Shown one piece after another: positions 1 to 61,435 of a stretch of DNA of 61,435 bases. The DNA is from Leptotrichia trevisanii DSM 22070 (GTDB lineage: Bacteria > Fusobacteriota > Fusobacteriia > Fusobacteriales > Leptotrichiaceae), in the NCBI RefSeq assembly GCF_000482505.1, contig NZ_KI519445.1:1-61435 (forward strand), read 5' to 3'. The number at the start of each line of letters is the position of its first letter. The first letter of the stretch is position 1. Under the pieces are notes generated by a model. That model had not been told where the DNA came from. It was given only the letters and a program-made list of their open reading frames with translations, and made no database searches. Both the position numbers and the translations under genes were made by a program.

Positions 1-114
1 GTTGAAAGTGGATTTATAACAAATAAAAATGATATGGAAGTATTAGAAGCAACAAAAAAGGAACTGGCAAAATATTATGTAGCGGCGGTAAAAAAATACT
101 GGAATAATAACTAA
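1..114 (+). CDS. N-acetylmuramoyl-L-alanine amidase, C-terminal end (partial)
   Basis: Only the last 37 codons are inside the window; the gene starts to the left. The residues VESGFITN match the C-terminal block of amidase_3-type zinc amidases (usual form vExGFisN), where the glutamate is catalytic, and the tail that follows looks like the closing helix of that fold. Such enzymes cut the amide bond between N-acetylmuramic acid and the stem peptide of peptidoglycan. The next three small genes, two of them membrane proteins, make a phage endolysin the likely reading. A cellular amidase cannot be excluded from so short a piece. Confidence 0.6.
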   Translation, partial: VESGFITNKNDMEVLEATKKELAKYYVAAVKKYWNNN

Positions 115-168
115 AAATGGCTTCAATAGAAGCTATATTTGAACGCTAAAAATAATTTTGGTATTAAA

Positions 169-206
169 GGCTAGCAAGGTAAAATTGATTGAACGGCTTG
201 TTAGCC
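169..206. other. Inverted repeat in the amidase downstream gap
   Basis: GGCTAGCAAG (169-178) pairs with CTTGTTAGCC (197-206) with one G-U pair, leaving an 18-base loop. No run of T follows, so it is not a standard intrinsic terminator. It could be an mRNA structure or a recombination site. A smaller hairpin (GCTTC-AATA-GAAGC, about 120-133) lies just after the amidase stop. Confidence 0.45.
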
Positions 207-252
207 ACGTTAGAAACAATATTAATAAAAATAAGGAAAAGGGAGAGATAAA

Positions 253-576
253 ATGAATACAATAACAAAAATTTATATTCTAAATAAGGCAAAAGAATTA
301 ATTTTAAAAGGAATTTATAAAATAGAAATTACAGAAAAAGCAAAAAAGGGAATTGAAAAATTAGATGCTGTGGCAGATGGATTTTGGGATAAATTAAGAG
401 AGTATGTGAGAAAAGAAAAAGAAATTGATAGAAAATTTATTCCCAATTTTGCTGAAGAAATTGGAGAGGAAATTTTGGAACAGGGGATTGAGATTCTGGC
501 ACGAGAATTTGATATAAAAACATTAATTCAAAAAGCTTTTGATGTTGAGAAAAAGGAAAATCCAAAAATATTTTAA
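253..576 (+). CDS. Hypothetical protein, probable prophage gene
   Basis: A 107-residue protein that I do not recognise. It is rich in Lys and Glu, has no signal peptide or membrane segment, and is probably mostly helical. A good ribosome binding site (GGGAGAG) precedes the ATG. It sits between the amidase end and two small membrane-protein genes, 12 bases before the next gene, so it is probably part of the same late phage transcript. No function can be assigned. Confidence 0.6.
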   Translation: MNTITKIYILNKAKELILKGIYKIEITEKAKKGIEKLDAVADGFWDKLREYVRKEKEIDRKFIPNFAEEIGEEILEQGIEILAREFDIKTLIQKAFDVEKKENPKIF

Positions 577-588
577 AAAGGAGCAATA

Positions 589-936
589 ATGGGAGAATAC
601 ATTAAGGATATTATATTTATAGGGTATGGTTTACTTTTAGGAACATTAGGGAATTTGCTATACAGAGCCAATAACCACTTAGATATTAGTCCTGTTGTGG
701 TTAGGATTTTATACGGTGCTATGGCACTGGCACTCTATGTGCTTACATATCTGTCTGTATATAAAAAAGTACCTTCACTACATCTGGTTATTATGGTAAT
801 AATTATAGTTGTAGGATATTTTGTTGAACTTCTTATAGAAGTTCTGGAAGATAAATTACCTAAAATAATAGACCGTTTCATAGATAGAATGGTAGGTGGG
901 AGCAATGGCGACGACTCAGACAAGAAAAACAATTAG
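589..936 (+). CDS. Small membrane protein, holin candidate
   Basis: A 115-residue protein with three likely membrane segments (about residues 5-24, 35-60 and 65-88) and a charged C-terminal tail ending in Asp/Lys residues. An AAGGAG ribosome binding site precedes the ATG. Size, topology and place right after an amidase gene are those of a phage holin, which makes membrane holes so that the endolysin can act. I see no specific holin-family motif, so the function is inferred from context. Its end overlaps the start of the next gene by about 30 bases. Confidence 0.6.
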   Translation: MGEYIKDIIFIGYGLLLGTLGNLLYRANNHLDISPVVVRILYGAMALALYVLTYLSVYKKVPSLHLVIMVIIIVVGYFVELLIEVLEDKLPKIIDRFIDRMVGGSNGDDSDKKNN

Positions 937-1258
937 AGATTTGATATTTAAAGATAAAAGGCACAAAGATTTTCAAGAGAGTCAAAAAATAAATTTTGCC
1001 AACAAAGGCATACTAAAACTTACATCATTTTATACAATAAGCTCAATTTTGATGATAGCTTACAGAGATTGGCAATATAGAAGAAATTTAGACAAATTAT
1101 TATCAGAAAATAATTGGGAAAAAATACCTTTGGTTCAACAATTGAGAGAGAAAACAATGTTTGAAAATCTTACGATAGTTATGTTAAGTATCATAGTATC
1201 ATTCATTATATTGTATTATTATAATAAAAAGATGAACGATATAAATGAAAATAAATAA
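905..1258 (+). CDS. Small membrane protein, probable prophage gene
   Basis: A 117-residue protein with a basic N-terminal third (about 40 residues) and two hydrophobic segments (about residues 40-60 and 90-112). I place the start at the ATG at 905, preceded by AGGTGG; an in-frame GTG at 896 is possible. The start overlaps the preceding membrane-protein gene, which suggests translational coupling. It may be a second holin or an antiholin. No family is recognised. A clear terminator follows at 1269-1294, so this is the last gene of the phage-like transcript. Confidence 0.55.
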   Translation: MATTQTRKTIRDLIFKDKRHKDFQESQKINFANKGILKLTSFYTISSILMIAYRDWQYRRNLDKLLSENNWEKIPLVQQLREKTMFENLTIVMLSIIVSFIILYYYNKKMNDINENK

Positions 1259-1268
1259 GTTTTATTGG

Positions 1269-1294
1269 GATAGTCAGAAATGGCTATCTTTTTT
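1269..1294 (+). terminator. Intrinsic terminator of the phage-like gene run
   Basis: GATAGTC pairs with GGCTATC around a 6-base loop, directly followed by TTTTTT. It lies 10 bases after the last small membrane-protein gene. Confidence 0.75.
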
Positions 1295-1305
1295 AATTGA
1301 AAATC

Positions 1306-1331
1306 AAAAAAACTCGTACTTGAAGTACGAG
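1306..1331 (-). terminator. Intrinsic terminator of the tRNA operon
   Basis: CTCGTACT and AGTACGAG form a perfect 8-bp stem with a 3-base loop. On the minus strand it is followed by a run of seven T. It faces the phage-like genes and ends the tRNA transcript read from the right. Confidence 0.8.
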
Positions 1332-1443
1332 AAATTTAATTATAAATATTTAATAGTAATCTCAAATAAATGTCACCAATTTGTCGCCAAACTTTTTTAT
1401 AAATAGACGCAAATACTTTAAAATCAATATTTTTACTTAAAAA

Positions 1444-1520
<77 letters not shown>

Positions 1521-1557
1521 ACTTTTTTGATTATTAAATTTAATTATTAAAAAAAAA

Positions 1558-1651
1558 TGGCGGAGAAGGAGGGATTTGAACCCTCGATCCAAGTTTTAGC
1601 CCGGATACTCCCTTAGCAGGGGAGCGCATTCGGCCTCTCTGCCACTTCTCC
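1558..1651 (-). tRNA. tRNA-Ser (anticodon GCT)
   Basis: A 94-base class II tRNA with a long variable arm and encoded CCA on the minus strand. The anticodon stem CTCCC/GGGAG encloses a loop with GCT. It is the middle gene of the Ser-Ser-Arg tRNA operon. Confidence 0.93.
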
Positions 1652-1669
1652 AAAAATATAAATTTTAAA

Positions 1670-1756
1670 TGGCGGGTGAACTGGGATTCGAACCCAGACA
1701 TCTTGCGATTTCGCCGGTTTTCAAGACCGGTCCCTTAGCCGTTCGGACATCCACCC
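1670..1756 (-). tRNA. tRNA-Ser (anticodon TGA)
   Basis: An 87-base class II tRNA on the minus strand with a variable arm and encoded CCA. The anticodon stem CCGGT/ACCGG encloses TGA. It is the first gene of the tRNA operon, a few bases downstream of a near-consensus promoter. Confidence 0.93.
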
Positions 1757-1771
1757 ATACGTTACTCAATT

Positions 1772-1801
1772 AGTATATCATATATTTTTATAATTTGTCA
1801 A
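1772..1801 (-). promoter_or_regulatory. Promoter of the tRNA operon
   Basis: On the minus strand TTGACA is followed after 18 bases by TATACT, which is sigma-70 type. The transcript would start about 10 bases before tRNA-Ser(TGA). Confidence 0.8.
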
Positions 1802-1870
1802 TAATTTTTTCATAAATTTTATTAAAATTTGTGTACAGGGGCATAAAATAACCTACACCCCTTATTTCTA

Positions 1871-2281
1871 TTAGTCTACAAATAGTAAATCTGTAATTTT
1901 TTCTATAAAAGGAATTTTAAATTCTTTTTTCAAAGCTGATGATACCGTTGCAATAATTTGGAATACAGATAGTATTACAAAAATTACAAAAAATAAAATA
2001 TTTCCAGCAACTATAATAATATTTAAAAATGTTGAAATCAATAACAATACTGTTACTGCCAATGTCTGTTTTGAATATGCCCGTACAAATCCATTTTCCT
2101 GCTCCAGAATTAATGCAACTATTGGTATTAGTAGGCTAAATCCCATTGAAAAACTTAGATTTATAGGGAAAATGGCAGCATTTATGCTAAATCCTGCAAA
2201 AAAGCTTAAATTTATAAGAAAAGCGACAGCAAAGGCTTTTAATCCTGCGATTGACTTTTGTTCACTTACATTATTGTCCAT
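1871..2281 (-). CDS. DUF4870/Tic20-like membrane protein
   Basis: A 136-residue protein with three to four membrane segments. The layout fits the DUF4870 (Tic20-like) family: a first hydrophobic pair, a short polar stretch with ENGFVRAYSKQ where the family has its conserved stretch before helix three, then two more helices and a short end in KIPFI (family usually yP.i). The function of this family is not established. The ATG is preceded by AGGAGGAG. It stands alone between the tRNA operon and tpiA. Confidence 0.65.
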   Translation of the reverse strand: MDNNVSEQKSIAGLKAFAVAFLINLSFFAGFSINAAIFPINLSFSMGFSLLIPIVALILEQENGFVRAYSKQTLAVTVLLLISTFLNIIIVAGNILFFVIFVILSVFQIIATVSSALKKEFKIPFIEKITDLLFVD

Positions 2282-2391
2282 AAACTCCTCCTAATTCTAA
2301 TATATTTTTAGATTTTATTTCCTTTAATTACTCAAAAGAATTTTAACATAAAAGATATAAAAAATCAAATTGAAAAATTCGTGTATTAGCA

Positions 2392-2420
2392 TTGATAAAA
2401 AAAGCAATATGTGATAGAAT
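2392..2420 (+). promoter_or_regulatory. Promoter of tpiA
   Basis: TTGATA and TAGAAT are separated by exactly 17 bases, about 45 bases before the tpiA start. No operator-like repeat is seen. Confidence 0.7.
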
Positions 2421-2463
2421 AAAAGAAAATGTAAAATATTAAATAAATAATGGAGGAGAAACT

Positions 2464-3231
2464 ATGAGAAAAGTAATAGTAGCTGGAAACTGGAAAATGA
2501 ACAAGACTGCAAAAGAGGCTGCCCAATTCTTCAATGAATTAAAACCTTTAGTAGCAGACGTAAAAAATGCAGGAATCGTAATTGGAGCACCTTTTACTGC
2601 ATTAGAAACAGCAACTAGAGAAACTGCAGGAAGCAACATTAAAATTGCTGCTGAAAATATGAACGCTAAAGAAAGCGGAGCATATACTGGAGAAGTTTCA
2701 CCATTGATGTTAAAAGATTTAGGTGTAGAATATGTAATTTTAGGACATTCTGAAAGAAGAGAATATTACCACGAAACTGATGAAATCATCAATGAAAAAG
2801 TAAAATCAGCATTGGCTCACGATTTAAAACCAATCTTATGTTTTGGAGAAACTTTGGAAGAAAGAGAAGCTGGAACTACTAATAATGTTGTTAAAACTCA
2901 AATTACTGGTGGATTAAAAGACGTAACAGCCGCTGAAATGGCAAACGTTGTACTTGCTTACGAACCAGTATGGGCAATTGGAACAGGAAAAACTGCCACT
3001 CCAGAACAAGCTCAAGAAGTTCACGCATTCATTAGAGGATTATTAACTGACTTGTACGGAAAAGAAGTTGCAGAAAACGTAACAGTTCAATATGGTGGAT
3101 CAATGAACGATGGAAATGCAGCTGACTTAATCGCTCAGACAGACATTGACGGTGGATTAGTAGGAGGAGCAAGTTTAATTCCTGAAAAATTCGCTGTAAT
3201 AATAAAAGCCGGAGATGCAGCAGCTAAGTAA
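2464..3231 (+). CDS. tpiA: Triosephosphate isomerase
   Basis: This enzyme interconverts dihydroxyacetone phosphate and glyceraldehyde 3-phosphate in glycolysis. All family landmarks are present in its 255 residues: the N-terminal NWKMN with the catalytic lysine, the catalytic histidine in ILGHSERRE, the catalytic glutamate in AYEPVWAIGTGKTAT with loop 6, then YGGSM and the phosphate-binding GGLVGGASL. Length is normal. The start has a GGAGGAG site 5 bases upstream and a clear promoter. Codon use is richer in G and C than in the accessory genes, as in highly expressed genes. Confidence 0.97.
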   Translation: MRKVIVAGNWKMNKTAKEAAQFFNELKPLVADVKNAGIVIGAPFTALETATRETAGSNIKIAAENMNAKESGAYTGEVSPLMLKDLGVEYVILGHSERREYYHETDEIINEKVKSALAHDLKPILCFGETLEEREAGTTNNVVKTQITGGLKDVTAAEMANVVLAYEPVWAIGTGKTATPEQAQEVHAFIRGLLTDLYGKEVAENVTVQYGGSMNDGNAADLIAQTDIDGGLVGGASLIPEKFAVIIKAGDAAAK

Positions 3232-3286
3232 TTAAAATAAAAATTAATTAGCTATTCTCTTGTTTTGTAAATTATAGGAGGAACAC

Positions 3287-3493
3287 GTGTTAGAAAATTT
3301 ATTAATTATAGCTCTAGTAATTTTATCAATCATTATGATAAGCGTAATTTTACTACAGCCAGACAGAAGCCAAGGTTTAGCAAAAAGTTCTGCTAATATC
3401 TTGGACGAAGAAAAAGAAGGAATTGAAAAATTTACAGAAGTAGTTGCAACATTATTTCTAGTAGTTGCAATCTTATTCCAAATTGTAAGATAA
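3287..3493 (+). CDS. secG: Preprotein translocase subunit SecG
   Basis: A 68-residue membrane protein with two helices (residues 3-23 and about 48-66) joined by a loop holding LLQPDRSQGL, the conserved SecG loop. It assists SecYE during protein export. The start is a GTG at 3287, preceded by AGGAGGA. It follows tpiA by about 55 bases, so it may be co-transcribed with it, and a strong terminator at 3536-3567 ends the unit. Confidence 0.9.
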   Translation: MLENLLIIALVILSIIMISVILLQPDRSQGLAKSSANILDEEKEGIEKFTEVVATLFLVVAILFQIVR

Positions 3494-3535
3494 TTTTAAA
3501 AAGTAAATTTTTTTGATTTTTTATAAAAATATTAA

Positions 3536-3567
3536 AATCACAGTTAAAACAATGGCTGTGATTTTTT
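3536..3567 (+). terminator. Intrinsic terminator after secG
   Basis: AATCACAG and CTGTGATT form an 8-bp stem with a 12-base loop, followed by a T run. It lies inside the longest possible reading frame of the next gene and so argues for a later start there. Confidence 0.85.
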
Positions 3568-3614
3568 CTAATTTTAATTTTAGTTTTTTTGATATTAAGG
3601 AAGGAAAATATATT

Positions 3615-6600
3615 ATGAAAATTAGTTATAAAGGAATTGGATCTGATTTAAAAAATATATTGTTTAAAGAGTTTGAAAAGAATGAAAATACGCTTTTTGT
3701 ATTTGAAAATTCGGCTTCGTTTTTTGAGATAAAGAGGGAATTTTTACAGAATGAGGAAATGCAGCAGAAATTGGGAATTTTTCAGAATTTTAAGATGATG
3801 AATAGTTATGATTTTTATGAGAATGTGTTTGTGACGGATAAGATTGTGGTAAAAGAGGAAAAGCAGGTTGTGCTGTTTTACAATGCTTTGACTGAAAAGT
3901 TAAAAAAGGATATGAAGGTAAATAACTATTATGATATTATTGATGTTGCCTACAATTATTATAATTTATTTGCAGAATTGCAGGAATATAAGATTGATTT
4001 GGAGAAGGTGGAGCTGGAGAAATGGCAAGTTGAAACTTTTGGAACTTTGATTGAGATTGATAATGAGATGAAAAAAGTTGTGCAGCAAAAAGGGCTTATC
4101 TTACCATATATGCTTAGAAATGTGGAAAATATATCAGATAATTTTTTGAAGAAGTTTTCTAAAATTTGCTTTGTGAATAAAGTTAAAATTACTCCATTTG
4201 AAAAAGAGTTAATTGAAAATATTGAAAATAGAGGAATTTATGTAGAAAATATTTTGCAGCTTTCGGAAAATAATTTTAATGAGGAAAAGTTGAAAATAAA
4301 GGACAGTTTTTCATTGCCTGATAGAAATGAGTTTTGGGAAAATTTTGGGACAAATATTGAGATTTTTGAGTATGAAAATAAATTTTCACAGCTTTTGGGG
4401 CTTGTAAAAAAGCTGGATGAAATTGAAGTTTTGAATAATAAAACAAAAAATGAAATTAAAGAAAACTATGATAATAAAAAAGAAATAAAATTAAAAAATG
4501 ATAAGTATTTTCAGAATGAAAAAATAACTGCGGATACAAAAATTATTCAAAATATGAAAAATATTAATAGAAAAAAAATTGAAGATTTAAAAAAGGATGA
4601 AAATCACGTAAATTATAAGATTTATGATTTGCAGGATAATGGAGAAGATGGGAAAAAGGATTATCAGCTTTTAAGGCAGGAAAAAATTTCTTCCAATTTG
4701 GAACTTACGATGCAGAAAACGAAGATTTATAAGATATTGGAATTGATTTGTAATATTTTGGAAAATGTTAAAATTATTGGGAAAAAATTGGAAAATGATG
4801 ATTTTGATTCTGAAATTGAAAAAAATAATAATAATGTTGAACATATTCAAAATGAAGATTTAAAACTTTCTGATAGTAAAATAGAAGAAAATTTTGAAAA
4901 TGTGAAATTTATGAAAAATTATGGACAATCTTTAAAAATCAGGATGAAAGATTTGTATGCTGCTTTTAAATCTAATGATTTTTTGAAAATTTTTGGCTTA
5001 AAAAAGTCGTATGATTTTTTTATGGAAATTGTAGGGCAGGATTATAAGTATATTTCAAGAGATGAAATTTTTAAGATTGCAGAAAAATTGAATAGCAGGA
5101 TTGCTGGAACGGCGGATTCTGAAATTGCGGAACTGATTAATTTTATTAATGAAATTGAAATGATTTTTGACTATCAGACGCTTGAGGAATATGGGAATTA
5201 TCTTGAAATGATTTTTGATAGAAGTGGAGAAATTGATAAGGATGTCAGAGATAAATATTTTGAGGCATTGTCGGAAATGGTAGTGCTGGAAGACTTTTCA
5301 TTTGATAATCTCTGGAAAGATTTTTTTAATGAAAATGGGATTTCAGCAAGTTTACTGAAATTATTTTTGAAATATCTTGATAAAAAGGCGATTAGTCTAA
5401 ATCTTGAAGAAAGCGATAAACAGGACAGTGAAAATATTTCAAGATATTCAATTAATTCATTTTCAGCAATTTCAGAAACACAAAAGGAAAATCTGATATT
5501 TCTTAATGTTCAGGATACTTTCCCAAAAATAAATGTAAATAACTATTTATTCACAAAAATTCAGCGTGCAAAAATGGGGCTTCCTGTAAGCGATGATGAA
5601 AAGCAAATTGAGATTTTTAGATTTTATCAAAATATTTTAGGAGCAAAAAATGTATATTTGTCCTATGTAAAAAATCTGGATGAAAACATAGATTCCGCTG
5701 GAGTTGTTGAGGAAATTAAGCTGAAATATGGAATAGAGGCACAAAAAAATAAAATAGATGAAAATGATGAACTGGATTTTATTAAGAAATATTTTTTGGA
5801 AAAAATGGAAAATTCTTGGGAATCACGAAAAATTGGGAAATTTATTCCAACGAAACTGAAAAAGGATTTGGATAAGATTAAGGCTGAAAAAGTGAGTTTG
5901 GGGTATTATTCCTTTGAGGAAATGCAGAATTTTGAGTATGGATATTATTTGAAAAAGATGATTGGAAATACAGAAGTTGAAAAAATTGAGGATAAAGTTG
6001 ATAATCTGATGTTTGGAAACATTATTCATGGGCTTTATGAAAGAATCGTAATGGAGAACAAAGAACTGCTTGAACAGAAAAAATTTGTTATAAATAAAGA
6101 GGAAATTAAGGAAACGTTGAAAAATATCTTAAATTCACTTGAATACAAAATTCCGAAGGAATATCTGGAATTTTATAAAAAAGTTTCGTTTGAGGAAATT
6201 GTAAAATCTGTTGAAAAAATATTACAAAAATTGATGAAAACACTGGAAAATGAAGAAGAAATTGAGATTTATTCAGAAGAGAGAATAAAGCTGAAATCTG
6301 AAAAGGAAATTTATGAAAATATTTTTATAAATGGAATGATTGACTTGCATATAAAATTGAAAAACAAGGAGATTTTGTATGACTATAAATCTGGTATTTT
6401 GAAAAATAAAAAAGGGGAAGAAAAGAAGGAAAAAGTCGTAAATGCCTTTAAACAGCTGGATTATTATTCTGTTATGCTGCCTGAAAAAAGTGGGCAGGAA
6501 ATAGAGAGATTTGTGGTAGATGTTTGGGATGGCGATATAATTGGCGATACAAGGGAAAAGGACGAAGATTTTCTAAATGAGGAGGATATTCGGGAAGTTG

Positions 6601-6725
6601 TGAAAAAATATTATGAAACCGATTATTATGATATTGGTGACGTAAGAGATGTACAAAATTACACTTATCAAACTTTTAAGGATGTATGCAGAAGGGAGGA
6701 TGAATTAAATAGTGAAAATAAATAA
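3615..6725 (+). CDS. addB: AddB/RexB-like exonuclease subunit
   Basis: Probably the B subunit of an AddAB-type helicase-nuclease that processes DNA double-strand breaks. It has 1036 residues from the ATG at 3615 (AAGGAAGG upstream); the open frame reaches back to 3513, but that part crosses the secG terminator. The C-terminal third carries a RecB-type PD-(D/E)XK nuclease domain: GNIIHGLYE (His), GMIDLH (Asp), LYDYKSG (Asp, Lys) and QLDYYSVM (Gln, Tyr). The N-terminal region shows no Walker A motif, as in RexB. Three of the four cysteines that hold the Fe-S cluster in AddB appear to be missing; only the one in VCRRED remains. The stop overlaps the addA-like start by 14 bases. Confidence 0.8.
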   Translation: MKISYKGIGSDLKNILFKEFEKNENTLFVFENSASFFEIKREFLQNEEMQQKLGIFQNFKMMNSYDFYENVFVTDKIVVKEEKQVVLFYNALTEKLKKDMKVNNYYDIIDVAYNYYNLFAELQEYKIDLEKVELEKWQVETFGTLIEIDNEMKKVVQQKGLILPYMLRNVENISDNFLKKFSKICFVNKVKITPFEKELIENIENRGIYVENILQLSENNFNEEKLKIKDSFSLPDRNEFWENFGTNIEIFEYENKFSQLLGLVKKLDEIEVLNNKTKNEIKENYDNKKEIKLKNDKYFQNEKITADTKIIQNMKNINRKKIEDLKKDENHVNYKIYDLQDNGEDGKKDYQLLRQEKISSNLELTMQKTKIYKILELICNILENVKIIGKKLENDDFDSEIEKNNNNVEHIQNEDLKLSDSKIEENFENVKFMKNYGQSLKIRMKDLYAAFKSNDFLKIFGLKKSYDFFMEIVGQDYKYISRDEIFKIAEKLNSRIAGTADSEIAELINFINEIEMIFDYQTLEEYGNYLEMIFDRSGEIDKDVRDKYFEALSEMVVLEDFSFDNLWKDFFNENGISASLLKLFLKYLDKKAISLNLEESDKQDSENISRYSINSFSAISETQKENLIFLNVQDTFPKINVNNYLFTKIQRAKMGLPVSDDEKQIEIFRFYQNILGAKNVYLSYVKNLDENIDSAGVVEEIKLKYGIEAQKNKIDENDELDFIKKYFLEKMENSWESRKIGKFIPTKLKKDLDKIKAEKVSLGYYSFEEMQNFEYGYYLKKMIGNTEVEKIEDKVDNLMFGNIIHGLYERIVMENKELLEQKKFVINKEEIKETLKNILNSLEYKIPKEYLEFYKKVSFEEIVKSVEKILQKLMKTLENEEEIEIYSEERIKLKSEKEIYENIFINGMIDLHIKLKNKEILYDYKSGILKNKKGEEKKEKVVNAFKQLDYYSVMLPEKSGQEIERFVVDVWDGDIIGDTREKDEDFLNEEDIREVVKKYYETDYYDIGDVRDVQNYTYQTFKDVCRREDELNSENK

Positions 6726-9700
6726 CATAAATGATAACAACCAAAATAAGATTATTTTGAAGGCAAGTGCAGGAACTGGAAAAACTTATAGGCTATCGTT
6801 GGAATACATTGCAAACTTAATAAGAGGCGTAAATTATAAAAATATCGTTGTAATGACTTTTACGAAAAAGGCTACTGCGGAAATTAAGGAGCGGATTTAC
6901 GACTTTCTATATCAGATTGCGTTTGAAAAATATGACTGGATAGGATTGGAAGAAAGTCTAAAAGAACTTTATGGGTTTTCTGACAGCGAAATCTTGAAGG
7001 AAAATTTGCAAAATGTATATTTTGAAATGATAAAAAATAAGGATGAAATCAGGATTTACACAATTGACGGATTTACAAACAGAATTTTTAAAAATACTAT
7101 TGCTCCATATTTTGGTATTTACAATTATGAAACAATTGATAAGGAAGAAGATGAGTTTTACAATGATATTTTGATAAAAATAATTGGAAACAGCTATTAT
7201 TTTGAAAAATTTAAGTTTATATTTGATGAAGAAAAAGACAGAAAAAATATTTCAACTTATGTGAAAATTGTAAAGTCGCTGCTGGATATGCAAGAGAAAT
7301 TTTTGCTGGCTGGCGATAGTTACAAGGAAGCAAATTTAATTTTAAAAAATAATAAATCAAGTAGAAGTTTTGTAGAGAATTTTGAAAATATTTTTGAAAA
7401 CGTGAAAAAAATTGCTGAGATAAAAGGAAAAAAAGTTACTGAAATATTGAATGGAAAATTTACTGATATTTTTAAAAAGTTTGAAGAATTGAATCAAAAT
7501 AATTTTGATATTTCTGCTATGCAAGATAAAAAAATAAAATTAATATTGGAAAAATCAGACGATATTTTTGGCACGGGAAATATTTGGGATGGTGGAAAAA
7601 CTCGTGGGAAAGATGTTAAGGAGCTGCTGGATGAAATGAAGGAAGAGCAGGATATTTTGCGAGAAACAGTTTCAAATTATATTTTTAATGAGGAAGTATT
7701 GCCGACTGACAGGAAAATAAAGGAATTGGCAAAAATTATATTTGATATTGCAGAGCAGACGAAATTAAATACAAAAAGATTTACTCACACGGATATTTCC
7801 ACCTACACATATAAGTTTATTTTTGACAAGGAACTGGGATTTGTAAAGACTGATAATAACAATAGCAACGCAGTTACTGAGGATTTTCTGGAACTTATCG
7901 GTGGGCAGATTGATACGATTATGATTGATGAATTTCAGGATACGAGTATTTTGCAGTGGAAAATTTTAGAATTACTGCTTTCAAGTGCCAAAAATATTAT
8001 TTGTGTTGGCGATGAAAAACAGAGTATCTATAATTGGCGTGGTGGAGAAAAGGAACTTTTTGAAAATTTGGAAAATTTAATCGGCGGAAATGTTCAGAAT
8101 CTAGAAAAATCCTATCGAAGCTACAAGCAGATTATTGAAAATGTGAATAAAATTTTTACTAACTATAATGAAAACTGGAAATATACAAATTCGTTGTATC
8201 GTGATGACGAGGACTATCAGAGAGGATATTTTGGATATTATTTTCAGGAAAGAAAGTCTAGATATGGAGACGAGGAAGAAAAGCCTGAAAAAGCATACGA
8301 GGAAATGATACGAAACTTGAGGGAAGGAAAAATTCAGAATTTTGGTAAAAGCTGTATAATTTGTCGTGGAAATAGGGAACTTGCGGAAATAACAGCAAGA
8401 CTGAATGAGGAAAAAATTCCATTTACATTAGAGAGCAACTCTTCGATTCTGGATTACAGGGCTGTTAAATCACTGTATAAGCTGATAAAATTTTTTGTTT
8501 ATCATAATTTTATTTATTTATTGGAATTTATGCGAAGTGATTTGATTGGCTGCCTAAATGATCACGTAAAATATTTAGTGGAAAATAAAGATTTAATTGA
8601 AAAATATATTACAACAAATATTGATTTTTCTCATAAAAATTTGGAAAATGAGAATAGTTTTGAATATTTTGTGGAAAATTTGGAAAATTTTGAAAAAAAA
8701 GAAAATTTGCTGGAATATAAAAATATTGATTTTATGGAAAGAAATGGACTTTCGTTTTCTGAAATTTTGGAAAAAATAAAGGAACTTTACAAACTTTCAA
8801 TTAATTTGAATGATAAATATGTAAAAGAAAACTTTTCAAAAAAAATTATTCAAGATTTTGATGTAACAAGTTTTTATTCAACAAACAGCGATATAAAAAA
8901 TATTTTTCAATTTTTCAATATTCTAAAGGAATTTGACAACCTTTACGAATTTGTTGTACATATTGAAGATGAAAAGGATAACTTGAAGCAAATAAGCAGT
9001 TCAGATGAAAATGCCATAAATCTGATGACAATTCATAAGTCTAAAGGGCTGGAATTTGACACGATAATCTATTACCGAAAAGGAAAAACTGGAGGAAATA
9101 ATTTCAAAACCTTTGAAACATATTTTGATTATGATGAAAATTTTACAAATGTAACTAATTTTTTAATAACATTTTCAAAATATGCTAAAAATTTGAAAAA
9201 TATAAAAGAATATGGAATAATCGCTGAAAAAAACTCTCAAAAAGAAAAAATGGAAGAAATAAATGCTGACTATGTAGCTTTGACACGTGCGAAAAAAAAT
9301 CTGATGCTGTACTTTGAGGCTTACATAACAAAAAATGGATATTCCGATGATTTAATTAAGAAATTAATTGATGTTTATGATGAAAATACAGAATTTGGAA
9401 TTGGAGAAATCACTGAAACAGAAAGAAAAATTGTGTCAAATTCTGAAAATTTAAAAGAAAATGCTAAATTGGAAGAAAATAAAATAAATAATAAAATCTT
9501 AAAAACTTATTTTTCCGAGGATAAATTTAAAATAAAAAAATCAAGTATAACTTTAGAAAAGGAATTTAAACGTAAAAAAGGGCTTGCAATGCATTACTAC
9601 TTTGAACACATTTTAAATAACTTGAAAACTGATAAATTAATTGCAAAATCAGCACTTTTAAGTCGATATGGAAATATGCTTGGGAAAAAGATTGTAGAAG

Positions 9701-9990
9701 AGCTGATTGTTAGAATGGAAAAATTTATCGAAAAAAATAAAAATATTTATGATAAGAAATACAAAGTCTACACGGAATTTGAAATTTATGATTCTGATGG
9801 AAAAAAGCGTATTATTGATAGAATTAACATTGATGAAGAAAACAAGAAAATCTATATTTATGATTACAAGACTGGATTTGAGCCTGAAACGAATGAGAAG
9901 TATCAGGAGCAAATTAATGAGTATAGGGATATTTTAAGCAAAAAAGTTTCAACAGATTATGAAATTGATGTGAAATTATTGGAAGTTTAA
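6712..9990 (+). CDS. addA: AddA-like UvrD/RecB-type helicase-nuclease subunit
   Basis: The A subunit of the AddAB-type machine: an SF1A helicase with a C-terminal nuclease, 1092 residues. Visible motifs in order: Walker A ASAGTGKT (about residue 20), motif Ia TFTKKATAE, Walker B MIDEFQDT (about 405), motif III GDEKQSIYNWRG, motif V TIHKSKGLEFD (about 770), motif VI YVALTRAKKN. The nuclease has GLAMHYYFE, RIIDRINID, YDYKTG and QEQINEY, so its active site looks intact. The start is a GTG at 6712, 11 bases after GGGAGGA and inside the addB-like gene, so translation of the two is probably coupled. The two subunits would unwind and degrade DNA ends to load RecA. Confidence 0.88.
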   Translation: MKINNINDNNQNKIILKASAGTGKTYRLSLEYIANLIRGVNYKNIVVMTFTKKATAEIKERIYDFLYQIAFEKYDWIGLEESLKELYGFSDSEILKENLQNVYFEMIKNKDEIRIYTIDGFTNRIFKNTIAPYFGIYNYETIDKEEDEFYNDILIKIIGNSYYFEKFKFIFDEEKDRKNISTYVKIVKSLLDMQEKFLLAGDSYKEANLILKNNKSSRSFVENFENIFENVKKIAEIKGKKVTEILNGKFTDIFKKFEELNQNNFDISAMQDKKIKLILEKSDDIFGTGNIWDGGKTRGKDVKELLDEMKEEQDILRETVSNYIFNEEVLPTDRKIKELAKIIFDIAEQTKLNTKRFTHTDISTYTYKFIFDKELGFVKTDNNNSNAVTEDFLELIGGQIDTIMIDEFQDTSILQWKILELLLSSAKNIICVGDEKQSIYNWRGGEKELFENLENLIGGNVQNLEKSYRSYKQIIENVNKIFTNYNENWKYTNSLYRDDEDYQRGYFGYYFQERKSRYGDEEEKPEKAYEEMIRNLREGKIQNFGKSCIICRGNRELAEITARLNEEKIPFTLESNSSILDYRAVKSLYKLIKFFVYHNFIYLLEFMRSDLIGCLNDHVKYLVENKDLIEKYITTNIDFSHKNLENENSFEYFVENLENFEKKENLLEYKNIDFMERNGLSFSEILEKIKELYKLSINLNDKYVKENFSKKIIQDFDVTSFYSTNSDIKNIFQFFNILKEFDNLYEFVVHIEDEKDNLKQISSSDENAINLMTIHKSKGLEFDTIIYYRKGKTGGNNFKTFETYFDYDENFTNVTNFLITFSKYAKNLKNIKEYGIIAEKNSQKEKMEEINADYVALTRAKKNLMLYFEAYITKNGYSDDLIKKLIDVYDENTEFGIGEITETERKIVSNSENLKENAKLEENKINNKILKTYFSEDKFKIKKSSITLEKEFKRKKGLAMHYYFEHILNNLKTDKLIAKSALLSRYGNMLGKKIVEELIVRMEKFIEKNKNIYDKKYKVYTEFEIYDSDGKKRIIDRINIDEENKKIYIYDYKTGFEPETNEKYQEQINEYRDILSKKVSTDYEIDVKLLEV

Positions 9991-10083
9991 AGTGATTTTT
10001 GAAAAAAACGGATTTTTCTATTTCAAAAATAAGATTAATAGGTTATAATAGTATGAAATGATTAAAATTTAGGAGGAAAAAAT

Positions 10084-11004
10084 ATGTCAATATTAGTTTT
10101 TGGACACAAAAATCCAGATACAGATACAATTTGTTCGGCGATTGCTTATGCAGAACTGAAAAATAAATTGGGAAAAGATGTTAAGGCTGTAAGACTTGGA
10201 GAAATTAATGAGGAAACTAAGTATGCTTTGAATTATTTTAAGGCTGAAAAGCCTGAATTGATGGAAAATGTGGCTGGAAAAGAAATAATACTGGTGGATC
10301 ATAATGAGAGAACTCAAACTGCTGATGGATTTGAAGAGGCAAAAGTTTTGGAACTGATTGATCATCACAGAATTTCAAATTTTAATGTGGATGAGCCTTT
10401 GTATGCAAGAGTAGAGCCTGTCGGATGTACTGCGACAATCATTTTGAAATTATTTAAGGAAAACAATCTTGTACCAAGCAAGGAAACTGCTGGACTTATG
10501 TTAAGTGCCATTATTTCAGATACATTGCTTTTTAAATCTCCAACTTGTACAGAATGCGATGTGAAGGCTGGTAAGGAACTGGCTGAAATCGCTGGAGTAA
10601 ATGCGGATGAGTATGGACTTGAAATGTTAAAGGCTGGAACTGCACTTGGAGATAAATCTGAAGCAGAACTGTTAAATATGGATATGAAAATCTTTGAAAT
10701 TGATGGTGCAAAAATCGGTGTTGCACAAGTTAATACTGTAAATGAAGCAGAAGTTTTGGAAAGAAAAGAAAAATTACTTGCTGAAATTGATAGTATTATT
10801 ACAAAAGAAGGACTAAAATTCTTTATGTTTGCAATCACAAATATTTTATCAAATGATTCTGTGGCTCTAGTTTCAGGAGATGGAAATGATATTATTGAAA
10901 AAGCATTTGGAGAAAAAGTTGACAGCAACTTAGTAACTTTGAAAGGTGTAGTTTCAAGAAAGAAACAGATCATTCCGCCATTAACAAAAGCGATTCAAGG
11001 ATAA
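10084..11004 (+). CDS. ppaC: Manganese-dependent inorganic pyrophosphatase (family II)
   Basis: Hydrolyses pyrophosphate released by biosynthesis. The DHH-family motifs are clear in its 306 residues: FGHKNPDTDT near the N-terminus (metal-binding His and Asp), VDHNE, the signature LIDHHR, and the C-terminal SRKKQIIPPL of the DHHA2 domain that binds substrate. Length is normal for the short form without CBS domains. An AGGAGG site lies just before the ATG. A TATAAT at about 10044-10049 may be its -10 box, though no good -35 box is seen. Confidence 0.95.
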   Translation: MSILVFGHKNPDTDTICSAIAYAELKNKLGKDVKAVRLGEINEETKYALNYFKAEKPELMENVAGKEIILVDHNERTQTADGFEEAKVLELIDHHRISNFNVDEPLYARVEPVGCTATIILKLFKENNLVPSKETAGLMLSAIISDTLLFKSPTCTECDVKAGKELAEIAGVNADEYGLEMLKAGTALGDKSEAELLNMDMKIFEIDGAKIGVAQVNTVNEAEVLERKEKLLAEIDSIITKEGLKFFMFAITNILSNDSVALVSGDGNDIIEKAFGEKVDSNLVTLKGVVSRKKQIIPPLTKAIQG

Positions 11005-11032
11005 ATTACAAAAATAAAAAAGGATTTTAAAA

Positions 11033-11392
11033 ATGGCAATAGTGAAATTTAAGAAAAGGGAAGAATTGAAAATATTATTTGCAATAAAGCTGCCTATGAT
11101 AATTTCTGAGCTTTATAAGGAAGTGCGAAATAAAAAGACAGCGAATGAGATAATAAGAAATTCTCTTAATATGACAAAAAATCGTGTGATTAACACACTG
11201 GAGCTGGTGGATGGTTTTGGAAATCAGTTTTCTGTACTTGTTATTTATGACAATATTCTGGAAGAAAAGGAACTTTTGAAATATAATATGGAAATTGAAA
11301 ATATTGATTTCAGAATTCTGGAATTTGATTTCAATGGTAAAATGGAAATTGAAGAAATGATAACACACGTAAAAAGATTATACAATAAATAG
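11033..11392 (+). CDS. Hypothetical protein
   Basis: A 119-residue soluble protein with no signal peptide or membrane segment. I do not recognise a family. The N-terminal half looks helical and basic, the C-terminal half alternates beta-like stretches (NQFSVLVIYDNI, NIDFRILEFDFNG). It follows ppaC by 28 bases with an AAGGA site, so it is probably co-transcribed with it. Confidence 0.6.
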   Translation: MAIVKFKKREELKILFAIKLPMIISELYKEVRNKKTANEIIRNSLNMTKNRVINTLELVDGFGNQFSVLVIYDNILEEKELLKYNMEIENIDFRILEFDFNGKMEIEEMITHVKRLYNK

Positions 11393-11470
11393 TTTTGCAA
11401 TTTTTATTTAAGTGACGAATTTTCATATTTGAATTAAAGATTATAGCTTAAAATAAAGTGAGGAATGTTT

Positions 11471-12106
11471 ATGAAGAAAAAAATGGTAGTATTGGTTAGC
11501 ATTTTAATGTTGTTAATGGCAACTGTTGTAAATGCTAAAGAAAAAAAATCAAAAGAAGAAAAAAAATTTGAAAAAATTATGCAAAGTTTTCAATTGGAAG
11601 CAGTTATAAAAACAACAAAAGGAGATATTTCATTTTATTTATATCCTGAAGCCGCTCCTAAAAATGTTGCAAACTTTGTATTTTTGGCAAAAAACAATTT
11701 TTACAATGGATTGACTTTTTTCAGAGTTATTCCAAACGGACTTGTTCAAGGTGGAGATCCTGCTGGAAATGGAACTGGTACAACGGGATATTTTCTCCCA
11801 GATGAATTTACAAAATGGCTGACTTTTGACGTTGAAGGAATACTGGCAATGGCAAATTCAGGCCCAAACACTAACAGCAGCCAGTTTTTCATAACTATGC
11901 AGCCAATGAAAAATCTGAATGGAAAACATACAGTTATCGGTGGAACAAAAAATCGTGAAGATTTGAGCGTATTAAGAACTTTGCGGCAAGATGACAAAAT
12001 ATTAAACATTGACATTAAAGGTAAAAAAGTTGATAAATTTCTTGATTATTTCCCAGACGAAGTCAGCGAATGGGAATCTAAACTGAAAAAACCTGAAAAT
12101 AATTAA
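11471..12106 (+). CDS. Exported cyclophilin-type peptidyl-prolyl isomerase
   Basis: A 211-residue protein with an N-terminal signal peptide (basic MKKK, hydrophobic core, cut near VNA-KEKK) and a cyclophilin domain from about residue 40. Family landmarks are LYPEAAPKNVANFVFLA, FFRVIPNGLVQGGDPAGNG, the SSQFFITM core and NGKHTVIGG. It speeds cis-trans isomerisation of proline bonds, here probably in the periplasm. The ATG at 11471 is better spaced from GAGG than the ATG at 11465. It is a single-gene unit closed by a terminator. Confidence 0.9.
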   Translation: MKKKMVVLVSILMLLMATVVNAKEKKSKEEKKFEKIMQSFQLEAVIKTTKGDISFYLYPEAAPKNVANFVFLAKNNFYNGLTFFRVIPNGLVQGGDPAGNGTGTTGYFLPDEFTKWLTFDVEGILAMANSGPNTNSSQFFITMQPMKNLNGKHTVIGGTKNREDLSVLRTLRQDDKILNIDIKGKKVDKFLDYFPDEVSEWESKLKKPENN

Positions 12107-12113
12107 TCCATAA

Positions 12114-12144
12114 AAACTCTCAATATAATAATTGGGAGTTTTTT
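12114..12144 (+). terminator. Intrinsic terminator after the cyclophilin gene
   Basis: AACTCTCAA pairs with TTGGGAGTT (one G-U) around a 9-base AT loop, followed by TTTT-C-TTTA. Confidence 0.8.
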
Positions 12145-12181
12145 CTTTATTTTTTATATTTATCAAAACTTGTAAACTCAG

Positions 12182-12210
12182 TTCACAAGTTACAGTAAAA
12201 ATGCTATAAT
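12182..12210 (+). promoter_or_regulatory. Promoter of the methyltransferase gene
   Basis: TTCACA and TATAAT are separated by 17 bases; TGC directly before the -10 box makes it an extended -10 promoter. It lies about 36 bases before the start codon. Confidence 0.75.
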
Positions 12211-12246
12211 AATATGTAATTCAAATTAAAAGAAACGAGGAAATTA

Positions 12247-12987
12247 ATGCACAAGGAATTTGCTGAAATTTACGATATTTTTATGAAATATGTAAATTAT
12301 GACGAATGGTATAAATTTTTGAGAATGTTTATAAAAAAAAACGGAACTGTTCTGGATTTGGGATGTGGAACAGGGGAATTTATATGGCGATTTTTGAGGG
12401 ATGGATTTTCGGTTGTTGGAGTGGATTTATCAGAAAAAATGCTGGAAATGTCTGAAAAAAAACTATTAAAAAAGAATTTTGCAAATAATTATAAATTAGT
12501 AAAAGAAAATATTGTAAATTATGAAAACATAAATGAAAATAATGATATTCAACAAGTTGATTATATTATCTGTAATTTTGACACGGTAAATTATTTAAAA
12601 AATGAAAAGGAATTTTTGAAATTTATTGAAAAATGTAATCAGAATTTGAAAAAAGATGGATATTTAATTTTTGATGCTGTAACAGAAGATATTTTTGAGG
12701 AAATATTTGAAAATGATGTATTTCTGGATGAAGAGTCTGAATATACAAGCATCTGGCGACACGAACAATTAAGTGAAAGAAAGCATCTGGTGGAAATTGA
12801 CTTATTTATCCGTGAAAATGAAAATGATAACTTATTCAGAAAATACAACGAAGTGCAGCATAAATTTATTTACGAGTCTGAATGGATTGTGGAAACCGTT
12901 CAGAATAATGGTTTTGAAGTGTTTGATACTGCTTCTAATCCTGAATTTGGGGAAAGCAGAATATTTTTTGTACTAAAAAAATTGTAA
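12247..12987 (+). CDS. Class I SAM-dependent methyltransferase
   Basis: A 246-residue enzyme with the SAM-binding Rossmann fold. Motif I is VLDLGCGTGEF (about residues 36-46), motif II VVGVDLSEKML (about 57-67), and the motif IV region reads VDYIICNFDTVNYL. The overall layout resembles the YqeM-like or methyltransf_25 group, whose substrate is mostly unknown. It stands alone with its own promoter, so context does not give a substrate. No signs of damage. Confidence 0.85.
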   Translation: MHKEFAEIYDIFMKYVNYDEWYKFLRMFIKKNGTVLDLGCGTGEFIWRFLRDGFSVVGVDLSEKMLEMSEKKLLKKNFANNYKLVKENIVNYENINENNDIQQVDYIICNFDTVNYLKNEKEFLKFIEKCNQNLKKDGYLIFDAVTEDIFEEIFENDVFLDEESEYTSIWRHEQLSERKHLVEIDLFIRENENDNLFRKYNEVQHKFIYESEWIVETVQNNGFEVFDTASNPEFGESRIFFVLKKL

Positions 12988-13092
12988 TTACTAATTTTGA
13001 AAAATTAAATTGATAAAAATTGGAAGAATTTTGGGTTTTAGTTAATTTATGAATTAAAAATTTGAATAAAATTTTAAAAAGGAAGTCATATT

Positions 13093-13461
13093 ATGGAATT
13101 GGAAGACAAAAAAGAAATTTTTGAAATAGAAAATGAAATAGCCGATGAAGAGAAAACTGCACAAACAGAAGAAGAAAAAAGAAAACAAAAAATTTTTGAA
13201 ATAGAAAAAAAACTAGGTAGGCATAATAATGAAAAAGAATTAAAAAATAAAAGAAATAACAAATTAATGAAATATTTTGCACTTGCAACAAATATGGTTT
13301 ATATTTTAGCATTACCAATATTAATTATGCTGGGGTTTTATTTACTTTTAAAAAGATATCTGTTCAAAACGGATCAACCACTTGTCTTAATTATTTTTCT
13401 GATAATAGGAGCCGTTTCTGGCTACTGGTCACTTATAAAGCAAGTAAATAACATAAAATAA
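13093..13461 (+). CDS. AtpZ/AtpI-like membrane protein with charged N-terminus
   Basis: A 122-residue protein: a strongly charged, probably coiled-coil N-terminal half (about residues 1-55) and two membrane helices (about 63-87 and 95-115). The last helix, with GAVSGYWSLIKQV, looks like the end of AtpZ/AtpI-type proteins that help assemble the ATP synthase c-ring or carry Mg2+. It lies 23 bases before an ATP synthase subunit I-like gene, which supports this. No other atp gene is in the window. Confidence 0.55.
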   Translation: MELEDKKEIFEIENEIADEEKTAQTEEEKRKQKIFEIEKKLGRHNNEKELKNKRNNKLMKYFALATNMVYILALPILIMLGFYLLLKRYLFKTDQPLVLIIFLIIGAVSGYWSLIKQVNNIK

Positions 13462-13484
13462 TACAGATTGGGAAAGGAAGAAAA

Positions 13485-13883
13485 ATGCTGGAAAAAATGC
13501 CACAAAACATAAAAAAAGCATATATTATTTCTATTTTTATTATGATATTAATCCTTCTTCTAGGGATAATTTTTAAGTGTGTAGAATTTTATTTTGGATA
13601 TTTAACTGGGGCAGTAATTTCCACTATAAATATAAATTTGCTTGTGAATGGTGTGCATAATATCTTATACTTTCAGGATAGGGGTAAATTACGTGGAAAT
13701 ATTGAATATTTGAAGAGAATGTTAATATTTTGTGTGGGAATGTTTATAGTTGGGGAAGTAAGCCAGAAATACTTTGAAAGCCACGTACTGACAAATATTC
13801 TGGCAACTGGAATCGGAGCATTAAATTTTAAAATTTCATATTTTTTATGTTACTGGACTGAAAAATTATTTAAAAAAAAATGA
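13485..13883 (+). CDS. ATP synthase subunit I-like protein
   Basis: A 132-residue protein with four likely membrane helices. The pattern fits the ATP synthase subunit I (AtpI) family: FYFGYLTGAVISTININLLV in the first pair of helices and a second pair ending in FKISYFLCYW. Such proteins are normally encoded just ahead of atpB and help build the membrane rotor. Here the neighbour downstream is the convergent cbiB, only 5 bases away, so the rest of the atp operon must lie elsewhere. Confidence 0.6.
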   Translation: MLEKMPQNIKKAYIISIFIMILILLLGIIFKCVEFYFGYLTGAVISTININLLVNGVHNILYFQDRGKLRGNIEYLKRMLIFCVGMFIVGEVSQKYFESHVLTNILATGIGALNFKISYFLCYWTEKLFKKK

Positions 13884-13888
13884 TTTTT

Positions 13889-14893
13889 TTACAACAACAT
13901 ATTAACAAAAAAATACAATATAAAATATGCAATCGAATTAAATATGCTGTTAAACAGCCCATTTATAATCAAACAAATTATAGAAAAACAAAATATCGCT
14001 ACAAAACTTGTAACATACATTAATAGTATATTTTTTTTAATATCTTCTAATCTAAATTCCTTTTTCTTATCCCCTATTATCGGTTTTTCCACTTCTTTTC
14101 CAAAATATGAAACTTTTCCGCCAAACTGCACTCCTAATGCTCCTGCAACTGCACTTTCTGAATGTCCTGAATTTAGACTTGCGTGATTTTTCCTATCTCT
14201 TTTAAATATTTTCCATGCATTTTTGTAATTATATCTTAAAATATAACTTGCTGCTGTTATAAAAATCCCTGAAATTCTTGCTGGAATAAAGTTTACCACA
14301 TCATCTAATTTTGCCGAAAATGTACCAAATTTTTCATATTTCTCATTTTTATATCCAACCATTGAATCAAGCGTATTTATCGCCTTATAAGCCATCGCAA
14401 GTGGAAGTCCACCCACAAACATATAAAACATCGGCGCAATCACACCATCCACCATATTTTCGGAAATAGTTTCCATTGTACTTCTAATAATCATAACTTT
14501 ATCCATCTTTTCAGTATCTCTTGAAACCAAATAAGACAATTTTTCTCTTGCTACTTTCAGATTTCCTAATTTTAAAATCTTATAAACTCTTTTCCCTTCA
14601 CGAGCCAATGATTTTACCGAAAATATTGTATACATCAAATAAATTTCAAAAATCTGCAAAACTTTTACAATTTTTGTCAATTTCACAAATCCATACATTA
14701 CCAAAAATGTACTTGCAACTACTAAAATACCTAAAACTGCTCCACCAATAAAGCTACCCTTTTTCCCGTATAATTTTTTCTCTAAAAATGTAATCATTTT
14801 ACCAATAATCTGGACTGGATGTGTAATTTTCTCTGGATCTCCAAAAATCAAGTCCAAAATAAATGCAATCCATATTTTTATTAAAAAATTCAT
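13889..14893 (-). CDS. cbiB: Adenosylcobinamide-phosphate synthase (CbiB/CobD)
   Basis: A membrane enzyme that attaches the aminopropanol arm to adenosylcobyric acid in cobalamin biosynthesis. The 334 residues show the family start (LDLIFGDPEKITHPVQIIGKM), VSRDT, the segment ISENMVDGVIAPMFY, KAINTLDSMVGYKN, and the conserved NSGHSESAVAGALGVQFGG, with several membrane helices. Length is normal. No other cobalamin gene is in the window, so it may serve salvage or belong to a pathway encoded elsewhere. An AGGAG site lies before the ATG. Confidence 0.92.
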   Translation of the reverse strand: MNFLIKIWIAFILDLIFGDPEKITHPVQIIGKMITFLEKKLYGKKGSFIGGAVLGILVVASTFLVMYGFVKLTKIVKVLQIFEIYLMYTIFSVKSLAREGKRVYKILKLGNLKVAREKLSYLVSRDTEKMDKVMIIRSTMETISENMVDGVIAPMFYMFVGGLPLAMAYKAINTLDSMVGYKNEKYEKFGTFSAKLDDVVNFIPARISGIFITAASYILRYNYKNAWKIFKRDRKNHASLNSGHSESAVAGALGVQFGGKVSYFGKEVEKPIIGDKKKEFRLEDIKKNILLMYVTSFVAIFCFSIICLIINGLFNSIFNSIAYFILYFFVNMLL

Positions 14894-14927
14894 TATTTAT
14901 CTCCTAATTTTATTTAAAATTATTTTT

Positions 14928-15488
14928 TTAATAAGCTATATCGTCTGTTGCTTTTGTCCCCATTTCTTCCATAACTTCTATCATTCCCGCATCATTTTCA
15001 TCATTTTTATTCCAAAAATCTTTACTGTAAAAACGTTTCCATTCTCCATTTATTGTATCATAAACAATCAGGTAAGCCATAAATTCTTCTTTATTTTCTG
15101 GACTATAAATATACATTCTATATTTATAATATTCTGGAGAATTACTATATTCTAATTCTGTTAAGTTTTTCCAAGGGTATAATTTGTTTATGTCATTTTC
15201 AAATTTATCAATATAATTAGCAATTTCAATATATGTAAGATCTGCTTTACTTCCCCCTTTATTATAAACTAACCCGATTTCCAAAGAACTTACGTTTTCT
15301 TTGTCTACTGTTTCATATACCATTTTATTTTTTTCTATATCACAATAAATTTTATTTGTTAATTTTGCAGTTTTTACTAATTCTACCATTTTATTTGCAT
15401 ATCCTGTATTGTTTTCATACCAATTACAATTAGAAGAAAAACCTATTGTTCCCACTACTAAAAATATTAAAAATAAAACTTTTCTCAT
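14928..15488 (-). CDS. Hypothetical exported protein
   Basis: A 186-residue protein with a clear signal peptide (basic start, hydrophobic core, cut near GFSS-NCNWY). The mature part has no membrane segment and is rich in Tyr, Asn and acidic residues. I do not recognise a family. A good AAAGGA site precedes the ATG. It lies between pgeF and cbiB on the same strand, possibly in one transcript; its role is unknown. Confidence 0.65.
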   Translation of the reverse strand: MRKVLFLIFLVVGTIGFSSNCNWYENNTGYANKMVELVKTAKLTNKIYCDIEKNKMVYETVDKENVSSLEIGLVYNKGGSKADLTYIEIANYIDKFENDINKLYPWKNLTELEYSNSPEYYKYRMYIYSPENKEEFMAYLIVYDTINGEWKRFYSKDFWNKNDENDAGMIEVMEEMGTKATDDIAY

Positions 15489-15519
15489 AATTTCATTTCC
15501 TTTCTTTTTTGTTGTTTTT

Positions 15520-16299
15520 TTATTTAAAACTAATCATAGCCGTAGCCCTTCCAGCGTTTTTTCCTTCCCTTCTATAAGAATGAAATTTTTCATCAAATGT
15601 ACTTTCAGTTGCTACAATCAAATTTTCCTGTTTTATCCCAAGTTTGAGTGCCATAAGTTCATTAAATTTTGTATTGTCAAAATGATATTTTTCTGTTTTC
15701 TCATTAAACCAAAATGATTTTTCCACAATTTCTCTGTTACTTTTTCCAAATTTTTCCACAAACTTATCATAAAATTCATTTCCAATTTCATAATCTTTCT
15801 GCCCAATCCCAATTCCTAACGCCATTACCACATTCTCAACTTGCGTTCCATATTTTTTTTGCATTTCCAAAAGCCCTGATTTCATCATTTCCTTAAATGT
15901 CCCTGGCCATCCTGAATGCCATACTCCTATAACCTGATTTTCCTTATCATAGACAAAAATCGGCAAACAATCCGCATAAAATGTAAAAATTGCAATGTCT
16001 TTCCTTTTTGTCAAAAATCCATCAATATCTTCCTCTTTTTCATAATAATATTTCGTTGTATCTTCATCAATGGTTTTTACATTGTTAGAATGTGTCTGAA
16101 ATGCCATCACTTCTTGTTTATCGGTTAAATTCAAATCTTTTAGCAACTTTTCACGATTTTTTTTCTGTATACCTTCTATTTGATTTTCAATTGGGCAGTA
16201 ATCAGACATATTTCCAGCGATTTTTTTTGTATAAACTGCTGTAATACCGTATTTTTCAAACTCTTCAATATAAAAATAATTTTCCTTTTCTATAAACAT
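15520..16299 (-). CDS. pgeF: Peptidoglycan editing factor PgeF / laccase-domain protein
   Basis: A 259-residue member of the YfiH/PgeF (Cu-oxidase_4) family, also called purine nucleoside phosphorylase LACC1-type. In E. coli it corrects peptidoglycan precursors carrying L-Ser in place of L-Ala. The metal site is visible: His in QTHSNNV, Cys in YADCLPI and His in GVWHSGWPGT. Length is normal. An EGKNAGR segment near the end is also typical. It lies in a minus-strand run with unknown exported proteins. Confidence 0.85.
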   Translation of the reverse strand: MFIEKENYFYIEEFEKYGITAVYTKKIAGNMSDYCPIENQIEGIQKKNREKLLKDLNLTDKQEVMAFQTHSNNVKTIDEDTTKYYYEKEEDIDGFLTKRKDIAIFTFYADCLPIFVYDKENQVIGVWHSGWPGTFKEMMKSGLLEMQKKYGTQVENVVMALGIGIGQKDYEIGNEFYDKFVEKFGKSNREIVEKSFWFNEKTEKYHFDNTKFNELMALKLGIKQENLIVATESTFDEKFHSYRREGKNAGRATAMISFK

Positions 16300-16322
16300 A
16301 ATTATCTATCCTTCTATATTTT

Positions 16323-17033
16323 CTACATACTGTTCGCTAAATTTGAAAATATTGTTTCTACTGTTTTAATTTGTTCATCCAAATCTTTCATATGCCAAGT
16401 ATTATTTACTTTATTCATATTTGAAGTTACAGTTATTTCTATATAATTTTCTTCTTTTTTAAATTCATCTTCTATAATTTCACTTATAGCATTCATAATT
16501 TTAGAAAAAACTTCTTTTTTATTCATTTTTTCCATTTGAGCTATCATATCTTCTGCATCTTTATATTTTAATTTTTGTGCAACAAGTTTAAGAAGTTCAT
16601 ATTCATTCTGAAATTTTGCAATATTTCCTTTACTACCGTCAAAAATTTTTACTTTTTGAGTAACCTGTGCTTCTGTGTCATTAAAAAATCTAATCTCTTC
16701 TATTTTACTTTGCTGATGCTCAATTCCTTTTTCCATCATACTAACTGCCATTTGCTTTAACATTTCAGCAGCAAAACTTTCATCTGTACCTTGAGTGGCT
16801 TTTTCTACCATATTTTCTAAAAAACTTTTAGCTGCTTCTTTTGTTTTACTTTTGTATTTCTCAGTGTCAGCTTCAAAACCCTTTTTTACTTCTAAAGAAA
16901 TTTTTTTCATTTTTTTCTCAGAAATTTTATAACTTTCACTTTTTGTAACATTGTAGTCCAATTTAGGTTCAGGCCCACACATTTGTACAGATAATAATAC
17001 TAATACTGTCATTACTAATTTTTTTATTTTCAT
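16323..17033 (-). CDS. Hypothetical exported protein, possible lipoprotein
   Basis: A 236-residue protein with an N-terminal signal sequence ending in LLSVQMC-GPEP. The cysteine suggests a lipoprotein, but Met just before it fits the lipobox poorly. The mature part is rich in Lys and Glu and largely helical, with a beta-like stretch (EAQVTQKVKIFDG). I do not recognise the family. It begins after an AGGAAGG site and precedes pgeF by about 23 bases. Confidence 0.65.
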   Translation of the reverse strand: MKIKKLVMTVLVLLSVQMCGPEPKLDYNVTKSESYKISEKKMKKISLEVKKGFEADTEKYKSKTKEAAKSFLENMVEKATQGTDESFAAEMLKQMAVSMMEKGIEHQQSKIEEIRFFNDTEAQVTQKVKIFDGSKGNIAKFQNEYELLKLVAQKLKYKDAEDMIAQMEKMNKKEVFSKIMNAISEIIEDEFKKEENYIEITVTSNMNKVNNTWHMKDLDEQIKTVETIFSNLANSM

Positions 17034-17092
17034 AATATTTTATTTCCTTCCTGTTTTTTTATTACGCTAAAATAATTTTTTATTACCATTTT

Positions 17093-18025
17093 TTATAAAA
17101 ACATCATTATCATATACCCTGAAATTATCGAAAAAATCCAAAGAGTAACACCATACAAAAGATTTTTCCCAGTCATTTTTTTTATAGTCTGTACATTTAA
17201 TGAAGTTCCGATCATATAAAGTGCAAGGGATAACAGCATTTTCCCTATTTGAGTAAGTAAACTGTAAATTGCTGGTAAATTTATTATTGTTGCAACAATT
17301 GAAGCTAAAATGAAAAATAATATAAAAATCGGAAATTTAATCTTCTTATTTTCAGATTTATTTAAAATGCTAAGAACAATAACTATTGGAATAATCCAGA
17401 GAGTTCTGGTAAGTTTCATAATTGTGGCTATTCTCAAGGCTTCTGTGCTGTGAAAAGCTGCAGCTGATACTACCGAACTTGTATCATGTATGCTTAGTGC
17501 AGTCCATATTCCAGTTTGTTCAGCATTTAACTTAAAATAATTAATAAAAAATGCAAAAAGAAATAATGCGACTGTATTTAAAATAAATACTATCCCAGTA
17601 GACAAGGCAATATCCTCATCAGAAGCCTCAATTACTGGAGAAGTTGCCGCAATAGCACTTCCACCGCAAATAGCAGTCCCAAACACAATTAATTGTGACA
17701 ACTTTTTTTCCATTTTAAAAATTTTTGCCAAAAATAACCCGATACTTATAACTACAATCAAACTAATTGCCGTCTGAAAAATCCCTTTACTTCCAACAGC
17801 AACAACCTTACTTATGCTAAGTCCAAATCCAAAAAATACGACAGCTGAATTTAGCGTAAGTTTTCGTATTTTCCCTAAATTTTTTGGAACTAGAATTAAA
17901 CTGAAACTTGCCAGAATAATTCCCATAAGAAGAGATATTCCCGAAGCAAAAGCGTGAACACTTTTAATTAATGGAAGCATTAACGCAATTGCACATCCCG
18001 CATAAAATACTATTTTTTTATTCAT
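17093..18025 (-). CDS. UPF0324 (YeiH-type) putative sulfate exporter
   Basis: A 310-residue protein with about ten membrane helices. The UPF0324/YeiH signature is clear: SVVVFFGFGLSIS-like helix, FGTAICGGSAIAATSPVIEA, and TALSIHDTSSVVSAA. The family is annotated as putative sulfate exporters, with little direct proof. I start at the ATG at 18025, which has TTAGGAG upstream; the frame is open to 18046 without a ribosome site. No regulator of the LysR type, common next to this family, is seen here. Confidence 0.85.
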   Translation of the reverse strand: MNKKIVFYAGCAIALMLPLIKSVHAFASGISLLMGIILASFSLILVPKNLGKIRKLTLNSAVVFFGFGLSISKVVAVGSKGIFQTAISLIVVISIGLFLAKIFKMEKKLSQLIVFGTAICGGSAIAATSPVIEASDEDIALSTGIVFILNTVALFLFAFFINYFKLNAEQTGIWTALSIHDTSSVVSAAAFHSTEALRIATIMKLTRTLWIIPIVIVLSILNKSENKKIKFPIFILFFILASIVATIINLPAIYSLLTQIGKMLLSLALYMIGTSLNVQTIKKMTGKNLLYGVTLWIFSIISGYMIMMFL

Positions 18026-18067
18026 TTTATAACTCCTAACTTTCAAAATATTTACAAAAGGTTTTTA

Positions 18068-18958
18068 TTATTTTTTCCTATTACCAAAATAATCCGTCAA
18101 TTCTAAAAATAACTGATTCCCCTCAAATTCGTCAAAAATAATCTTTTTCGCTTTTTCCAAATACTCCTGTAGCAGCCTTTTACTTTCTTCAAGCCCAAAA
18201 ATACTCGGATAAGTAGTCTTGTCATTTTCAATATCATTCGATTTTTTACCAATTTCCTCAAAATTCCCTTCAATATCTAGAATATCATCCTTAATCTGAA
18301 AGGCAATTCCCAACAACTTTGAATATTCCACCATTTTTTCACGCTTTTCACTTTCAACATCCAAAGCAATCATTGGCAATTCAATCGCAGCAGTCAGTAA
18401 TTTTCCAGTCTTATGAGCATGAATATATTTTAATGTGTCAATTTCCACTTTCTTATTTTCAGACTCCATATCCACAAACTGCCCTCCAACCATTCCAAAA
18501 AATCCTGCATATTTAGATAATTTTGAAATAATCTCAATCTTATTTTTATCTCCTAAACTTTTAGAATTAGCAATTATCCCAAAGGCTTCTGTCAAAAGAA
18601 CATCTCCCACAAGAACCCCAATTGCTTCATTATATTTTTTGTGAACTGTAAATTTACCACGTCTGTAATCATCATTGTCCATCGCTGGCAAATCATCGTG
18701 AACAAGTGAATAGCAATGTATAAATTCAAGTACATTGGCAATTTCCCTAACCTTATCATAACTTTTACAATTATTTTTTTCAAACAAATCACAAATCATA
18801 TACATCAAAATAGGACGTATTCGCTTTCCTCCGTTCATAACCGCATATTCCATTGCCTCTGCCAATTTTTCAGGATATCTACCCCTATAATTCCCAAGTA
18901 ATTCCCTCAGGCTATTCTCCACAACCTTCTTTTTCTCTTCCAAATATTCCCGTAACAT
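18068..18958 (-). CDS. ispA: Farnesyl/geranyl diphosphate synthase family (polyprenyl synthetase)
   Basis: Condenses isopentenyl diphosphate with allylic diphosphates to make farnesyl (or geranylgeranyl) diphosphate, the precursor of undecaprenyl and quinone tails. The 296 residues show GGKRIRP, the first Asp-rich motif HDDLPAMDNDD, KTGKLL and the second Asp-rich motif IKDDILD. I start at the ATG at 18958 with GGGGGA upstream; a GTG five codons earlier has no site. It lies 109 bases after xseB, and the xseB-ispA neighbourhood is common in bacteria. Confidence 0.92.
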   Translation of the reverse strand: MLREYLEEKKKVVENSLRELLGNYRGRYPEKLAEAMEYAVMNGGKRIRPILMYMICDLFEKNNCKSYDKVREIANVLEFIHCYSLVHDDLPAMDNDDYRRGKFTVHKKYNEAIGVLVGDVLLTEAFGIIANSKSLGDKNKIEIISKLSKYAGFFGMVGGQFVDMESENKKVEIDTLKYIHAHKTGKLLTAAIELPMIALDVESEKREKMVEYSKLLGIAFQIKDDILDIEGNFEEIGKKSNDIENDKTTYPSIFGLEESKRLLQEYLEKAKKIIFDEFEGNQLFLELTDYFGNRKK

Positions 18959-19067
18959 TTTATCCCCCGTCACTCAAATTTTTATTTTAAATAAAATTTA
19001 TTTAAAAACTGAACTCAAAAATTTTAAATATTCTGCTTCTATACTTTCAAAAATCTATCTTTAATTT

Positions 19068-19289
19068 TTATTCAAACTCTTCCATTTCCACTTTCCCATT
19101 TTTTTCAAGCACCTTCATAACTTTTCCTTCCCCAGCTTCAAGCAATTTTTCAGAATCTTTAATAAGCTTAATCGCCTTTTCATATTCAGAAATTGAATCA
19201 TCTAGTGATAATTCCTCACTTTCCAATTTTTCCAAAATTTCATCAATTTGTGCAATATTTTCTTCATAACTTTGTTTTTTTACTGCCAT
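19068..19289 (-). CDS. xseB: Exodeoxyribonuclease VII small subunit
   Basis: A 73-residue helical protein with the family pattern SYEENIAQIDEILEKLESEE, SLDDSISEYEKAIKLIK and the end segment of alternating Lys and Glu. It binds the large subunit XseA to form exonuclease VII, which trims single-stranded DNA. No xseA is in the window. An AAGGAG site precedes the ATG, and ispA follows on the same strand. Confidence 0.92.
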   Translation of the reverse strand: MAVKKQSYEENIAQIDEILEKLESEELSLDDSISEYEKAIKLIKDSEKLLEAGEGKVMKVLEKNGKVEMEEFE

Positions 19290-19316
19290 TTTTATTTCTC
19301 CTTATTTTTTATTTTT

Positions 19317-19871
19317 TCAATCTTCAAACCTATAAAAACTAACCACCTTCTTATTATAATCTCTCTCATCGTACTTCACAAAATCACCTATTTTATCCGC
19401 CATTTTCTCATACGTGCTGTGTTCTGAAATTATAATTCCATCTCGTTCCAAAAGATTTTCTTCTGATATTTTTTCAATCGTTTTTGTTGAAATATTTCCC
19501 TTATAAGGTGGATCCAAAAATATTATATCAAATGTTTCATTTTTTCTTGAAAGGATTTCTATCGCTCGAAAAACATCATTTTTATAAGCACGGCATTTTT
19601 CTTCCACGCCAAGATGATTCACATTTTCAATAATTACTCTAAGTGCCTCCTTATCCTCTTCAATCATAATCGCCCTTTTTGCCCCACGGCTAAGTGCTTC
19701 AAATGAAACATTCCCAGTTCCTGAATACAAGTCCAGAAATTTTGCATCTACGACTTTTTCTCCAATTATGCTGAAAATTGCCTCCTTTATCCTTTCCAGC
19801 GTTGGCCTGGTTTCTCTCCCCTCCCTCGACTTTATTCTCCTATTTTTCAACGTTCCTGCTATAATTCTCAT
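19317..19871 (-). CDS. rsmD: 16S rRNA (guanine966-N2)-methyltransferase
   Basis: A 184-residue SAM-dependent enzyme that methylates G966 of 16S rRNA. The start MRIIAGTLKNRRI and the ETRPTLERIKEAIFSII block are the RsmD family signature, followed by motif I LDLYSGTGNVSFEALSRGA and the catalytic motif IV FLDPPYKGN. Length is normal. A GAGGG site precedes the ATG. It lies ahead of xseB by 27 bases, so the two are probably co-transcribed. Confidence 0.95.
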   Translation of the reverse strand: MRIIAGTLKNRRIKSREGRETRPTLERIKEAIFSIIGEKVVDAKFLDLYSGTGNVSFEALSRGAKRAIMIEEDKEALRVIIENVNHLGVEEKCRAYKNDVFRAIEILSRKNETFDIIFLDPPYKGNISTKTIEKISEENLLERDGIIISEHSTYEKMADKIGDFVKYDERDYNKKVVSFYRFED

Positions 19872-19964
19872 TTTTCCCTCATTTCAATTTTTGTGATTCT
19901 CTCTATATTTGAATTAATCTGTGTATATTTTACTACATTTCAGGCAAAATTACCAATATTTACC

Positions 19965-20735
19965 CTACTTAAATTTTATTGAAATTTTTCCATCCAGATT
20001 TACTCCACTCTCTAACAGTTCGTAATGCTCTTTTGTACTATTTTTACTAACATTCTTAAATTCATAATCTTTAAAATTTATACTGGCAATTTTTAAATCT
20101 GATTTATTATAAACATTTACATATAATATTTCCGCCTTATTTTTATTAAAAAAATTGTCAACTAGCTCAAAACTGTACACAAAATCCTTATTTCTTGAAA
20201 ATTTTGTATTTACCAAATCATAATAAACAGCGATTTTCCCTTCTTCCATCGCCGGAATAACCTTTGAAATGGCAAACCATTCACGCTGGATACTATCTGT
20301 AACTTGACTTTCATAAATATTTTCATCAAATTTTATAACTGCTCTCAAGTTTTGTGCCTTTTTATAATCTGTCAAAAACTTTATATTTTTTACAAATTTC
20401 CCCCGATTATTCGTATTTTTATTACTAAAATCCTCTTTTAAGCTCTTCTCAATATTCGTATCCAGCCAGAACATAAACGTCGATTTCACATTATAATTCC
20501 CGACATTTTCAAATGTATAAACACTCTCAACCTTTATTGTCTTATTTTTCTCAATCGTAATATTCAAATCTTCCCTTTTTATAACTAATGGCTCCTGTCT
20601 TACAATTTTCAAATTTCCAATTGCCAAAAACTCTGATTTTTCAGAAAATGTTACAATGTTTATTGTAAAAAATATTATCATTATTAATACTATTTCAAAA
20701 GATTTTTTTAATTTCTTATTATTCAAAAAAAACAT
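19965..20735 (-). CDS. Hypothetical exported protein, DUF4424-like
   Basis: A 256-residue protein with an N-terminal hydrophobic segment (about residues 13-32) that is a signal peptide or anchor. The mature part begins with AIGNLKIVRQEPLVIKREDL and then alternating beta strands with ESVYTFENVGNYNVKSTFMF. This resembles the start of DUF4424 proteins (presenting a sEdL-like motif and a region on altered field-like strands), whose function is unknown. It sits between dnaE and rsmD. The family link is tentative. Confidence 0.6.
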   Translation of the reverse strand: MFFLNNKKLKKSFEIVLIMIIFFTINIVTFSEKSEFLAIGNLKIVRQEPLVIKREDLNITIEKNKTIKVESVYTFENVGNYNVKSTFMFWLDTNIEKSLKEDFSNKNTNNRGKFVKNIKFLTDYKKAQNLRAVIKFDENIYESQVTDSIQREWFAISKVIPAMEEGKIAVYYDLVNTKFSRNKDFVYSFELVDNFFNKNKAEILYVNVYNKSDLKIASINFKDYEFKNVSKNSTKEHYELLESGVNLDGKISIKFK

Positions 20736-20759
20736 ATCTCAACTCCTTTAATTTTTTTC

Positions 20760-23700
20760 TCATTTTAACTTTATTCTCTCAATTCCCACTAATTTCGCAA
20801 CTTTCCTAATAAACTTGAGCGACAGATTCACATTATATTTTTCAGACAGTTTTACAACTTCCTTTTTCTCATTCGTTTTAAACGCTAAAAATACTTGATT
20901 ATCACCTTTATTTTTTAAAACAATCTGCTTCAATTCCTGATTCTTTTCTTTCACTTCTTCGTCAATCAAGATGTATAATTTCAGATTCTTGTTTTCTTCC
21001 AGATTTTCAATATTGCAAATGTTGTTTAAAATAACTGTATTTCTATTTTGCTCGGAATTTACAATTCCTTCCAGCACCATAATCTGCCCTTCCGTGATTT
21101 TATAGCCAAAAGTTATGTATTCTCTTGGAAAACAGATTATTTCAATACTTTTTTGAAAATCTTCCATTTCAAATTTTACCATTGGCTCTTTTCCAGCCCG
21201 TGTTGCAAATTTTTTTACATTTTTTACTATTCCGATAATTCGTACTTTTTTTAACTCTTTTTGAGAAATTTCTGATATTTTATTATGGGAAATTATATTT
21301 ATCAGATTTTTTTTCTCATTTAAAGGATGGCTTGAAACGTAGATTCCCAAATATTCCTTTTCATTTTGAAGTAACACTTTTTGAGGAAACTCATCGCTTT
21401 TTTCCATCTGGAAGTCAACTGATATATCCTTTTTCCCTCCAAATAAAATTAATTGTAAATCTTCTTCAGATTCGTATTTTTTCTGACTGTATTCTAGAAC
21501 TTTATCAATAGACTTGTATTTTTCAAACCTGTTTCCATCAAGTCCATCCAATGCTCCCGATAAAATTAGCGATTCCAGCTGTTTTTTTGTAATTCCGTTT
21601 TGTTTCATCCGATATCCAAAATCTTTGTAGGAAACAAACTTTCCGTTTTTTCGTTCTTTTTTTATTTCATTAATTAAAGCTGCTCCCACGCCCTTTATCG
21701 CAAAAAGTCCAAATCTTATTCCAACCTTTCCAAAATTTTCGTTATCCGCCTGATTTTCTTCAATTTCAAAATCATAATCAGATAAATTCACATCTGGCAA
21801 AAATATATTAATCCCCTTTTCCTTGGCTTCATTTACAAAAACAACAAATCTGTCCAGATTATGCACTTCGGTTGTCATTATCGCAGCAAAAAATTCCAAT
21901 GGATAATTTGCCTTAAAATACGCTGTCCAGTAAACAATCAGGGCGTAAGCTGCCGAATGTGACTTGTTAAATCCATATCCACCAAATTTTTCCACTAAAT
22001 CATAAATTTCGTTTGCCTTTTTCGACAAAACTCCGTTTTTTTCAGCATTTGTTACAAATTTTTCACGATTTTTCTTCATTAGTTCAGGATTTTTCTTTCC
22101 AATCGCACGCCGTAGCTCATCAGCTTCTCCAAGTGAATAATTTGCCATTTCACTCACAATTTTCATAACCTGCTCCTGATACAAAATTATCCCGTAAGTT
22201 TCCTCAAGTATGTATTTTAGCGAGTTATCAATGTATTTTATCTCAGTCCTGTTATTTTTCACATTGATAAAATCATCCACCATTCCACTTCGCAAAGGCC
22301 CTGGACGATAAAGTGCCAAAAGAGCTATTATATCTTCAAATTTTTCAATTTTCATTTTTTTCATAAGGCTTCTAATTCCAGCCGACTCACATTGGAAAAC
22401 TCCCATTGTATCTGCCTTTGTAAGTAGTTCATAAGTTTTCTCATCATTTAGAGCAATATCATTTAATACAATCTTTGTTTTTCTTCTTTTCTCAATATTT
22501 TCTACAGTTTTTCGCAAAATTGTAAGATTTTTCAAGCCAAGAAAATCCATTTTTAAAATTCCCAGCTCTTCCAGTTCCTTCATCTGATACTGCGTCGAAA
22601 CAATCTTTGTTTTCCCATCAGAATAAGTCGGAATCTCATCACTTAGCACATCTTTGGAAATAACGACTCCAGCCGCATGAACAGAGGCGTGCCGTACTTT
22701 TCCTTCTAATTTTAGCGAATAATCAATCACTCTTTTTATTTCCCTGTCAGTTTCATACATTTTTCTAATTTCAGGGATATTGTTCAAAGCATCTGTCAGT
22801 TCCGTATTAAACGGTATCATTTTAGCAATTTTATCGACTTTTACAAGCGAAACATTTAACACACGCCCCACATCACGAATCGCAAGCCTAGCCTTTAGCG
22901 TTCCAAACGTAATAATATGTGCCACATACTCTGCCCCATATTTATTTACCACATAATTTATAACAATTTCCCGCTGTTCCTGATCAAAATCTATGTCAAT
23001 ATCAGGCATTGAAATACGTTCAGGATTCAAAAAACGTTCAAAAATCAAGTTATATTCAAGTGGATCAATTTCCGTAATATTCAAAGCATACGAAACAATG
23101 CTCCCAGCCGCAGAACCCCTTCCAGGCCCAACATAAACCCCATTTTCACGTGAGAATTTTATAAAATCCCATACAATGATAAAATATCCATTGTATCCCA
23201 TTTTATCAATAATTTCTAGCTCATACTCTGCACGCTCCAAAACATTTTCCAAATTATTCTTTAATAATTCTTCCCGAATTTTAACTTCCTTCAATTTCTG
23301 CCCAGCAATTTCATCTTTTGCAATCTCTTTTTCTATTATTTCAAAATTTTTATCCAATTGCAATTTTTCAGAATCTGAAACAGATTTTTTTAAATATTTA
23401 TGAAAAAGTCCCTCAAATACTAGATTTCGTAAAAATTCCTTTTCACTCACATTTTGTGGCAATGAATATTTTGGAAATTTAAAATGATGAAACTCAAAAT
23501 CAACATTGCAGTTTTCCACAATTTTTTCCACATTATTAATTCCAGTTTCATAAAATTCACTATATTCCTTATTTTCAAAACTTTTTTCTATTTCATTTTC
23601 AGATTTTAGATATAAATCATCATACAAAATTTCACTATTTCCCGATTTTTCTGTATCAATTTTGCTTCCCTCTTTTATTGATTCCACAATTTTTTGCAAA

Positions 23701-24317
23701 ACTGCATCTTCTCTATTCGGATAATAAACATCATTCGTAATAACAAAATTGTCAAATTTATTTTTACGCACAATGTCAAAAAGCATTTTTCTAGCCTTTT
23801 CCAGCCTTTCCACAGCAGGAACTTCAATAAAAAAATTATCCCCAAAATCCTTGCCAAGTTTCTCAATAACCCTTCTAACTTGAGTATTTTCCAAGTCCAG
23901 AATACCCTTTACAACTTCACTATTTATCCCGCCCGACAAAATATACAAATCATCTGAATATTTTTTCAATTCATCATACTTAATTTTATTCCGATTCCGT
24001 GTAAACCTGCTATATGAAATTGACGACAATTTTGATAAATTTTTATACCCATTCTGATTTTTAGCAAGTAAAGTAAGCGAAAACTCACCTACTTTCTCCA
24101 GCCCATCAAGAAACACCTCAAGTCCAATAATCGGCTTTATTCCAGCATTTTTACACTTCTTAAAAAACTCAATTGCCCCAAACATCGAAGTATCGGTAAT
24201 TGCAAGTGCTTTTGCCCCAATTTCCTTAGCTCTTCCAACATATTCATCAATCTTCCCAACACCTTCAAGCAGTGAATACTCCGTATGCAATTTCAAATGT
24301 ACAAATTTATTTCCCAT
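20760..24317 (-). CDS. dnaE: DNA polymerase III alpha subunit
   Basis: The replicative polymerase of the C family, DnaE type, 1185 residues. Domains in order: PHP domain from the N-terminus (HLKLHTEYSLLEG), palm with VGPGRGSAAGS and the catalytic aspartates in MPDIDIDFDQEQR (about residues 425-440), fingers with RHASVHAAGVV and ALYRPGPLRSG, the GYGFNKSHSAAYA block, then an HhH region and an OB fold (RIIGIVKNVKKFATRAGK). No intein or gap is seen. Length fits DnaE1. The start has AGGTAG about 8 bases upstream. A HAD gene precedes it by 34 bases. Confidence 0.96.
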   Translation of the reverse strand: MGNKFVHLKLHTEYSLLEGVGKIDEYVGRAKEIGAKALAITDTSMFGAIEFFKKCKNAGIKPIIGLEVFLDGLEKVGEFSLTLLAKNQNGYKNLSKLSSISYSRFTRNRNKIKYDELKKYSDDLYILSGGINSEVVKGILDLENTQVRRVIEKLGKDFGDNFFIEVPAVERLEKARKMLFDIVRKNKFDNFVITNDVYYPNREDAVLQKIVESIKEGSKIDTEKSGNSEILYDDLYLKSENEIEKSFENKEYSEFYETGINNVEKIVENCNVDFEFHHFKFPKYSLPQNVSEKEFLRNLVFEGLFHKYLKKSVSDSEKLQLDKNFEIIEKEIAKDEIAGQKLKEVKIREELLKNNLENVLERAEYELEIIDKMGYNGYFIIVWDFIKFSRENGVYVGPGRGSAAGSIVSYALNITEIDPLEYNLIFERFLNPERISMPDIDIDFDQEQREIVINYVVNKYGAEYVAHIITFGTLKARLAIRDVGRVLNVSLVKVDKIAKMIPFNTELTDALNNIPEIRKMYETDREIKRVIDYSLKLEGKVRHASVHAAGVVISKDVLSDEIPTYSDGKTKIVSTQYQMKELEELGILKMDFLGLKNLTILRKTVENIEKRRKTKIVLNDIALNDEKTYELLTKADTMGVFQCESAGIRSLMKKMKIEKFEDIIALLALYRPGPLRSGMVDDFINVKNNRTEIKYIDNSLKYILEETYGIILYQEQVMKIVSEMANYSLGEADELRRAIGKKNPELMKKNREKFVTNAEKNGVLSKKANEIYDLVEKFGGYGFNKSHSAAYALIVYWTAYFKANYPLEFFAAIMTTEVHNLDRFVVFVNEAKEKGINIFLPDVNLSDYDFEIEENQADNENFGKVGIRFGLFAIKGVGAALINEIKKERKNGKFVSYKDFGYRMKQNGITKKQLESLILSGALDGLDGNRFEKYKSIDKVLEYSQKKYESEEDLQLILFGGKKDISVDFQMEKSDEFPQKVLLQNEKEYLGIYVSSHPLNEKKNLINIISHNKISEISQKELKKVRIIGIVKNVKKFATRAGKEPMVKFEMEDFQKSIEIICFPREYITFGYKITEGQIMVLEGIVNSEQNRNTVILNNICNIENLEENKNLKLYILIDEEVKEKNQELKQIVLKNKGDNQVFLAFKTNEKKEVVKLSEKYNVNLSLKFIRKVAKLVGIERIKLK

Positions 24318-24351
24318 AATTTCTACCTAATTTCTATTTTTATAAAAATAC

Positions 24352-25143
24352 CTAAAGTTCTTTTATCACTTCATAAATACCATCTTCATCATTTGACAGA
24401 GTAATTTTATCTTTTGAAAATTCCTGTTTCAATTCTTCCGTAGCATTCCCCATAAGATACCCATATTTCACAAACTTCAACATTTCCAAATCATTCCACT
24501 GATCTCCAAACGCCATTGTTTCTTCTGGGGAAATATCATATTTTTTCAACAGTTCCTTTATTGCCAGCCCTTTATTTACTTCCTTATTCAAACATTCCAA
24601 ATAATATGGTTTTGAAAATACAAAATTAATATGCGGTAATTTTTCTTCCAGTTCCTTTTTCAATTCTAATAAAATCGCATTTTCCGCAATAAATAACGCC
24701 TTTGTGGAAGTTTTTCCAATAAATTCGTCAAAATTTCTTACATAATACGGAATTTCCACACTTTCTGAATACTTTATACCTTCGTCTGTTTCATTTTCAA
24801 TATATAACTTGTCATTCATATATAAATTCAGATGAATTCTCTTTTCTCTTGAGATTCTAATAAGCTCCTTAACATCCTGTACCTCAACAGGCTTCTCAAA
24901 AATAACTTCACTGTTCAAAGGATTTACAACTCTTCCTCCATTATAGTTAATTACTGGATTTTTTATCCCCAACATTTCCACAAAAGGCTTTGACGAAGAA
25001 AAGGTTCTCCCAGTTGCAATAAATATTTTCACTCCCTTTTCTTCCAGTTCTCTCAATTTTCTTATCAAATTTTCCGAAACCTTATGCTCACTTGTCAGCA
25101 CTGTTCCATCCAAATCCATAAATATCGCTTTTATATTATTCAT
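24352..25143 (-). CDS. Cof-type HAD-family hydrolase
   Basis: A 263-residue phosphatase of the HAD superfamily, subclass IIB. Motif I is MDLDGTVLT with the nucleophile and acid Asp, motif II IATGRT, motif III uses the Lys in CLNKEVNKGLAI, and motif IV is FGDQWNDLEML. Substrates of this group are usually sugar phosphates or FMN; context does not tell which. I start at the ATG at 25143 with AAGGAAGGG upstream, not at 25167. It follows the ParB-like gene by 27 bases. Confidence 0.9.
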   Translation of the reverse strand: MNNIKAIFMDLDGTVLTSEHKVSENLIRKLRELEEKGVKIFIATGRTFSSSKPFVEMLGIKNPVINYNGGRVVNPLNSEVIFEKPVEVQDVKELIRISREKRIHLNLYMNDKLYIENETDEGIKYSESVEIPYYVRNFDEFIGKTSTKALFIAENAILLELKKELEEKLPHINFVFSKPYYLECLNKEVNKGLAIKELLKKYDISPEETMAFGDQWNDLEMLKFVKYGYLMGNATEELKQEFSKDKITLSNDEDGIYEVIKEL

Positions 25144-25170
25144 TTTAATTCCCTTCCTTATTAACAAATT

Positions 25171-26952
25171 TTAAAATAACTTACCAGACAAATTTATTAC
25201 AAAAAAATCTATAAACCCAATTTCATATTCACTTTCAAAAATATCATCATTCTCAATATTCATCACTTTTTCCGTCTTATACTCAACCACATTATCATCC
25301 TGTAAATAAAATTTTTCTAAATTTTTTTCTAAATTATCTAAAAATTCCTCTTCTCCAAAATTATCAAGTGCTATAAAAAATTTTACATAAGTTTCGTATT
25401 TTTTTATTTCTCCATATTTTTTCAATATCTCTTCAAAAATTTTAGGATTTTTCAAGTTTTTCAAAAATTCTTTTTTCTTTTCTAAAACAAGAAATTCCTG
25501 TACTCCAAAAAGGACTTTTTTATTTTTGGTATTTATACCAATTTCTATATTTTCAGTCATTATATTCTCATATTTAGTAGATTTTCCTTCTGCTTTAAGC
25601 AAATTTTTTAATTTTAATAAACTAAAGAAATCATTTTGCAATTTTTCGTATTCATTCACAACAAAGTGATCTTTCTCATTTATTTTCAAAAATATTTCAG
25701 CAATTGGCAAAAATACCTCAAGGATATAGTTCAGTGTGTTTACTTCAATATTGTCAAATTGCATTTTGGGTTTAGTTATTTGCTCTTTTTCAAAGTTATT
25801 TTCCTCAATAATATTTTTACCATTCATACTGCTAAAATGATTATTTTCATGAGTATTTAAAATTTTTATATAATTCAAAATATATTTAGCAAAATAAGTC
25901 CATATTTCATTATTTGCCATTTTTTCAGATTCAAATAAATAGCTGGAATATCTATTAGAAAGTTTTTCTACTGCATTTCTAAAATAACTTACAACTTCAT
26001 TTTCCAATTCTGCTTCTACTTGTATTTCATGTTTAAAATTAGAATTTATCAGCTCACCATCAATCTTTTCCAATTTTTTACATTTTTCAATTAATTCTTG
26101 CGTCTGAATTTCACAAATATTTTCCAAATCTTTATTTTCGTTTGTTTTTACTAAATTTATAAAGTTAATTACACTATACAAATATCCTACATTTTTCCCA
26201 TGATTTTTACTCAAATAATATTTATGTTCTAAAAAAAACAAAAAAACATCATCTGGATTACCTTCATAATTTTTAATTATTTCATTTTCAGAAAGTATCA
26301 TTTTTATTGGTAAAAATACATTCATATACCAATTTTTAGCTGTTTCCTTCAAATCCAAATTTTCATTTTTTCTCTTGTCTAAAAGATTTTTATAACTTTC
26401 GATTTCTTCCTTCAAATATTTATATTTTATGGGCTCTGAAAGAAAAATATCAGAAAGTCCTGTTTCCTTCTCAAAAATCATGTTCTCCCTGTAAATAACC
26501 TTATCCTTCGTATCCTTTGTTGGCAAAAACTCCTCCACTTGTGCTTCAATTGTTGCAAAATTTAGAAATTTCGCCACTGAAACTCTATGATTTCCATCAT
26601 AAACATAGTAATTATCCTTTATTTTGTAAAGAATAACCGTCGGAAGCATACTATCTGACGTATATCCAATGTAAATATTTATCCATCTCTGTTTTACCAC
26701 ATTATTTTTAGGAACAAAATTTTTATCAAAATCTGCATATTTTTCAACACTTCCTACTATTTTATCAAGCGGAACTTCCTTTATCCCTAAATTCACACTA
26801 TTATAGGCATTTTCTTCCTTTTGAATTTCCGAAAACGACTTTAAATTCTCCTTTTTCTTAAAATTAAAACCAAATATTCCTCTCGAAGACTTCAGAAATT
26901 TTTTATAAGCCTCTTCCGCCTCCATCACATTCATCAAAGTCCTATTTTCCAT
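25171..26952 (-). CDS. Large protein with ParB/sulfiredoxin-like N-terminal domain
   Basis: A 593-residue protein. Residues about 58-145 look like the ParB/sulfiredoxin-fold domain found in DUF4032-type proteins: LDKIVGSVEKYADFDKNFVP, then LPTVILYKI, then the nucleotide-binding box YDGNHRVSVAKFLNFATIEA. The DGxHR box binds CTP or ATP in ParB and sulfiredoxin. The remaining 450 residues are Lys-, Glu- and Asn-rich, helical and unrecognised. There is no helix-turn-helix that I can see, so a role in chromosome segregation is not implied. A GGAGG site precedes the ATG. Confidence 0.65.
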   Translation of the reverse strand: MENRTLMNVMEAEEAYKKFLKSSRGIFGFNFKKKENLKSFSEIQKEENAYNSVNLGIKEVPLDKIVGSVEKYADFDKNFVPKNNVVKQRWINIYIGYTSDSMLPTVILYKIKDNYYVYDGNHRVSVAKFLNFATIEAQVEEFLPTKDTKDKVIYRENMIFEKETGLSDIFLSEPIKYKYLKEEIESYKNLLDKRKNENLDLKETAKNWYMNVFLPIKMILSENEIIKNYEGNPDDVFLFFLEHKYYLSKNHGKNVGYLYSVINFINLVKTNENKDLENICEIQTQELIEKCKKLEKIDGELINSNFKHEIQVEAELENEVVSYFRNAVEKLSNRYSSYLFESEKMANNEIWTYFAKYILNYIKILNTHENNHFSSMNGKNIIEENNFEKEQITKPKMQFDNIEVNTLNYILEVFLPIAEIFLKINEKDHFVVNEYEKLQNDFFSLLKLKNLLKAEGKSTKYENIMTENIEIGINTKNKKVLFGVQEFLVLEKKKEFLKNLKNPKIFEEILKKYGEIKKYETYVKFFIALDNFGEEEFLDNLEKNLEKFYLQDDNVVEYKTEKVMNIENDDIFESEYEIGFIDFFVINLSGKLF

Positions 26953-27022
26953 TTTTCCTCCAAATATCCACTTTTTCTAAAATAAAATATTTCAATAACT
27001 GTACAACTTTTTTAACATTTCT

Positions 27023-27634
27023 TTATTTTTCAATAGTAAATATCCTATATCCAAACGTATTTGACACCATTGTATCTCCAACCATTGTATCCTGATAATT
27101 CATAAAATTGGACAAATGTATATGCCCATGAATCCACAATTTCGGCTTAAAATGCTTTATAACCTTATGAAAAACCCTAAAACCATTATGAACACCATCA
27201 TCTCTGTCGTGAATCCCTTCAGGCGAAGCATGACTCAAAACAATGTCAACACCTTTACGAAGAAAAAAAATATTTTTTAAAATTTTCATTTTCATCTGAC
27301 TTTCACTATACTGATGTTCCTGAAACGAATAAACCTTGCTCCCATCAAGTCCCAATATCCGCAGTCCCTTATATTTTATAAATTTACCATTAATTACCTT
27401 TGCAAATTCTATCGGACAATCCCTATTATACGTATGATTTCCATTAACGCAAATCAAATCTTTATTTAATACCGAAACAAGATAATCCAGATAATTGTTG
27501 GAAACATCACCAGCAGACATTATAAAGTCTATATCCTTAAATCTCTGCTTCAATAAATCCTCTTCCATATCGGCCAAAATCTCAATATCACTCACACACA
27601 GAAACTTATATTTTTTCTTTTTGCTTTTCTTCAT
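27023..27634 (-). CDS. Metallophosphoesterase
   Basis: A 203-residue member of the calcineurin-like phosphoesterase superfamily. Metal-site motifs in order: VSDIE (family DxH, here Glu replaces His), SAGDVSNN, VNGNHTYN (family GNHD/E), LSHASPEG and IHGHIHLSN. The Glu in the first motif removes one usual metal ligand, although such variants exist in the family. The substrate is unknown. A GGAG site precedes the ATG. It lies between the ParB-like gene and the cysteine desulfurase gene. Confidence 0.85.
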   Translation of the reverse strand: MKKSKKKKYKFLCVSDIEILADMEEDLLKQRFKDIDFIMSAGDVSNNYLDYLVSVLNKDLICVNGNHTYNRDCPIEFAKVINGKFIKYKGLRILGLDGSKVYSFQEHQYSESQMKMKILKNIFFLRKGVDIVLSHASPEGIHDRDDGVHNGFRVFHKVIKHFKPKLWIHGHIHLSNFMNYQDTMVGDTMVSNTFGYRIFTIEK

Positions 27635-27723
27635 TTATTTTATTCTCCAATTTTAAATATATCATTATTTTTTTATTTAAAAATTTATCCTTATAATTTC
27701 AGATAAGTTATTTTTATTTAATT

Positions 27724-28863
27724 CTATGAAATAACTTCAATTAAATTTTCGACAAAATAATCTATATCTTCAATAGTGGTATCTTTTCCAATGCTAATTC
27801 TAAATGAACCTTTCAATTCCTCATCAGTAAGCCCCATAGCCTTCAAAACGTGTGAATTTTCAAGCGAGCCTGACATGCATGCTGAACCGCCGCTTATGCA
27901 GATTCCTCTTAAATCTAGTGCTACCAGTAGCATTTGAATATCCACTCCTTCTATGTAGACATTTGTTGTTGTTGTTATTCTATCCGCTTTTTCTCCATTT
28001 ATTTTTATTTTTTTTCCAAGTTTTACAATTTCAGTTTTCAGTTTATTTTCTAAATAAGTTTGTAATTTTTCTTTTTTTTCTGACATTTCTTCCAAATTTT
28101 CATAAACTTCCTCAAGTGCCACACCAAGCCCCAAAACTCCGTGGACATTCTCTGTTCCAGCTCGTCTGTTTCTTTCCTGCGAGCCACCCCAGATTTCCTT
28201 TTCAACCGAATATTTTTTATCAATAAATACAAATCCTGCTCCCTTAGGCCCGTAAAATTTATGAGCTGTTGCTGTCAAAGCATTTATTTTCAAATCTTTT
28301 GGCAAAATTTCCAATTTCCCTATCGCCTGTACTGCATCCGTATGAAAAAATATATTTCTCTCTGCCAAAATTTCCCCAATTTCCTTAATTGGCTGAATAA
28401 CTCCAGTTTCATTATTCACAAACATTATCGAAACAAGTGCCGTATCTTCCCTCAATTCCTGTTTTAACTCCTCAATATCTACAACTCCATTTTCATCAAC
28501 GCCAATGTACGAAACTTCATATCCTTCATTTTCAAGCTGCTCAAAAGTCTTTAAAACCGTAGAATGCTCTATTTTAGACGTTATAATATGTTTCCCTTTA
28601 TCCTTGTTCGCCTTTAAAAACCCTCTTATCACAAGATTATTCCCTTCAGCCCCACCAGATGTAAACACAATTTCAGTCGTTTCCACCTTCAAATTCTGTG
28701 CAGCAATATGTCTTGCCCTTTCCACAGCTGATTTTGCCCGTTGTCCCAATGAATGCACAGAAGACGGATTTCCATAATTTTCACTAAACGATTTTGTCAT
28801 CTCTTCTATCACTTTGTCGGACATTTTTGTAGTTGCGGCATTATCTAAATATACTATTTTCAT
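27724..28863 (-). CDS. nifS: Cysteine desulfurase (NifS/IscS family)
   Basis: A pyridoxal phosphate enzyme that removes sulfur from cysteine for Fe-S clusters and tRNA thiolation. The 379 residues show YLDNAATT, ENYGNPSSVHSLG, the PLP lysine in TATAHKFYGPKGAG, RRAGTENVHG and the catalytic Cys in GGSACMSGS. I start at the ATG at 28863 with AAAGGAG upstream; the frame is open to 28890. No scaffold (iscU/nifU) or mnmA lies nearby, so the partner is not clear from context. Confidence 0.93.
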   Translation of the reverse strand: MKIVYLDNAATTKMSDKVIEEMTKSFSENYGNPSSVHSLGQRAKSAVERARHIAAQNLKVETTEIVFTSGGAEGNNLVIRGFLKANKDKGKHIITSKIEHSTVLKTFEQLENEGYEVSYIGVDENGVVDIEELKQELREDTALVSIMFVNNETGVIQPIKEIGEILAERNIFFHTDAVQAIGKLEILPKDLKINALTATAHKFYGPKGAGFVFIDKKYSVEKEIWGGSQERNRRAGTENVHGVLGLGVALEEVYENLEEMSEKKEKLQTYLENKLKTEIVKLGKKIKINGEKADRITTTTNVYIEGVDIQMLLVALDLRGICISGGSACMSGSLENSHVLKAMGLTDEELKGSFRISIGKDTTIEDIDYFVENLIEVIS

Positions 28864-28967
28864 TTTTAACTTTCTTCTCCTTTTTTTCATTTCATTATTT
28901 TATAATTTATAAAATTCTGTTATTTTAATTCTAAAATACATTTTACTTTTCTAATCATCTGCTTATC

Positions 28968-30011
28968 TTACCAAAAAATATATTTTTTTCTAAAAATCGG
29001 AAATTTCCTATCTACATACTCATTAACATAACATTGAGCTTCAGCATAACTTCCCATTATATTTAAAAAATCCAAAGAATCCTTAAAAATTACTATTTTT
29101 TCATCTTCCACTTTAAGTGCGATAATATAAGGAAATATTCTATTAAAATAATTAAGTTTTTCTTCTTCTGTTTCAAATTTATCTATTTTATTTTTTTCAG
29201 CAGTTTCAAAATACATTTTTAAACCTTCAATATACTCCATTTTTCGCTGTCCTGAAACTGTATATTTTCCTATTGCCTTTTCATATATCAAAAACATTAT
29301 CCCTAAAATTAACAAAATTATTCCAGAAAAAATATCCGCATACAATATCACGCCAATAAACCCGCCCACAGTAGTTGTTACATACAAAAATTTCAATAAT
29401 CCTCTCTGCATGCTATATACATATGCTAGCCATCCAAATATAAAAATTGTAAGAATCATCGAACTTGCAATATCTTTCTGCATTAATTTTGACAATGTAA
29501 AAGCCACACAAATTGCTATTCCCAAAATAAATGGAATAAAATATGAGTAATTATTTTTATAAATCATCTTTTTATATTTCTTTTCCAGAAAATGAACAAT
29601 TCGATTTTTATACCCAATCACTCCCAGTTTATTCCCAAACAAATCATTTTCCGAAAGAACATCCAGCAAATTATTTTCTTCCTCAAACAAGGTTTCTTTT
29701 CTCAATCTCAAATTATCCCTATTTTTCTTATTCAAAGTATATTTCCTATTTCCAGTACCAGCTTCATCAACTTCAGAAATGTATCCCTTTAGTATTAACG
29801 ACAATATTCCAATTTTCAATATTTCCTTTGAATCCCTCTCACCATTAATATAAGCCACAAACATTGCAGAAATGTAATCTGGCTCCACAAATTCAGGAAC
29901 AACTGCCTTTCTTTTCGGATCTCTTCCAAAAAAATACCATGTCAAAACAGAGTACACTACAACAAGCACAACCACAATAATTTCAATTATAACTATATAA
30001 GATTTATTCAT
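28968..30011 (-). CDS. DUF2207-like membrane protein, copy 2
   Basis: A 347-residue membrane protein with one N-terminal helix (residues 6-26) and three or four helices at about 150-250. The segment WYFFGRDPKRKAVVPEF, followed by ISAMFVAYINGERD and ILKIGILSLILKGYI, is like the cytoplasmic half of DUF2207 (YciQ-type) proteins, but the N-terminal extracellular DUF2207 domain is absent. It is a clear paralog of the gene at 30082-31143 (same start motif, GKYTVSGQRKMEYIEG, similar end). The function is unknown. AAGGAG precedes the ATG. Confidence 0.7.
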   Translation of the reverse strand: MNKSYIVIIEIIVVVLVVVYSVLTWYFFGRDPKRKAVVPEFVEPDYISAMFVAYINGERDSKEILKIGILSLILKGYISEVDEAGTGNRKYTLNKKNRDNLRLRKETLFEEENNLLDVLSENDLFGNKLGVIGYKNRIVHFLEKKYKKMIYKNNYSYFIPFILGIAICVAFTLSKLMQKDIASSMILTIFIFGWLAYVYSMQRGLLKFLYVTTTVGGFIGVILYADIFSGIILLILGIMFLIYEKAIGKYTVSGQRKMEYIEGLKMYFETAEKNKIDKFETEEEKLNYFNRIFPYIIALKVEDEKIVIFKDSLDFLNIMGSYAEAQCYVNEYVDRKFPIFRKKYIFW

Positions 30012-30081
30012 TAATCAGCTCCTTTAATACATTTTTATATTTTAACCTTCTCAAGCTCCAAACTTGTCTAATCTTAATAAG

Positions 30082-31143
30082 TCAAGCTTTAAAAAAATCA
30101 AATACATTTTTAAACAATTTATTAGGAAATATTGAAACTGTATATTCATCGACAAAATATTTTGCCTCTTTGTAATTTCCCATCATATTTAAAAAATTTA
30201 AAGAATCCATAAATAATTTAAAACTTTCATCTTCTATTTCAAGTGCAACAGCATAAGGAAGCAAATAATTAAAATAATTCAATTTTTCCTCTTGCGTTTC
30301 AAATTTATCTATCCTGTATCTTTCTGTTGTATTAAAATACATTTTCATCCCTTCGATATATTCCATTTTTCTTCTTCCTGCAGTCGTGTACTTTCCTATC
30401 GCTTTTTCATAAACCAAAAATATTATCCCTAAAGTAAATAAACTTATGCCCGAATAAATATCAACATACATTATAACCCCAATAATTCCACCTATAACAA
30501 CTGTAATATATAAAAATTTCAAAACTCCCCTTGACATATCATACACAAGTTTTAACCATATAATTCCTGCTATTGTGGTACGAACTGAATTTTCAACACT
30601 TCCCTTTGTTAATTTCAATAATATAAGAAATAATAAAATCACAGTTCCTAAAATAAATGGAATAAAACAAAAATAATTATTTTTATATATCGTTTTCTTA
30701 TATTTTTTCTCTAAAAAATATACAATACGGTTTTTATATTTTAAAATTAACTGTTTGTTGGAAAATAAGTCCCCCTCAGACAAAATATCCAGTAATTCAT
30801 TTTCTTCTTCAAATAAATTTGTCTTTCTTAATTCTAAATTTTTTTTATTTTTACTATTCAAAATAAATTTTTTAATTTTTCCTTTTTTATCTTTAATAAC
30901 GGAAATATAATTTTTGGATAATAATGACAGTATTCCAATCTTTAATATTCTTATTGAATCTCTTTCTCCATTAATATATGCCATGAACATTGCAGAAATA
31001 TTATGTGGCACATTAAATTCAGGAACAACGGCTTTTCTCTTCGGATCCCTTCCAAAAAAATACCAAGTTAAGACAGAATACACTGTAACAACTACAACTA
31101 TGATAATTTCCAAAATTTTTATAACAAAATCCACATTTCCCAC
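30082..31143 (-). CDS. DUF2207-like membrane protein, copy 1
   Basis: A 353-residue paralog of the next gene downstream, with the same topology and motifs (WYFFGRDPKRKAVVPEF, ISAMFMAYINGERDS, GKYTTAGRRKMEYIEG). It also lacks the N-terminal DUF2207 domain. The start is a GTG at 31143 with AGGAG 7 bases upstream. It begins only 16 bases after the AAA ATPase gene, so it is probably in one transcript with the accessory run upstream. The two copies look like a tandem duplication. Confidence 0.7.
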   Translation of the reverse strand: MGNVDFVIKILEIIIVVVVTVYSVLTWYFFGRDPKRKAVVPEFNVPHNISAMFMAYINGERDSIRILKIGILSLLSKNYISVIKDKKGKIKKFILNSKNKKNLELRKTNLFEEENELLDILSEGDLFSNKQLILKYKNRIVYFLEKKYKKTIYKNNYFCFIPFILGTVILLFLILLKLTKGSVENSVRTTIAGIIWLKLVYDMSRGVLKFLYITVVIGGIIGVIMYVDIYSGISLFTLGIIFLVYEKAIGKYTTAGRRKMEYIEGMKMYFNTTERYRIDKFETQEEKLNYFNYLLPYAVALEIEDESFKLFMDSLNFLNMMGNYKEAKYFVDEYTVSIFPNKLFKNVFDFFKA

Positions 31144-31159
31144 ATCTAAACTCCTAAAA

Positions 31160-32803
31160 CTAAAAATTCACTCTTTCATACTTCATTTTCAATTTCTTCC
31201 GGTAAAATCCAAGCCCAATGTGGATTATTTCTTTAACTCCACGATTTTTCAGCTCTACATCATATTCCTTCTCTCTAATCTGCTCAAATCCTTCCATCGC
31301 ATAATTTTCCATTTCCTCTTCATTTCCTGCCACTTTAAATTCAAAAATATATGCTGGATTTTCCTTATTTTTAGGCTCAAGTACCAAATCAGCCCTTCCA
31401 TACCCACTTTCCCTTTCAGAAAGCCTAATATAGTCATTTCCCAGAACTATGAAAATCCCTATTAAAAATACTTTGTAATATTTCTCATCCTTATCTGTAT
31501 CAAAATAACTTAGCGAGGATAATATCTCATCTTGAAGCCCTTTTGCAAATTCTTCTATTTTCCCCTTTTTCAAGTCTTTTATAATATTTGTAAATTTTTG
31601 AGTTTTTCTAATAAATCTGGCAATAAACCTGTTCTCAAAAAACTCCAGTATTTCGTTATTCGGTATCCTTATAGGATACTCATTATCTACTTTTTCCCCA
31701 CCAATCGTCAAATAGCCCGCATACAGAAATAATTGCCATATATCATCTGTATCAAAAGTAAATTCAGAATAATCATTTATTTCCTTATAAATTTTTTCCT
31801 TATTAAATAATTTCCCCAAATCATCAAATATTTCCTTATTCCCTTTATCAAGCATTTCATCTATCAATTTATTCCCTGAAACTCCTATCCAGTAAGGACG
31901 TAATTGCCCAGCTGACAAAAAATTAATAATCGACCAAGGATTATAGATTTCACTATCTCCAAACTGATAACCGTCATACCATTTCTTAACTTCCTCCAGC
32001 TCATATTCAAGCTCATAATATTTCACAGCTCTTATGACTTCATTTTCTGTAAGTCCAAAAAACTCAGAATATTTTTCACTAAATATTGTATTTACTTTCA
32101 GATTGTTAAGCCCTGAAAAAATTCCCTCTTTTGCAATCCGTAAAATTCCTGTCATAATCCCAAATTGCAAATACTCATTATCCTTCAAGGCTTCTCCGTA
32201 AAATCTTTTGAAAAACGAAATTGCCTTTTTATAGTACCCTGCTTGATATGACTGAATTATTGGAGTATCGTATTCATCAATTAAAACGACAACTTTCTTT
32301 TTTCCATAATAATCATACAGATATTTTGTTAAATTTTTTAAAGAATTTTTCCAGTCTGCCCCATCACGTTTGAACCAGATATTATCAAATTCATACAACT
32401 TTCTTTCATCCAACTTTTCTCTTATAAAGCTGAATTCATCATACATATTACTTATCAAGTTTCTTATTTCAAAATAACAGTCTTCCCACTCATCTTCCTC
32501 AATATTCTTGAAACTTACGAATATTACCGGATATTTCCCCTGTTCACTTGCATATTCACTTTCTGAGATATTAAGATTGTCAAATAATTTTTTGTTTTCT
32601 TCCCTGTTTTCAAAATCAAAAAAATATCTTATCATTGACATATTAAGTGTTTTTCCAAATCTTCTTGGACGAGTGAATAGATTTACATTTGCTCCATCTT
32701 TTAAAATATTACTAATCAATCCTGTTTTATCAACATAATAGTAATTTTCTTCTATTATTCTTTTAAAATCAGACATTCCTATCGGTAATCGCTTTTTTCT
32801 CAT
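31160..32803 (-). CDS. AAA-ATPase-like protein with C-terminal PD-(D/E)XK domain (DUF1703 type)
   Basis: A 547-residue protein of the AAA-ATPase_like/PDDEXK_9 family, common in Fusobacteria and Bacteroidetes. The N-terminus has YYVDKTGLI and a Walker A-like TRPRRFGKTLNMSM; VVVLIDEYDTPI is the Walker B. The C-terminal nuclease-like domain has GRADLVLEP and YIFEFKVAGNEEE (Asp, then Glu-x-Lys), then QIREKEY. Biochemical function is not established. It starts about 20 bases after the DUF6339-like gene, which places it in the same run as the GHKL ATPase module. Confidence 0.85.
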   Translation of the reverse strand: MRKKRLPIGMSDFKRIIEENYYYVDKTGLISNILKDGANVNLFTRPRRFGKTLNMSMIRYFFDFENREENKKLFDNLNISESEYASEQGKYPVIFVSFKNIEEDEWEDCYFEIRNLISNMYDEFSFIREKLDERKLYEFDNIWFKRDGADWKNSLKNLTKYLYDYYGKKKVVVLIDEYDTPIIQSYQAGYYKKAISFFKRFYGEALKDNEYLQFGIMTGILRIAKEGIFSGLNNLKVNTIFSEKYSEFFGLTENEVIRAVKYYELEYELEEVKKWYDGYQFGDSEIYNPWSIINFLSAGQLRPYWIGVSGNKLIDEMLDKGNKEIFDDLGKLFNKEKIYKEINDYSEFTFDTDDIWQLFLYAGYLTIGGEKVDNEYPIRIPNNEILEFFENRFIARFIRKTQKFTNIIKDLKKGKIEEFAKGLQDEILSSLSYFDTDKDEKYYKVFLIGIFIVLGNDYIRLSERESGYGRADLVLEPKNKENPAYIFEFKVAGNEEEMENYAMEGFEQIREKEYDVELKNRGVKEIIHIGLGFYRKKLKMKYERVNF

Positions 32804-32824
32804 TTTTTCACCCCATTTTTTATT

Positions 32825-33565
32825 TTATGTATACAATAAATTTTCTATTTTCCTCGAAATTTTTTCTTTCAGTTCTTCTTTTTCAAAATAATCCAGTATT
32901 ACTGAACCTCCTAAAATATTTAAATACATAACAATATCTGTAAAATTTTCTCTTTTTATTTTTACTCCATTTTTCTCAAATTCTAAAATTGTTTCTAAAA
33001 ATACTGATGTAATTTTCTGGCTGTTACTAAAATTGCTGGCAAATAGGCCTGATATTCTTCCAGAAAAATCAGTTTTAAATACATCCAGTAATTCAAAAGG
33101 ATTATCTCTTTCTTCATCATAAACTAGTTTTCCCGTCCACCATAATTTTGCCAACAAATGCTTGATTAACGAGCCTTTTTTACCATTTGAAAAAAAATAT
33201 AATTTTTTTATTTTTTGTGTATCTAATTTCTTCTTATCTAATGCTGAACGATATTTCATATAATCCCAGAAATCTGAATGTGCCATTCCAGCCCATAGTC
33301 TTTCGTTTGCAGCTTCAACATTCGTCAAGTCCTTCAAGGAAGTATACATAATTTTCACATTTTCAATATCACTTTCACTCGGCTTTTCATAAGACATATT
33401 TAATTTAAATTCAGGAATTTCCTTTTTAAACTCTAAAAATGGATTATTATTTTGAAAAAACTCAAAAATCCATTCATTCGAGTTTGATTTGTAACTCTCT
33501 AAATTATTTTCAATATTTTCTCTAAGTTCCTCCAGCGTATTTTCATGTAAAAACTTTAATTTCAT
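32825..33565 (-). CDS. DUF6339-like protein
   Basis: A 246-residue soluble protein. The block ANERLWAGMAHSDFWDYMKYR (about residues 83-103), with its pattern of Arg-Leu-Trp and Phe-Trp-x-Tyr, and HLLAKLWWTGKL further on look like the DUF6339 family, which has no known function. The start overlaps the stop of the preceding gene in an ATGA, so the two are translationally coupled. It is the third gene of the GHKL ATPase module. The family name is from memory of sequence patterns and should be taken as likely, not certain. Confidence 0.7.
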   Translation of the reverse strand: MKLKFLHENTLEELRENIENNLESYKSNSNEWIFEFFQNNNPFLEFKKEIPEFKLNMSYEKPSESDIENVKIMYTSLKDLTNVEAANERLWAGMAHSDFWDYMKYRSALDKKKLDTQKIKKLYFFSNGKKGSLIKHLLAKLWWTGKLVYDEERDNPFELLDVFKTDFSGRISGLFASNFSNSQKITSVFLETILEFEKNGVKIKRENFTDIVMYLNILGGSVILDYFEKEELKEKISRKIENLLYT

Positions 33566-34440
33566 TCATCTTCCCCCTCTTCCTGCACAACTCCAATCTG
33601 TTTCATAGCTTCAAGGCTTCTCCCAATCGGATAATTTATTATTTTCTGTGCCAAGCTATAGGACTGGTAACTTTCAATATTTTCCCAGTTTAACTCAATC
33701 TCAAGATTTTCTAATACTTTTTTTATTGTCCTAAACCAGACATAATCATCATAATTATCATAATCATCTGTCTTTAAGTTTTCCAGAACATAAACTAATG
33801 CTGGAAATATAAGGGATGAATGCAAAATTTCTTGATTAGGTTTACTTTGAGATAACATTGCTATATTCTCGTATTCTTCTTTTGGAAGTATTATTTTTAT
33901 TTTATTTCCCATTATATCAAATTTTACTTCCTTTTCTTCTTTTTCAGCAGTATTTCTCACTAAACAAAAAATTGAAGATGGCTCTCCCAAATTATCATTT
34001 TCCTTTTCAATATGTATTTTAAACTGCCTTGCAATTGCTAGAATACTGGATTTTTCAATAAAAAAGGAAATATCACTATAATCTTCATTAAAATTTATAT
34101 TTATATAATTTTCAATATTCTTTTTAGCTACAATAAAAGTCGAAACCGTTATTTTACTGTCAATTTTTTCTTCTGAAATAAAAATTTTTTTCTTTCCATC
34201 ACCCGACTTCACAATTTCCCTGTATAAAGTCGCCAAGCATTCTATTCTGAACACAAATTCCGCATATCCGTCATTTATCAATCCTAGTAATCCCAAATCA
34301 TCTGTAACTGCTTCCAGACTAACTCCAATTTTTCCAATCCCCTTTTCCACTTCCACTTTTGCCATAAAAATCGAATTTAAATAATCGTCATTAAAATAAG
34401 TTAGTACAGGATACGGATACAACTTATGTTCGATATTCAT
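33562..34440 (-). CDS. Unknown protein of the GHKL ATPase module
   Basis: A 292-residue soluble protein that I do not recognise. The first two thirds look beta-rich (KVEVEKGIGKIGVSLEAV, EFVFRIECLATLYREIV), the last third is helical (LIFPALVYVLENLK, FRTIKKVLENLEIEL). I start at the ATG at 34440, which has GGAGGTGG 9 bases upstream, so the gene overlaps the end of the ATPase gene by 17 bases; the frame is open to 34467. It overlaps the next gene by 4 bases. Tight coupling on both sides suggests a subunit of a complex with fixed stoichiometry. Confidence 0.7.
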   Translation of the reverse strand: MNIEHKLYPYPVLTYFNDDYLNSIFMAKVEVEKGIGKIGVSLEAVTDDLGLLGLINDGYAEFVFRIECLATLYREIVKSGDGKKKIFISEEKIDSKITVSTFIVAKKNIENYININFNEDYSDISFFIEKSSILAIARQFKIHIEKENDNLGEPSSIFCLVRNTAEKEEKEVKFDIMGNKIKIILPKEEYENIAMLSQSKPNQEILHSSLIFPALVYVLENLKTDDYDNYDDYVWFRTIKKVLENLEIELNWENIESYQSYSLAQKIINYPIGRSLEAMKQIGVVQEEGEDE

Positions 34441-36463
34441 AAACATCCACCTCCATTGAACATTCATCAGAATAATTTAAAATAAATGTAAGCGAAAATT
34501 TCTGATTTATTTTTAAATCTTCAATATAAATTTTATCCTGCTTTATTCTAAGCGGCTTTTCAAAATCATCATTTTCATACGCATCCCTAATTTTTGCCTT
34601 CACACTTGCCTGCTCTCCAGAAAGGCTAATTTTTACACTACCCTTTTCAATATCTTTTTTCGGCAATATCACAAGTTTATATTTTCTCATTTTTTTATTT
34701 ATTAAAATAACTCTATTTTCCACATTTGATACAATATCTATTTTTTTTATATCAATAATTCCATCTTCATCCTCCATTATGGAAAATTCCTTTTGTAAAT
34801 TTCTTTTACTTATTTCTCCATTTTTATCAAATAACATTTTTTCATTTTCCATTTCAATATTGGCAAAACTTCCCTTTTCATCAGTAATATTTCTATTTGT
34901 TTCTTCTATATCTTTATTAACATTTTTTCTATTTGGAACACTTTCTATTTCTTCTACAGCCAAATTTTTCGTTTTATTACTAATCTTTTCCGTTCTTTCC
35001 CTTTCACGTTTCCTATCTACAAAAATCGTATTATCTGGCAAATATTCCCCTATTCCATCCATATCCATACGATCTTCCATTTTATTTTTCCCAAGTTCCA
35101 TTATTTTATCACGAATCATTTTTTTCAATTCCCTCAGCACATTCTTTGCATTCTTATCCGAATGTCTGTCAGGCTCCCAGTTATCATGCTGTGGCGTTTC
35201 CATCTCACGAAAATATTTATTTATATCTTCTCCTACAAGCGTAAAAATTGCCGAAAAATGTAAAAATGATTTAAAATTTTTCAAATCAAATATTTTCATC
35301 CCATTGCTTCTTGCCATAAGCACCTGCCTATTAAAATCCCCATACAAAATCCTCAATTCATAATCCCCTAAATCCTGAAACGAATCCTGTGAAACAAAAT
35401 AATTACCCAAATCCATATCATCTATTTCATCATTTATAATTTTTATTTTTTCATTTTCACTATTTGTAAAATTTTCACCATTCTGATTATCCTGATCCAA
35501 ATTCTCATTATTTTCAGCACTTACCTCATTTGAGTCAGTCGCTTTTAGAACTCTGTAATAGTCCCATATCGACTGATATTTCTTCTTTTTATTAATTCCA
35601 TAATCAATTATATTTTTTAAAAGTGTTTTTTGTGAAAGCACGTTCTGATTAATTTTTACAATAAGATTCCGTTTATAAATTGATATTAAAAAATTATCTA
35701 AAATCGCAACCACAAGCTCCTCTTCCCAATTTTTATTTTCCAAAAATCCAATTATATACAAATCCGTTCCAGTTTGCCCTTTTCTTCTAAAATTTTCATC
35801 AAGGACAATTTCTTCAAAAATAGGGGTATTTTTATCAGTATCTCCATAATATCCTATCCCTTGAGTAAATTTATCATTCTCATCATTATCAATCAAAAAA
35901 GAAATCAGCCTTGCCACTCCTTGTGTCGCCAACACTCCTTCCGTATCATAAGTTGTATAAAAAATTGTCCTTAATTCCGAACAGGCAAATGGAGCTGATT
36001 TTCCAATTCCATAGCTTCCACCCGACATTCCAGTCTTGTTTGAAATTCCCGATGATTTGATAAGACTTAGCCATGGTGTTATCTTCGTACTCGTACTTTT
36101 TGAGCCAAGCAATCCTGTTGTATTAAAATCACTTATTCTCAAAACTGTTATTTTCTCTTTTTCTATTTTTTCACACGCATTTTCAAAAAATTTTCTTGCC
36201 TTTTCATCTGAGCTGGAAAAAAGGCATCTTTTCAGTGCATTTCTCAATTTCTCATAACCAGGAATTTTTTTTGTTTCAATTTCAAGTTTAAAAAATTCTA
36301 CTCCCACAGGTATATTTTTTATCCGCTGTGCATCCAATGAATTCTGACATATCTCCTTGGCAAGCGAAGCAAATAGTTTCCCCCGAAAAGTTTCAATTCC
36401 GGCCTCACTGATTCCATGCCACTCTGAATAATTATTTTCTGGAAAATTCCAATTTATAGCCAT
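34424..36463 (-). CDS. GHKL (HATPase) ATPase, MORC/MutL-like
   Basis: A 679-residue protein whose first third is a GHKL ATP-binding domain: N box KEICQNSLDA (Glu37, Asn41), a D-box at LRISDFNTTGL (about residue 115), and a glycine-rich lid GMSGGSYGIGKSAPFA (about 150-163). Unlike histidine kinases there is no phosphoacceptor helix. The lid resembles ATPases of the MORC/MutL-like group that Iyer, Abhiman and Aravind (2008) found in restriction-type operons. The middle and end are unrecognised, with a Lys/Glu/Asn-rich linker near 330-350 and 490-560. The ATG at 36463 has AGGAGGG upstream. It is the first gene of the module. Confidence 0.75.
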   Translation of the reverse strand: MAINWNFPENNYSEWHGISEAGIETFRGKLFASLAKEICQNSLDAQRIKNIPVGVEFFKLEIETKKIPGYEKLRNALKRCLFSSSDEKARKFFENACEKIEKEKITVLRISDFNTTGLLGSKSTSTKITPWLSLIKSSGISNKTGMSGGSYGIGKSAPFACSELRTIFYTTYDTEGVLATQGVARLISFLIDNDENDKFTQGIGYYGDTDKNTPIFEEIVLDENFRRKGQTGTDLYIIGFLENKNWEEELVVAILDNFLISIYKRNLIVKINQNVLSQKTLLKNIIDYGINKKKKYQSIWDYYRVLKATDSNEVSAENNENLDQDNQNGENFTNSENEKIKIINDEIDDMDLGNYFVSQDSFQDLGDYELRILYGDFNRQVLMARSNGMKIFDLKNFKSFLHFSAIFTLVGEDINKYFREMETPQHDNWEPDRHSDKNAKNVLRELKKMIRDKIMELGKNKMEDRMDMDGIGEYLPDNTIFVDRKRERERTEKISNKTKNLAVEEIESVPNRKNVNKDIEETNRNITDEKGSFANIEMENEKMLFDKNGEISKRNLQKEFSIMEDEDGIIDIKKIDIVSNVENRVILINKKMRKYKLVILPKKDIEKGSVKISLSGEQASVKAKIRDAYENDDFEKPLRIKQDKIYIEDLKINQKFSLTFILNYSDECSMEVDVYEYRT

Positions 36464-36501
36464 AATTTCCAACCCTCCTAAACAGCCTAATATTTACCAT
36501 A

Positions 36502-36530
36502 ATTATATCATTAAAAAAATTTTCTTTCAA
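36502..36530 (-). promoter_or_regulatory. Promoter of the GHKL ATPase module
   Basis: On the minus strand TTGAAA and TATAAT are 17 bases apart, about 40 bases before the ATPase start. It is back-to-back with the tRNA-Thr promoter, 18 bases away. Confidence 0.75.
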
Positions 36531-36548
36531 TAAAAACAAAAATTTCCC

Positions 36549-36577
36549 TTGACATTAAGGGAAAAATTCGATATAAT
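36549..36577 (+). promoter_or_regulatory. Promoter of tRNA-Thr
   Basis: A full consensus sigma-70 promoter: TTGACA, 17 bases, TATAAT. It ends about 18 bases before the tRNA, so its start point is a few bases upstream of the mature 5' end. Confidence 0.85.
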
Positions 36578-36595
36578 AATTTTGTTAAATTTTTT

Positions 36596-36671
<76 letters not shown>

Positions 36672-36702
36672 CTTTATAAAAATCACTCATATTATAATTT
36701 AG

Positions 36703-36733
36703 AACTATTTTATTTCGGTAAAATAGTTTTTTT
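36703..36733 (+). terminator. Intrinsic terminator of tRNA-Thr
   Basis: AACTATTTTA and TAAAATAGTT form a perfect 10-bp stem with a 6-base loop (TTTCGG), followed by TTTTTTT. Confidence 0.85.
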
Positions 36734-36805
36734 ATTTGTAAAAATATTACTAATCAAGTAAAATATATTTTTTAGTATTTTACGCATAATCTTAAACTTG
36801 ATTTC

Positions 36806-37143
36806 AATTTTGAAGTGGTTTTACCATATTAAATATTTATAATTTATATCAAACACAATTCTTAAACTGATAATCATTTATAATCTAGCAACACTTTTTT
36901 AATAATAATCATCAAAGTCATCATAATGATTTCTTGGTGGTGCTGGTATTGATATTGCCGGTTCATCTTCTTGTATGTATATAGGTTCGTCATCTTCATC
37001 CCATGCGGGTTCCCAGTATGATTTAGCTGAAAACGACACTGTACTTAAGCAAAATAACGATACCAAAATAATAATCTTTTTCATCTCGATACCTCTTTCT
37101 TTTTGCAAAAATTATATTCATACAGTAAAACCACTTCAAAATT
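36806..37143. repeat. 19-bp perfect inverted repeat flanking a small secreted-protein gene
   Basis: AATTTTGAAGTGGTTTTAC at 36806-36824 returns as its exact reverse complement at 37125-37143. Outside it the match continues imperfectly for about 9 bases (6 of 9). The arms enclose 300 bases holding one 61-codon gene on the minus strand. This looks like the ends of a small non-autonomous element, though no target duplication was recognised. Confidence 0.6.
36899..37084 (-). CDS. Small exported acidic protein
   Basis: A 61-residue precursor: a signal peptide (MKKIIILVSLFCLSTVSFSA) and a mature part of about 40 residues rich in Asp, Glu, Tyr and Pro (EPAWDEDDEPIY, DDFDDYY). I start at the ATG at 37084, with AGAGG 7 bases upstream. 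No family is recognised. It lies inside a 19-bp inverted repeat. The acid-rich mature part could bind metal or basic surfaces, but this is only a guess. Confidence 0.6.
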   Translation of the reverse strand: MKKIIILVSLFCLSTVSFSAKSYWEPAWDEDDEPIYIQEDEPAISIPAPPRNHYDDFDDYY

Positions 37144-37181
37144 AAACTCAAATATTAACTATCCCCTTTAAAACTCAAATT

Positions 37182-37634
37182 TTATTTACTTTCCTGATTT
37201 TCAAATTCTACATTATTCAAAAGAATCTCAACTCTTCGATTATTGTATCTGCCATCAACTCTATCGTCTGTATCTACAGGCGTATTTGCTCCTTCGCCTT
37301 TTATTTTTCCAAAGGAAAATCTTTTATCCAATCCAAATTCCCTCATTAATCTTGCAAAATTTTTTGCCCTTGTTTCTGATAATTTTAAATTATGTTTTTG
37401 TGAACCTGTAGAATCTGTATGTCCTATAACATCAATTGTTCCAGATTTACCATATTTATTTAAATCATTGACAATTTCCCTAATAGTTGATGCTTCAGAC
37501 TCATTCAGTACATTTCCATCTATGTTAAAACCTCTTATAACACATTTTTTTTCTTCTAACGAACAAGGTCCCCCTAAATATGCCATTGCATTTATTCCAA
37601 CTGCCATCACTAAAAATAAAACTAATTTCTTCAA
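37182..37634 (-). CDS. OmpA-family peptidoglycan-binding protein
   Basis: A 150-residue exported protein: a signal peptide cut near INAMA, a short N-terminal part with two Cys, and an OmpA C-terminal domain (about residues 35-140) with GTIDVIGHTDSTGSQKHNLKLSETRAKN and DGRYNNRRVEILL. Such domains bind meso-diaminopimelate-type peptidoglycan and tie the envelope to the wall. There is no beta-barrel or clear lipobox. The start is a TTG at 37634 with AAGGAGTG 9 bases upstream; no ATG fits. Confidence 0.88.
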   Translation of the reverse strand: MKKLVLFLVMAVGINAMAYLGGPCSLEEKKCVIRGFNIDGNVLNESEASTIREIVNDLNKYGKSGTIDVIGHTDSTGSQKHNLKLSETRAKNFARLMREFGLDKRFSFGKIKGEGANTPVDTDDRVDGRYNNRRVEILLNNVEFENQESK

Positions 37635-37738
37635 TTATTATCACTCCTTAATATTTTTTTCACTAAAATTATACCACATTTTTTTCAAAAAAAAAGAAAA
37701 ATCTGACAAAATCAAATCTTTCTTTTCTATTTTAAATA

Positions 37739-38749
37739 TTATTTCTTAGTTTTCTTAACCAATAATTTATTGTGTTCCTTTATCACTTCATTGAAGTTTG
37801 CAAGTACATTTTCTGGTGTTCCTTCCTCTGTCTGTGCAAAGAAGCTGTCACTTACCGATGAATGTGAGGCTTTTTCCTTTTTCTCTATTCTTTGGATGAA
37901 TACATTTACAGATTGCTTAAATTTATTTGCTTTTTGGATAAATTCACTGTGATCTCCAGGATTATATCCTTCCTTCCCAAGTTGTTTTGTATTTTTTATG
38001 GATTTTTCAAATTTATTAAAAAGTTTATCCATTCTTTCCTGAATTTTTCTGAATTTTTTAGGATTCCCCTTTACCGTAAAGTCGCTTGCGTCTAACCCTT
38101 GTTTATGAATTTCCTTTATAATTTTGTCGCCTTCTTCAATAAATACAAATTGATTGTATGTAATAAATTGTTTTCTTTTATCATAATCTTTTATCATTAA
38201 TTTTTTTATTTCATTAGATTTTTTTTCAAATACTTCCTTGTAACTTTTTGTCACCTGATTATATTTATCTAATGAAGCAAGCAGTTCTGAATGTAAAGTT
38301 TGAGCTTTTGCATAATTATCCTGTAAATATTGCTTATTTTTATAATAAGTTCTCATTTCTTCTGCAACTGGCAGCATTTTTTCAAGTATTGGAATCATAG
38401 CTATCGCCTTTTTATCCAGTTCATCTTTCTTCTCTTTACTTGTTGACAATTCCTTTAATTTATCAATAAAGTTTTTATCTATCGCAATATCCGCTTCAAT
38501 ATCCTCAGTCTGAATATTTTTAAACTTTTTATCCATTCCTGCATCTTCAAAATAATACAAAAGTCCTTTATCAACATTTAATATTCTGTTATAAAATCGT
38601 ATATGTTTATTATATTTATCTTTGTTTTTCTCTAATACAATCTGTTCCTTGGAAACACCACTTAACGATTTTTTTTCTACCTTTCCTGTCTGCCATGATA
38701 AAAAAACGATAACCAGCATTATTATTACTATTGCTCCTATTTTTTTCAT
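37739..38749 (-). CDS. YiiG-like exported protein (DUF3829)
   Basis: A 336-residue protein with an N-terminal hydrophobic segment (signal peptide or anchor, residues 4-20) and a long helical body. The pattern KYNKHIRFYNRIL near residue 45, the helical repeats, and the end NFNEVIKEHNKLL match the YiiG/DUF3829 family, of unknown function. No cysteine follows the hydrophobic segment, so it is not a lipoprotein, unlike YiiG of E. coli. It stands alone on the minus strand. Confidence 0.75.
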   Translation of the reverse strand: MKKIGAIVIIMLVIVFLSWQTGKVEKKSLSGVSKEQIVLEKNKDKYNKHIRFYNRILNVDKGLLYYFEDAGMDKKFKNIQTEDIEADIAIDKNFIDKLKELSTSKEKKDELDKKAIAMIPILEKMLPVAEEMRTYYKNKQYLQDNYAKAQTLHSELLASLDKYNQVTKSYKEVFEKKSNEIKKLMIKDYDKRKQFITYNQFVFIEEGDKIIKEIHKQGLDASDFTVKGNPKKFRKIQERMDKLFNKFEKSIKNTKQLGKEGYNPGDHSEFIQKANKFKQSVNVFIQRIEKKEKASHSSVSDSFFAQTEEGTPENVLANFNEVIKEHNKLLVKKTKK

Positions 38750-39082
38750 ATAACTTTTTCAATCCTCCTCTATTTTAACAACATCTAATTTATTTTAAAA
38801 ATTCTAATTAACCAAGTTTTAACTTCTTTGAGTTTAATTTCAAATTTATTTCACTACCTATACAATTATAATAATTTTTACAGATAATGTCAAATAAAAA
38901 TAATATATTTATAAAAAAATTTATTTTACATATTTTAAATAATGTTATATAATGTACTTGAATCCTCGAAAATTAACTTAACAAAAGTTAAACAACTATA
39001 GAGGTTGAGCAAAATAGTCATAACTTTAAAATGTTATTACTACAATTTAAACATTTCAAAATTATAGAAAGAAGGGATAAAA
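38750..39082. other. Intergenic region (333 bases) between divergent genes
   Basis: Very AT-rich spacer between the YiiG-like gene (minus) and the TlpA-like gene (plus). It holds a promoter for the plus-strand gene at 38925-38953 and, in the 120-base leader after it, a small inverted repeat TTAACTT-AACAA-AAGTTAA (38973-38991). I see no clear promoter for the minus-strand gene. Confidence 0.5.
38925..38953 (+). promoter_or_regulatory. Promoter of the TlpA-like gene
   Basis: TTTACA and TATAAT are 17 bases apart. Transcription would start near 38960 and leave a leader of about 120 bases before the start codon at 39083. Confidence 0.65.
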
Positions 39083-39583
39083 ATGAAAAAATTATTAGTT
39101 ATTATTTCAATGTTTATGGTATTTTTAGTTGGATACGGAAAAGTAAAACCTCTTGATGTGAATATGGAAGCTGGAACAAAAATTCCTAATTTTGAGCTAA
39201 GAGACTTTAATGGAAAATATACAAAAAGTAGAAAAATATTCAATAATGGTAAACCTACACTATTAGTGTTTGCTGCTGAGTGGTGTCCACACTGCCATAC
39301 TGAATTACCGGAAGTACAAAAATTTTATGAAGAAAATAAGGATAATGTAAATGTAGTAGTTGTATTTACAAGCAGAAGAACAAATTTAACAGCAACAAAA
39401 CAATTTGTCGCAGAAAATAAATTTACTTTCCCTGTTTACTACGACGCTAATCAATCATTAATGAACGGCTTTAAAGTTAAAAATGTTCCAACTAATTTGA
39501 TAATACAAAATTCAGTTATAGAAAATGTTTTTGTGCAAATAATGGATTATGATAATTTAAAACAGGCGTTTTATCTTAATTAA
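39083..39583 (+). CDS. TlpA/ResA-like thioredoxin-fold protein
   Basis: A 166-residue exported protein of the AhpC/TSA-TlpA group. A signal peptide (residues 1-19) precedes a thioredoxin fold with the redox site AAEWCPHCHTELP (CPHC) and the cis-proline in VKNVPTNLI. It probably reduces or forms disulfides in the periplasm. An AAGAAGGG site precedes the ATG. It has its own promoter and a strong terminator, and no cytochrome or MsrAB gene lies nearby to hint at its partner. Confidence 0.88.
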   Translation: MKKLLVIISMFMVFLVGYGKVKPLDVNMEAGTKIPNFELRDFNGKYTKSRKIFNNGKPTLLVFAAEWCPHCHTELPEVQKFYEENKDNVNVVVVFTSRRTNLTATKQFVAENKFTFPVYYDANQSLMNGFKVKNVPTNLIIQNSVIENVFVQIMDYDNLKQAFYLN

Positions 39584-39683
39584 ATTTTTTTATTGAATTT
39601 GTCTGAATAATCAAAAAAATGAAAAATAATAACTTTTTGAATTGAATTTTAAAATAATTTATTATAAATTTACTAAAAAATAT

Positions 39684-39736
39684 AAAACATGATCTAACGA
39701 CTAAATATAAAAATTAGTTTAAAGATCATGTTTTTT
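39684..39736. terminator. Bidirectional terminator
   Basis: AAAACATGATCT (39684-39695) pairs perfectly with AGATCATGTTTT. An inner ACTAA/TTAGT stem extends the hairpin. T runs lie on both strands, fitting the two convergent genes on either side. Confidence 0.85.
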
Positions 39737-39755
39737 AGAAATAACACAAAACTTT

Positions 39756-40349
39756 TTATATATATTTGAATCTCTCCAACATTGAGTTCATCATGGTAAA
39801 TAACCTGTCTGATTGCATTTTATCACCTTCATTACCTGAATAGAATTCTATCGTATCCAGTTCCATTGGCTCTGGCCCGTCTTCTCCTTCTACTAATACA
39901 TGGTTTAAACTATTGTGTAAATAATAATTTATTTTTTTACCTTTATATTCTATAGTAATTCTTTTATCCGATATTCCATCAGGCAATACTCCTTCAAAGC
40001 AGTAAAGTTCATCTTTTACAGGACTTATAGTGAAAAGCGTACGAATAATTTTAAATGTTATTTTATTATCTTTGGCATCTTGAAATTTCACTTCTTCCAC
40101 TTTTACTTTCATTCCATTTTGATGGACTTTAGATTTAAGCAAGGTTCCCAAAGATGTGTCTCCTTTATAATGAATCTTTTGCCCTTCACAAGTTTTACCA
40201 GTAGTTTCATAAAACAACATAAGATGAGTACCTATCCCTGTAGAATGCGATTTATCCAATCTTTTATAAGTTTAGCCAATCCAATAAGAGGAATTATGAT
40301 TAAAAAATAAGAAGAATACTAAAAATTTCTTAAAAAAACTATTTTTCAT
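39756..40349 (-). pseudogene. Exported hypothetical protein, apparently frameshifted near its N-terminus
   Basis: The long frame (39756-40259, 167 residues) has no good start; only a TTG without a ribosome site. An ATG at 40349 (AAGGA upstream) begins a signal-like MKNSFFKKFLVFFLFF but hits a TAA after 25 codons. In another frame the hydrophobic core continues as IIPLIGLAKLIKDW, after a run of six T. The simplest reading is one exported protein of about 195 residues broken by two small shifts, perhaps by slippage at the T run. The mature part (THLMLFYETTGKTCEG) is of no family I know. Confidence 0.5.
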
Positions 40350-40604
40350 AAAAACCACGTCCTTATATGCTTTCTTAATAAGTCTAATTCTTTTTTGTTA
40401 TTTTAAGTATATTACTGTATAATTCTTAATTTTTAATCGACTGTAAATGACAGTATCATTAACAATGAGACAATTATAACACAGGAACAAAATGGTTTTA
40501 TCACATGAACACATCAGCAGTATCGAAGCTTATAGAAAAATATGAACTTATCTTAAAAATATTAAGAAATATTAGCCCGTATAATTTTTATCTAATTATA
40601 GAAA

Positions 40605-41600
40605 TTAATATAATTTTGTACCACATTCTGGGCAGAACTTGCTACCATTTGTTTTTGTACCACATTCTGGACAAAACTTCGGTGCAGTGCTATTTCCTGT
40701 AGATTGAGCATTTTCTGAAGGTTGTTGATTATTTTGTGTTTGATTTGACTGGTTGTTCATCTGGTTCATCTGATTTGCCATTTGTTGTCCCATCATCATT
40801 CCCATTTGCATACCTGCCATATTCCCGGCCATATTTCCTGCACCTTCTCCATTTTCCATTGAATCAGCCATAGCCATTTGAGTATATTTGTTTACATCCC
40901 CAACCATACTTTGTCCTGCCGCTTTTTCCTGCATTCTCTTAATTTCTTCTGGATAACTGAAGCTGGAAATAGAAAAACTAGGAATAGAAAGTCCTATTTT
41001 TCGCATCTCAAAGTCCATATCTTCCTTTATTCCATTTCCTATTTCAAATGAATTCATTTGAAGATTGAACATATCCTTTCCTTCTCTTGCTATCCACTTC
41101 ATAAGAAGCTGATCCAGCATTGAAATTACCCTTTCCTTTACATCATCAATACTAAACTGCTGCTTAATTCCAGCAATTTTATCAATCAGCACATTATAGT
41201 TATCAATTTTACAAGCCATCGTTCCAAAAGCTCTTATCGGTATTCCACCTGGAAGTCCTGGTGCTGGAATATTAATGGCATTTTTTGTCCCCCATTTTAC
41301 AGTAACTTCCTTTGTATTGATAAAAAGTACTTCCGCTCTCATTCCAGAGTTAAACCCAAACTTAAATCCTTTTAATGTTGACAGAAAAGGTACTATTTGA
41401 GAGGCAATATCATAACTTCCCTCGTCTTCAAACACACCTTCCACTTTTCCATTAAAAAGAAAAATTGCATCTTGTCCGAGCCTTATAATTAATTTTGAAC
41501 CTTTTTTTATTTCCTTATTTGACCATTTCCAAAAAAGCATCTCATCGTTGTATTGCTCCCATTCTATTACGTTCGCAAGTTGATTGCCAAATAATCCCAT
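40605..41600 (-). CDS. SPFH-domain protein with C-terminal zinc ribbon (YdjI-like)
   Basis: A 331-residue protein of the SPFH/virion-core group. The N-terminal region (MGLFGNQLANVIEW and the beta-rich SPFH-like domain to about residue 200) is followed by a helical part, a Met-, Asn- and Gln-rich linker (about 235-300), and a zinc ribbon made of two near-identical CPECGTK knuckles (FCPECGTKTNGSKFCPECGTK). It follows a pspA gene and a zinc-ribbon membrane-protein gene, the layout of ydjFGHI in Bacillus. It probably helps PspA in membrane stress. AAGGAG precedes the ATG. Confidence 0.85.
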   Translation of the reverse strand: MGLFGNQLANVIEWEQYNDEMLFWKWSNKEIKKGSKLIIRLGQDAIFLFNGKVEGVFEDEGSYDIASQIVPFLSTLKGFKFGFNSGMRAEVLFINTKEVTVKWGTKNAINIPAPGLPGGIPIRAFGTMACKIDNYNVLIDKIAGIKQQFSIDDVKERVISMLDQLLMKWIAREGKDMFNLQMNSFEIGNGIKEDMDFEMRKIGLSIPSFSISSFSYPEEIKRMQEKAAGQSMVGDVNKYTQMAMADSMENGEGAGNMAGNMAGMQMGMMMGQQMANQMNQMNNQSNQTQNNQQPSENAQSTGNSTAPKFCPECGTKTNGSKFCPECGTKLY

Positions 41601-41620
41601 TTTTTACTGCTCCTTTCAAT

Positions 41621-42307
41621 TTATAATCCCATTTCCTTTTTCAATCTTTCTATTTCAGCATCAACTGCTGATGAACTTTCTGACTCTCCACTATCATATT
41701 TTTTCATAAGATCATCCACTTCATCTTTTTTAGGTGAATTAAGTTCCATTGATGCATTTGCTTCATCCAGCATTCTATCAACTTTTTCTTCAATAGAATT
41801 AAATGAATCCATTTTTCCACTTATTCCAGTAGAAGAAGTCATTGTATTGATTTTTTGTGCAGATTTCGCCATTTTTATTTTTGCTTTTATTTCGTTTCTT
41901 TTTGCATTAAGTTTTTGTATATCTGATGTAAGTTTATCGTGCATTTCTCGCATTTTCAAAGAATTTTCAACCGCAATCATTTTTTCTTTTTCCAAAGATT
42001 CCAATTTTATCTTAATAGATTCCTTCTTTTCCAAAAACATTCTTGCATCAGCTTCATTTCCAGCCTGCAAAGCCTTTTTCGCATAGTTTTCCATTTTATT
42101 GATTTCATCTTCACATTCTGTAACTTTTCTTTTTGCTGCACTTTCCTGTGCCATTATAGCAACTGTTTCAGCCTTTACACTTCCCAGATCCCTTTCCATA
42201 TCCCGTAAATACTGATCTATCATTTTTTCAGGATCCTCCATTTTGTCTAATAACGCATTAATATTAGATGCCATTATTGCTTTAAATCTTCCTAAAATAC
42301 TAGCCAT
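41621..42307 (-). CDS. pspA: PspA/IM30-family protein
   Basis: A 228-residue ESCRT-III-like coiled-coil protein that binds and remodels stressed membranes. The start MASILGRFKAIMASNINALLDKMEDPEKMIDQYLRDMERDL is the typical amphipathic helix and first coiled coil. I start at the ATG at 42307 with AGGAGG 8 bases upstream; a TTG two codons earlier is less likely. The last 30 residues (VDAEIERLKKEMGL) are the usual end helix. It lies in a three-gene run with SPFH and zinc-ribbon proteins. Confidence 0.92.
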   Translation of the reverse strand: MASILGRFKAIMASNINALLDKMEDPEKMIDQYLRDMERDLGSVKAETVAIMAQESAAKRKVTECEDEINKMENYAKKALQAGNEADARMFLEKKESIKIKLESLEKEKMIAVENSLKMREMHDKLTSDIQKLNAKRNEIKAKIKMAKSAQKINTMTSSTGISGKMDSFNSIEEKVDRMLDEANASMELNSPKKDEVDDLMKKYDSGESESSSAVDAEIERLKKEMGL

Positions 42308-42338
42308 TTTCAATTCCTCCTAATTATTTTATTAAATT

Positions 42339-43391
42339 TTATTTATATAAATAATAAATTATTGCCGCAGCTACAATTATTGCCACTATAACTGCAAATG
42401 CTATCTTAACTGCAGATTTCGGATATTCTCCCACTATTATTCCGCTTTCTCCGTTTACAATAACTTGATAGGATTTTCCGTTAAAAGAATAAGACATTGA
42501 GTATACAGGCAGTAATAAAAGTCTATAGTATTCATTGCTCCAATAAACATTAAATCTTATATTTCTTACCCTATCATATCTCCTTAACACATCCGAACTA
42601 ATAGTATTATAAATTCTATTTTCCATTATTAGCTTAGATTCTTCATATCCTTGCCTCATAGGTATCTTAAAAATTTCAGAATTATATCCCGACAAATATC
42701 CAGATGAAAAATCTATCGTATCTTCCACATTAAATCCACCCAGACTTTTTATAAGGCCGTCCTTTAATGTTCTGGAGGCTCGCATTATTACATTCTGAAA
42801 TTCATTTTGAACATTTCCTCTTACAAAATACCAGTCTGTAACTATTCTTGTTTTTATTTTTCCATCTTCTTCATAAGTTTCTGTTCTGTCAATACCTCCT
42901 TCAGCAGTATAATCACTATCTGCATCAGTGTCAAAAGCCCAGTAAGGAAGATACATCCCAGTCACTTTTCCACTTTGATACAAAGTCTTTAAAACATTTG
43001 GAGCAAACCATCTTCTTTTTATCCATTCTGAAAAAAGCTGCCCAACCTCTTTTTTATCAACAAGAAAAGGCTTCATTCCATCTGGTTCCAGTACAGATAC
43101 TGCCTTTTCACTTAACACAATATTTGAACCACAATAAGGACACGTTTGGGAAGTTTCAAAAGCATCCATTTCAATTGTAGCCCCGCAGGAATTACACTCT
43201 ACAATTGTCTTTCCTTCTATTATCTTATTTTTCAATCTTTTTTCATAATTATCTATACCGTGTCTTTTATTAGTAAAAATCTTTGGTAATTCTTCTTCTG
43301 TTCCACAATTTTCACACTTTAAATTCCCAGACTTTGGATCAAATCTCATCATCCCACCACAATTTTCACATCTAAAATCATCACTTTTCAT
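42339..43391 (-). CDS. Zinc-ribbon protein with C-terminal membrane anchor (YdjG-like)
   Basis: A 350-residue protein with two zinc ribbons: FRCENCGGMM with LKCENCGTEEE (residues 6-36), and ECNSCGATIEMD with TCPYCGSNIVL (about 70-100). A beta-rich domain with LPYWAFDTDADSDYTAEGG follows, and it ends in one membrane helix (about 322-345). It resembles YdjG of the Bacillus ydjFGHI operon. The ATG at 43391 has AAGGAAG upstream; the frame is open to 43448. It is the first gene of the pspA run. Confidence 0.8.
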   Translation of the reverse strand: MKSDDFRCENCGGMMRFDPKSGNLKCENCGTEEELPKIFTNKRHGIDNYEKRLKNKIIEGKTIVECNSCGATIEMDAFETSQTCPYCGSNIVLSEKAVSVLEPDGMKPFLVDKKEVGQLFSEWIKRRWFAPNVLKTLYQSGKVTGMYLPYWAFDTDADSDYTAEGGIDRTETYEEDGKIKTRIVTDWYFVRGNVQNEFQNVIMRASRTLKDGLIKSLGGFNVEDTIDFSSGYLSGYNSEIFKIPMRQGYEESKLIMENRIYNTISSDVLRRYDRVRNIRFNVYWSNEYYRLLLLPVYSMSYSFNGKSYQVIVNGESGIIVGEYPKSAVKIAFAVIVAIIVAAAIIYYLYK

Positions 43392-43526
43392 AGTAACCAC
43401 TTCCTTATTTAAACAGCACCATTTTTTATTTAAATTTTTCCTAAACAATATTAAAAAATTATTTTTTCATTACTTTATATTATACCATAAAAAAATGTAA
43501 AAAGTCGAAATAAATCAAAAATTGTA

Positions 43527-43555
43527 TTGTATTTAGCTATTTTGTATGGTACACT
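43527..43555 (+). promoter_or_regulatory. Promoter of the small exported-protein gene
   Basis: TTGTAT and TACACT with a 17-base spacer. It lies about 100 bases before the start at 43654. Confidence 0.5.
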
Positions 43556-43653
43556 TCTATTGAAAGGTAAACAATATAATTTATGTTAATTAAAAATTCA
43601 TTATATATCTAAAATTAGACTTATTAAATGTTTATTTTAAGGAGGAGTTTATC

Positions 43654-44019
43654 ATGAAAAAATTTAAATTTTTAGCTATATTTTTATTTTCTGCAGTTAT
43701 TGGGTTAGCAGGTATATCTAAATCATCTGCGAGTTCTTCTGATGTAATTAAGAGCCCTGATTCAAAAAATGCAATGTATGTACCTAATGGTAATGGATTT
43801 ACTAAATACATGTCAACTTCAGGATTGTCACAAGATATACTTAATGATATCAAATCTATACTAAATAACATAAAAGGTCAAACAATATATGTAAGAGATT
43901 ACTCAATGTATCAAAGATTAAAAAGCTTAGGAGCAAGTGATATAACTAATTCATCTGATGAAATAGTCAAAACTGCAAAAGCTAAGTACGGTTATAACAT
44001 ATACATGGTTAGATTTTAG
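43654..44019 (+). CDS. Hypothetical small exported protein
   Basis: A 121-residue protein with a signal peptide (MKKFKFLAIFLFSAVIGLAG) and a mature part of about 95 residues with no membrane segment. I recognise no family. Its single-gene unit has a strong ribosome site (AAGGAGGAG), its own promoter and a terminator, so it may be well expressed. The mature part begins Ser-rich and ends in a beta-like KAKYGYNIYMVRF. Confidence 0.65.
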   Translation: MKKFKFLAIFLFSAVIGLAGISKSSASSSDVIKSPDSKNAMYVPNGNGFTKYMSTSGLSQDILNDIKSILNNIKGQTIYVRDYSMYQRLKSLGASDITNSSDEIVKTAKAKYGYNIYMVRF

Positions 44020-44125
44020 TTATAAGTTATAAGTTGTAATTATTATTTTAGTATTTTAACATAACATTTAATAGTTTATAATTTTAGTAATTTAATTCTA
44101 CTTAACCAATAACTTTAATTAAATT

Positions 44126-44180
44126 AAATTGTTTCATTAATTTAGATCTGTAAATTTTATGAAACAATTTTTTATTTTTT
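44126..44180 (+). terminator. Intrinsic terminator between convergent genes
   Basis: AAATTGTTTCAT pairs perfectly with ATGAAACAATTT, 12 bp with a 21-base loop, followed by TTTATTTTTT. It serves the plus-strand gene; on the other strand it could also stop queA transcripts. Confidence 0.75.
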
Positions 44181-44195
44181 ATCAGAATTAATACT

Positions 44196-45218
44196 TTAAT
44201 AAATAAACATCGAATCTCCAAAACTATAAAATCTATATTTTTCTTCAATAGCTTTCTTATAAGCCTCAAAAACAAACTCCTTACCACCAAACGATGAAAT
44301 TAACATAATTAAAGTAGATTTTGGCAAATGAAAATTTGTAATTATTGCATCAACAATTTTAAAATTATAATCTCCATAAATAAAGATATTTGTATCCCCT
44401 TCAGAGGCTATTAATTTACCATTTTCATCAACAGAAGATTCCAATGTTCTCACTGATGTCGTTCCTACCGCAATTACTCGATTTCCTTTTTCTTTTGCTT
44501 CATTAATAATTTTAGCTGTTTCTTCAGGGATTCGATATTTTTCGCTGTGCATTTTATGATCCAGCACATTTTCTACCTGCACTGGACGAAATGTCCCAAG
44601 TCCCACATCCAGAAATACTTCTGCAATAATAACTCCCTTTTCACGAATTTTTTCCAGAAGTTCATTTGTAAAATGAAGTCCCGCAGTCGGTGCGGCTACA
44701 GATTCCCCCTCTTTAGCGTAAACAGTCTGGTATCGGTTTTTATCCTCCAATTTTTCCATAATATATGGAGGAAGAGGCATTTCTCCCAATTTATCCAAAA
44801 TTTCCTCAAATCTACCTTCAAAACTGAATTTTATAATTCTGTTCCCATCTTCCTTGATTTCCAAAAGTTCTGCCTCCAAAACCTCTTCCAGAAATATAAG
44901 TTTCTGTCCAATTTTCAATTTTTTTGCAGGCTTTAACAAAACTTCCCATGTATACATATCGTATCTTTTTAAAAGGAAACATTCTAATACAACCCCATTT
45001 TCCTTATGCCCAAACAGTCTTGCAGGAATAACTTTTGTACGATTAATTACAAGAATATCATCTTTTTTTAAATAATCTATAATATTATAAAATTTTTTAT
45101 GTTCCAGTGTTTTTTCTTTTTTATTTAATACTAACAATTTTGAATGATCTCTCGGATTTACAGCATGCTGTGCTATCAGCTCCTCAGGTAGTTCAAAATC
45201 AAAATCTGAAATTTTCAT
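44196..45218 (-). CDS. queA: tRNA preQ1 ribosyltransferase-isomerase (QueA)
   Basis: Transfers and isomerises the ribosyl part of SAM onto preQ1-tRNA to give epoxyqueuosine. The 340 residues begin with the family block FDFELPEELIAQHAVNPRDHSKLLVL and contain INRTKVIPARLFG, PAGLHFT-like TAGLHFTNELL, LDVGLGTFRPV, and TNFHLPKSTLIMLISSF. Length is normal. No other queuosine gene lies nearby. AGGAG precedes the ATG. Confidence 0.95.
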   Translation of the reverse strand: MKISDFDFELPEELIAQHAVNPRDHSKLLVLNKKEKTLEHKKFYNIIDYLKKDDILVINRTKVIPARLFGHKENGVVLECFLLKRYDMYTWEVLLKPAKKLKIGQKLIFLEEVLEAELLEIKEDGNRIIKFSFEGRFEEILDKLGEMPLPPYIMEKLEDKNRYQTVYAKEGESVAAPTAGLHFTNELLEKIREKGVIIAEVFLDVGLGTFRPVQVENVLDHKMHSEKYRIPEETAKIINEAKEKGNRVIAVGTTSVRTLESSVDENGKLIASEGDTNIFIYGDYNFKIVDAIITNFHLPKSTLIMLISSFGGKEFVFEAYKKAIEEKYRFYSFGDSMFIY

Positions 45219-45270
45219 TTAATTTATTTCTCCTATTTTTATATTCTCTTTTTTTATTTTTCTTCATTTT

Positions 45271-45300
45271 AAAGGAAACAGGGAATTATTAAATTCCCTG
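45271..45300 (-). terminator. Intrinsic terminator after the WNDGENF-protein gene
   Basis: CAGGGAATT and AATTCCCTG form a 9-bp stem with a 4-base loop. Read on the minus strand the stem is followed by TTTCCTTT. It separates the gene at 45318-46400 from queA. Confidence 0.7.
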
Positions 45301-45317
45301 CCACATTTATTATTTTA

Positions 45318-46400
45318 TTAATATGCCCTTCCAATTTCAAAAGTTTTATAGGTGTCTACCCTGTTATACCAACCTTGTAGCCATCTTCTCTCGTTTCTTG
45401 GAGCATTTCTTACACGTCTTGCCAACACATCCTTGGCAGAGTTGCTAAATTCCACTAATGCACTTTGTCCTACTGCCGTTCCTTTCATATTTTCAAGCAC
45501 TTGTCTTAATCCCCAAGCTATATTGTTATATGAAGAAACACCCTTTAATCCTTCACCTTTAAAGTTTACATAATCAATCAACGCATAAAGTCCATTAGGA
45601 GTATTTACCATTCTGTCAAACTGATTTCTTAAGTTTTCCTTATTTGAAGACGCTTCAAGCATTTTATCAAGTGAACCTTTTAATCTTTCATAAATGAACA
45701 TTACCTGAACATCTCTTGTATTATCAAAAAATGCGATTAATTCCTGAATATCCTTATCACCATTAGCTTTTTTAGCCATTAATTCTGACTTGCTGCTCCA
45801 AGGTGAATATCTAAATTCAGAAAGTAATTTTGGTAACTGAATTCCTTGCTGTCTATAATAAGCAACCATATCAGGTAAGCTATCTCCAAACCCTCTTCTT
45901 CCACCACTTGCTTTAAACCAGGTAAAATGTCCTATTCCAAGCGACGGGAAGTTTTCTCCATCATTCCAGTCAACCAAATTATTTCTAACTCCACCTGTTT
46001 CATTTTGGAAAATTCTTTCAGCTACAGCCAGCAGCTGCTCTTTTGATAATCTCATATCAGGAGTTCCCTGCTGTGTTTTTCTGTTCGCTGTATAGGTGTT
46101 TATGTTCGGACGCTCATAACTTCCGCTATCACGCATATTTTTTAAACTTGTATTTACATTTAAGTCAATGCTTTTATTGTTATATTGATCCTTAATCAAT
46201 TTTTCCAATTGAGAATTACTGACATTTGTTCTTGTTGAAGCTACTATTTTTGGTTCAGGCTTTGGTGTATTTATAGATTCAATATTTTCTGATGCCGATA
46301 CTACCTCCCTAATGCTTTCACTTCCAAATGATATTATTGAATATGTTAATCCTAATAATAATGCTCCTGTCTTTTTAAAGATTCTCCTATCACTAATCAT
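45318..46400 (-). CDS. Hypothetical exported protein with GIGHF-type domain
   Basis: A 360-residue protein with an N-terminal signal segment (about residues 8-26) and a Ser/Asn-rich spacer. The C-terminal 240 residues form a domain with ERIFQNETGG, WNDGENFPSLGIGHFTW and SPWSSKSELM. I have seen this GENFxSLGIGHFxW block in unannotated bacterial exported proteins; it looks somewhat like a lysozyme-fold enzyme with a Glu in QNETGG. The activity is not known. I start at the ATG at 46400 with GGAG upstream. It lies just before the prfA-prmC pair's strand-mates. Confidence 0.65.
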   Translation of the reverse strand: MISDRRIFKKTGALLLGLTYSIISFGSESIREVVSASENIESINTPKPEPKIVASTRTNVSNSQLEKLIKDQYNNKSIDLNVNTSLKNMRDSGSYERPNINTYTANRKTQQGTPDMRLSKEQLLAVAERIFQNETGGVRNNLVDWNDGENFPSLGIGHFTWFKASGGRRGFGDSLPDMVAYYRQQGIQLPKLLSEFRYSPWSSKSELMAKKANGDKDIQELIAFFDNTRDVQVMFIYERLKGSLDKMLEASSNKENLRNQFDRMVNTPNGLYALIDYVNFKGEGLKGVSSYNNIAWGLRQVLENMKGTAVGQSALVEFSNSAKDVLARRVRNAPRNERRWLQGWYNRVDTYKTFEIGRAY

Positions 46401-46442
46401 TAACTCATCTCCATTCTTTTTCAATTAAATAATTTTGATTAT

Positions 46443-47609
46443 TTAATCTATTTGTTTATCTTCAATTTTATTTATAATTTTCTGTCCCACGACAACTCTA
46501 TCCAATCCAGCTAAATCCTTTATAACTTCCACATTTTTAAAACCTGAGCTTGTCATAATCTTAGCAATATTTTTCCCCTGCCTATATCCAATCTCAAATA
46601 ACAAATATCCAAAATCAGCTAAATAATCGGCTGCCTTCTGACAAATCTCATAATAGAAATATAATCCGTCATTTTCTGCAAAAAGTGCTTCACTTGGCTC
46701 ATGTAATAAAGTGTCATCTGACATAATACCAGCTTCATTAAGGGAAATATATGGTGGATTTGACACTATCATATCAAACTGCTTAAATTCAACATTTTCA
46801 AATAAGTTTGATTTTAAAAATTTTATATTTGAAACTTTCAAAAGTTGTTTATTTTTTTCAGCAGTTTCAAGTGCCTTTTCAGAAATATCCACGCCTAATA
46901 CATAGGAATCTTCTATTTCCAATGCGGCTGTTATTCCTATTATACCACTTCCAACGCCAATATCAAGTATTTTGGGATGAATTTTTGAATTTTTTTCAAA
47001 ATTTTTATTTTTTAGAATGTTATTTTTTAAAATACCAATCATTTTTTCAACCAAAACTTCTGTATCCTGACGTGGAATTAAAACTCCCTTGTCAACGTAA
47101 AATTTTCTTCCATAAAATTCCTGCTCATTCAGCAAATACTGAACTGGAAATTTTTCACGTCCAATTTTTTGAATAAAATATCTGATTCTTTCAATTTTTT
47201 CATCTTCAATTTCATCTTTATACCTTGTAAAAAGCATCATTCTATCCACATCTAAAACATGTGAAAATACAATTTCAGCAATTAATTTACTTTCAGCAAT
47301 ACTATTTTTTTCAAGATACAAAATACTTTTATCAAGCAGTAATTTTAACTGCTTTTCAGATTTTTCCATATTTTCAAAATCATTATTGTCAGATATTTTT
47401 TTATTATTGTTTATCACATCATTTAGTTTTTCTCTAATTTTTTTCAACTCATCTTCTGATAACATACGCTCAAATTCAGCATAAAGCATTATTCTTTCCA
47501 TTCCCATTACTTCCGAAATTACACTTTCAGCTTTCAATTTGGCATTTTTTATATTTTTTTTTTCCAAATAATTAACCGATTTATTTAAAATATCCAGCAA
47601 ATTATTCAT
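46443..47609 (-). CDS. prmC: Release factor glutamine methyltransferase with doubled N-terminal domain
   Basis: PrmC methylates the Gln of the GGQ motif in release factors. The catalytic part (about residue 180 on) has [18 protein letters not shown] (motif I) and the signature VSNPPYISL, then [11 protein letters not shown] and GLDRVVV. Unusually the N-terminal helical domain is present twice: residues about 4-70 ([20 protein letters not shown]) and about 90-155 ([20 protein letters not shown]). This makes 388 residues against the usual 280. The ATG at 47609 overlaps the end of prfA by 8 bases, the classical prfA-prmC pair. Confidence 0.93.
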
Positions 47610-48684
47610 TGCTATTTCCAACTTCTTTCAATAATTCCGCCTGTTCATAGGCAATTAGGGCATCTATCATTTCATCTAAATCTCCATCCAAAACGCCATC
47701 CAGCCTATGAAGCGTCAATTTAATCCTGTGATCCGTAACCCTTCCTTGTGGAAAGTTATAAGTTCTAATTTTTTCAGATCTATCTCCACTTCCAACTTGC
47801 GAACGTCTTTCATTTTCAACTGCACTTCTTTGTTTTTCATATTCCATTTCATACAGTTTAGAAGCCAATACTTTCATTGCAGCTTCCTTATTTTTTATTT
47901 GTGAACGTCCATCTTGTGAAGTTACCACAAGTCCAGTTGGCAAGTGAGTAATTCTTACGGCAGAATCAGTAGTATTTACGTGTTGTCCACCCGCACCACT
48001 TGATCTATATGTGTCAATCTTTAAGTCACTTGGATTAATTTCAACTTCACTTACATCATCTATTTCGGGAAGTACCGCAACTGTAATTGTAGACGTGTGA
48101 ACCCTTCCAGAAGACTCAGTAGCCGGCACCCTTTGTACACGGTGAACTCCGCTTTCAAATTTCAATCTTGAATAAGCACCGTGCCCTTTAATTAAAAATG
48201 TTACTTCCTTCAATCCCCCAACCCCAATTTCACTTTTGTCAATGACTTCAGTTTTCCAACGGTTTCTTTCTGCATATCTTGTAAACATTCTGAAAATATC
48301 AGCTGCAAATAATGCCGCTTCATCTCCACCTGCTCCTGCACGGATTTCCATAATAACATTTTTATCATCGTTAGGATCTTTTGGAAGTAAGAGTATTTTT
48401 AATTCTTCTTCAAGCTGTGGGATTTCTTCTTCAATTGAATGAATCTCCTCAAGCATCATTTCCTTCATTTCTGCATCTTTTTCAGCTTTTAAATCTTCCT
48501 TCAGGCTTTCCATTTCCTCTTTACGATTTTTGTAATATGTATATTTTTGAACAACTTCATCAATACTGTTTAAAGCCTTATTGTACTCCATAATTTTCTT
48601 TGGATCTGAAACAACTTCAGGATCCATAAGCATTTCTGTAAGTTCCTTATGCTTTAAGACAACATCGTCTAATTTTTGAAACAT
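47602..48684 (-). CDS. prfA: Peptide chain release factor 1
   Basis: Recognises UAA and UAG and releases the finished peptide. The 360 residues have the PCRF coiled coil, the [15 protein letters not shown] block, the codon-recognition PAT motif in [14 protein letters not shown], and the catalytic GGQ in [16 protein letters not shown]. Length is normal. AGGAG lies 14 bases before the ATG. prmC overlaps its end. Confidence 0.97.
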
Positions 48685-48878
48685 AATTTATTTTTCAACT
48701 CCTAAATTTTCTATTTTATTTAAATCATTCATATTTTTACATTTGAATATCATTATTTAACCTTTGAACTTTTTACAGTATTTTTACTGACTTTTTACAA
48801 TTTTTTCAGTAAAATCAATACAACTAAATAACTTTTACCACTAAACATTGTAACATATTTTTTAACTTTTTTCAATTT

Positions 48879-49694
48879 TTAATTATACAAAATCCCAAAT
48901 TGCAACATCACAAATAATATAATAAATGCAACTGAAAATCCAAGCAGTCCACCTGCCAGAACTTCCCTTATGCTATGAATCCCAGATTTAACACGGCTCT
49001 GTGCTACAAGTCCCGCCATAAAGAATCCTAAAATCAATATTCTTATATCAGGTGTCATAAAAAGCAGTATTCCAAAAGCCGCAAAAGCTATTGCACTATG
49101 TCCACTCGGCATTCCACCTTCAAGTGGTGTCCCCTTTTGAAAAAATGATTTTAGGACAATTACTAAAATTCCAACCAGAATCAATATCAAAATCGAAATA
49201 TTACCTTTTCGTCCTGCTATAATATGCAATTTATTCGTACCATCAAAAATATCCAGCAATTTATCATAAAAAAGCAAATATCCCACACAAAGTGCATTTA
49301 TCGCAGCAATCAGAACTGCTCCAGCCGCCACATCCTTAGCCAGTTTTGCAAGCGGATGTCTTTCTGGAGAAATCAAATCCACAAGTGCCTCAACCGCTGT
49401 ATTTATAAGTTCCGTAATTATTACAAAAGACACAGACAACGAAATTATAAGAATTTCCACTTTGCTCGCATTTATTACAATTGCCAAAATCACAATAATA
49501 ATTGCCGCAAGTATATGAACCTTCATATGCTTTTCATTCTGCAATGCCGAAATCATCCCCTCAATTGCAAAATTAAAACTGTCTACAAGCCTTTTGTCCC
49601 TTGCCCTTTCCTTCTTTATATCCCAATTATATCTATCTTTCCTATGAAATAACCAAAATATTGATTTTTTCTCTTTTTTATTTTTTTCTTTCAA
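48879..49694 (-). CDS. Fusion of a DgkA-type kinase and a PAP2 phosphatase
   Basis: One protein of about 271 residues with two membrane enzymes. Residues about 35-140 are a diacylglycerol/undecaprenol kinase (SFNFAIEGMISALQNEKHMKVH, ELINTAVEALVDL, HPLAKLAKDVAAGAVL). From about 170 it is a PAP2 phosphatase (GGMPSGHSAIAFA with the active His, RVKSGIHSIREVLAGGLLG). It probably recycles undecaprenol and its phosphates in wall synthesis. An AAAGGAG site suggests a TTG start at 49694; an ATG at 49715 lacks one. It follows ybeY by about 60 bases. Confidence 0.88.
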   Translation of the reverse strand: MKEKNKKEKKSIFWLFHRKDRYNWDIKKERARDKRLVDSFNFAIEGMISALQNEKHMKVHILAAIIIVILAIVINASKVEILIISLSVSFVIITELINTAVEALVDLISPERHPLAKLAKDVAAGAVLIAAINALCVGYLLFYDKLLDIFDGTNKLHIIAGRKGNISILILILVGILVIVLKSFFQKGTPLEGGMPSGHSAIAFAAFGILLFMTPDIRILILGFFMAGLVAQSRVKSGIHSIREVLAGGLLGFSVAFIILFVMLQFGILYN

Positions 49695-49754
49695 AATTTT
49701 TACTCCTTTCTGCATTTCAATGATTTTTAAACAACTTAAGTAAACAACTTTTAA

Positions 49755-50216
49755 TTATCTGTTATAATTAAATTTACTCAAAATTTTTTCTTCTCTTCTT
49801 CTCATAACAACTTTATCTTCCTCTTCAATATGATCATATCCCAATAAATGCAACATCCCGTGACACAAAACATAATAAAATTCCCGCTCGTCAGAATGTC
49901 CGTATTCACTAGATTGCTCTTTTACACGCTCGATCGAAATTACAATATCGCCTAACATATTTACTGCTCCAAAGTTTTCGGTTTCATTGTAGGCGAAGGA
50001 AATTACGTCGGTTGGAGCATTTTTTTGACGGTATTCACGATTTATTTCCTGAATTTGTGCGTTTGTTGTGATTAATAATGATAAATAATATTCATTTTTA
50101 TCAAATTCTTTTTTGTATTCATCTTTTAAAATGTAACTGACAAATTCCTTTATTTTTTCTTCATCAAAAAAATTGTCAATTTGTTCAATATCATAAGTTA
50201 TATCAATATCCAGCAT
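49755..50216 (-). CDS. ybeY: Endoribonuclease YbeY (rRNA maturation)
   Basis: A 153-residue metalloenzyme that matures the 16S rRNA 3' end and helps ribosome quality control. The zinc site is HGMLHLLGYDHIEEED with three His, preceded by TDVISFAYNE and GDIVIS. The ATG at 50216 has GGAG 8 bases upstream; the frame is open to a TTG at 50228. It lies 21 bases after pgpH, the usual PhoH-less order of this region in related bacteria (pgpH, ybeY, dgkA). Confidence 0.93.
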   Translation of the reverse strand: MLDIDITYDIEQIDNFFDEEKIKEFVSYILKDEYKKEFDKNEYYLSLLITTNAQIQEINREYRQKNAPTDVISFAYNETENFGAVNMLGDIVISIERVKEQSSEYGHSDEREFYYVLCHGMLHLLGYDHIEEEDKVVMRRREEKILSKFNYNR

Positions 50217-50237
50217 AATTTTCTCCAATTTTAAGTT

Positions 50238-52292
50238 TTAATTTTTTTTCATTTTTTCATCCATTTTCGGATATTTTATTCTTTCGTGATAAACTCCCTG
50301 TAATGTATTTATAAAGGATTGCACCACCTTTTCTATTTCTCCCAGAGTCAAGTCAGAATCACTCAACTGTTTATCGTCCATTTTTGATTTTACTAAATAA
50401 CGAATAAAGTTTTCGATTCCTTCCTTACTTTTATTTTCAAGAGTTCTTGTAGCCGCCTCCACCGTGTCCGCCAGTAGAATTATTCCTGATTCCTTTGTTC
50501 TAGGCTTAGGCCCGCTGTATCTGAAATTACTTTCTACAACTTCTTCTCCACTTTCCAACGCTTTATAGTAAAAATATTGTGTCAAGGTTGTTCCGTGATG
50601 TTCCAGTATTACATCCAGAATCTCTTTTGGCAATTTGTTTTCTTTTCCCATAATGTAGCCGTCTTTTGTGTGTGAAGTCAGTATTAATGCACTTAACGAT
50701 GGTCTTATCTTGTTATGCGGATTGTCTCCATTTTGCTGATTTTCCACAAAAAATTCTGGCCGCTTCATTTTCCCTATATCGTGGTAATATGAGGCTATTC
50801 TTGCAAATGTGGCATTTGCCCCTATGCTTTCAGCCGCTCCTTCCGCCAACGCTCCAACCATTATGCTGTGATGAAAAGTTCCCGGTGCTTTCATAAGCAG
50901 CTGTTTAAGCAGTGTATGTGAAAAATCACTTAATTCAAGCAATTTCATTGTTGTTAAAATTTCAAAGTAATCTTCAAAATATGGTAATACCGCAAGTGAC
51001 AGCATTCCAGTCAGAATTCCTGAAAATACTGAAAATACTATCATTAACATCATCAATCCAAAACTTGACTGATTAACCAGCCCATAGCTGAATGACAGCA
51101 GAGCCTGAAATATTCCCAAAAAGAAACTCAATTTCACAATATCACTTCTGCTCACAAGATTTGCAGCTTTGTAAACTGCAACTAGCGAAACCGCTATTGT
51201 AACTAGAAGCCACGATTCTTCCCGTGATAGGACAATCATATTTGAAAATGTCATTATAATTGCATATGCCCTGTTTCCCAAGATTGTTGATATAATTGGA
51301 AGCATTGCAAATGGAAGCAAATAAATAAAAAATTCATTGTTCAAAAACAAAATATAAATCGTATTTACAAATATTATTGTAATGAGTGTTGGATAAAATG
51401 CCTTTGATTCCATAACTTTTCTTGCATTTTTTCGCAGCAAATAATAAATTAATGTCATAAGTAACGAAAAAGTGGTAGCAAGTCCAACAGTTTTTCTAAA
51501 CTTATCCCCATTTCTTACGAGATTCAATTTTTCCAGCTTCAAAAATGTATCAGAATCAATGATTTCACCTTTTTTTACAATAATATCCCCTTTGTAAATC
51601 TTGATTTCCTTATCTCGCAACGACATCATATTATCTGCGATTTTTTTCTTTGTAGCCGCCTCATTTATAACAAGGTTGGGCTTTATAAAATTTTGCAGGA
51701 CTTTCATATCAATGGTATCTGCCTTTATATCTTTTTTTCGGATTATTTTGGATAAATTTTCCATTTTATAAATTCCGTTGCTGTAAATTTCTGATATTAT
51801 GTCCATTAAATTTATAGAATATTCGACATTTTCTGTCCTTCTCGCTATTTCCTTAATGTCATCAATCGTAAATGTATACTCATTTTCCTTTATGTATCTG
51901 CTAATTGTCGCATCATCAAACGGTTTCATATTTCGTATATCACGTAAAAATTTATTAAGTGAAATTACAGTTTGCTTGTTTACATCCTTTATTTTATCAA
52001 ATTCAGGCTGTGTCGTCTTCGTTATTTTTTCTTCAATACTGTCATCCAGAATATCCACAAAATAAGATACATTCTTATACGCCACAATATCCGATTTTGC
52101 AATGCTTCCAACAACATAATTCACATTCAGCCTTGACATTTCGATAATTATACCAAATATCATAAATGTTATCATTAAAACAATAAACCTGAACATAAAT
52201 CTGTTTTTGCCACTATACTGTGTTCCATTGCTTTTAGACTTTTTTTCCTTTACTTCAAAAACAAATTCCCGCCCTCGTATATTTACTCTCAT
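50238..52292 (-). CDS. pgpH: 7TM-HD cyclic-di-AMP phosphodiesterase (PgpH/YqfF type)
   Basis: A 684-residue membrane protein. One helix near the N-terminus, an extracytoplasmic domain (about residues 45-265), seven membrane helices (about 280-460), and a cytoplasmic HD domain with PGTFHHSIMVGALAE, SYYHDIGKMKRPEFF and ILEHHGTT. In Listeria and Bacillus this enzyme hydrolyses c-di-AMP to pApA. The ATG at 52292 has AGGAAAGGG upstream; the frame is open to 52343. ybeY and the dgkA fusion follow, a conserved order. Confidence 0.9.
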   Translation of the reverse strand: MRVNIRGREFVFEVKEKKSKSNGTQYSGKNRFMFRFIVLMITFMIFGIIIEMSRLNVNYVVGSIAKSDIVAYKNVSYFVDILDDSIEEKITKTTQPEFDKIKDVNKQTVISLNKFLRDIRNMKPFDDATISRYIKENEYTFTIDDIKEIARRTENVEYSINLMDIISEIYSNGIYKMENLSKIIRKKDIKADTIDMKVLQNFIKPNLVINEAATKKKIADNMMSLRDKEIKIYKGDIIVKKGEIIDSDTFLKLEKLNLVRNGDKFRKTVGLATTFSLLMTLIYYLLRKNARKVMESKAFYPTLITIIFVNTIYILFLNNEFFIYLLPFAMLPIISTILGNRAYAIIMTFSNMIVLSREESWLLVTIAVSLVAVYKAANLVSRSDIVKLSFFLGIFQALLSFSYGLVNQSSFGLMMLMIVFSVFSGILTGMLSLAVLPYFEDYFEILTTMKLLELSDFSHTLLKQLLMKAPGTFHHSIMVGALAEGAAESIGANATFARIASYYHDIGKMKRPEFFVENQQNGDNPHNKIRPSLSALILTSHTKDGYIMGKENKLPKEILDVILEHHGTTLTQYFYYKALESGEEVVESNFRYSGPKPRTKESGIILLADTVEAATRTLENKSKEGIENFIRYLVKSKMDDKQLSDSDLTLGEIEKVVQSFINTLQGVYHERIKYPKMDEKMKKN

Positions 52293-52356
52293 TTTCCCTT
52301 TCCTTTCCTGAATTTTATAAAACTCCCTTTTTATTTTTACCATATTCTAAATTTTT

Positions 52357-54825
52357 TTACTTCATCCTTTTTAAAATATCATTTTTACTTTCCACCACCT
52401 TATTTCGTGGCAAAGCCGTCAAAAATTTCTTTCCATACATTTTTTTTATTATTCTGTTATCAAGGATAACAATATTTCCGCTGTCCGTCTTGCTTCTAAT
52501 AAGCCTGCCAACTCCCTGCTTAAATTTAATCACAGCTTGCGGAACCTGATAATCATTAAACGGGTTTTGCCCATTTTTTCTAATATTTTCAATGATTGCC
52601 TCCGTTACAGGATCATTTGGCACTTTAAACGGCAATTTTGTAATAATTACTGATTTCAGCTGTTCTCCCTGCACATCGACACCTTCCCAAAAGCTGTCTG
52701 TCCCAAACAATATCGGATTTTTAGAATTTTTAAATATTTCTATCATTTCGTGACGTGGAAAGTCATTTTGCTTTATAAGCGTATATTCCTTTTCTGAAAA
52801 ATGTGATTTTAACTGATTGTACAAAAAGTTCAAGGCACTATATGAAGTAAATAATAAAAAACAATGTCCTTTTGTACTTTTTATCACGCCTTCAATAAAT
52901 TCTTCCAAATCCCGCAGAAATTCAACATTTGTCGGATCAAGCGCATCTTCTGGAATATAGACTTTCATCTGTCTTTCATAATCAAATGGCGATTTTACAA
53001 TTCTTTCGTCTATTTTCCTGCGATTTTCCTTCATAAGCCCAATGCTTTTTTTATAATAGTCAAACCTATTGTCAACAGCAAGTGTCGCCGAAGTAAAAAT
53101 CATCCTGTCCATTTTCGTAAACAAGTTATCATTCAGTTCATCCGAAATATCAAAAGGCGTCGCATATAATTTCACATTTGGACGGACTGTAGTAACATTA
53201 GCCCAGTAAACATAGCCTTCCTCTTTTCCCTCCAGAATAAACTCAAACTTCTTGTAATACTGCTTCAGTCTTTCATAATATCTCGAAAATTCAAATAAAA
53301 ATCCCTCTTTATCTTCAAGATTATAATTATTCACTTTATTCAAAAATTTATTAATTTTTATAACTAGATTTCCATAACTTTCCTTAAACTGACTATTAAT
53401 TTCCATAACTTCACGAAAAGCCTTATTACTTCGCATTTTCTGCTTATCAATCTTTATCTTGATTTCCCTGTTGTCATTATTTTCCGAAAAAAGATAAATT
53501 AATTTATCAAAAATATCTATTCCCTTGTCATAAAACGTGTTCAATTCTGCAATAACATCTTCCTTTAATTCATCGACTTTCTCATATTCTTCACTTGAAA
53601 GACTTTCATTCAGATAAGTCATCACCCTTACAATAGCCCCACCATTGCTGGAATTTACCACACGTTTATTATAAATATGCCCCATAAGCCGTCCAAACGA
53701 TATTTTTGACGTTTCAAAAGTAAAATAATTTCGAGCTGTATCTTCGATATTGTGAGCCTCATCAAAAACGACAATATCATAATTCGGCAAAATCGAATAA
53801 TTTGTATAAAATCCTGTTTGATTCCTAATTGCTAAATCGGCAAAAAACATATGATGGTTTACAATAAGAAGTGTAGCATCTGCAACATTTTTTCTTGCGT
53901 TAAAAAAGTGGCATTTTGAATAATACGGACATTTCACACCTTTGCACATATCAGCTTCACTGTTTACTTTTTCCCACATACTGTTTGAAATCTCATATTT
54001 CAGCTCATTCCTGTCACCTGTTCTCGTAACATTTTTATCCCAGTCAATAAGATTTCTTATAATGTTTTTTTCAGTTTTTTCCTCTTCCGTGTCTGTTTCC
54101 TTCTCCGTAACATCGATATTATAAAGTTTTCTCTTGCAAAGATAATTCCCTCGCCCCTTTACAATCTGATAATTAAAATCCTCATCAATAATTTTCCTTA
54201 AAAGTGGAATATCCTTATTAATAAGCTGTTCCTGCAAGTTAATTGTATTTGTGGAAACTATCACTTTCAGATTATTTTCAATGGCATAAAGTAACGTAGG
54301 CAGTAAATAAGCAATCGTCTTTCCAGTCCCAGTCCCAGCCTCAACTATCAGCTTCTTATTCTCATTCATGCTATTTTCAATGAATTTTGCCATCTCATAC
54401 TGTTCTTTCCGTACCTCAAACTTGCCAAAATTCCTATGAATAACCCCATTCTCCCCAAAATATTCATCTATATCTATTTTTATAAATTCCTTTAGCGGCA
54501 CAATCACATAAATATCATCCACAGCATTATTCACAATGTACGAAGCTCCTCCAACTTCCCCATACATGCTGGAAATATTCACATCCTCATCTGATGGAAT
54601 CAGCACTCCAGACGGATGATTATGTATTATAACCTCATTTTTTCTCATCATATTTAATAATGCGGCAACAGAGCCAGAATTTCCCCGTGCTATCACTTCT
54701 ACATCTGCAACAATCCCTTCCCCATCAGGAATCCCCCGAAAAAACACTTCATTTCCACCAGATTCACTGATTTCCAGACGCATTTTTTCCATTGTCCCCG
54801 CACTAATAAATTCAGCAACTTTCAT
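52357..54825 (-). CDS. DinG/XPD-type helicase with N-terminal JAB domain
   Basis: An 822-residue fusion. Residues about 1-120 look like a RadC/JAB metallopeptidase-type domain: VIIHNHPSGVLIPSDEDV has the HxHPSG and the Ser...Asp spacing of the JAMM zinc site. The rest is a DinG-family SF2 helicase: Walker A EAGTGTGKT, Fe-S cysteines in YLCKRK and MCKGVKCPYYSKCHF, DEAH in VFDEAHNIED, and TSATLAVD, GTDSFWEGVD and QGVGRLIRS in the second half. It probably unwinds DNA or R-loops. The ATG at 54825 has AGGAGG upstream. The gene stands 65 bases before pgpH. Confidence 0.9.
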   Translation of the reverse strand: MKVAEFISAGTMEKMRLEISESGGNEVFFRGIPDGEGIVADVEVIARGNSGSVAALLNMMRKNEVIIHNHPSGVLIPSDEDVNISSMYGEVGGASYIVNNAVDDIYVIVPLKEFIKIDIDEYFGENGVIHRNFGKFEVRKEQYEMAKFIENSMNENKKLIVEAGTGTGKTIAYLLPTLLYAIENNLKVIVSTNTINLQEQLINKDIPLLRKIIDEDFNYQIVKGRGNYLCKRKLYNIDVTEKETDTEEEKTEKNIIRNLIDWDKNVTRTGDRNELKYEISNSMWEKVNSEADMCKGVKCPYYSKCHFFNARKNVADATLLIVNHHMFFADLAIRNQTGFYTNYSILPNYDIVVFDEAHNIEDTARNYFTFETSKISFGRLMGHIYNKRVVNSSNGGAIVRVMTYLNESLSSEEYEKVDELKEDVIAELNTFYDKGIDIFDKLIYLFSENNDNREIKIKIDKQKMRSNKAFREVMEINSQFKESYGNLVIKINKFLNKVNNYNLEDKEGFLFEFSRYYERLKQYYKKFEFILEGKEEGYVYWANVTTVRPNVKLYATPFDISDELNDNLFTKMDRMIFTSATLAVDNRFDYYKKSIGLMKENRRKIDERIVKSPFDYERQMKVYIPEDALDPTNVEFLRDLEEFIEGVIKSTKGHCFLLFTSYSALNFLYNQLKSHFSEKEYTLIKQNDFPRHEMIEIFKNSKNPILFGTDSFWEGVDVQGEQLKSVIITKLPFKVPNDPVTEAIIENIRKNGQNPFNDYQVPQAVIKFKQGVGRLIRSKTDSGNIVILDNRIIKKMYGKKFLTALPRNKVVESKNDILKRMK

Positions 54826-54983
54826 CTTTCCTCCTATAATAAAGATTTTACTATATAATAGGCTTTTTTTCAACTTTTCTTTTAAAAAAATATAGAAAAA
54901 AGCCATTTGATATAATTCATAAAATTATATAAACAGCTTTTTAAATTAGTTTTTTTTAATTGTTAATTTTAATTTTTCAGGTT

Positions 54984-55607
54984 TTATTCGTTAATTGAAC
55001 CATGCCCTGAGTTTTGAAGGCTACAACTTTTATCTTTTCCATTTTCTGTATAGATAGCGTCATTACCTTTCATGTGGATTGAAATATTTCCATTTGAATA
55101 TTTTTCTCCACTACCGGAAGTCGCTGAATTTAAAGTGTAGATTCCACCATAACCGTCAGCCAGTTTTACTTTATCTGTTGAAAGATTTTCAACTGTTACA
55201 TCTTGATTTCCATCACAGCTGTATTTTCTTAGCAAATGATTACTGGAACTTTGGTTGCTGCTGCTTGAGTTACCATTTCCTGTCATATAGCAGCTTTCAT
55301 CACTTCCACTCTTTGTGAATACTGCATCATTTCCCTTTATGTGAATTGAAACTCCTCCACCTGTGTACTCTTCTCCACTACCAGATTTTGTTAATTTCAG
55401 ATTGTAAACTTTTCCATTTTCATCTGTCACTTTTACTCTGTCTGTTGAAAGATTCTGTACTGTTACATTTCTGCTGCTACAGCTGAATTTTCTTGTCAAA
55501 TTTGATGCTTTTTTTGAAGATTTTGCTCTCGCTGCTGAAAAACCAATAGAACTAAGAGCCAAAACTCCAACTAAAGTTGTTAAAACCATTCTTTTTGTTG
55601 ATTTCAT
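54984..55607 (-). CDS. Exported protein with two MliC-like domains
   Basis: A 207-residue protein with a signal peptide (cut near SAARA) and two copies of one 70-residue unit (about 40-110 and 130-195). Each has a leading FSC or YSC, NVTVQNLST or DVTVENLST, a DENGKVYNL-type strand, TKSGSGEEYT or ATSGSGEKYS, IHIKGNDA, and a closing Cys. This is the pattern of MliC, the inhibitor of C-type lysozyme. It may guard the cell wall from host lysozyme. A Ser/Asn linker joins the copies. The ATG at 55607 is preferred over a GTG at 55616. Confidence 0.75.
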   Translation of the reverse strand: MKSTKRMVLTTLVGVLALSSIGFSAARAKSSKKASNLTRKFSCSSRNVTVQNLSTDRVKVTDENGKVYNLKLTKSGSGEEYTGGGVSIHIKGNDAVFTKSGSDESCYMTGNGNSSSSNQSSSNHLLRKYSCDGNQDVTVENLSTDKVKLADGYGGIYTLNSATSGSGEKYSNGNISIHMKGNDAIYTENGKDKSCSLQNSGHGSINE

Positions 55608-56060
55608 AACATCCACTCTCTTTTCTTCAATTTATTTTATTATATGCTCAAACTCCTAAAAATGAAACACATAAATCCTGTTTGAGTAATAGCCCAAACT
55701 TTATTCATTTTTTAAAACAATTTGGCTATAACAATTACACTTTTGAAATTTTATAAATCTCTTCTAAAATTTCGGTATTAGTATATCACACTTTAATTTT
55801 AATTTCAATTATTTAATAAAAAATTTTTCTCATATTTTTTAGTAAAATTTAATCTTTAAATTCTATGATTTTATTTTTTCAGAACCTCCAAATCCAGTAT
55901 TTAATAACCAAAAATAACACATCGTATTCCAAAGCCAAAAATATTTTCAAAATCCATCCAATAATTAAAGGAAAAAAAAAGTAATATCATGTATAATTCT
56001 ATACAAAAGGGATCATACGTTATCCTAAATTAACGTAAATTTTTTATAAAGGACATTTTT
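55608..56060. other. Intergenic region (453 bases) between divergent genes
   Basis: AT-rich spacer. It holds a promoter for the MliC-like gene at 55780-55808, which leaves a 165-base leader. Within that leader CTCAAAC (55647-55653) and GTTTGAG (55680-55686) can pair. No gene is seen. For the YitT gene only a TATAAT at 55992-55997 without a clear -35 box was found. Confidence 0.5.
55780..55808 (-). promoter_or_regulatory. Promoter of the MliC-like gene
   Basis: On the minus strand TTGAAA and TATACT with a 17-base spacer, about 170 bases before the start codon. Confidence 0.65.
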
Positions 56061-56918
56061 ATGAGAAAAAAAACAATTTTCACATTGATTAAGGACTATT
56101 TTTTAATTGGACTGGGAACTTTTATTCTGGCATTTGGATTACATTTTTTCTTTTTCCAGAATAAAATAGCAAGTGGAGGAGTAACAGGGCTGGCACTTGT
56201 TGTAAACAGCATTTTTCACATTTCAACAGGGTTATTTGTCGCAGTTAGCAATTTTATCCTGTTTGCACTTGCATTTATCGTAATCAGCGGGCAATTTGGC
56301 TTAAAAAGCATTTATGCTACGGTGCTTTTATCAATCTTTCTTTCATTTTTTGAAAAATTTTATCCCAATTATGCCCTTACTCACGACTTAATTTTAGCCA
56401 CAATTTTTGGAAGTGCATTGTGTGCTTTGGGAGTAACGATTATTTATTTGTACGAAGCCTCGACTGGCGGCACTTCAATCATTGCGAGAATCCTTACAAA
56501 ATATTGCCACATCAGCTACGGAATGTCAAGTTTCATTGTAGATGCAATTGTTACTCTTCTGGCAATTTTCGCCTTTGGAGTCGAACTGGGGCTTGTGGGA
56601 CTTTTAAGTGTCTATGTAACTGGATTTATCATTGACAAGTTTATTGAAGGATTTAATTCACGTAAGCAGATTATGATTATCACATCAAACAAGGACATCG
56701 TGCTAAACTACATTTTAAAGGATTTTGACAGAGGATGCACCGTACTTAAAGGAGTTGGAGGTTATTCTGGTGCTGAAAAGGACATTTTACTCACGATTAT
56801 CGAAAGAAGGCAGTTTATTCAGTTAAGAAAATTCCTAAAAACCCATGATCCAACTTCCTTTGTAACAGTAACTGACACGACAAAAGTTTTTGGAGAAGGT
56901 TTCGATCAATTACATTAA
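56061..56918 (+). CDS. YitT-family membrane protein
   Basis: A 285-residue protein with five to six membrane helices (to about residue 195) and a cytoplasmic DUF2179 domain (about 205-280). The family landmarks are NKIASGGVTGLALV in helix two, EASTGGTSIIARIL, and in the C-terminal part RGCTVLKGVGGYSGAEKDILLTII. The function is not established; transport of an unknown solute is assumed. AAGGA precedes the ATG. It is the last intact housekeeping-type gene before the accessory end. Confidence 0.92.
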   Translation: MRKKTIFTLIKDYFLIGLGTFILAFGLHFFFFQNKIASGGVTGLALVVNSIFHISTGLFVAVSNFILFALAFIVISGQFGLKSIYATVLLSIFLSFFEKFYPNYALTHDLILATIFGSALCALGVTIIYLYEASTGGTSIIARILTKYCHISYGMSSFIVDAIVTLLAIFAFGVELGLVGLLSVYVTGFIIDKFIEGFNSRKQIMIITSNKDIVLNYILKDFDRGCTVLKGVGGYSGAEKDILLTIIERRQFIQLRKFLKTHDPTSFVTVTDTTKVFGEGFDQLH

Positions 56919-57236
56919 TTTTTAAATTTTACAAAAAAAGAGAAAGCCAATTACAATTTTTTTATTTTATATTTCTAGACCTTTTTGGTTAATAAATGTT
57001 TTTTCTTATTTTATTTAATAGCAGTTTTTTTAACGCAAGGGCATCAAACGCCATGCCCTTGCATCCCCGCTCTCGAATTTCAATTTTACAGCAAAAGACA
57101 AAACTCGCTTTTAACAAAAGTTATTTTAATCTCATAAAGTTATTATTAATTTAAATGAAATAGAAAAGCTCAAACAAATTGTCTTTTACTGAAAAATTAA
57201 AATCTCGGAAATTTATAATAGACCTGTTCGACAACC
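56919..57236. other. Intergenic region (318 bases) with a perfect hairpin and an IS left end
   Basis: Holds a perfect 10-bp inverted repeat GCAAGGGCAT / ATGCCCTTGC (57035-57044 and 57053-57062, 8-base loop) without a T tail, in an otherwise AT-rich stretch. Near 57222 the sequence AGACCTGTTCGACAACC looks like the terminal repeat of the following IS5-family element. No gene is seen. Confidence 0.5.
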
Positions 57237-57811
57237 TTGTATAAAGACCAATATCAGGGTATAATAATACTGGTGATGAAAATGATAAATAATGTTGAAA
57301 AAATAAAAAAACTTAAAGAAGAAAACTATCAGAAAATTTTTGGCATTAAAAAAAATACCTTTGACAAAATGCTGAAACTTTTGAATGAAGCATACAGAAT
57401 TGAACATTTAAGAGGCGGACATCCGCCAAAACTGTCTGTTCTTGACAGGCTTGTAATTATACTTTCATACTATCGTGACTATAGAACTATGGAAAATATT
57501 GCCTTTGAATATGGTGTTGCAAAAAGTACCATCTGTGAGTGCGTTAAATGGGTTGAAAACATCTTGATAAAAAGCGAGGAGTTTTCTTTGCCCAAAAAAA
57601 GGGAACTTGTCAGGGACACTGAGATAGAAGTCGTGCTGGTTGATGCTACGGAATGTGAAATTGAGCGTCCTAAAAAAAACAGCGGAAATATTATTCAGGA
57701 AAAAGGAAAAAACATACTATAAAGGCTCAGATAGTGGCAGACGAAAAGGATTTAAGTATACTCAACGTCTCGTTTTCGCACGGGAGCGTTCATGACTTCA
57801 GGCTGTTCTGA
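57237..57811 (+). pseudogene. IS5-family transposase remnant (frameshifted, truncated)
   Basis: The first frame (57237-57722; a start at 57276 or 57282 is more likely) gives a helix-turn-helix part with RGGHPPKLSVLDRLVIILSY and YGVAKSTICECVKWVE, then VVLVDATECEIERP with the first Asp of the DDE triad. At a run of eight A (57672-57679) the reading continues in the -1 frame as KQRKYYSGKRKKHTIKAQIV and HGSVHDFRLF to a TGA at 57809. The shift could be programmed, as in some IS families, but the second part then ends, far short of the full catalytic domain. No right end is seen, so it is a remnant. Confidence 0.8.
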
Positions 57812-57891
57812 TGACTTGAATGAAGTTTCATATTTTGACGGAAATCATTAAAAATTCATTGATTCTAAAAAGCGAAAGGAATAATTGAATT

Positions 57892-59103
57892 ATGAGAAAA
57901 AGAAATGAATTAATATGGTTTTTGCCTCTTTGTTTTGTTTTTCTATCTTTAATAATGATAAAATTTTGTACTCCTAGAATAAATGAAAAATACATTGTTG
58001 AGGCTATAAAAAGAGAAAATATAGAACTTTTTGTAGATACTAAAGGTACTGTACAAGCTAAAGATTTAATTAATATCGGACTTGATATTGATATGGGTGT
58101 TGATAATATTTATTTCAAACAAGGAGATAAAGTAAAAAAAGGAGATGTTATTATAAGGTTTAGTGATTATCAAAATCAAGACCTTATCAATCAATTAAAT
58201 ATCCGTAATGCTGAACTTGCTGTAAAAAAATCTCAATTGAGATATTTGCGTGAACAATATAAATAAGGAATGCAAGTAATGGATCAAATACAAAAATTAT
58301 CTGGAGAAATAGCAAGTTTGGAAACTGATGTGAAAAAAATGTTTGAAGATAGTAAACTTGTTCAAAGAGTTATTTTTAGTCCAGCAGATGGATATATTGT
58401 AAAAATTAATGTAGTAAAAGGTGGAACAACAAATATTTCTACTCCTGTTTTAATATTAGTTAGGGACGATAACTTAAAAATTGTAACAGAGCCAATTGAA
58501 ACAAAAAAACTTGAATATGTAAATATTGGAAATTCTGCTCAAGTAAAATCCTTAAATTTAACACAAAATGATAAAGAAAAAAAGGCGGATAATTCAGATA
58601 ATTTTAAAACTTTTTCAGCTGTATTATATAAAATTAATGATACAAATGTTGAAAATCTTAAAACTTTGGAATTATTGACAAATTCCTTTAAAGATATTAT
58701 TTTAAATGAGCCTCTTAATATCCGAATCTTTTATCAAAAGAAAGAAAATATTTTAACTGTTCCATTAAAAGCTGTTGTAAAGAGGAAAATTAATAATATT
58801 ATAAAAACCTATATTTATTTTATAGATAAAGATAATAAAGTTACAGAAAAAGAAGTTTACACAGGTATAAATAATGGTGAAAAAGTTGAGATTTACGGTA
58901 TAGGAATAGATAAAGGTCAGGAAATTATTGTAAATCCAGATGATAAATTACAAAATAATGTTATTGTAAAAAGAAGAAGTTTGGAAGATGAAGAACTGGC
59001 AAGAAAGAAAAAATTAAAAAAATTAGAAGTTGAAACAGCGAAAAAGAAAGAAGAAATTGAAAAAGATGAAATAGAAATTATACGATTGAAGAAAGGAAAA
59101 TAA
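57892..59103 (+). pseudogene. HlyD/MacA-type efflux adaptor, interrupted by an in-frame stop
   Basis: Two pieces in the same frame are split by one TAA at 58264-58266. The first (124 codons) has a membrane anchor (residues 8-25) and half a lipoyl domain (VDNIYFKQGDKVKKGDVIIRF) and the start of a coiled coil. The second (from ATG 58270 or 58279, 275 to 278 residues) has the rest of the coiled coil, the second lipoyl half (FSPADGYIVKINVVKGG) and beta-barrel parts, ending in a Lys/Glu coiled tail. Adaptors link inner-membrane pumps to an outer-membrane channel. No MacB or TolC gene follows. Re-initiation could still make two halves. Confidence 0.75.
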
Positions 59104-59118
59104 AAATTTTCAAAGATT

Positions 59119-59137
59119 TAACTATTCAAAATAGTTA
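59119..59137. other. Perfect small inverted repeat between adaptor and NTPase genes
   Basis: TAACTATT-CAA-AATAGTTA, an 8-bp stem with a 3-base loop and no T tail. It lies in the 71-base gap before the NTPase gene. It may be a weak operator or an RNA hairpin. Confidence 0.35.
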
Positions 59138-59174
59138 GATATCATTACTAAATATATTGATAAGTGGAGGAAAA

Positions 59175-61142
59175 ATGGGAAAAAATAAAAAATTATCATT
59201 TGATGATAATAATAATTTAAAAAAAATAATATATTGGTTAATGGTAAATTTTTTTGTTTTAACAGCTCTAAATTTTCACTCAGGAGTGCATATTAGGAAA
59301 CAAGCTGAAAATATAGTGTACCTTTTTGTATTTTTATCTCCAACTTTATTTCAATTAGAAGGATTTAGAACTAAAAATATAAAAATAGAAAAAGTAATTT
59401 TATTTTTAATAAGTGTAATATTTTTCCAATTTGTTATTGGAATATTAAAAGAGTATCATTGTAAAATTTATTATAGTATATTAATATTATTTTATTCAAT
59501 GTATATCTATATGATTGTATCTGAAATATGTAAAATGAAACATATAAAAGGGATAGGAAAATTATTTTTAATTCCCATAGTAGTAGTAAGTTTTGTAAAT
59601 ATTTTTTTAAATCTCTACTTGATTAAGTTTCCAAACTATAATTTTGGAAAATGTAAAAATGAGAATGAAAATATATTTAAATATATAGAAATTTTTATAC
59701 ATGGGTTAGCATCTATTGCCTTTTTATATCTTTATGTCCAAACAGAAAGGTCCAATTTATATAAAAATAGTGAATTAGAATATCAAAGATTAGGTAAAAA
59801 TGATAAATTAGAAAATAATATCAATCGAAAAGATAAAATAATTATAAAAAGAATGATTGACAATAAAGAACGGAAAAAATATTTGTATGGGGTAATTGAA
59901 ATGGAGGAGTATGAGTATTTATTTTTATCAAAGGATTTAGAGTTGGGAGTTTTAAGTAAAGAAATAAAAAATAAATTAAAAAAAGGTAGAGAACTTATAA
60001 TAGATAATTTTTTCGGTAAAATACCTCAAAAAGTCCTTTTAAATATAGTTCCTAATAGTAATAAAATTACTATTATAGAAAAAAGGAATAAACTTATAAG
60101 AGGTAGAGAAGAATATTTAAAACAATTAAATAAAGAAATAAGAAATGAACGAAAATCTATTTTAGTAAGTGACGAATGGGGAAATGGTAAAACATTTTTT
60201 ATAAGAAAGTTTATGAGTAAATATAATTCAGAATATGAGTTTATATATATAAAAACTCCGTATTTTAATACAAAGGTTGAATTTAGAAAAAAAATTCTAT
60301 CAGAAATAAGAAGAGTATTTTTAAAAAATAAAATATTTTCAACTTCTGTGATAGAATTGTCAAAATATTTTAATGTGGAATTTAAAGGTATAATATTTAA
60401 TTTTCAAGAAATAGATTATACAAATATGATTTCAAACCTCTCAGAAGAATTAAGAATGATAAATAAAAAAATAATTCTAATTTTAGATGATGTAGATAGA
60501 ATAGATGAGAAAAAAATAGTACGTGAGTTTCTGGGGTTTGTAGGTGAATTAAATTTGGAATTAAATAATGAAATTACTATTATAACTATTTCTTCACATG
60601 AAAAATTAAAAGGAATATTAGAGTTAAAGGATAGTGACTATCTTGAAAAATATTTTGAGAAAGTGTTTTATTTAAAAAATCCAAGCGTTCTTGATAAAAT
60701 TTCTTTTTTTGGAAAAGAGAATAAATTGAAAAAAGAAACTATTAGTAAAATAATAGAGTTTGAAGAGTTTTTAAATAATGAAGTAAAGAAAGTAGATGAA
60801 GAAAATACTGATCAAATAAGGGTAGAAGAAAAAAATAAAAATTTAAGAAATATAGAAAGGCTTATTAAAAGAATAAGGAATTATAAAATAAAAAATGAAG
60901 TTTATGAAGACATATCTATTATTTTTGATATTATAGAATTATTGTATCCAAATTTTTGGAAAGAAATAAAAAAAGAGGTTATAAATGAAAAAACCATAAA
61001 TGAAAATGTTAAAGATGAGAGTCAAATAGGTGTGTACAATGTTATGAAGGAGATAAAGAAAAAAATTTGTATGAATAGGGAGAATTTATCGAATTCTTAT
61101 ATTTATTCAATGTTTGAAGCCAAAATATCTAACACAAGATAA
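59175..61142 (+). CDS. Membrane-anchored KAP-type P-loop NTPase
   Basis: A 655-residue protein. The first 190 residues hold six membrane helices (about 17-36, 46-62, 73-91, 98-118, 127-150, 170-190). A cytoplasmic NTPase follows: Walker A VSDEWGNGKTFF (about residue 335; family GxWGxGKT) and Walker B IILILDDVDRID (about 430), with TIITISSHEKL as sensor region. KAP NTPases such as PifA of plasmid F take part in phage exclusion. The C-terminal 150 residues are charged and helical. The ATG at 59175 has GGAGG upstream. It lies between an IS5 remnant and an IS110 element. Confidence 0.75.
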   Translation: MGKNKKLSFDDNNNLKKIIYWLMVNFFVLTALNFHSGVHIRKQAENIVYLFVFLSPTLFQLEGFRTKNIKIEKVILFLISVIFFQFVIGILKEYHCKIYYSILILFYSMYIYMIVSEICKMKHIKGIGKLFLIPIVVVSFVNIFLNLYLIKFPNYNFGKCKNENENIFKYIEIFIHGLASIAFLYLYVQTERSNLYKNSELEYQRLGKNDKLENNINRKDKIIIKRMIDNKERKKYLYGVIEMEEYEYLFLSKDLELGVLSKEIKNKLKKGRELIIDNFFGKIPQKVLLNIVPNSNKITIIEKRNKLIRGREEYLKQLNKEIRNERKSILVSDEWGNGKTFFIRKFMSKYNSEYEFIYIKTPYFNTKVEFRKKILSEIRRVFLKNKIFSTSVIELSKYFNVEFKGIIFNFQEIDYTNMISNLSEELRMINKKIILILDDVDRIDEKKIVREFLGFVGELNLELNNEITIITISSHEKLKGILELKDSDYLEKYFEKVFYLKNPSVLDKISFFGKENKLKKETISKIIEFEEFLNNEVKKVDEENTDQIRVEEKNKNLRNIERLIKRIRNYKIKNEVYEDISIIFDIIELLYPNFWKEIKKEVINEKTINENVKDESQIGVYNVMKEIKKKICMNRENLSNSYIYSMFEAKISNTR

Positions 61143-61269
61143 TAAAAAAGACTAACTATATAATGTCAAGTTTTTTTTTCAAAAAAAAACAAAAAATTTT
61201 TTTTGAAGAATTTATGTAAATTTTTGCATAACAAAATAGATAATTTAATAATTTAAATTATTCAAATGA
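61143..61269. other. Non-coding 3' end region of the IS110-family element
   Basis: Between the NTPase stop and the transposase stop. It contains long T and A tracts (TTTTTTTTT-C-AAAAAAAAA near 61171-61189, then AAAAAATTTTTTTT) and is otherwise AT-rich. The element boundary should lie here. No terminal inverted repeat is expected for this family. Confidence 0.4.
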
Positions 61270-61435
61270 TTAATTAATGATATTTTTAAAAAGTTCGTTT
61301 TTAGTTTGTAAATGGTAAATAACTCTGACTAATTTTTTAACAACGTGAGATATGGCAACATTAAAATGTTTACCTTGAGAACGTTTTCTGGCAAGATGTT
61401 CCTTAAATACAGGGCAGTAGATACTGGTTAGTCTT
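61270..61435 (-). mobile_element. IS110-family transposase, C-terminal end (partial)
   Basis: On the minus strand the last 54 codons run in from the window edge: LTSIYCPVFKEHLARKRSQG, KHFNVAISHVVKKLVRVIYH, then a stop at 61270-61272. This is the end of the Transposase_20 (C-terminal, Ser-containing) domain of IS110-type DEDD transposases, where a phrase like yR.LrakGK.h..AlvAvarKLlr.iy is typical. The element uses a bridge RNA to find its target in the family members that were studied. The N-terminal part lies outside the window. Confidence 0.85.

Follow-up and report, generated by a model that had tools for sequence, protein, structure and literature searches.

Introduction

The GHKL proteins associated with restriction-modification (R-M) systems have been divided into MORC and paraMORC1 to paraMORC5 (Iyer, Abhiman and Aravind 2008, PMC2292703). 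MORC proteins are defined there by the motif GhXhhpXXRhl in the S5 domain and paraMORC2 by an ExxxH motif at the C-terminal part of S5, while paraMORC3, paraMORC4, and paraMORC5 have C-terminal nuclease, TIR, and HxH domains, respectively. A GHKL domain also forms the N-terminus of VcSduA, a Shedu which is an active anti-phage protein (PMC12137116). PDC-M33 is an unvalidated candidate in PADLOC-DB 2.0.0 and belongs to the guilt-by-embedding set of Payne and colleagues; PDC candidates came from guilt-by-embedding, and experimental validation is pending for most of them (PMC12988326).

In this study, I analysed a stretch of 61,435 nucleotides (the window) from Leptotrichia trevisanii DSM 22070, which contains three overlapping genes named A, B, and C here. 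The initial annotation called the trio a candidate new system. This does not hold, since PADLOC already lists the trio as PDC-M33, and its ATPase has the defining motif of the paraMORC2 proteins of 2008. The kind is thus known; what is added here is the filing of PDC-M33A as a paraMORC2-type protein, the near-obligate trio, the methyltransferase enrichment, and a branch without linked C5 methyltransferases. Neither "PDC-M33", "DUF6339", nor an experiment on the trio was found in the papers searched, preprints and supplements lying outside the search.

Structure of the locus

The features of the locus are as follows.

36596-36671, strand opposite to the trio: tRNA-Thr gene, with a perfect promoter match of its own
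36528-36545, no strand: right-hand end of the acquired segment, lying immediately 5′ of the tRNA-Thr promoter and placed by the colinearity of five congeners
36502-36530, minus strand: promoter-like site of the operon, TTGAAA-N17-TATAAT with a TG before the −10 element (extended −10), 11 of 12 positions matching; a consensus match only
34424-36463, minus strand: gene A, GHKL+S5 ATPase (PDC-M33A; filed as paraMORC2-type), 679 amino acids, ATG at 36463
33562-34440, minus strand: gene B (PDC-M33B), 292 amino acids, with the conserved start MNIEHKLYPYPVL at 34440 as the best choice
32825-33565, minus strand: gene C, DUF6339 protein (PDC-M33C), 246 amino acids
31160-32803: next gene downstream of the trio, AAA-ATPase_like and PDDEXK_9 protein

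The three ORFs, their overlaps of 17 nt (A/B) and 4 nt (B/C, ATGA), and the single promoter-like site are all present as first annotated. An alternative start of gene A is a TTG at 36472. Among the relatives, the A/B overlap is kept: of the 82 measurable loci, 30 have 17 nt and 27 have 11 nt. Thus, the conserved overlap points to coupled translation.

No recognised defence system was found beside the window locus. The initial statement that a methyltransferase, a Z1 helicase, and a PD-(D/E)XK subunit are missing from the locus is correct for the first two; the adjoining downstream gene, which is outside the unit, carries PDDEXK_9. This AAA/PDDEXK_9 family is multicopy, with 18 matches in the window genome (some partial or broken) and more in every congener, and the gene is tied to a DUF2207 block in another genome. 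The gene was therefore rejected as a nuclease partner of the trio. Farther away, window positions 3513-9990 contain an adjacent pair of a PD-(D/E)XK protein and a UvrD-type helicase, which has the look of an AddB/AddA-type recombination nuclease pair.

The ATPase and its partner proteins

Gene A matches PDC-M33A of PADLOC with an E-value of 2.9e-201, while no family was found for it in the Pfam search. As initially annotated, the protein has a GHKL ATP site, and the motifs are essentially invariant in the alignment of the relatives: the N-box (E37/Q40/N41/D44/A45), D112xNTxGL, and GGSxGIGK. The key residues of these motifs are kept in 68 to 73 of the 73 sequences. In the predicted structure (mean pLDDT 83.5), residues 11-469 hold the GHKL and S5 transducer domains; a disordered linker (478-550) then leads to a β-sandwich at the C-terminus, which gave no clear fold match. 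Residues 11-469 match the folds of Hsp90 (Z = 19.1), MORC3 (18.6), TopoVI-B (15.6), MutL (15.2-15.3), and DNA-bound MORC2 (15.2), the aligned range being the GHKL and transducer domains of MutL, TopoVI-B, and MORC. The profiles of A, B, and C found no relative of known structure among the PDB sequences.

Is this ATPase a housekeeping protein? No housekeeping MutL, Hsp90, or topoisomerase profile of Pfam matched A, and the gene is not universal in the genus, being present in only one of 13 genomes. The initial view that the ATPase belongs with MutL and MORC and is not a housekeeping protein is thus borne out by the fold matches, the lack of a housekeeping match, and the distribution.

All 73 relatives of A have the ExxxH motif (E422 and H426 in the window protein), while none has the MORC motif GhXhhpXXRhl in S5. 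The C-terminus of A has no nuclease domain of the restriction-endonuclease fold, TIR domain, or HxH domain of the paraMORC3/4/5 type in the Pfam and PADLOC searches; HxH occurs in two of the 73 relatives. Protein A is therefore filed as a paraMORC2-type GHKL+S5 ATPase, an assignment made by the described motif and the modelled architecture, not by alignment to the members named in 2008.

Gene B matches PDC-M33B (E = 2e-89). As first annotated, the protein has no known family, since Pfam has none for it. Its model (pLDDT 93) has a β-sandwich at the N-terminus and a helical C-terminus. Only common β-sandwich look-alikes were retrieved (Z at most 8.7, over stretches of about 80-95 residues), which are not informative about kinship. 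The third protein is DUF6339-like, as proposed, since it matches Pfam DUF6339 (PF19866) with an E-value of 1.6e-50 over positions 1-174 of the 175-position profile, as well as PDC-M33C (E = 3.9e-90). No nuclease domain was recognised in A, B, or C, and B and C show no conserved motif of an effector or a nuclease. From conservation in the alignments, the candidate catalytic residues may be H65 (Arg in the window protein) and E67 of B, and E88, D150, and D225 of C.

Conservation of the trio

Is the trio a conserved unit? With an alignment as the query, the genome contigs yielded at least 390 confirmed bacterial relatives of A, whereas a single-protein query gave none. Genes A, B, and C, which lie adjacent on the same strand in the window, occur together in 97 of the 107 fetched loci, generally in the order A-B-C. 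The other ten loci are cut at contig ends, are one locus fetched twice, or belong to a divergent group. The trio loci span Fusobacteriota, Bacillota, Actinomycetota, Deinococcota, Spirochaetota, Thermotogota, and other phyla. Among 98 Fusobacteriota genomes, the strong matches to A, B, and C fall in an identical set of seven genomes; the chance of one seven-genome set equalling another is about 7e-11. Thus, the ATPase is almost never without both partner proteins. The lack of a conserved neighbourhood, which the initial annotation had set beforehand as grounds for abandoning the proposal, was not observed.

Two loci have a divergent operon, A′-B′-C′ (L121:9326-12891 and L019:7899-11459). The former lies between type II and type I Zorya systems, beside a type IV restriction enzyme. 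Its third gene has no Pfam or PADLOC family match, and kinship of the divergent third gene to DUF6339 is unproven (hhalign E = 0.012, probability 3.6%). The divergent operons are possibly a second type of trio system.

Mobility and insertion site

Gene A is absent from the 12 other genomes of the genus. Five congeners are colinear with the window only rightwards of about 36528-36540, that is, from the tRNA-Thr promoter on. In a genome of the sister species (G077), the left flank is kept, and the 5′ part of gene A persists in broken form at the same site. Read most simply, the trio was present in the common ancestor with G077 and then decayed there. In other Fusobacteriota genera, the trio lies at different sites. 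Relatives are also found in 22 plasmid records, including conjugative and mobilizable plasmids, with hosts in Lactococcus, Ligilactobacillus, Priestia, Planococcus, Arthrobacter, and Deinococcus, and on six IMG/VR contigs. The trio is thus accessory, as had been supposed, and mobile, given the 12 congeners without A, the broken copy, the varied sites, and the plasmid carriage.

The initial annotation also pointed to the adjacent tRNA gene. The adjacency turned out to be incidental, because in six other Fusobacteriota genomes the roughly 20 kb fetched around the trio, or around its divergent form, contain no tRNA gene. The tRNA gene was rejected as the integration site, as the insertion is on its 5′ side and there is no adjacent integrase. 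A search for direct repeats flanking the operon gave only AT-rich chance matches.

On the left side, window positions 28968-31143 encode two tandem DUF2207_C membrane proteins. This block and the AAA gene are colinear with a contig (L115) of another genome (G073) that has no trio. Thus, the left flank of the trio has probably been rearranged too.

Restriction-modification and defence genes around the relatives

In 93 surveyed loci, the genes in reach of the trio include a C5 cytosine methyltransferase (45 loci), a PLD-helicase of the type IV restriction kind (20), Vsr (9), a MutH/Sau3AI-type enzyme (7), and a Z1 helicase (6). Further neighbours of the relatives are AbiG, Shedu, a type IIG R-M enzyme, and type IV restriction endonucleases. 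For 26 loci, the whole genome was searched, and a C5 methyltransferase lies within about 10 kb (a span of about 22 kb) in 14 of the 26 genomes, whereas the number of methyltransferases per genome would lead one to expect 0.24; the enrichment is about 60-fold. It is the immediate neighbour in 20 of the 70 loci with both flanks. The expected occurrence of the trio among the defence genes of other genomes was thus confirmed, the company being C5 methyltransferases and restriction, Abi, Shedu, and Zorya genes.

R-M neighbourhoods of the paraMORC2 style are seen for the family but are absent at the window locus. In the tree of A, the window protein falls in a 15-row branch (support 96), its nearest relative being from a Leptotrichiaceae metagenome-assembled genome (62% identity). 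No linked C5 methyltransferase was found in this branch; with some of its contigs being short, this indicates a tendency and does not amount to proof. In three Leptotrichiaceae loci (L116, L117, and L120), the trio is alone among apparent housekeeping genes. The initially noted absence of a methyltransferase holds for the window locus and its branch but not for the family. In the window genome (G000), the only near-full-length match to a C5 cytosine methyltransferase (C37:583-1503) has an internal stop, and a second match (C12:550-726) is a fragment. Thus, no intact C5 methyltransferase partner is evident in this genome.

Two other genes recur at the loci of the relatives. At least 33 loci encode, immediately upstream of A, a small conserved protein of about 76-83 amino acids (KREKFVRLAEARTNKIIDMIQLLGNCSN...; for example, L045:5087-5317, L118:11854-12105, and just upstream of A in L102); it has no Pfam or PADLOC match and is absent at the window. 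A protein of about 1000 amino acids, with an RNA-polymerase-alpha-CTD-like region and a sigma region 4-like segment, is found at 12 loci (for example, L050:6816-9815), mostly directly downstream of C.

Comparison with known systems

All three window proteins have their likes in PDC-M33 in the same combination, and the only difference found is the window branch without linked C5 methyltransferases. Mza is composed of MutL-like, Z1, DUF4420, and AIPR proteins. Mza and the type II R-M systems with Z1 resemble the relatives of the trio in having a GHKL ATPase alongside R-M type genes, Z1 being a neighbour in the six loci above. They differ in that Z1 and the methylase are optional neighbours outside the unit in the trio loci, and no Mza model of PADLOC matches A, B, or C.

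The trio ATPases share the GHKL+S5 fold with prokaryotic and eukaryotic MORC proteins (MORC3 and DNA-bound MORC2 above), whereas the S5 motif of MORC is missing in all 73, and no CW domain was recognised. They resemble paraMORC2 in the GHKL and S5 domains, the ExxxH ending S5, the Gram-positive-rich and patchy distribution, and the R-M neighbourhoods of C5 methylases, Vsr, and helicases (PMC2292703). The differences are the lack of a linked C5 methylase in the window branch and the partners B and C, which are not in the available text on paraMORC2. VcSduA has a GHKL ATPase like the trio, but its nuclease is fused, whereas no nuclease domain is recognised in the trio (PMC12137116).

Function of the trio

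Sequence and model show the trio to be a copy of the mobile PDC-M33 candidate operon, centred on a paraMORC2-type GHKL+S5 ATPase. It is probably a mobile defence module, in which A would be an ATP-gated DNA clamp working with B and C. Its neighbours and mobility make a defence role, aimed at phages or other foreign DNA, quite probable, although the neighbourhood evidence also allows another mobile-DNA role, such as plasmid or prophage maintenance.

Could the trio instead be an accessory of R-M systems, in which A, as a motor that loops or translocates DNA, helps the R-M system to find and cut its target? This role was predicted for paraMORC2 in 2008 (PMC2292703), and the frequency of C5 methyltransferases, both in reach and as immediate neighbours, agrees with it; the window copy would then work with an unlinked R-M system or be an orphan. 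On the other hand, the 15-row branch has no row linked to a C5 methyltransferase (with some short flanks), the three Leptotrichiaceae loci have the trio alone, and the one near-full-length methyltransferase of the window genome is interrupted. The partner types also vary, which fits shared islands better than a fixed complex. An R-M accessory is thus rather unlikely, if possible.

It is doubtful that the trio serves mobile elements as an addiction or competition module, for plasmid keeping or exclusion, with phage defence as a side effect at most. The plasmid records, the IMG/VR contigs, and the solitary insertions without other recognised cargo would suit such a module, but a toxin-antitoxin-like pair is lacking, a set of three co-conserved proteins with 250-680 amino acids is atypical for addiction, and a broken copy persists in G077. 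A stress or DNA-repair module, in which a MutL-like clamp acts in mismatch or modification repair and not in defence, is very improbable: the fold of A is close to MutL and TopoVI-B and Vsr or MutH-type nucleases adjoin some loci, but the patchy distribution, the loss in the sister species, the plasmid carriage, and the company of Abi, Shedu, Zorya, and R-M genes argue against it.

If the trio is a defence operon with a DNA clamp, how might it work? By analogy with MutL, TopoVI-B, and MORC, A may dimerise upon ATP binding and close as a clamp on DNA. B and C, co-made via the overlapping genes, may complete the complex for recognition, loading, and the effector function. In relatives beside an R-M system, the clamp would probably cooperate with that system or back it up, whereas in the Leptotrichiaceae branch the trio would have to act alone or with unlinked genes. 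This mechanism as a whole is tentative. Since the window branch has no linked C5 methyltransferase, the trio appears to be stand-alone there. Since no nuclease is recognised in A, B, or C, the effect may be non-cleaving, such as DNA trapping or silencing, or one of the proteins may have an unrecognised active site. It is conceivable, but unlikely, that the Leptotrichiaceae-type trio is a complete stand-alone immunity without a nuclease or a methyltransferase, in which a MORC-like clamp and two partners trap or silence invading DNA.

The paraMORC2 prediction of 2008 and the candidate PDC-M33 with its DUF6339 protein are now joined; no such joining was found in the papers searched. Should the three genes protect cells by themselves, they would offer a clean model in bacteria of the action of a MORC-type clamp on foreign DNA, which has been an open question since 2008. 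If the stand-alone silencing is true, the trio would be a bacterial counterpart of eukaryotic MORC silencing.
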